Made by a program: the position numbers and the translations under genes. Of a DNA stretch of 25,825 bases, positions 1 to 25,825 are shown piece after piece (positions within the stretch are counted from its first letter, which is position 1; every line of letters begins with the position of its first letter). The stretch is from IMG/VR virus record IMGVR_UViG_3300017917_003501, positions 1 to 25,825 of that record. The stretch is one strand, 5' to 3'. The stretch comes from a virus. Under the pieces are notes generated by a model. That model saw nothing but the letters and a program-made list of their open reading frames with translations. It had not been told where the DNA came from and searched no databases.

Positions 1-149
1 AAAAGTTACTCTTCTTCTTTGGAGGTATAAAATATTTTTTGTAACTTCCACCTACGGTTGGTTTGAACGGGTTGGATGGGAAGAAACGTGAATGGTAGCA
101 GGGGCGGCGGGAACGGAAAAACACATATATTTATATATAAACATATACT
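1..149. other. Leader region with GC-richer patch; no firm gene
   Basis: No complete gene is supported here. All three + frames close: stops at 28-30, 42-44 and 89-91. Bases about 52-118 are clearly richer in G and C than the rest of the window, and 118-149 is almost pure A/T and holds an ATATTTATA box. The minus strand has one frame open from about 135 to the window edge whose residues look protein-like (it contains NPFKPTVGGSYKKYF), but it has no in-frame ATG and only a GTG near position 114. It could be the start of a leftward gene, the remains of one, or chance. The + strand may also contain the last few codons of an upstream gene. Confidence 0.3.
127..135 (+). promoter_or_regulatory. ATATTTATA box (candidate late promoter)
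   Basis: This 9-mer lies 14 bases before the ATG at 150. It is one of six copies found in gaps of this window. It contains TATTTATA, the reverse complement of the T4 late-promoter core TATAAATA, and the late sigma factor that would read such a site is encoded at 694-1476. That it acts as a promoter, and in which direction, is inference. Confidence 0.45.
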
Positions 150-353
150 ATGAGATACAAAAATAACGTATTAGACAGATTAATGACTTTAGATACTGCT
201 GTAAACCGTATTGACGTTTTAGTTAATAGAGGTGGTACACAAGAACAAGTTAATGAAGCCATTGAAAAAACAAAAGAAGCAATTGAAGGAATTCGCGAGA
301 TTATCGCTGTTGAACCTGATGATTTTGAACAACAATTTGCTCCACGTCAATAA
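150..353 (+). CDS. Small helical protein of unknown function
   Basis: This is a 67-residue hydrophilic protein that I do not recognise. Residues 1-52 look almost wholly helical, with leucine/isoleucine spacing typical of a short coiled coil, followed by an acidic tail rich in Asp, Glu and Phe (EPDDFEQQF). There is no signal peptide and no membrane segment. The ATG at 150 follows an ATATTTATA box by 14 bases, the same spacing seen at 1506 and 24124, which supports this start. It is the first gene of a short run that leads to the late sigma factor, 8 bases ahead of the next gene. A small accessory virion or transcription protein is possible, but nothing in the sequence decides it. Confidence 0.7.
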   Translation: MRYKNNVLDRLMTLDTAVNRIDVLVNRGGTQEQVNEAIEKTKEAIEGIREIIAVEPDDFEQQFAPRQ

Positions 354-361
354 TATTTACT

Positions 362-640
362 ATGACAATTTTTTTATGGGTACTTGGTATCCATCTATTT
401 GAAGTTATATTAATTGGATTTTATCTATTGTTTCGTAGGAATAGTGCTTTAGAGAAAATCGCTACTCAACAACAAGAATATATTAATGCAATTAGTATTG
501 TAATTCAAAATTCTGATGAAGCTTTAAGAGAAATGGAAGTTGCTGGTGCTATGGAGGCTGATGATGAAGTTGGTTTATTTTTTAGAAATTTAAAAGAAAT
601 ACAAAATCAACTAAATCAATTCAATACTTATAGAAACTAG
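362..640 (+). CDS. Small membrane-anchored helical protein
   Basis: This 92-residue protein has one N-terminal hydrophobic segment (about residues 3-24, rich in Leu, Ile, Phe and Val), followed by Arg-Arg and a long hydrophilic helix to the end. That layout suggests a single-pass inner-membrane protein with the C-terminal part in the cytoplasm by the positive-inside rule. The helix is Gln/Glu/Asn-rich and probably coiled coil. It sits 8 bases after the previous gene and 53 bases before the sigma factor gene. I do not recognise a family. A spanin, holin or membrane-attached regulator cannot be told apart from sequence alone, and one membrane segment with a long coil is not typical of a holin. 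Confidence 0.7.
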   Translation: MTIFLWVLGIHLFEVILIGFYLLFRRNSALEKIATQQQEYINAISIVIQNSDEALREMEVAGAMEADDEVGLFFRNLKEIQNQLNQFNTYRN

Positions 641-693
641 TTTGGTTACGTTCCTTTCTTTTTGTATCGTGTCTATTAAAAATAAGACAACAG

Positions 694-1476
694 ATGGCAT
701 ACTATGAAGAAGATTACGATTACGATATATTCGGTGATGATGATGAAACCATAGCGTTAACTAAACGCGGTAAACCTCGTAAGCGTAAACCAAAAGAACC
801 AAGAATTTATTTTACTCAAGATACTGAGGATGCAATTGTAGAGTATTTAGCTTGTGATGATATGGCTGAACGTAATCGCATTTATAATGAGCGTATTAAA
901 TATGGTTTTTATAAATTAGCTGAAAATATTATTCATACATTTAAGTTCTATTATACTGATACAGATACAATTGAAGAATTAAAGCATGAAGTAATTACTT
1001 TCTTGCTTGAAAAATTACACTTATATAAGGCTGAAAAAGGTAAAGCATTTAGTTACTTTGGTACTATTGCTAAACGTTATCTTATTGTTTATAATGAAAA
1101 CAATTATAAGAAATTACAAGAAAAAGCTGATGTAGAAGATATAGATGAGGATAAAACTCAACTATATGAATCTATGGATGCTATTGATGAAATGCACTCA
1201 CCAAATTTATTCATCAATCAGTATATAATGTATATTGACAAGCATATTCATACTCTATTCCCTAAACAACATGACGCTCAGACAGCCGATGCTATTATTG
1301 AGTTATTTCGTAAGCGTGAAACGCTAGAAATATTCAATAAAAAGGCTCTGTACATTTATATTCGTGAAATGACAGATGTATCCACCCCTCAGATTACTAA
1401 AATTATTAAAAAATTAGATACATTGCGTACTCGATTATATAATGAGTACTATGAGCATGGGTATATAAAGATTTAA
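694..1476 (+). CDS. gp55: T4 gp55-like late-transcription sigma factor
   Basis: This 260-residue protein has the layout of phage late sigma factors. An acidic, Tyr-rich N-terminus (1-20) is followed by a Lys/Arg-rich linker (24-36). A region-2-like helical core at about 70-135 carries the hallmark stretch KGKAFSYFGTIAKRYL (115-130), matching the conserved core of gp55 proteins in T4-like phages. A C-terminal helix-turn-helix-like part follows at about 217-250 (SxxQITKIIKKLDTLR). In T4, gp55 replaces the host sigma on RNA polymerase and directs it to late promoters with the help of gp33 and the sliding clamp. The C-terminal tail, where T4 gp55 carries its clamp-binding motif, ends here in EHGYIKI, but I cannot show that it binds a clamp. 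It lies just upstream of structural genes with candidate late-promoter boxes. Confidence 0.85.
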   Translation: MAYYEEDYDYDIFGDDDETIALTKRGKPRKRKPKEPRIYFTQDTEDAIVEYLACDDMAERNRIYNERIKYGFYKLAENIIHTFKFYYTDTDTIEELKHEVITFLLEKLHLYKAEKGKAFSYFGTIAKRYLIVYNENNYKKLQEKADVEDIDEDKTQLYESMDAIDEMHSPNLFINQYIMYIDKHIHTLFPKQHDAQTADAIIELFRKRETLEIFNKKALYIYIREMTDVSTPQITKIIKKLDTLRTRLYNEYYEHGYIKI

Positions 1477-1482
1477 TTACTT

Positions 1483-1491
1483 ATATTTATA
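1483..1491 (+). promoter_or_regulatory. ATATTTATA box (candidate late promoter)
   Basis: This is the same 9-mer as at 127, again exactly 14 bases before an ATG (1506). It precedes the first gene of the baseplate block. Promoter activity is inferred from recurrence and position only. Confidence 0.45.
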
Positions 1492-1505
1492 CGTAAACGC
1501 ATTTT

Positions 1506-1904
1506 ATGGCTAATTTTGACGACGTAACCGTATTTGATGGTATGTCTTTATCGGATTTATTTAAAAAAATACATAAAAATAATAAAGATATTGACAAACA
1601 AATCGGTGAATTTATTGATACTATGAAACCTATGGCAACATCTAACGCGGGTTCCGCGGTAATGTTAATGCCTACTGTTAAAGATTTAATTGATGTTAAT
1701 GTAAAAAACAATGAACAATTAATTAAAATGGCAGCTATTGCACAACGTGCAGCAACTGTTAATGCTAACGCAGGACAGGATTTAATTAATATGGATGAAA
1801 TTACAGCATTGTTGGAAGAACAAAAATCAATAGAGGAAGAAGGTAAAAAATTATTAGAACAAGCACCTCAAAAGCAACAATTACAATACGAAACTACTAA
1901 GTAA
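1506..1904 (+). CDS. Small helical protein heading the baseplate block
   Basis: This 132-residue hydrophilic protein is not one I recognise by family. The N-terminus (about 1-40) contains an amphipathic helix with many Lys and Asp. The middle (45-65) is Ala/Val/Met-rich. Residues 65-132 look like a long helix ending in a Gln-rich tail. There is no signal peptide or membrane segment. It follows an ATATTTATA box by 14 bases. Its stop overlaps the next start as TAATG, which suggests translational coupling to the hub gene. Its place directly before the hub suggests a virion, chaperone or assembly role in the baseplate hub, which is inference from position. Confidence 0.75.
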   Translation: MANFDDVTVFDGMSLSDLFKKIHKNNKDIDKQIGEFIDTMKPMATSNAGSAVMLMPTVKDLIDVNVKNNEQLIKMAAIAQRAATVNANAGQDLINMDEITALLEEQKSIEEEGKKLLEQAPQKQQLQYETTK

Positions 1905-3124
1905 TGTCTTTATCAATACGAACAGGTATAAGTAATCAAACAGCAGGAACTAGCAAATCATCAGTAGTTTCTTCTGTCTTACAAACTCCTTCTCTTCAAG
2001 TAGGTAAGGTAATGGGTGTTGTTACTACTAATAATACCCCAACTCCTAAACAATTTGAAAAGGTAGGTGGTTATAATTCTCCTGGAACTGTATTTTATTT
2101 AGACTATGATAAATCAAAAAATATTGATCCTAAAATCACTGATGATTATTTAGATAGATGTGATATAGCAAAACCTTTATTTCCTCAATTCTGTTATTAC
2201 CCATTATTAGGAGAATTAATTTACATAATTGAACTACCATCTCCAGCTTCTCAATTAGTAGCTTCAGCCCCTGAAAAATATTATGTTAATGCTATAAATT
2301 TATGGAGTGATAGTCAAGTTAACTCTCAAACATCAAATGCAAAGGCTCCATTAGGAAAAACTTTTATAGAAGATGCTAATATAAGAAATATTTTAAATTA
2401 TGAAGGTGATCATATAATACAGGGTAGAAAAGGAAATTCAATTCGTTTTGGAACTACTGTAAGAGTAGCTTCGAATAGAAATGAATGGTCTGATATTGGA
2501 ACTGAAGGGTATCCTATTACTATTATTTCTAATGGTCACAAATACGATAAGAATAAAGATTTCTATATTGAACAGATTAATGAAGATGATTCTTCACTTT
2601 ATTTAACATCTAATCAAATTATACCTTTAAAAGTAGAAGTTAAAGATCCTTTAAATCCAATTACTCTTCCTGAAAGTGTAGGAGATTATTCAAATTCTCA
2701 AGCTATATTAACTGCTGGAAGGGTTATATTAAACTCTAAATTTGATGAAGTAATGATATTTGCTTCTACTAATGTTGAAATTAGTACAAATAACTATATC
2801 AATTTAAATGGTGGAAGAGTTTATATTAATGTTAAAGGAGATACTGTTCCTAAAGGCCCTAATCCTAAAATTATCTTAGGAACTCGTTCTGATAATTCTC
2901 CAGCATCTGAACCTTTACTATTAGGAGGAAAAACAGGTGACTTTTTATTATCTTTAATATCAGCACTAGATGCATTTGCACTTTCACTTACAGCAACATC
3001 TACAAATGCTAGTGGTAGTCCTTTAGCTAAGGTTCAAGGATCAGCTGAGGCTTTACAAGCCCAATTAAAACCGCTTTATGATAAGATTGAAACTTTAAAA
3101 TCAAATACAACCTTTACAATATAA
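1904..3124 (+). CDS. gp5: Baseplate central spike/hub protein, gp5-like, without lysozyme domain
   Basis: This 406-residue protein matches the gp5-type hub of T4-like marine phages. The central part carries EGDHIIQGRKGNSIRFGTT (167-185), the conserved strand pair of the hub OB-fold region. Residues 271-303 (AGRVILNSKFDEVMIFAST and following) resemble the start of the needle-like beta-helix. EPLLLGGKTGDFLLSL (336-351) is the usual C-terminal motif, followed by a short helix. In T4, gp5 is 575 residues and contains a lysozyme domain between the OB-fold and the needle. No such insert is present here. The protein would form the tip that punctures the outer membrane. Start and stop overlap both neighbours by one base (TAATG). 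A separate GH19 hydrolase is encoded at 7227-8063. Confidence 0.85.
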   Translation: MSLSIRTGISNQTAGTSKSSVVSSVLQTPSLQVGKVMGVVTTNNTPTPKQFEKVGGYNSPGTVFYLDYDKSKNIDPKITDDYLDRCDIAKPLFPQFCYYPLLGELIYIIELPSPASQLVASAPEKYYVNAINLWSDSQVNSQTSNAKAPLGKTFIEDANIRNILNYEGDHIIQGRKGNSIRFGTTVRVASNRNEWSDIGTEGYPITIISNGHKYDKNKDFYIEQINEDDSSLYLTSNQIIPLKVEVKDPLNPITLPESVGDYSNSQAILTAGRVILNSKFDEVMIFASTNVEISTNNYINLNGGRVYINVKGDTVPKGPNPKIILGTRSDNSPASEPLLLGGKTGDFLLSLISALDAFALSLTATSTNASGSPLAKVQGSAEALQAQLKPLYDKIETLKSNTTFTI

Positions 3125-4620
3125 TGGCTGATTTACAATCGAACATATCATCTTTAGTCCCTAGTGGTATAACAAATACATTATCACAAATACAAAATCC
3201 TCAATCTTTTGGGGAGCAGTTGGTAGATAATGCAAAAAAACAAGTTGTAAATGCTGCCTTAGGAATTGTTCAAAAATTAAAGGATGAAATTCAAAAAACA
3301 ATTTTAAGAAAAATTGAATTTGAAAAAAAACATATTCAAAATTTACTTGAACTATCTAAACAAAATACAGGCACTACAACATATGATTTTGGACGTGTAA
3401 TAGAAACACCACCTACTTTATCAGATGAAGAATATCAAGCGGCTGTTGCTCTAGAAAATTTCAGCTATGAAAGAGAAAAAGCAATAATAGATAAAAATTT
3501 AAAAGGTTTACAAGATAGATTACAAAGAATTTTATTAGATCCTTATCTTAAAGCAAAAAAAGATTATTTAGAGTTTAAATCCAAAGTAGCTGGAAGGAAA
3601 TTAAATAGAGAAACTTTAAAAAATTTATATAAATCTGAAAAAGTTCAACAATTATTAAAGAATGTATTTAAAGGTTTAGTACAAATAACAGCAGCTTTAC
3701 TAACAGATCAATTAATTAAGGTTATAGCCAACAGTGCTGAACTTCAAGAGTTAGTAGATAAAACAAATGAGATTATTGATAATGCTGTGACTTTAGATCA
3801 ATTGAACCAAGCTAGAGTAGCTAGAAACGGGGCTATTAGTACTATAAATAGACAAGAAAGTAGAATTAAAGCTATTTTAGTAGTATTAAATACTTTAAAT
3901 ATTATATTAACTATATTTGGGGTATTAACCGCAATTTTGAATATAATTCCTGTTCCTTCTCCTTTTGGTGTTTTAGCTAAGCCTGCAACTATTAAATGGG
4001 CTAACGCTAAAGAAATTCGTGATGGAATTGGTATAACAATTTCTATATTAATCCCAATGTTAACTTCTGCTATTGCTATATTAGAAGATTTAAAAAGACA
4101 ATTACGTGAAATTAACCAAAAAATTGAAGATAAGACTTTAGATTTATTAAATGATAGTGAATTATTTGATTATATAACACAAATTACAGTTTCTAGCCAA
4201 AATCCAATCTCCGATATTAATCGCAGACCAGGTGAGTCTGATGAGGAATATGCTGATAGATTACGTAATTCTACTTCACTATTAGACTTATTAGTCAAAC
4301 AAAATCCAGGAGTAAGTACAACATCTTTACAAGATACTCTTAACAACTCATCTTTATCAACATTAAATGGTCTTGTTAGTCAAGTTATTCCTAACAACAA
4401 TAATAGCAATATTATAGGATCTTATAAAGGATTTACATTTGTTCTTAAAAAAGAAGATGATCCTAAATTTGTTGTTAAAGGAAATAAACGCCATTATGCC
4501 GTAGCCGTTAATACTAAAGGTATAGAACAATTAAAAAGTGATTATTCATTTACATTAGACCCACAACAACTGATAAGTCAATTAAAATTACAGATTGATA
4601 ATCAAAATTTACAAGGATAA
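3124..4620 (+). CDS. Long helical protein with hydrophobic segments; tape-measure candidate
   Basis: This 498-residue protein is mostly helical and coiled-coil-like in residues 30-250. Two strongly hydrophobic segments follow, at about 249-277 and 301-320, separated by a Pro-rich turn. A further helical stretch (321-350) and a mixed C-terminal domain (about 430-480, with YKGFTFVLKKEDD) complete it. It lies between the hub gene and gp25. T4 gp29, the tape-measure and hub component, is 590 residues, so the length and hydrophobic helices fit a tape-measure or hub protein that is released into the host membrane. I see no motif that proves this, and a separate membrane-active hub protein is the alternative. 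It starts inside the TAATG overlap with the hub gene and ends 13 bases before the next gene. Confidence 0.6.
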   Translation: MADLQSNISSLVPSGITNTLSQIQNPQSFGEQLVDNAKKQVVNAALGIVQKLKDEIQKTILRKIEFEKKHIQNLLELSKQNTGTTTYDFGRVIETPPTLSDEEYQAAVALENFSYEREKAIIDKNLKGLQDRLQRILLDPYLKAKKDYLEFKSKVAGRKLNRETLKNLYKSEKVQQLLKNVFKGLVQITAALLTDQLIKVIANSAELQELVDKTNEIIDNAVTLDQLNQARVARNGAISTINRQESRIKAILVVLNTLNIILTIFGVLTAILNIIPVPSPFGVLAKPATIKWANAKEIRDGIGITISILIPMLTSAIAILEDLKRQLREINQKIEDKTLDLLNDSELFDYITQITVSSQNPISDINRRPGESDEEYADRLRNSTSLLDLLVKQNPGVSTTSLQDTLNNSSLSTLNGLVSQVIPNNNNSNIIGSYKGFTFVLKKEDDPKFVVKGNKRHYAVAVNTKGIEQLKSDYSFTLDPQQLISQLKLQIDNQNLQG

Positions 4621-4621
4621 A

Positions 4622-4630
4622 ATATTTATA
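4622..4630 (+). promoter_or_regulatory. ATATTTATA box close to a start codon
   Basis: This is the same 9-mer as at 127 and 1483, but here only 3 bases separate it from the ATG at 4634. A promoter this close would give a leaderless transcript or would serve a later gene. It may instead be a chance match in an A/T-rich gap, so I rate it lower. Confidence 0.3.
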
Positions 4631-4633
4631 ATT

Positions 4634-4972
4634 ATGAACATCAAAGTATTTAAAAAATTAATTAAAGAAGCAGTAATTGATGCTATTCATGAAGAGTTAC
4701 CATACATTCTTGAAGAGCACATGGCTAAACAAGAAAAAAAAGCATTGCGTGAAAACAGAACAATGTCTTTTACAAGTAACGACGTACCAGCTAACCCAGC
4801 AGTTCGTGCCCAATTAGCAAACAAAATGGGATCTATGTTTGGTTATGAACAACCACAATCAACCCTTAAAGTAGATACTTCTGAAGGTGGTAACCCATTT
4901 GCTGCTTTTATAGCAGATGCTGCTAACAACATGACTGCTCAAGATAAAGCAGGATTAAGTAATTTAGGATAA
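4634..4972 (+). CDS. Small protein between tape-measure candidate and gp25
   Basis: This 112-residue protein begins with a Lys-rich amphipathic helix (MNIKVFKKLIKEAVIDAI), continues as a helical section to about residue 35 and then becomes a low-complexity, Asn/Ala/Gln-rich tail. I chose ATG 4634. A longer reading from 4595 would overlap the preceding gene by 26 bases and add a stretch rich in Ile and Lys with no protein-like character. Codon choice is regular, with many GCT and ACT codons. It ends one base before gp25, so it is part of the baseplate operon. Function is unknown; a small hub or chaperone protein is the natural guess from position. Confidence 0.7.
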   Translation: MNIKVFKKLIKEAVIDAIHEELPYILEEHMAKQEKKALRENRTMSFTSNDVPANPAVRAQLANKMGSMFGYEQPQSTLKVDTSEGGNPFAAFIADAANNMTAQDKAGLSNLG

Positions 4973-4973
4973 T

Positions 4974-5384
4974 ATGCCAATACCTCAAACGATACGAGTA
5001 AATCCATTAGATTTACAAAAGAATATTGTGATTGGGGTATCATTACCCTTTAGTGCCAAAGGTGTATTTAACAAAACATATAGTACTAAAGATCAAATTA
5101 AATCTAATTTGGTTAATTTATTACTAACAGATAAGGGTGAAAGAATAATGAATCCTGAATTTGGAGCTGATTTGAGAAAATCATTGTTTGAAAATATGAC
5201 TGTTGACAGTACAGAGCTATTAAGAATTAAAATAATAGACGCTATTAATATTTTTATTCCTGAAGTAGAGTTAGGTAATATAGATATTGAAAATGATTTT
5301 GATTATAATACCTTAAATGTGACTGTAAATTATCGCTTAAGAATCTCAAATGAACCCGACCAAGTAACTGTACAATTTATATAA
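4974..5384 (+). CDS. gp25: Baseplate wedge protein, gp25-like
   Basis: This 136-residue protein is a clear member of the gp25/gpW baseplate family. It has the family's core: a strand entering KGVFNKTYSTKDQIKSNL, the helix-and-loop LLLTDKGERIMNPEFGADLR (48-67), the helix LRIKIIDAINIFIPEVEL and final beta strands NTLNVTVNYRLRI. In T4, gp25 joins the wedge to the first sheath ring and starts sheath assembly with gp6 and gp53. Size matches the family (T4 gp25 is 132 residues). It ends 2 bases before the gp6-like gene, the same order as in many T4-like and other contractile injection systems. Confidence 0.95.
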   Translation: MPIPQTIRVNPLDLQKNIVIGVSLPFSAKGVFNKTYSTKDQIKSNLVNLLLTDKGERIMNPEFGADLRKSLFENMTVDSTELLRIKIIDAINIFIPEVELGNIDIENDFDYNTLNVTVNYRLRISNEPDQVTVQFI

Positions 5385-5386
5385 TA

Positions 5387-7207
5387 ATGACTCAAGATAA
5401 GAATATATCATATTTAAATAAAGATTTTAGCACATTTAAAGCTAATCTAATAAATTATGCTAAAACATATTTCCCAACAGCATACAATGACTTTTCAGAT
5501 GCTAACCCGGGAGCTATGTTTATTGAAATGGCTTCATATGTTGGGGATGTAATGTCGTTCTATCTTGATAACCAAGTACAAGAAAATTATTTACTATACG
5601 CCAAAGAAAAAGAAAATTTATATGCTATGTCTTATGTTTTAGGTTATAGACCTAAAGCTTCATATGCATCTTCTACTATAGTAGATGTATTTCAATTAAT
5701 GCCTTCTACAGTAATAAATAACGCTGTTGTTCCTGATACTAATTATGGATTAATAATTCCTACTAATACAACATTAACATCAATATCTACAGGAACTAAG
5801 TTTTTAACTACTGAGCAAATAGATTTTAGTGATATAAGTGATGCTACTGTTACTTTTTATGATACAAGTAATTTCTTAGTAAAAAAATCAGTACCCGTTA
5901 TATCAGCTGAAATTAAAACAACAACTTTTGATTTTGGTAATCCAACTAAATTTTCTACAGTTAATATTACTGATACTAATATTTTACAAATTTTAGATAT
6001 AACAGACAGTGATGGTAATTTATGGTATGAAGTTCCATATTTAGCTCAATCTACTATATACGATAAAATAGCAAATCCTACTTATTCAACTGATCAAGTT
6101 CCTTATTTATTAAAATTAAAACGTGCACCACGTAGATTTGTTTCAAGATTATTATCTGACAATAGCTTACAATTAGAATTTGGAGCGGGAGTTTCAAATA
6201 AATCAGATGACAATATTATCCCAACACCCGATAATATTCAATTAGGTTTGGTACCAGGTGTATCTGACTTATTAGATAACTACAACCAAACATCTATATT
6301 TTATACTCAAGAATATGGATTAGCTCCTTCAAATACAACATTGACTGTCCGTTATTTAACAGGTGGTGGTATAACTTCAAATGTACCTGCTAATGATTTA
6401 ACTAGTATTGACATTTCAAATATTAGCTTTAAATCAGGAATTATAGATGATGCTATTAAAAATAGTGTAGTATCAACAAACCCAAACCCATCTTCAGGAG
6501 GTAGAAGCGCTGATGAAATTGAAGAAATTAGAAATAATGCTTTATATGCCCATTCATCTCAGTTACGTGCTGTAACTAAAAATGATTATATTGTAAGAGC
6601 ACTTTCATTACCATCAGATTATGGTAGTATTTCTAAAGTATATGTTAGTCAAGATTTAAGTATTAATGCTCAATCAACAACTCAACCTACAGCAGTCCCT
6701 AATCCATTAGCTCTAGATATGTATGTTTTAGCTTATGATTCAAATAAAAATTTAACAGCAGCTACTACTACATTAAAGCAAAATTTAGCTACATATTTGA
6801 ATGAATATAGAATGGTTACTGATGCTATTAATATTAAAGATGCTTTTTATATTAATATAGGAGTTAACTTTGATATTACTATAGTAGGTGGTTTTAACAA
6901 TCAACTTGTATTACAAGATTGTTCTAATGCTTTAAAAAATTATTTTAACATAAATAATTGGCAAATAAACCAACCAATTATGTTGTCAGATATTATGATT
7001 ACTCTTTTACAAATAAAAGGAGTACAGTCTGTAGTTAAATTAGAAATAGTAAACAAACAAGATATTACTGGAGTTACATATTCTACTTTAGGATATGATA
7101 TTTCAGGAGCTACTAGAAACAACAATATATATCCATCAGCAGATCCTTCAATTTTTGAAGTAAGATATCCTGATACAGATATTCAAGGTAGAGTTGTAAC
7201 TTATTAA
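5387..7207 (+). CDS. gp6: Baseplate wedge protein, gp6-like (baseplate J family)
   Basis: This 606-residue protein has the N-terminal signature of gp6-type wedge proteins: SYLNKDFSTFKANLINYAK, then NDFSDANPGAMFIEMASYVGD and MSFYLDNQVQENYL (about residues 9-65). The C-terminal half has the baseplate-J-like section beginning SGGRSADEIEEIRNNA (about 367-382), the motif that starts the conserved J domain. T4 gp6 is 660 residues, so the length is normal. In T4, gp6 forms the iris that holds the wedges together and drives sheath contraction. It directly follows gp25 and precedes the peptidoglycan hydrolase by 19 A-rich bases. Confidence 0.93.
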   Translation: MTQDKNISYLNKDFSTFKANLINYAKTYFPTAYNDFSDANPGAMFIEMASYVGDVMSFYLDNQVQENYLLYAKEKENLYAMSYVLGYRPKASYASSTIVDVFQLMPSTVINNAVVPDTNYGLIIPTNTTLTSISTGTKFLTTEQIDFSDISDATVTFYDTSNFLVKKSVPVISAEIKTTTFDFGNPTKFSTVNITDTNILQILDITDSDGNLWYEVPYLAQSTIYDKIANPTYSTDQVPYLLKLKRAPRRFVSRLLSDNSLQLEFGAGVSNKSDDNIIPTPDNIQLGLVPGVSDLLDNYNQTSIFYTQEYGLAPSNTTLTVRYLTGGGITSNVPANDLTSIDISNISFKSGIIDDAIKNSVVSTNPNPSSGGRSADEIEEIRNNALYAHSSQLRAVTKNDYIVRALSLPSDYGSISKVYVSQDLSINAQSTTQPTAVPNPLALDMYVLAYDSNKNLTAATTTLKQNLATYLNEYRMVTDAINIKDAFYINIGVNFDITIVGGFNNQLVLQDCSNALKNYFNINNWQINQPIMLSDIMITLLQIKGVQSVVKLEIVNKQDITGVTYSTLGYDISGATRNNNIYPSADPSIFEVRYPDTDIQGRVVTY

Positions 7208-7226
7208 AAAATAAAAAATTAAAAGT

Positions 7227-8063
7227 ATGTTGTTAAAGAAAGGTGATAATAACGAACAAGTAAAACAATTACAAACTAAATTAGGTATTGATCCTATTGG
7301 TAATTTTGGTCCTAAAACAGAAGAAGCTGTTAAAGCATTTCAGTTAAAAAATGGTTTAACTCCTGACGGAATCGTTGGAGATGGTACTTGGGCTAAAATT
7401 ATGGGAAATACAACTACCACTTCTCCATTACCCGAACCAGTTGCTATAGCACCTGTAGGTGGATTAAAATTAGACAAATTAAAAGGTCATATTCCTGATG
7501 CTGTAATAGCAATGATTCCTGATACTGCTGCTAAGTTTGGTATTAATACTCCTTTACGTCTAGCTCATTTCTTAGCTCAATGTGGTCATGAATCAGGTGG
7601 TTTCCGTTTAACACAAGAAAATTTAAACTATTCAGCTAAAGGTTTGAATGGTATATTTAAAAAATATTTCCCAACAGAAGCAGCAGCCGCTCCATATAAT
7701 AGAAATCCACAAAAAATTGCTAACAAAGTTTACTCTAATAGAATGGGTAATGGAACTGAAGCAAGTGGTGATGGATATAAATTTAGAGGTCGTGGTTATA
7801 TCCAATTAACTGGTAAAGACAACTATACAGCATTTGGTAAATCAATCGGTGTAGATATGACAGTTAATCCTGATTTAGTAGCATCACAATATGCTTTATT
7901 ATCAGCAGCATGGTTCTTTACTAAGAATGGTTTACATAAAATGGCAGATGAAGGTGCAACAGATGCTGTTGTTACTAAAATTACAAAAAGAGTTAACGGT
8001 GGCACAATTGGTTTGCCTGATCGTATTAAACACTTTAAAGAATATTATCATTTGTTGGCGTAA
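7227..8063 (+). CDS. Peptidoglycan hydrolase: PG-binding domain plus GH19 domain
   Basis: This 278-residue enzyme has two parts. Residues 3-58 are a peptidoglycan-binding type 1 domain (LKKGDNNEQVKQLQTKLG, FGPKTEEAVKAFQ, DGIVGDGTW). A Thr/Pro linker follows at 60-75. Residues 85-278 form a GH19 (chitinase/lysozyme-like) domain, with HFLAQCGHESGGF holding the catalytic Glu122, ENLNYSA (131-137, Glu131) and FRGRGYIQLTG (186-196). Such enzymes cut the glycan strand of peptidoglycan. There is no signal peptide or membrane helix, so it is either a holin-dependent endolysin or a virion-borne lysozyme. Its place inside the tail block, next to a hub that lacks lysozyme, makes the virion role worth testing. 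Confidence 0.93.
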   Translation: MLLKKGDNNEQVKQLQTKLGIDPIGNFGPKTEEAVKAFQLKNGLTPDGIVGDGTWAKIMGNTTTTSPLPEPVAIAPVGGLKLDKLKGHIPDAVIAMIPDTAAKFGINTPLRLAHFLAQCGHESGGFRLTQENLNYSAKGLNGIFKKYFPTEAAAAPYNRNPQKIANKVYSNRMGNGTEASGDGYKFRGRGYIQLTGKDNYTAFGKSIGVDMTVNPDLVASQYALLSAAWFFTKNGLHKMADEGATDAVVTKITKRVNGGTIGLPDRIKHFKEYYHLLA

Positions 8064-8081
8064 GATAGTTTGGTAGTTAAC

Positions 8082-8090
8082 ATATTTATA
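8082..8090 (+). promoter_or_regulatory. ATATTTATA box (candidate late promoter)
   Basis: This 9-mer lies 17 bases before the ATG at 8108, in the 44-base gap between the hydrolase and the next tail gene. It is followed at once by a perfect 12-base palindrome. Promoter activity is inferred from recurrence only. Confidence 0.4.
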
Positions 8091-8092
8091 TG

Positions 8093-8104
8093 TAGTAATT
8101 ACTA
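8093..8104. repeat. Perfect 12-base palindrome before the 8108 gene
   Basis: TAGTAATTACTA reads the same on both strands. It sits between the ATATTTATA box and the start codon at 8108, ending 3 bases before the ATG. It could bind a dimeric protein or form a weak hairpin in the leader. In A/T-rich sequence it may also be chance. Confidence 0.4.
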
Positions 8105-8107
8105 ACT

Positions 8108-9214
8108 ATGGCAATCTATAAAATATTCCCTGAAAAGAGTGCTACTCTATATTCATTCTATCCAACTGTTAATACAGGGTTAGACGAAATATTAGAGATT
8201 AGTACCTATTATTCAATTAATGGTACCGATGAAGTGTCACGTGCCGTTATTAAATTCCCTTCTGCTCAAATAAACGAAGTACTTGCTAGTAAAGTAGGTA
8301 ATGATAATTTTGATGTATATTTAAAGTTATATTTAGCTAACGCTTCATCTGTACCTTTAGACTATACTTTATACTCACACCCATTAGCATCTGATTGGAA
8401 CATGGGTACAGGTAGATTAGGTAATGTACCTAATACTGTGGATGGTGTAAGTTGGAAATATATAGATCAAGATAGTGGTAGCAGATGGTTTACTAATGGA
8501 TCCTTCCCAAATCAAACAACAGGTTCTTATGTAAGTAGCAGCAGTGCAACCGCTGGTGGTGGTTTATGGTATTCAGGATCTATATATGAGGCTTCCCAAT
8601 CATTTACTTTTTCAACTTCAAAAGATATTGAATTAAAGGTAACAAATGCTGTAAGTGCAAGCTACACGGGAATTATACCTAATTATGGTTTTATTTTAAA
8701 ACATAGTTCATCTATAGAATTTACAACAGCTTCAAAATTTGAAACAAAATACTTCTCAGGAAATACTCATACAATTTATCCTCCATGTTTAGAAATAAGA
8801 TGGAATGATTCAATATATACTGGTTCTTTAAATGTTGTTACTTCATCACAATTTGTTGTTACTCTAGGTAATAATAAAAATGAATATCAACAAGATTCAG
8901 TACAAAGATTTAGAGTAAATGTTAGAGATCAATTCCCAACAAGAAAATTTCAAACAACGTCTCTTTATTTAGATAATAAAGCTTTACCTTCTTCTTCATA
9001 TTGGTCAATAAAGGACTTGGATACTGAGGAAATTGTCGTAGATTACGACACGAATTACACTAAGATTAGTTGTGATTCAAACGGTAATTATTTTGATGTT
9101 TACATGAATGGCTTAGAACCTGAACGTTATTATAAATTACTATTTAAAACAGTATTGTCTGATGGTGAAACTATCATTTCAGATAACAATTATTATTTTA
9201 AAGTTATAAGATAA
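8108..9214 (+). CDS. Virion structural protein with DNRLRE-like N-terminal domain
   Basis: This 368-residue beta-rich protein has no membrane segment. The N-terminus (YKIFPEKSATLYSFYPTVNTG, then DEILEIST and SRAVIKFP) has the pattern of DNRLRE-type beta-sandwich domains, in which a sequence starting with 'ATLYS' is followed by a strand and a conserved aromatic. That domain appears to run to about residue 215. The C-terminal part (about 235-368, with VQRFRVNVRDQFP and EPERYYKLLFKT) looks like a second, fibronectin-like beta domain. It lies after the wedge genes and overlaps the next gene as TAATG, so it is likely a baseplate- or tail-attached protein. The exact role is not known. Confidence 0.7.
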   Translation: MAIYKIFPEKSATLYSFYPTVNTGLDEILEISTYYSINGTDEVSRAVIKFPSAQINEVLASKVGNDNFDVYLKLYLANASSVPLDYTLYSHPLASDWNMGTGRLGNVPNTVDGVSWKYIDQDSGSRWFTNGSFPNQTTGSYVSSSSATAGGGLWYSGSIYEASQSFTFSTSKDIELKVTNAVSASYTGIIPNYGFILKHSSSIEFTTASKFETKYFSGNTHTIYPPCLEIRWNDSIYTGSLNVVTSSQFVVTLGNNKNEYQQDSVQRFRVNVRDQFPTRKFQTTSLYLDNKALPSSSYWSIKDLDTEEIVVDYDTNYTKISCDSNGNYFDVYMNGLEPERYYKLLFKTVLSDGETIISDNNYYFKVIR

Positions 9215-9561
9215 TGTCTCGTATACCATTAGAGAAAACAGTATTTGATAAAGATGCTTTCGATAAAGTAGTTAATAGGCAATTTAGCCAATTACCTCCT
9301 GCCGTTCAGGTAGATACACAGGATGCTGCTACACCATCTTTTACAATAGAAGATTTTTTAGCTTTGTTTAATTCTTTGTATGATCTTCTACCAGAAGATA
9401 TTTTAAGACAGTTATTAGAAAGAATAGCAGGTACTTTAGAAGTAAGAATAGATGATACAGATATTCAAGCATTATTAGATGAAATTACTTCATTAAGACA
9501 ACAATTAGTAGAAATACAAACCACAGTGAACGCTGCAAGACAGGGTTCTCAACAGCAATAA
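9214..9561 (+). CDS. Small coiled-coil structural protein
   Basis: This is a 115-residue acidic protein that I do not recognise. The first 55 residues are mixed with an Asp/Phe-rich stretch. Residues 56-80 hold a helical segment (LPEDILRQLLERIAG), and residues 85-110 form a Leu/Gln-rich coiled coil (LLDEITSLRQQLVEIQ) suited to trimer or dimer formation. It is coupled to the previous gene by a TAATG overlap and precedes the 1566-residue protein by 4 bases. The pattern suggests a small oligomerising partner of the neighbouring virion proteins, which is inference. Confidence 0.7.
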   Translation: MSRIPLEKTVFDKDAFDKVVNRQFSQLPPAVQVDTQDAATPSFTIEDFLALFNSLYDLLPEDILRQLLERIAGTLEVRIDDTDIQALLDEITSLRQQLVEIQTTVNAARQGSQQQ

Positions 9562-9565
9562 GATA

Positions 9566-12500
9566 ATGGCAGATAATATTAAAATAGTAGGTAGTATTTT
9601 AAATACAAGTCAAGTTTCACGTTATGAAACAGATGACTTAAGATTAATTACTTCTTTAAATATTAAAAAAAGTTTTGATCCTTTTAATGATTATATAGAA
9701 TATCATGTTTATGATATTACAAGCAACCCTTTAGAGGACAATTACAATTATCGTAGCTATAAATTACCTACAGATGAAGCACTAAATCCAGGTGTAACTC
9801 CTGATTTAAATACAACAAATCAAACTGCTACAGGTGAACAAGTAGGTACTGTATCTAATTTAAGTACAACTTCTTCTACATATCCTATTATTGAAATTGA
9901 TCCTGTACAGGATTTACAAAATTTAGGATATTCATCAGGTGAATTTAAGGTTCAATATAATATATTTAAAAATAAAATTTCAAGTTATCCATCAGCAGAA
10001 TTATTTATTAAAGAAATTTCTCCTGATAGAACAGAAATTAGAGTTGGATCTGTTGTTTTAACTAATGATCAAATTGAAACAGGTTCTCTTGCTTTAATTG
10101 AATCCTATACTACATCTTCAATTTTTGATCCTTTCCTTTTAAATTTTGGTAACAATATACAAGAACTTGTTACTAATGTTGTTTTAAATAAAGTTGATAG
10201 TGGGTATGAAATATTATTTAAATTATATAATGAATTAGATTCAACAATAGTTGAAAAGTCATCATTATGGGTAGTAGAAGAAATTTCTACACCTTATATT
10301 TTTGATATTAATCTTGATGCAATATTATCTGCACCAACAGGTAGTATTTTAAAAGGACCTAATTTTAGTAATATATCTAATTTTGGGTTAAATTCAACAG
10401 ACGGACCTTATGAAAATCAATTCTCAAATGATCAAGAAGGATTATTTAAATTAAATAATTCTCAAAGTATTGATATTAATATAAATTACGGCGGAAACGG
10501 AAGTGGTGAAAGTGGGTTTGGTAGTTTTGTAACGTTTGGATCTGCTTTGTCACGTGTACAAAATTTCTATACTAAGGTTCAACAAATTGAAACTTATAAT
10601 AACCTTATATCTCAATACCCAACTTATAATTTAGTAAGTGGTAGTTTTTCAGGTAGTTTTTCTAGTAGTTTACAAGCAGAAATAAACACATTATCAGCTA
10701 GTATTAATAGTATTATTTCTAATTTTGATGGATTTGAAAATTATTTATATTTTGAATCAGGTAGTTTAGTTTCAACTACACAATATGGAATAACTCCTTA
10801 TCCTAAATCTAGTAGTTCTAAACCATATATTTTATTATCTACATCATCATCAGAAGCGGGTATTTGGTACGCTTCTTCATCCCTAAATGCTGAAGACTAT
10901 GATCTAAATAACGTTGATTATTTTAAATATTCAGTACCAGGCTATGTAGTAGATGACCCAAATAATACCAATTATGTAACTTTCCTAAATATGATGGGTC
11001 AGTTCTTTGATAATATTTGGATTTATATTAAATCAATCCCAGAAGTAAATTTAGCTAATAATAATTTAGAGATTGGTATTTCTAAAGATCTTGTATACAA
11101 TATGTTACAATCTTTAGGAGTAAGTGTTTTTAATAGTTTTGGTAATCAAAACATTGCTAATTATTTATTAGGTGCCAATACAGGTAGTGCTTCATATAGT
11201 GGTTATTTAGATGATTTTTCTGCTACAGGTAGTTATATAAACAATATATCTAAAAAAGATATTTTAGCAGAATCCTATAAACGTATTTATCATAATTTGC
11301 CTTTATTATTACAACGTAAAGGTACAGTTGCTGGTTTAAGAACATTACTATCTACATTTGGTATATCAAACCAAGACTACTATGCAATTTCTGGTTCTAC
11401 TTATTATACTCCTACAGGAAGTGCCTTAACAAGTAGTGTATTAAATGTAAAAGAATATGGTGGGTCTACAACTGAAGGTTTATTAGCAGGATATAATAAT
11501 GATAAAGTTAGAATTGTTGATAATGTTACTGCAAGTGTAGTTGGCACTTTTGGAAACGTATTGTCTCCTTATACAAGTATATTACAATACACAACTGCCT
11601 CTTCTAACTTTAGAACAGCAGATGAACATTATGTTGATATATCTTTTTCTCCACAAACACAATTAGATACTTATGTTTCTAAATCTATTGCTTCTGTTAA
11701 CACTAACTGGTCAATAGATGATTATATTGGAGATCCTAGACAATTATATAGTGGTTCTTATGAAAATTTAGACGCTCAAAGACAAATTTATTTTGTTGAG
11801 GGAACTGGTTCATATGCTGGATTTACAGGTTCACTTTTAGATTATAATGGGTTCATTCGCTTAATTCAGTTCTTCGATAACTCAATGTTTAAAATGTTAG
11901 AAGATTATGTTCCTGCAAGAACTAGTCTTTCAACAGGTGTTACTATTAATTCTCCTGTTTTAGAGAGAAATAAATGGTCTTATGCTCGCCCTAATCAAAC
12001 ATCAAATGAACAAGTAAAAGAAGGAAGCATAATGGAACCTTCTTTATCAGCAGTATATAATGATTTCTTTTATAATTTGTCAGGTAGTAAAGTAGCTTAT
12101 TATGATGGAGAAATTCCAGGATCAGAAATTAATGTATATGATGATTATTTTGTAACAAGTAATAAAAACCCTTGGCTAAATAATTTACAATATACTTCTT
12201 CAATATATTCTGATTTTCAAGTCTCATCACAAAATCCTTTCCCTGTATTTGGATATAAAACTATTTATGAAACAAGTACCAGTTTAGCTCCTTTTGTTGA
12301 TGGTGATGCAACATCTTCATTTAATATAAATCCATCAACTGCTTCTTTAGAAGTAAACGGTATTACTTTTATAATGACAGGAAGTACAAAACCAACAAAT
12401 ACTTCAGAAATAATTTATGTTTCAACAGGCTCAACTTTTGAAGATTCTTTATTAAATTTTTCAGTAACTTTAAATTATAGTAGATCATTATCACCGTATA

Positions 12501-14266
12501 AAAATTATTTACAAAATGTTTCCTCTAGTTTATCTGCTTCAGGTTTATTATATACAGTAGGTACTTATGGCACATTACCAGGCAATGCAAAACCAAAAAT
12601 GCCTGATTATAATGACTTTATACATTCAGATTTTAACGTAATGTTAAATAATGTATCTACTAGTTTGTATTCAAAATCAAGAAAAACATTAGAAATATCA
12701 GGCAGTTCTCAAATGATGATTGGTAGTGGATCTTCCCCATTATTAGTAACAGCTTCATTACAAGATTCTTATCTGTCATTATATTCATATGTACTTCCAC
12801 GTTATAGTGGTTCTAAAACAATTAGTAGTAAATATAACACATATACTAATGGAGATCAATCTTATGGTAAAACGGCTGCTATTGACCAATATGTTAGAAA
12901 ATTTGGATTATTTACACAGATTGTAAGTAGTTCTTTTTTCGCTAGTCGTAATTTAACTTCATTGAAATATTTAGTAGATGAAAGTGGTAGTTTAACTGAA
13001 TTAAGTCAATTACCAACTGGAAGTATAGACAGCCATTGGGCTGAAGTTCAAAATACTTTTAAGTTAGGAAAAACAACTACTGTAGCATTATTTGATAATC
13101 AACAATATAGTAACCAAAAAACTACAGATGGTCCTAAATCTTTATTTGATAGTGGTTATTCTTATTATCCAACATTGTATTATAGCGGGTCTGATCAAAA
13201 ATTATATTTTAGATATGTTGGTAAAGGTACAGCAATTTTATTTGAAACAAATAATGGGGGTGGATTTATAAATGGATCTACTACAAATAGATATTCTCCT
13301 ACTGCTAGTTTCATATATAGAATATTTGATGATGTAAATACTTCTTTTGATGGTACTAGTTACTTTACTCTAGGAACTAATAGTTTCCCAACATATAGTG
13401 TACCTCAGTCTACCAATATGTATTTTTCAGCTAACTTTGGAATAGATTTCGCATATACTTCTTCTGCACAAACAGCAACATATACCTTTAGTATTGTATC
13501 TGGAAGTACTACACTTGCCTCTCAGTCAAAATCATTTACATCTGCTCCAGGTGCTTTATCAACTACTTTTGAATTTAATGTAACAAGTTCATTTAAAGAC
13601 TTTAATCCAGGAGACCAGATATATTTTAAATTACAACAAGTAACTTCTTCAAATGTTTATACTGCTTCTATACTTAATACTGGGGATAAAACACCATACA
13701 CTGGTTTAAGAAATGTTATAGGTACCTCAACTCTTGGAATTAATCCTTTTGCATCATCATCCGCTGGTCAATTTATATCAGCTTCTAATGGTGTTGATGA
13801 ATTGTATTTTAATAGAAGTTTAACAGGATTTAAAGATTATCTTTATTTACCTGAAACTAGTTCTGCAGCATTACATAGTTCTTATGGTAACGTAGATTAT
13901 ACTTTTTCACCTAAGGTTGGAGATGTGATTCTTCTTTATTATAATAACGGTACTCAAGTACAAGAACTTAATGTAATAACAGCTGGTATTATTCCGAACG
14001 GTTCGGTTTTTGCTATCAAAGTATCACCTAACTTAGTAAGTAATTTAGCAATACCTGCTTATAGTAATGGAACAATTAGTAAAGTAGTAATATTATCTAA
14101 AATTCCAGATGAAACAAACATTAATCTAGTATTTGATAAAGAAGATGGTCGAACTTCATATGGTTTTGTTATTCCTGAAAATTTATCACCAGAAATATTA
14201 AAAAATATTGATGTAATAACTAGACAGGTAAAACAAAAATTATTAAGTAGCGGAAACGCAGTATAA
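9566..14266 (+). CDS. Giant baseplate/tail protein with tail-protein-I-like section
   Basis: At 1566 residues this is the largest gene in the window. The N-terminal third (1-460) is beta-rich and Ser/Thr/Asn-rich. Residues about 472-495 (FLNMMGQFFDNIWIYI) and about 565-600 (ESYKRIYHNLPLLLQRKGT, then GLRTLLSTFGI) match the conserved pair of helical motifs found in large phage tail proteins related to P2 gpI, the wedge protein that joins fibres to the baseplate. About 770-805 (MFKMLEDYVPARTSLSTGV, PVLERNKW) is a second conserved motif of the same proteins. The rest (810-1566) is beta-rich with many SGS and SSS runs. It probably fills the role of T4 gp7/gp10 at the baseplate edge. The motif identification is from memory of the families. 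Confidence 0.75.
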   Translation: MADNIKIVGSILNTSQVSRYETDDLRLITSLNIKKSFDPFNDYIEYHVYDITSNPLEDNYNYRSYKLPTDEALNPGVTPDLNTTNQTATGEQVGTVSNLSTTSSTYPIIEIDPVQDLQNLGYSSGEFKVQYNIFKNKISSYPSAELFIKEISPDRTEIRVGSVVLTNDQIETGSLALIESYTTSSIFDPFLLNFGNNIQELVTNVVLNKVDSGYEILFKLYNELDSTIVEKSSLWVVEEISTPYIFDINLDAILSAPTGSILKGPNFSNISNFGLNSTDGPYENQFSNDQEGLFKLNNSQSIDININYGGNGSGESGFGSFVTFGSALSRVQNFYTKVQQIETYNNLISQYPTYNLVSGSFSGSFSSSLQAEINTLSASINSIISNFDGFENYLYFESGSLVSTTQYGITPYPKSSSSKPYILLSTSSSEAGIWYASSSLNAEDYDLNNVDYFKYSVPGYVVDDPNNTNYVTFLNMMGQFFDNIWIYIKSIPEVNLANNNLEIGISKDLVYNMLQSLGVSVFNSFGNQNIANYLLGANTGSASYSGYLDDFSATGSYINNISKKDILAESYKRIYHNLPLLLQRKGTVAGLRTLLSTFGISNQDYYAISGSTYYTPTGSALTSSVLNVKEYGGSTTEGLLAGYNNDKVRIVDNVTASVVGTFGNVLSPYTSILQYTTASSNFRTADEHYVDISFSPQTQLDTYVSKSIASVNTNWSIDDYIGDPRQLYSGSYENLDAQRQIYFVEGTGSYAGFTGSLLDYNGFIRLIQFFDNSMFKMLEDYVPARTSLSTGVTINSPVLERNKWSYARPNQTSNEQVKEGSIMEPSLSAVYNDFFYNLSGSKVAYYDGEIPGSEINVYDDYFVTSNKNPWLNNLQYTSSIYSDFQVSSQNPFPVFGYKTIYETSTSLAPFVDGDATSSFNINPSTASLEVNGITFIMTGSTKPTNTSEIIYVSTGSTFEDSLLNFSVTLNYSRSLSPYKNYLQNVSSSLSASGLLYTVGTYGTLPGNAKPKMPDYNDFIHSDFNVMLNNVSTSLYSKSRKTLEISGSSQMMIGSGSSPLLVTASLQDSYLSLYSYVLPRYSGSKTISSKYNTYTNGDQSYGKTAAIDQYVRKFGLFTQIVSSSFFASRNLTSLKYLVDESGSLTELSQLPTGSIDSHWAEVQNTFKLGKTTTVALFDNQQYSNQKTTDGPKSLFDSGYSYYPTLYYSGSDQKLYFRYVGKGTAILFETNNGGGFINGSTTNRYSPTASFIYRIFDDVNTSFDGTSYFTLGTNSFPTYSVPQSTNMYFSANFGIDFAYTSSAQTATYTFSIVSGSTTLASQSKSFTSAPGALSTTFEFNVTSSFKDFNPGDQIYFKLQQVTSSNVYTASILNTGDKTPYTGLRNVIGTSTLGINPFASSSAGQFISASNGVDELYFNRSLTGFKDYLYLPETSSAALHSSYGNVDYTFSPKVGDVILLYYNNGTQVQELNVITAGIIPNGSVFAIKVSPNLVSNLAIPAYSNGTISKVVILSKIPDETNINLVFDKEDGRTSYGFVIPENLSPEILKNIDVITRQVKQKLLSSGNAV
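13994..14011 (+). other. Terminator-like hairpin inside the 1566-residue gene
   Basis: CCGAA, a three-base loop and TTCGG form a perfect G/C-rich stem (13994-14006), followed by five T residues (14007-14011). It lies about 260 bases before the end of the gene and is unusual in such A/T-rich DNA. It could act as a weak intragenic terminator or simply reflect the codons used for Pro-Asn-Gly-Ser-Val. Confidence 0.3.
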
Positions 14267-14282
14267 AATTTAACAAATCAAT

Positions 14283-14291
14283 ATATTTATA
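14283..14291 (+). promoter_or_regulatory. ATATTTATA box (candidate late promoter)
   Basis: This is the same 9-mer, 21 bases before the ATG at 14313, in the 46-base gap after the giant tail gene. It would serve the three virion genes from 14313 to 18375. Promoter activity is inferred. Confidence 0.42.
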
Positions 14292-14312
14292 GTATATACA
14301 ACATAAAGAACT

Positions 14313-14978
14313 ATGGCAATTTTAAATCCTACATTCGTAACAGTAGATGCAATATTAACCACTAAGGGCCGTGAATTATTGGCTCGTAACGATGGTTCAT
14401 TTCAAATCACCCAATTCTCATTAGCTGATGATGAAATTGATTATACTTTGTATAATCCAAATCACCCATCAGGATCTGCTTACTACGGTGAAGCAATTGA
14501 AAATATGCCTGTAATTGAAGCTATTCCTGATGATTCACAAATCATGAGATATAAGTTGGTAACATTACCTCGTGGTACGTCACGTTTACCAGTTATTAAT
14601 GTTGGATATAGCAGCATTACTTTACGTCAAGGTGCTTCATTAACAATTACTCCACAAACACTTAACTATTTAGGCGCTACAAGTACATTTGAAGCAAACG
14701 GGTATGTTATAACTGTTTCGGATTCAAGATTATTATCTTCATTCGCAGGAACAGGTATCACAGTAACAACACCAGGAATTACAGGTTTAAATACAACTTC
14801 AGGTGCTGTTTTATCATCAAGCCAAATTGGTACTTCATTTACAATAACAGGCACTACAATTAATACTTTATTTGGAACTAGTTTGTCTACCTTAACAACT
14901 ACACTTACCGTGATTGGTAGAGATAGTGGTGCTAGAATTACTATACCATTAAACATTCAAAAAGTAGCCACAGTTTAA
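14313..14978 (+). CDS. Virion structural protein with Ig-like C-terminal domain
   Basis: This 221-residue protein has two parts. Residues 1-95 carry a block that I associate with structural proteins of marine T4-like phages (ILTTKGRELLARNDGSF, FSLADDEIDYTLYNP, MRYKLVTLPRGT). Residues about 96-221 form an all-beta, Thr/Ser-rich domain that looks like a bacterial Ig-like fold (INVGYSSITLRQGASLTI to the end). There is no membrane segment. It follows an ATATTTATA box and sits between large tail proteins. An attachment protein for fibres or a tail-surface decoration is plausible. I cannot assign it to a T4 gene. Confidence 0.7.
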   Translation: MAILNPTFVTVDAILTTKGRELLARNDGSFQITQFSLADDEIDYTLYNPNHPSGSAYYGEAIENMPVIEAIPDDSQIMRYKLVTLPRGTSRLPVINVGYSSITLRQGASLTITPQTLNYLGATSTFEANGYVITVSDSRLLSSFAGTGITVTTPGITGLNTTSGAVLSSSQIGTSFTITGTTINTLFGTSLSTLTTTLTVIGRDSGARITIPLNIQKVATV

Positions 14979-14991
14979 AATAATATAAATA

Positions 14992-15975
14992 ATGTCATTT
15001 ACAAGATATAATACAGACGATTCAGTAGTAAGCGCCGAAACAGTAGTGCGTGGTTTATGGAGTGGAGATAACTACACTTTAAATTCATTTTTTACGTCTA
15101 GTAACTACACAGAATATTATGTAGATATTTACGATAGTAACTTTAATACTTCAATATCTTCATCTGTTCAATTTAGCTTACAGTTTGGTAATATTAATGG
15201 CTCTGGTTCAGCTCCTATAAACCCTTCAGTTGTAGGTTATAGTCCATCTCGTGTTGTTTACGGACAATATAGAAATTTAGTTTACGGAACTGAAACAACA
15301 AACTTCAGTTTTGATGGTGGTTCTACAACATCAGATTCTATTTATGTAATTAACGTTGCTAGAGCTCGTTATAAAGAAGCTTTATTACCTGGTTCTTTAA
15401 ATTTAACTTTAACTGGAGCTAGTGGTTCATTTAAATATACAGATGATAGTGGTACTACAAATTTAACTCGTTTTATTGGTGAAAATAGATATTTTAATAT
15501 CATTAGTGGAAGTGATGGTTCTTATTACACATCAGGAACTCCATCTAAATATTATGGTTTATTCTTCCCAGATTTAGACATTATTGTTTTTGATGCTAAC
15601 GCATTAACAGGTAGCATGACTCCAGGTATTGCTTATTCAACATCAACTTCTACAGTTTATAATAACTTAAATTTGTGGAGAGCAATGCAATCAGGTAGTT
15701 CTAATTTCCAAATGAAATCATCTGAAACTGTATCAGCTCGTTATTTCTTTACTCGTGTTAAGAATAATGAATATAATTACACTACTAACCCATCTATTAT
15801 AGATGAGAATGGTAATTTATTATATACTACATTAGTAAATAATCCACAAACATACGTTACAACAGTAGGTATGTATAACGATAATAACGAATTATTAGCA
15901 GTAGCTAAATTATCAAAACCGTTAGTAAAAGATTTTACTAAAGAAGCATTAATCAGAGTGAAGTTAGATTACTAA
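14992..15975 (+). CDS. Virion/baseplate structural protein with conserved C-terminal module
   Basis: This 327-residue beta-rich, Ser/Thr/Tyr/Asn-rich protein has no membrane segment. Near the C-terminus is a compact module with NEYNYTTNPSI and MYNDNNELLAVAKLSKPL (residues 294-311), ending in a conserved RVKLDY. The same module makes up most of the 108-residue protein at 24925-25251, so the two are paralogous. The gene starts 13 bases after its neighbour, with TATAAATA abutting the ATG. Its place between fibre-type proteins suggests a baseplate or fibre-network component. The exact role is unknown. Confidence 0.7.
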   Translation: MSFTRYNTDDSVVSAETVVRGLWSGDNYTLNSFFTSSNYTEYYVDIYDSNFNTSISSSVQFSLQFGNINGSGSAPINPSVVGYSPSRVVYGQYRNLVYGTETTNFSFDGGSTTSDSIYVINVARARYKEALLPGSLNLTLTGASGSFKYTDDSGTTNLTRFIGENRYFNIISGSDGSYYTSGTPSKYYGLFFPDLDIIVFDANALTGSMTPGIAYSTSTSTVYNNLNLWRAMQSGSSNFQMKSSETVSARYFFTRVKNNEYNYTTNPSIIDENGNLLYTTLVNNPQTYVTTVGMYNDNNELLAVAKLSKPLVKDFTKEALIRVKLDY

Positions 15976-15981
15976 TCATGT

Positions 15982-18375
15982 ATGTCATCATTCAAACAAC
16001 TAAACAAATCAGACGTTACGCAGGTTGCTTATGCCGCCAATAAACAATGGGATTTTCCTATATGTTCATACCCTTCTCCTTCAGATGGTATAACTGTTTA
16101 TAAAGGTACTAATGTAACAGGAAGTTTTAATCCAATAATGGATCCTGTAACTGAAAATCAGTACGAGCGTTTAGTTTATGATCAAATTAATCATTTATTT
16201 TATCACCAATTTAGTGGTTCTTTCTTAGATACATCTTCTCTTGCAAATTCATTTTTATATGAATCTGCTTCTGAAAATTATGCTACGGCATCATATTTTG
16301 TTTATGATGAAAACCCAAACATAATTTTAAATTACCCAACAGCATCTAATGCTGGTATTCGTGTATTATCTATTAGTCAAAATTTATACGGTGAAAAAAT
16401 ATTACCTTATAACTTTTTAGTATCATCTTCTGCATACTACATAACAGATGATGGTAATGGTAATCTATATGATAGTGGAACTATCCATGTTGGAAATATT
16501 TTTTATGCTCAAGGATTAGCAGTAATTACTAATCAGGATTATCAGGAAATGCTTCCTTTACCTGCTTTGGCAGTAGCTGATATTATTACTGTAAAGGCAA
16601 GTGATTATTACAAAACAGGATCAGTAAGTGTTTTAAACAATGATATAGATAGAACAGGTACTTTACTTACAGGTTCTGTAACATTATCAGGAAGTGTTGA
16701 ATCTTTAGATCTTATAAAACTAGTAGGAGATAATGTACCTACAATGTATGCCGAGATTGTTACTAGTTCATATTCTACAACAACAGAAGGAACTATAACA
16801 TCAAGTAATTTTAGATATTTTACTGAAGGTACTTATGATGCTTATTATACAGTAGAATCATCTATTGAAACAGATTGTGGTGTAACTGTAATTTCAAGTA
16901 ATAAGGCTTTAATACGCTTTGATGTATTAGCAGGTGATTGTGATTTTGATTATACAGTAGTATTTATTCCACCTTCTCAAACACCAACTCCAACTCAAAC
17001 TCAAACGTCTACACCAACACAGACACAAACACCAACTCAAACTGCTACTCAAACAGTAACGCCAACAAATACACCAACTCAAACTCAAACTCCAACGAAT
17101 ACTCCTACTCAAACTTCTACTCAAACACCAACTCAAACTTCTACTCAAACACCAACACCAACACAAACAGCAACTAATACACCAACAAATACACCAACTC
17201 AAACTGCTACTCAAACTCAAACACCAACTCAAACTTTAACACCAACAAATACTAGTACACCAACTAATACGCCACCTTTAACACCATCACAAACACCAAC
17301 TAAAACTGTAACTCCAACTAACACTGCTACTCAAACACCAACTCAAACTGCTTCTCAAACAGTAACACCAACAAATACACCTTCTAATACACCAACAAAC
17401 ACAGTAACTCCAACAAAAACACCAACAAATACACCATCAAATACACCAACTAATACAAAGACACCATCAAATACACCAACTAATACACCAACAAACACAG
17501 TAACTCAAACAAGAACACCATCAAATACACCAACTAATACACCAACAAATACATTAACGGCATCACCAACAAGAACTCAAACGCCAACTCAAACGGCAAC
17601 TCAAACTAGAACTCCAACACCTACACCACAGGTGATTTCGATGCAGTTTAATGTAGGTGAATGGAATACTGGTTATCATTTCTATGATAATAACTTGCGT
17701 TTTGAGAAAAATGGTAGTGATGATTTTGTGTATTTTGGTACTGACGGCTTTGTAACATATAGTCAAGCTAGCCACGATGCTTATTCTAGTGGTGTTGGAT
17801 CTTATTTAGGTCCTCTTTATAAAGGTCAAACATTCTTTATAAGAAGCTTTAAAGGACTTGCAGGTTCAGGATTAAAAGTTAGTCCATTGTTTGCTACTGT
17901 TAATGTATACACTTGGGTATACTATGCAGATGGTGCTTTAGAAGATATATTTACTAGTAATGTATCATATAATTCTAATGATAACCAAACATTTGCTGAT
18001 ACTTCAGTTGTAATAGGAACTAGACCAATTAAGATTTGGACCTTCGTTAGTTATAATGCACAAACAGTATACGATCATACTTTATATTATGATAGTACTG
18101 GTGGTGGTTCTACACAAGCATGTTCTGGAACTTCTTCAATAACTATAAAATCTCCTGATGCTACATTATCAGTTGGTTCAGCAGTATTTGGTATAGATGG
18201 TGGAACAAGTAGCGGAAATATTGGTTTATATAATGTTTATTCTGATCTATATAACACATATTACTTAGAACAACACCCAGATTACGCTGAAACTTACAGA
18301 ATTTCTAACGTTGGTACTTGTTACACAGGTGGTGGCGGTGGAGAAGATCCGTTTGGTGGAGAAGTGCCACTTTAA
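15982..18375 (+). CDS. Fibre-like protein with mucin-like Thr/Pro tract
   Basis: This 797-residue protein has three parts. Residues 1-330 are beta-rich virion-type sequence, with a section resembling bacterial Ig/cadherin-like repeats ([15 protein letters not shown], 214-228). Residues 332-548 are a low-complexity tract in which every second residue is Thr or Ser (100 Thr, 8 Ser, one Pro in 109 positions), the others being Pro, Gln, Asn, Ala, Val and a few Ser, Leu, Lys and Arg. Residues 551-797 form a beta-rich C-terminal domain ending in a Gly-rich tail. The tract would be extended and rod-like and resembles O-glycosylated linkers of mucins and cellulases. The gene lies directly upstream of a GT60-type glycosyltransferase gene. 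Receptor binding by the C-terminal domain is inference. Confidence 0.75.
16978..17628 (+). repeat. Thr-X dipeptide coding repeat tract
   Basis: About 650 bases encode alternating Thr-X. Thr codons vary (ACA, ACT, ACG), so selection seems to act on the protein. Longer repeats show recent duplication. A 24-base unit is tandemly repeated at 17110-17133 and 17134-17157 (only the last base differs). A 27-base stretch starts at 17431, 17461 and 17515, and the last two copies stay identical for 35 bases. Tract length may therefore vary between relatives. Confidence 0.95.
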
Positions 18376-18395
18376 AATTTAAAAAACAGTTTTAA

Positions 18396-18403
18396 TAAAT
18401 TTG
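18396..18403 (+). promoter_or_regulatory. TAnnTTTG box before the glycosylation cassette
   Basis: TAAATTTG matches the -7 element (TAnnTTTG) of Bacteroidetes housekeeping promoters. It lies 32 bases before the ATG at 18436, in the 60-base gap after the fibre gene. No clear TTG element is found 19-20 bases upstream, only TTTAA, so the match is partial. If real, the cassette is read by host-type polymerase rather than by the late sigma factor. Confidence 0.3.
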
Positions 18404-18435
18404 GAATTTAAATAAAATTTAGTTATATTATAGTT

Positions 18436-19686
18436 ATGCCAAAAATTTATATTTCTATAGCTAGCTATAGAGACCCACAATTGTTACCTACATTACATGA
18501 TTGTATTGACAAGGCTGATCATCCTGAAAATTTAGTATTTGGTATAGCATGGCAACATGCTGAAGAAGATACTTGGGATGATTTATCTGAATTTAGAAAT
18601 GATACTCGTTTTAGAATTATTAATATTGATTATAAAGATTCTAAAGGAGCATGTTGGGCTAGACATCAAATACACCAACATTATGGAGGTGAAGAATATT
18701 ATTTCCAATTGGATTCACACCACCGTTTTGTTGAAGGTTGGGATACGGAGTGTATCAAAATGATTAAACAATTGCAAAAGAAAGGACATAAAAAACCTCT
18801 ACTTACAGCATACATAGCATCATTTGATCCAGAAAATGATCCTGCAGGCCGTAATATGGAACCTTGGTGGATGACTTTTGATAGATTTATTCCAGAAGGA
18901 GCTATATTTTTTCTACCAGCAACTATTCCAGATTATAAAAAATTAAAAGCCCCAATCCCATCAAGATTTTTATCAGCACATTTTATATTTACTTTGGGTC
19001 AGTGGTGTACTGAGGTACCTTACGATCCTGAGTATTATTTCCATGGTGAAGAAATTTCATTAGCTGTTCGTTCTTATACTTGGGGATATGATTTATTTCA
19101 TCCTCATAAAGTAATTGCTTGGCATGAATATACTCGTAAAGGTCGAACAAAACAATGGGATGATGATGGGGAATGGTTCCATAGAAATACTCATGCTCAC
19201 AAACGTAATAGAGCTCTATTTGCTGTTGATGGGGAATGTAGGTGTGGAATGGAATTTGGTCCTTATGATTTTGGAACTGAACGTACCTTGCAACAATATG
19301 AAGCATATTCAGGAATCCGTTTTAGAGATAGAGCAGTTCAACAATACACTAAAGATAATAAAGTTGCCCCAAATCCAGTTATTACTGGCCCTCTTGAATA
19401 TGAAGCCTCTTTCTTATCTATTTTCAAACATTGTATTGACGTTAGCTACCAACAAATTCCAGAGAATGATTATGATTTCTGGGTAGTAGCTTTTGAAGAT
19501 AAAGATGGTAATACAATTTTTAGACAAGATGCTGATGTAGAAGAAATAAATAGAATTAAAAATGATCCTGATGGTTACGGTAAAGTATGGAGAGAATTTC
19601 CTACATCTGTTAAACCACATAAATGGGTTATTTGGCCTCACTCTTTTTCAAAAGATTGGTGTGACAGAATTGAAGGAAACTTATAA
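18436..19686 (+). CDS. GT60-type polypeptide N-acetylglucosaminyltransferase
   Basis: This 416-residue protein matches the GlcNAc-transferase family (GT60) along about residues 4-265. Motifs seen are SIASYRDP (7-14), DYKDSKGACWARHQIH (65-80), the metal-site-like QLDSHHRF (91-98), TAYIASFDPEND (124-135), SRFLSAHFIFTLG (176-188) and FHGEEISLAVRSYTWGYDL (202-220) followed by HPH and WHEYTRKGRT (229-238). Known members add alpha-GlcNAc to hydroxyproline of Skp1 in Dictyostelium and to Thr in mucins of Trypanosoma cruzi. A C-terminal part (about 330-416, Trp/Asp-rich) is not part of that core as I know it. No membrane segment is seen, so it acts in the cytoplasm. It directly follows the gene for a Thr/Pro-rich fibre, its likely acceptor, which is inference. 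Confidence 0.88.
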   Translation: MPKIYISIASYRDPQLLPTLHDCIDKADHPENLVFGIAWQHAEEDTWDDLSEFRNDTRFRIINIDYKDSKGACWARHQIHQHYGGEEYYFQLDSHHRFVEGWDTECIKMIKQLQKKGHKKPLLTAYIASFDPENDPAGRNMEPWWMTFDRFIPEGAIFFLPATIPDYKKLKAPIPSRFLSAHFIFTLGQWCTEVPYDPEYYFHGEEISLAVRSYTWGYDLFHPHKVIAWHEYTRKGRTKQWDDDGEWFHRNTHAHKRNRALFAVDGECRCGMEFGPYDFGTERTLQQYEAYSGIRFRDRAVQQYTKDNKVAPNPVITGPLEYEASFLSIFKHCIDVSYQQIPENDYDFWVVAFEDKDGNTIFRQDADVEEINRIKNDPDGYGKVWREFPTSVKPHKWVIWPHSFSKDWCDRIEGNL

Positions 19687-19695
19687 AAATATAAC

Positions 19696-20286
19696 ATGAA
19701 CGAAGAAATAAAAGGTGAATTCCTTTATCAAGGTAAACACACAACATCACAAGTCCCATACATTAAGGACTATTTTACTAATTTATTGTTAAATGAAAAT
19801 TTTGATACAATTATTGAGTTAGGTACTCACTTTGCAGGTTTAACCTATATTATAGATGATATATGTGTTGAAAATAATTTAAAGAAAAACATACATACTT
19901 TTGACTATGCTTATCGTGATTATGTTGAAACCTATCTTAATGAAAGAAATGTATCGTATCATATTTTAGATGAAACTAAAGAAGAATATAAGATTCTTGT
20001 TAAAAAATTAATTGATGAAGGTGGTAAAACTCTTTTATTATGCGATGGTGGTTTTAAAATTAAAGAATTTAATTATTACTCTGATTTTATAAAAAGTGGA
20101 GATATAATAATGGCTCACGATTATGCCGTAAGTGAAGATATATTTAAAGCTGAAATAAAAGATAAAATTTGGAATTGGTTTGAAATCAGTTTATCTGATA
20201 TTAAAAATGCAGTTGAAAAAAATAATTTAACAGAATATAATAAAATAGATTTTAAACAAGCCGCTTGGGGCTGTTTTGTAAAATAA
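19696..20286 (+). CDS. SAM-dependent methyltransferase, CmcI-like
   Basis: This 196-residue protein has a class I methyltransferase layout. The SAM-binding motif I is TIIELGTHFAGLTYIID (38-54), followed by an acidic end of strand 2 (HTFDYAYRD, 67-75), LLLCDGGFK (113-121) and the strand GDIIMAHDYA (135-144). This set of motifs, with the late D-G-G and A-H-D-Y, is that of the CmcI/rhamnosyl O-methyltransferase type, which methylates sugar or small-molecule hydroxyls. It lies 9 bases after the GT60 gene and 1 base before the next transferase gene. Methylation of a sugar on the glycan is the most natural role here but is not proven. Confidence 0.7.
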   Translation: MNEEIKGEFLYQGKHTTSQVPYIKDYFTNLLLNENFDTIIELGTHFAGLTYIIDDICVENNLKKNIHTFDYAYRDYVETYLNERNVSYHILDETKEEYKILVKKLIDEGGKTLLLCDGGFKIKEFNYYSDFIKSGDIIMAHDYAVSEDIFKAEIKDKIWNWFEISLSDIKNAVEKNNLTEYNKIDFKQAAWGCFVK

Positions 20287-20287
20287 T

Positions 20288-20998
20288 ATGGAATACGCAA
20301 TAGCTACTTTTTGTTATGGTGATAGGTACTATCAACAGACTAATCGTCTGATTGAGAGTTTTGACTACATGGAAGAAAAACCACAAATATTTGTTGTAAC
20401 TGATAGTGTAGAATCAATAATTAAACGTGATTTTGTTAATGTAGATGATATAAATAATTACAACCCTAAGTACTCAATATACGAAAAAAATTACTATGAA
20501 TTTGATTTCTCAGTAAAACGTTTTTCATTAAAATATGCTTTTGACAACGGATATAATAAAGTAATATTAGCAGATACTGATGTTGTTGTTAACCCTGAAA
20601 GATATAACCACCAACATGTGTTGAATTCATTTATTGAAAATTCAATTGCAGGTCAAGTAACCTATAATTTTAATAATGAAATAATTACAAATAGCAATCT
20701 TGGTAGAAGATTAGTCCATTATGAATCTAAATTTGGAGTGGAGTTTGACAAGTCAAAACTTAATTTTATGCCTGAAGATTGCATTCAGTATATTTCAATA
20801 GAAGGTGATACAAGGTATAAATTTTTTCAAACATGGGACGAATGTATATCAATTAAAGATACAGATGGTTTGTATAATATCCCTGCAGGAAACATAGATG
20901 AAATGAGTTTTGCAGCATTATATAATGGTATAGAAGTAACAAATAATTCAAACAAATCAATAAATTTATTAATAGCACATCATGATAAATGGTACTAA
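20288..20998 (+). CDS. GT-A-type glycosyltransferase
   Basis: This 236-residue protein has the features of a small GT-A enzyme: an N-terminal strand AIATFCYGDRYYQQT (4-18), IFVVTDS (34-40) and a DxD motif in KVILADTDVVV (91-101, Asp96 and Asp98). The C-terminal GNIDEMSFAALYNG (201-214) is an acceptor-side acidic helix of the kind found in such transferases, and HHDKWY ends the protein. It is smaller than most GT8-like enzymes but complete. The donor sugar cannot be read from sequence. Its 3' end overlaps the next gene by 17 bases, which suggests tight coupling within the cassette. Confidence 0.7.
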   Translation: MEYAIATFCYGDRYYQQTNRLIESFDYMEEKPQIFVVTDSVESIIKRDFVNVDDINNYNPKYSIYEKNYYEFDFSVKRFSLKYAFDNGYNKVILADTDVVVNPERYNHQHVLNSFIENSIAGQVTYNFNNEIITNSNLGRRLVHYESKFGVEFDKSKLNFMPEDCIQYISIEGDTRYKFFQTWDECISIKDTDGLYNIPAGNIDEMSFAALYNGIEVTNNSNKSINLLIAHHDKWY

Positions 20999-21842
20999 AA
21001 CTGTAGTAACTTCACTATATGAATTAACATATGTTGAGGAAAGAGGAAAAATGGTATATAAAAGTTTCCCATTATTGTCCGAAACAATTCGATCTATAAT
21101 TTTTGAAGGGTATAATTATGTTATATATACTAACAAATATACCTTTGAAAAACATGAATTATCAAAAGTTTTTCTACAACCTAATGTTACAATTAAATTT
21201 AAAGAATTAGGTTCTCCTGTTTTTAAAGATATAGTGACACCTATAAGAAAAACAGCTAATGCTAGAGGGGAAATATGGGATAGAATATATTCTGTTGAAG
21301 ATTATGCTGAAGTACTTTTAAATAAACTAGAAATGTTATTAGAAGAATCTACTACAGAAGGAGAAGGAAGTGTAGTATGGCTTGATGCTGGATTGTTTGG
21401 AACAAGTTGTCATGATGGGTGGAGAGATTATATGAAAGATAATTTAGTACATAGAAAAGAATTTTTAGATAAAATATTTGAAAAAATAGATGAATTTAAA
21501 TTTATTGCTTTAAGAGGTAATGGTATTAATATTAATTATGAAATTGAGGAAAGAATCAACAAAATAGCAGGATCATCTTTAAAACTTATTCCTGGTGGAT
21601 TATTCGGGGGGACTAAAAGTAAAATTTTAGATGTATTTAAAGACTATTTGAAAGTTTATCTTGATTATACCCAAACATATAATCATTTAGTTACCGATCA
21701 AGAAATTTTAGCTATATTAACTGCTAATAAAGATGTAAAATTTTATGAGTTTCAAGATTGGACCGATTTTCAAAGAGGTATTTTACAAATATTAGATAAA
21801 TACGATGAGTCTAAGTATCAAACAGAAAAATGTTATGAATAA
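20982..21842 (+). CDS. HtrL/YibB (WlaTC)-like glycosyltransferase
   Basis: This 286-residue protein shows the pattern of the HtrL/YibB family, which includes WlaTC-type transferases of lipooligosaccharide clusters: an N-terminal VVTSLYEL (8-15), VVWLDAGLF (131-139, a DxG in place of DxD), FKFIALRG (172-179), GGLFGG (205-210) and TDQEILAIL (238-246). The N-terminal domain of the 22430-24100 protein has the same motifs in the same order, so the two are paralogous. ATG 20982 lies inside the end of the preceding gene; no closer ATG exists in this frame before residue 24. The product is likely a cytoplasmic sugar transferase extending the same glycan. Confidence 0.68.
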   Translation: MINGTKTVVTSLYELTYVEERGKMVYKSFPLLSETIRSIIFEGYNYVIYTNKYTFEKHELSKVFLQPNVTIKFKELGSPVFKDIVTPIRKTANARGEIWDRIYSVEDYAEVLLNKLEMLLEESTTEGEGSVVWLDAGLFGTSCHDGWRDYMKDNLVHRKEFLDKIFEKIDEFKFIALRGNGININYEIEERINKIAGSSLKLIPGGLFGGTKSKILDVFKDYLKVYLDYTQTYNHLVTDQEILAILTANKDVKFYEFQDWTDFQRGILQILDKYDESKYQTEKCYE

Positions 21843-22413
21843 TAGAGAAATATTAAACTTAATTTTAAACTTAAAAAATCAAGAATTAGATGATCTAGAT
21901 CTACATTCATATGATTATATCGTCAATAAATTATCAACATTCGCTCAATATTTTCATTGGCCTTCAGGTAGAGAACATTATAGACTTTTAAATAAAATAT
22001 CTACTTTTTTTACTAATGAAACAATATATGATATAGGCACTAATAATGGATGTTCAGCCTTAGCTCTTTCTGAAAACGAAAGTAATTTAGTTAAATCATA
22101 TGATATTAATTTTCATGACGGTGTGCAATTTGTAATTAAAAAAAATATTAATATATATTTAAAAAATGTATTAGAAGAACCTGGTTTTCCGAATGATAGT
22201 AGATTTATAATGCTAGATACTGACCATGATGGAAAATTTGAAAAAATATTTTATAATTTTTTAAAAGAAAATAAATATAAAGGTCTTTTATTTTTAGACG
22301 ATATACATTTAAATGAAGATATGAAAAATCTTTGGGAATCTATAATTGAAGAAAAATATGACTTAACATCAGTTGGTCATAATACGGGTAGTGGAATTGT
22401 AATATTTGAATAA
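21835..22413 (+). CDS. SAM-dependent methyltransferase
   Basis: This 192-residue protein has motif I of class I methyltransferases, TIYDIGTNNGCSALALSE (63-80), an acidic end of strand 2 (SYDINFHDG, 88-96) and the strands RFIMLDTDHDG (123-133) and GLLFLDDIHLN (150-160). I chose ATG 21835, which overlaps the previous stop (ATGAATAA). An ATG at 21805 would only add ten residues that lie inside the preceding gene. The type resembles sugar-modifying methyltransferases such as those in polysaccharide clusters. By eye the DNA is even more A/T-rich than the GT60 gene, which may point to a different origin. Confidence 0.68.
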   Translation: MNNREILNLILNLKNQELDDLDLHSYDYIVNKLSTFAQYFHWPSGREHYRLLNKISTFFTNETIYDIGTNNGCSALALSENESNLVKSYDINFHDGVQFVIKKNINIYLKNVLEEPGFPNDSRFIMLDTDHDGKFEKIFYNFLKENKYKGLLFLDDIHLNEDMKNLWESIIEEKYDLTSVGHNTGSGIVIFE

Positions 22414-22429
22414 AACAATATAAAGTGTT

Positions 22430-24100
22430 ATGAGTACAACTGTAGTTACAGGTATTTGGGATATAAAACGTTCTTCTCTTGCAGAAGGGTGGTCAAGATC
22501 TTTTGATCACTATCTAAATAATTTAGAAAAATTATTAAAATCTCCTGATAATTTTATAATTTATATTGAAGAAGAATATGAGGGATGGGTATGGGAAAGA
22601 AGAAATAAAGATAATACTGTAGTTATTGTACGAAGTTTAGATTGGTTTAAATCTAATAGTTTTGCATATGACAAAATTCAAGAAATAAGAAACAAACCTG
22701 AATGGTATAACCAAGCAGGCTGGCTACCAGACAGCACTCAGGCTAAATTAGAGATGTACAATCCTATTGTTATGTCAAAGGTATTTTTACTTAATGATGC
22801 CGCTATATTTGATCCATTTGATTCAACTCACTTAGTTTGGGTTGATGGAGCTTTAACAAATACAGTTCATGAAGGTTATTTTTGGCATGATAAAGTTATT
22901 TCTAAATTAGAAAATTATTTTAATAAGTTTAGTTTTGTTGCTTTTCCATATGATGGTAAAAATGAAATACATGGTTTTACTTATGGACCTATGTGTAAGT
23001 ATGCTGAAGGAGAAGTTGATAAGGTTTGTAGAGGTGGAATATTTGGAGGACCTAAACACATAATTAGCAGAGTAAATGAAATATATTATTCTCTAATGAT
23101 AGATACTTTATCTGCAGGATATATGGGGACTGAAGAATCTTTATTTACAATAATGCTTTACAAATACCCAGAATTATTTCAATATTACAGTATTGATATG
23201 AATGGCTTATTAGGTAGTTTTTTTGAAAATTTAAAAAATGATACTTTAACTCCACAAATTCAATCAAACAATATTGTAATAAATACAAGTAATGTTAACA
23301 ATACTGCTTTATATGTTTTAACCTATAATTCACCAGAACAATTTGAAACACTTTGTGTGTCATTTAAAGAATATGATAGAAATTTTTTAGATAAACCTAA
23401 AAAGTTCTTACTAAATAATTCATTAGATCATAGTACAGATAAAGAGTATGCTGAAATTTGTAATAAATATGGGTTTGAAGAAATTAAAAAAGATAATTTA
23501 GGTATATGTGGTGGTAGACAATTTATAGCAGAACACGCTGAGGCAAATGGCTTTGATTATCATTTCTTTTTTGAAGATGATATGTTTTTTTACCTAGGTA
23601 AGGATAGTGTTTGTAGAAATGGATTTAGAAGACATATTCCAAATTTTTATACTACATTAATGCAAATTGCTTTTGATGAAAATTTTGATTTTTTAAAATG
23701 GAATTTTAGCGAATTTTATGGTGATAATAGAAAACAATGGGCATGGCACAATGTACCAGCACAAGTCCGCTCTGAACTATTCCCAGACAATCCAATAAAA
23801 TCAACATCCGATACAGATGCTGCTCCTTACGCCAAATATAAAAATATAAAATCATTTAACGGGTTACCTTACGCTACTGGTGAAATTTATTATTGTAATT
23901 GGCCCCAGGTAGTGTCTCGTGAAGGAAATAAAAAAATGTTTTTAAATACTAAATGGGCACATCCTTTTGAACAAACGTGGATGAGCCATATATATCAAGA
24001 AACATTAAAGGGTAATATATATCCGGGAATATTATTAGCATCTCCAACAGAACATAACAGATTTGAGTTCTACAGGGCTGAAGAAAGACGTGAAAATTAA
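22430..24100 (+). CDS. Two-domain glycosyltransferase: HtrL/YibB-like plus GT-A
   Basis: This 556-residue protein is a fusion. Residues 1-260 are HtrL/YibB-like: VVTGIWDIKR (5-14), HLVWVDGALT (134-143), FSFVAFPYDG (167-176), GGIFGG (202-207) and GTEESLFTIML (233-243). These match the 20982-21842 protein motif for motif. Residues 292-556 form a second transferase domain of GT-A type with ALYVLTYNSPEQF (293-305), an acidic FFFEDDMFFY (379-388) as metal site and HPFEQTWMSHIYQE (511-524) near the end. Such fusions often add two successive sugars. It is the last cassette gene, and the next begins 23 bases on after an ATATTTATA box. Donors and acceptors are unknown. Confidence 0.7.
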   Translation: MSTTVVTGIWDIKRSSLAEGWSRSFDHYLNNLEKLLKSPDNFIIYIEEEYEGWVWERRNKDNTVVIVRSLDWFKSNSFAYDKIQEIRNKPEWYNQAGWLPDSTQAKLEMYNPIVMSKVFLLNDAAIFDPFDSTHLVWVDGALTNTVHEGYFWHDKVISKLENYFNKFSFVAFPYDGKNEIHGFTYGPMCKYAEGEVDKVCRGGIFGGPKHIISRVNEIYYSLMIDTLSAGYMGTEESLFTIMLYKYPELFQYYSIDMNGLLGSFFENLKNDTLTPQIQSNNIVINTSNVNNTALYVLTYNSPEQFETLCVSFKEYDRNFLDKPKKFLLNNSLDHSTDKEYAEICNKYGFEEIKKDNLGICGGRQFIAEHAEANGFDYHFFFEDDMFFYLGKDSVCRNGFRRHIPNFYTTLMQIAFDENFDFLKWNFSEFYGDNRKQWAWHNVPAQVRSELFPDNPIKSTSDTDAAPYAKYKNIKSFNGLPYATGEIYYCNWPQVVSREGNKKMFLNTKWAHPFEQTWMSHIYQETLKGNIYPGILLASPTEHNRFEFYRAEERREN

Positions 24101-24109
24101 ATATTTATA
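24101..24109 (+). promoter_or_regulatory. ATATTTATA box before the second Thr/Pro protein
   Basis: This 9-mer ends exactly 14 bases before the TTG at 24124, the same spacing as before 150 and 1506. It marks the return to late-type genes after the glycosylation cassette and supports the unusual TTG start. Promoter activity is inferred. Confidence 0.45.
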
Positions 24110-24123
24110 TAAAACATTAACAA

Positions 24124-24909
24124 TTGGCTGACATAAGTGCATACGTAACATTCACATCAGGAACTGGTCCTGGTCCTTATAATATATACTATCGTAATCC
24201 TTTAACAAACGATTTAGTATTTTATGAGGGGCCATTAACATTACAGGAATTATATAATACAAGAATTATTCAAGTACCGGAAACTACAAAAACAATTACT
24301 GTAAAAAATATTAATCCTGCTTGTAACGGGCGTTTTAAAGATATTCCAATTACTTATAATCCGTTGACTCCAACCCCAACAATGACGTCAACTTCAACAC
24401 CAACACCGGATTTAACACAAACACCAACTGTTACAGCAACTGCAACAAATACACCATCACCAACTTTAACACCAACGTTAACTGCAACACCGACATCAAC
24501 ACCAACAAATACACCAACACCGTCTACTCCATTAGTAGCAGTCAATGTATCTTTAACAATAGATCCAGGAAATACAGGATATACGAGAATATACAGATTT
24601 AACGGTGTTACTTCTACCTTGTTAACAACTTTAAGTACTACAACATCAACAACTGTCTTTATACCTAGTGGCCAGCAGTATTATGTCATAACAGTTCAAC
24701 AAAGTAGACAGTTTGATACTCAGGTAGCTCAAATTAATAATTATATTAATGGTGTTGCCGATATTTGTAGTCCATACGTTGTAACAACATTGAATAGTAT
24801 AGCAGAATTACAATGTTCTTCTCAATATTCACCAAATCTTTACCCAACAGCTCAATATGGAGGTAGTTACACTGTTAATACCTTCCTTGGATATAGAAGA
24901 CCTGTTTAA
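24124..24909 (+). CDS. Small fibre-like protein with second Thr/Pro tract (TTG start)
   Basis: This 261-residue protein starts at TTG. No in-frame ATG is found before residue 87, and the TTG is 14 bases after an ATATTTATA box. Residues 1-80 form a small beta domain (AYVTFTSGTGPGPYNIYY). Residues 82-134 are a Thr/Pro-rich tract with Thr or Ser at 26 of 27 alternating positions (one Asp at 96), like the fibre protein at 15982-18375. Residues 137-261 form a beta-rich C-terminal domain with Ser/Thr/Gln-rich strands and a few Cys. There is no membrane segment. It is likely a virion surface protein and a second candidate acceptor for the glycosylation cassette that lies between it and the first one. 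Confidence 0.72.
   Translation: MADISAYVTFTSGTGPGPYNIYYRNPLTNDLVFYEGPLTLQELYNTRIIQVPETTKTITVKNINPACNGRFKDIPITYNPLTPTPTMTSTSTPTPDLTQTPTVTATATNTPSPTLTPTLTATPTSTPTNTPTPSTPLVAVNVSLTIDPGNTGYTRIYRFNGVTSTLLTTLSTTTSTTVFIPSGQQYYVITVQQSRQFDTQVAQINNYINGVADICSPYVVTTLNSIAELQCSSQYSPNLYPTAQYGGSYTVNTFLGYRRPV
24367..24525 (+). repeat. Second Thr-X dipeptide tract
   Basis: Fifty-three codons encode Thr or Ser at alternate positions with Pro, Ala, Leu, Ser, Val and others between. It has the same register and style as the 16978-17628 tract but no long exact repeats that I can see. Shared design across two proteins argues for a functional rather than accidental repeat. Confidence 0.92.
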
Positions 24910-24924
24910 TAAATTAATTTTTAT

Positions 24925-25251
24925 ATGCCAGCAATATATAGCGGATCTTTTCAACTATCTTTCAAAAACAGTCATACTGTTTATGAGAATGAAGTACGTT
25001 GTGTTATCCAAAATACTGAATTCAATTTATCATACAATCCAACTTTATTAACAGGTAGTTATGAAAGTGGTTCTTTAAAAGATTTTGCTACTGGTTCTGC
25101 TCTACCATCAGGTTCATATTTTACACCTTATGCTACAGCAATTGGTTTGTATAATGATAATAATGAATTATTAGCAGTAGCTAAATTTGGTAAACCAATC
25201 TTAATGTCACCTTATACAGATATGACATTCGTAGTTAAATACGATACTTAA
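24925..25251 (+). CDS. Short paralogue of the C-terminal module of the 14992 protein
   Basis: This 108-residue beta-rich protein carries the same module as the C-terminus of the 14992-15975 protein. NTEFNLSYNPTLL here aligns with NEYNYTTNPSI there, and LYNDNNELLAVAKFGKPI (75-92) with MYNDNNELLAVAKLSKPL, and both end a few residues later in a short strand (VVKYDT against RVKLDY). It lacks the N-terminal domain of that protein. It follows the Thr/Pro protein by 15 bases with an A/T-rich leader and no Shine-Dalgarno. It is probably a small virion protein that uses the same binding site in the baseplate or fibre network. Confidence 0.75.
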   Translation: MPAIYSGSFQLSFKNSHTVYENEVRCVIQNTEFNLSYNPTLLTGSYESGSLKDFATGSALPSGSYFTPYATAIGLYNDNNELLAVAKFGKPILMSPYTDMTFVVKYDT

Positions 25252-25269
25252 AAATAAAATAAATTAGTT

Positions 25270-25725
25270 ATGTTTCAAGTAGTAGGACCCGTTCCTAAAG
25301 TAGAGGATCTAATTAATGATCCTAGTTTTGATCCTTCTGAATATTATGGATATGTTTATTGCACTGTAGATACAACTACAGGTAAACAATATATTGGTAA
25401 AAAAGCATTTTTTCATAAGAAAAATCAAAAATTAGGTAAGAAAGAATTAGCTGCCTTACCTACGGCTCGTGGTAAAAAACCAAGCAAAAAATTAGTTATA
25501 TCGGAAAGTGATTGGAAAACATACTATGGCTCATCAGCAGAAGTAAAGAAATTATCAAAAGAAAATTTAGTACGCTACGTGTTTAAGCTATGTAAAACCA
25601 GTAAGCAATTAACATACTGGGAAACAAAATATCTATTTCAACACAACGTTTTAGAAGATGATAGCTACCTAAACGATAACATATTAGGTAAATTCTTTAG
25701 AAAAGATTTGATTTCGGCAGAGTAA
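25270..25725 (+). CDS. GIY-YIG-type nuclease of T4-like phages
   Basis: This 151-residue protein has the GIY-YIG pattern: GYVYCTV (27-33), KQYIGKKAFF (39-48) with the second half as YIG, DWKTYYGSS (81-89), a helix with Arg102 and a later Glu118 in YWETKYLF (116-123), then LNDNILGKF (134-142). This small protein type is common in T4-like phages and is often annotated as a Seg- or Hef-like endonuclease. It is short and lacks an obvious DNA-binding extension, and it is not inside another gene, so a free-standing homing enzyme or a repair/recombination nuclease are both possible. It lies 18 bases before the probable primase. Confidence 0.75.
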   Translation: MFQVVGPVPKVEDLINDPSFDPSEYYGYVYCTVDTTTGKQYIGKKAFFHKKNQKLGKKELAALPTARGKKPSKKLVISESDWKTYYGSSAEVKKLSKENLVRYVFKLCKTSKQLTYWETKYLFQHNVLEDDSYLNDNILGKFFRKDLISAE

Positions 25726-25743
25726 ATTATTATATTCCAGGTT

Positions 25744-25825
25744 ATGGAAAATGCTGCTCTACTAGTATTAGTAGAATCTGTTTTAGGTAAAGGAACACCA
25801 ACAAGCAAAGGTAACTATGCTTTTA
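25744..25825 (+). CDS. Probable DNA primase, N-terminal fragment
   Basis: An ATG at 25744 opens a frame that runs off the window after 27 codons. The residues (ALLVLVESVLGKGTPTSKGN, then YAF) look like the N-terminus of primases in T4-like phages, just before the expected zinc-binding Cys-Pro-x-Cys. That part lies outside the window, so the identity is a guess from memory. The 18-base gap after the nuclease gene and the A/T-rich leader fit a real start. If correct, it marks the change from virion genes to replication genes. Confidence 0.45.
   Translation, partial: MENAALLVLVESVLGKGTPTSKGNYAF

Follow-up and report, generated by a model that had tools for sequence, protein, structure and literature searches.

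A GT60 glycosyltransferase in a phage tail module and its candidate acceptor, a Thr/Pro-rich stalk protein

Introduction

The UDP-GlcNAc:polypeptide alpha-N-acetylglucosaminyltransferases TcOGNT-2 of T. cruzi and Gnt2 of Dictyostelium belong to glycosyltransferase family GT60, and the question raised by the locus described here is what an enzyme of this family would glycosylate in a phage. The locus lies in a 25.8-kb virus record (the whole stretch of DNA analyzed, hereafter the window) that holds a contractile-tail baseplate module (Table 1). GT60 has been described from prokaryotes as well as from protists, so a phage or prokaryotic member is not in itself surprising (PMC7185993). An earlier note, made from the letters of the window alone, had already pointed to the enzyme; taken as a whole, its observation was confirmed and its interpretation partly supported, but it left out what proved to be the informative part of the locus, a gene for a 797-aa protein with a Thr/Pro-rich stalk, separated from the downstream GT60 gene by 60 bp. 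We consider that the enzyme probably starts the O-glycosylation of this stalk, the phage's own, by placing alpha-GlcNAc on threonine.

Table 1. Features of the window discussed in the text. Residue numbers refer to the encoded protein.
Feature	Position	Strand	Basis
Baseplate wedge subunits	4974-7207		
Endolysin-type gene	7227-8063		
797-aa protein of the tail module, with a Thr/Pro stalk between its conserved N-terminal domain and its C-terminal domain; proposed acceptor	15982..18375	+	
Thr/Pro-rich stretch, residues 315-565 of the 797-aa protein	16924..17676	+	Sliding window
GT60 glycosyltransferase, 416 aa	18436..19686	+	ORF, PF11397, phrog_24687, AlphaFold model
GT-A catalytic domain, residues 1-296	18436..19323	+	End of PF11397 match at 296, polypeptide GalNAc-transferase fold
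DxH metal/nucleotide motif, D93-S94-H95	18712..18720	+	Invariant D93 and H95
H230 of WHEYTR; candidate for the C-terminal, metal-binding His of the GT-A core	19123..19125	+	Invariant column
Predominantly beta C-terminal domain (residues 297-416) with a W-x-x-W-P-x-S...W motif	19324..19683	+	Model, distribution
Cassette gene, 196 aa; possibly SAM methyltransferase-like	19696..20286	+	ORF, sequence appearance only, no family match
Cassette gene, 236 aa, ADTDV (DxD-like) motif; possible glycosyltransferase	20288..20998	+	ORF, no family match
Cassette gene, 286 aa, resembles the N-terminal part of the 22430-24100 gene	20982..21842	+	By eye, no confident family
Cassette gene, 202 aa; possibly SAM methyltransferase-like	21805..22413	+	ORF, by eye, no family match
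Fusion of an HtrL/YibB domain with a glycosyltransferase-like part	22430..24100	+	PF09612, E 4e-15
261-aa protein, the second one rich in Thr/Pro (residues 65-157); also a candidate acceptor	24124..24909	+	

Family, Fold and Active Site

The gene begins with ATG and runs uninterrupted through its 416-aa reading frame. Its product is a member of GT60: the Pfam family PF11397 (GlcNAc glycosyltransferase, GT60) matches it with an E-value of 1.7e-69 and a score of 235 bits, where the curated cut-off is 21, so that the family assignment made for a phage enzyme in the earlier note was right. The match is split into two stretches, the better of which joins residues 52-296 to positions 92-350 of the 352 in the profile, and the phage family phrog_24687 spans residues 2-412. 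No other Pfam-A family was matched, NCBIfam was found to hold no model for the GT60 enzyme, and searches of solved structures by sequence, with the single protein and with a profile, returned chance matches only and no GT27 chain of the PDB. The enzyme has no membrane segment, as had been claimed, the highest 19-residue Kyte-Doolittle mean being 0.92. The dN/dS ratio of 0.11-0.16 against five close relatives, and of 0.22 against one relative that is 64% identical, indicates a gene maintained by purifying selection. The enzyme itself adds a member to an established family, phage copies of which are already in the databases.

An AlphaFold model of the enzyme, built with 60 window and locus sequences, reached a pLDDT of 95.5 and a pTM of 0.92, and GT-A enzymes, as expected for GT60, are its best matches in the PDB; polypeptide GalNAc-transferases of family GT27 take ranks 1-25 and 27-36, i.e., 35 of the 36 best matches, with a best E-value of 4.7e-10. 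In a fold search against viral models phages supply the best matches, under the existing name "Glycosyltransferase, GlcNAc," and giant-virus proteins (Megaviridae, Pandoravirus salinus) appear within the top six. D93, H95, and H230 are invariant across 60 GT60 sequences, with DxH standing in place of DxD, and the core motifs are complete, as the first reading of the sequence had it. DxH is the version of the metal motif typical of GT27 and GT60, two families that cluster with each other and have both been described as carrying out Ser/Thr polypeptide O-glycosylation (PMC7185993). Because the best fold matches start mucin-type O-glycosylation, and because GT27 and GT60 have the DxH motif in common, the enzyme is read here as a polypeptide transferase. 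A metal-binding role has also been described for the C-terminal His of GT27 (PMC7185993), of which H230 would, by analogy, be the counterpart. The likeness to GT27 in fold and motif does not extend to the sequence family: identity in the fold alignments is about 11-18%, and no ricin-type lectin domain, looked for at the C-terminus as in a GT27 enzyme, was matched by Pfam.

The C-Terminal Domain

The extension seen earlier at the C-terminus is real, but it reaches 120 residues beyond the Pfam profile (297-416) rather than 85. A mild enrichment in Trp (5.9%) and Asp (12.9%) is indeed seen in the last 85 residues. The description of this part as something extra did not hold: it is instead a standard domain of the prokaryotic and phage GT60 subfamily, present in all phage rows and in most full-length bacterial rows of our alignment, in which short GT60s of the Aquimarina, Niabella, and Actinoplanes types lack it. 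That the domain is peculiar to the window phage was likewise rejected, given its presence in the aligned relatives and the span of phrog_24687. Modeled alone, residues 300-416 formed a mainly beta domain (pLDDT 94.9), for which no significant PDB fold match was found; the weak matches are beta-sandwiches of a generic kind, among them Wzt carbohydrate-binding domains with E-values above 0.1. Acceptor binding, raised in the earlier note from the look of the sequence, might be the role of this domain.

The Stalk Protein and the Gene Cassette

The 797-aa tail-module protein matches no Pfam family, and its N-terminal part is found also in relatives without a stalk. The stalk stretch (residues 315-565) consists of 40.6% Thr, 16.7% Pro, 11.2% Gln, and 8.4% Asn, the repeat proper covering approximately residues 331-555. 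Among homologues of this protein in other records (L165-L243), stalkless forms of about 310 aa and long stalked forms both occur, and in the same records an accessory-gene hotspot extends from the stalk-protein homologue up to a SegE-like endonuclease. A Thr/Pro gene lies just upstream of GT60 in all nine of the closest relatives (L003-L011), and in eight of these nine a second one follows the cassette, as it does in the window.

In the cassette, the gene at 22430-24100 has a weak match to phrog_842, a phage glucosyltransferase family (E 8e-6), and, below the cut-off, matches to PF20691 (TAGT; E 9e-4) and TIGR02192 (E 1e-18); for its YibB domain Pfam gives no function. The cassette differs between loci: at L222 the GT60 gene is its sole recognizable member and at L230 it is accompanied by one GT34-like gene, which fits an initiating enzyme able to act alone. 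Neither tRNA genes nor Rfam families were found in the 25.8-kb window. Just ahead of the GT60 gene, at 18396-18403, stands TAAATTTG, which fits the Bacteroidota promoter element TAnnTTTG and is possibly a hint of a Bacteroidota host.

Proposed Mechanism

The enzyme would work as a soluble, metal-dependent, retaining polypeptide glycosyltransferase in the cytoplasm of the infected cell, transferring alpha-GlcNAc, or the sugar of a close UDP-HexNAc, from the host UDP-sugar to the threonines of the stalk before the tail is assembled. We infer the UDP-GlcNAc donor and the retaining (alpha) product by analogy, while the genomic context suggests proteins as acceptors, through their Thr/Ser or hydroxyproline. 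The acceptors would be the 797-aa product and probably also the second, 261-aa Thr/Pro protein, and the remaining cassette genes (YibB/TAGT-like, glycosyltransferase-like, and methyltransferase-like) might lengthen the glycan or cap it. Possible roles of the sugar are to make the stalk stiffer and protect it against proteases, or to serve in adhesion. The new part of this proposal is the link to the stalk, which the context supports and which makes the stalk protein a predicted acceptor.

Association of GT60 With Thr/Pro Stalks

The pairing seen in the window recurs well beyond its closest relatives. In phage tail modules matched to that of the window and selected on a structural gene of that module alone, GT60 is present in 12 of the 29 with a Thr/Pro stretch downstream vs. 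none of the 23 without one (one-sided Fisher test, 2.5e-4). On the tree of that structural gene the GT60 state changes only three times, so the association amounts to few independent events (about three gains), and a phylogenetic pair test within the matched module likewise had few independent pairs. The stalk does not need GT60, since 17 stalked modules have none. On a wider scale, a Thr/Pro stretch lies within 4 kb of GT60 in 39 of 73 viral loci dereplicated at 90%, on the same strand in 38 and upstream in 33 of these 39, as compared with 10/68 GT60s from the genome collection and 5/76 control loci found with a reversed pattern. Dereplication at 75% leaves 13/32 viral GT60s vs. 5/76 controls (p 5e-5). 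The upstream Thr/Pro proteins of 66 loci, some of whose contigs are present twice, fall into 15 groups with no similarity outside the repeats, and on supported branches of the GT60 tree the neighbor switches state, between Thr/Pro gene and none, 12 times or more. Repeats of the TPTxTPT type are present in 17 of 19 GT60-carrying records of at least 100 kb, two of which look near-identical, and in control records in none of three of at least 100 kb and one of nine of at least 50 kb.

Such a pairing would be uninformative on the acceptor if GT60 were a passenger, given that the tail-tip regions of large aquatic phages gather accessory genes and that Thr/Pro stalks are common there. The few independent gains within the matched module speak for this explanation, as does phrog_4417, another family of the same hotspot, with no assigned function, which has a stretch of at least 40 residues within 4 kb in 27 of 51 loci, the same rate as that of GT60 (39/73). 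The two families part when stretches of at least 80 residues are counted, a threshold chosen after the first result had been seen with the original length of 40: GT60 has them at 34/73 loci vs. 7/51 for phrog_4417 at 90% dereplication (p 2e-4), and at 10/32 vs. 4/24 at 75% (p 0.35), while within the matched module they accompany 11 of 12 GT60 loci, 1 of 10 with phrog_4417, and 9 of 30 that have neither. As a control, phrog_4417 weakens the specificity of the pairing, in that GT60 exceeds it for long stalks alone. To these GT60 is tied, and it never occurs in an unstalked module (0/23), which makes a passenger role rather unlikely in our opinion. Furthermore, phrog_4417 may not be a neutral control, since a conserved HDxDI motif, present together with a GGAQ motif (L198:13507-14445, L518-L597), makes it look like what could be an unrecognized glycosyltransferase. 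Close to a Thr/Pro-rich tail protein, L198 also encodes a phage protein matching TOD1/MUCI70, a plant glycosyltransferase-like domain (15845-16498, E 1e-6).

Other Possible Acceptors

The enzyme could also be a protein O-glycosyltransferase with another target, either a different virion protein or a surface protein of the host, the modification of which would exclude competing phages. Some phage GT60s form tandem pairs with no Thr/Pro neighbor (the subclade L012, L015-L023, L029, L030), and two large records of this subclade carry no TPTxTPT-type repeat anywhere; in the phages XacN1 and RAS14 the GT60 gene is not adjacent to Thr/Pro-rich genes, and in XacN1 it adjoins a carbamoyltransferase gene, unlike in the window. 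This target nevertheless appears unlikely, as a Thr/Pro neighbor upstream on the same strand recurs among many unrelated proteins and most large GT60 records hold Thr/Pro repeats somewhere. A non-protein acceptor, be it hypermodified phage DNA or a host surface polysaccharide, is improbable: a nearby gene has weak similarity to glycosyltransferases of the TET-associated (DNA base) type and to a phage family of DNA glucosyltransferases, and phage glycosyltransferase clusters have been interpreted as capsular-polysaccharide modification systems (PMC7824862), but the fold and the DxH motif indicate polypeptide transferases, a Thr/Pro-rich protein precedes the gene within the tail module, and Pfam, PHROG, and module annotation recognized no gene for nucleotide modification in the window.

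Comparison With Known Systems

The stalk as acceptor finds its closest biochemical parallel in protists. The T. cruzi enzyme transfers alpha-GlcNAc onto Thr of mucins that contain about 50% Thr and 6-11% Pro, and in vitro it accepts KPPTTTTTTTTKPP (PMC3769586). The window enzyme shares PF11397 with TcOGNT-2 and Gnt2, and its Thr-rich neighbor resembles the T. cruzi mucins in composition; unlike the two protist enzymes, which are Golgi membrane proteins, it is soluble, has a C-terminal domain beyond the Pfam profile, and is known from sequence. Glycosylation of phage virions has precedents, the C-termini of capsid and tail-tube proteins being reported as glycosylated in mycobacteriophages (PMC12619734, citing Freeman 2023), whereas a mucin-like stalk is proposed here.

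Among isolated phages, XacN1 comes nearest to the window. Its ORF334 is a GT60 enzyme, sharing 46.5% identity with the window enzyme across 98% of the latter, and the Thr/Pro-rich stretches of the phage cover 207 residues in ORF370, 316 in ORF372, and at least 434 in ORF384. At least two XacN1 glycoproteins were detected by proteomics and tentatively ascribed to phage enzymes; the genome paper counts ORF334 among the two glycosyltransferases of XacN1, and its main text does not name the glycoproteins (PMC5852040). XacN1 also carries a GT9-type enzyme. It thus represents an existing isolate that combines a related enzyme and Thr/Pro-rich proteins with reported glycoproteins.

More tentatively, it is plausible that many large aquatic phages carry a self-contained mucin system, composed of a stalk acceptor, a GT60 initiator, and a swappable extension cassette, and thereby display mucin-like stalks on their virions. 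If so, mucin-type O-glycosylation initiated by a dedicated polypeptide transferase would be widespread among phages, the acceptor gene lying next to that of the enzyme; the numerous Thr/Pro-repeat stalks of phage tail proteins would be accounted for, a soluble enzyme would be at hand for protein engineering, and the origin of GT60 in prokaryotes, phages, giant viruses, or protists would become testable. In the literature searched, which mostly excludes subscription journals, we found no publication linking GT60 with Thr/Pro-rich phage proteins and nothing relevant on Thr-rich or mucin-like glycosylation of phage tails.

Distribution and Phylogeny

The database search that the earlier note had suggested shows phage GT60s to be numerous in IMG/VR. 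A scan with the single window protein returned 28 loci, all close relatives, and a profile search at least 589 confirmed GT60 stretches, while a GT60 profile search of bacterial and archaeal genomes gave 275 stretches; among 50,697 phage records, three (XacN1, CM1, and RAS14) have GT60. In a tree of 134 proteins, built without protist sequences, the phage enzymes form one group (support 95) together with nine rows from the genome collection, a part of them possibly phage contigs binned into MAGs, and the other bacterial GT60s fall outside it.

Two unusual arrangements were seen along the way. In many phages tandem pairs consist of two different GT60-type enzymes (L012, L015-L017, L019-L025, L028-L030; for example, L024:8001-9257 and 9250-10524), the second kind of which (IHLPAYREPELIPTI...) likewise matches PF11397. 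In MAGs of Myxococcota/delta-proteobacteria, GT60 is fused with radical-SAM and SPASM domains in a 622-aa protein (L303:6001-7866), and similar lengths occur in L304, L306, L307, and L309.
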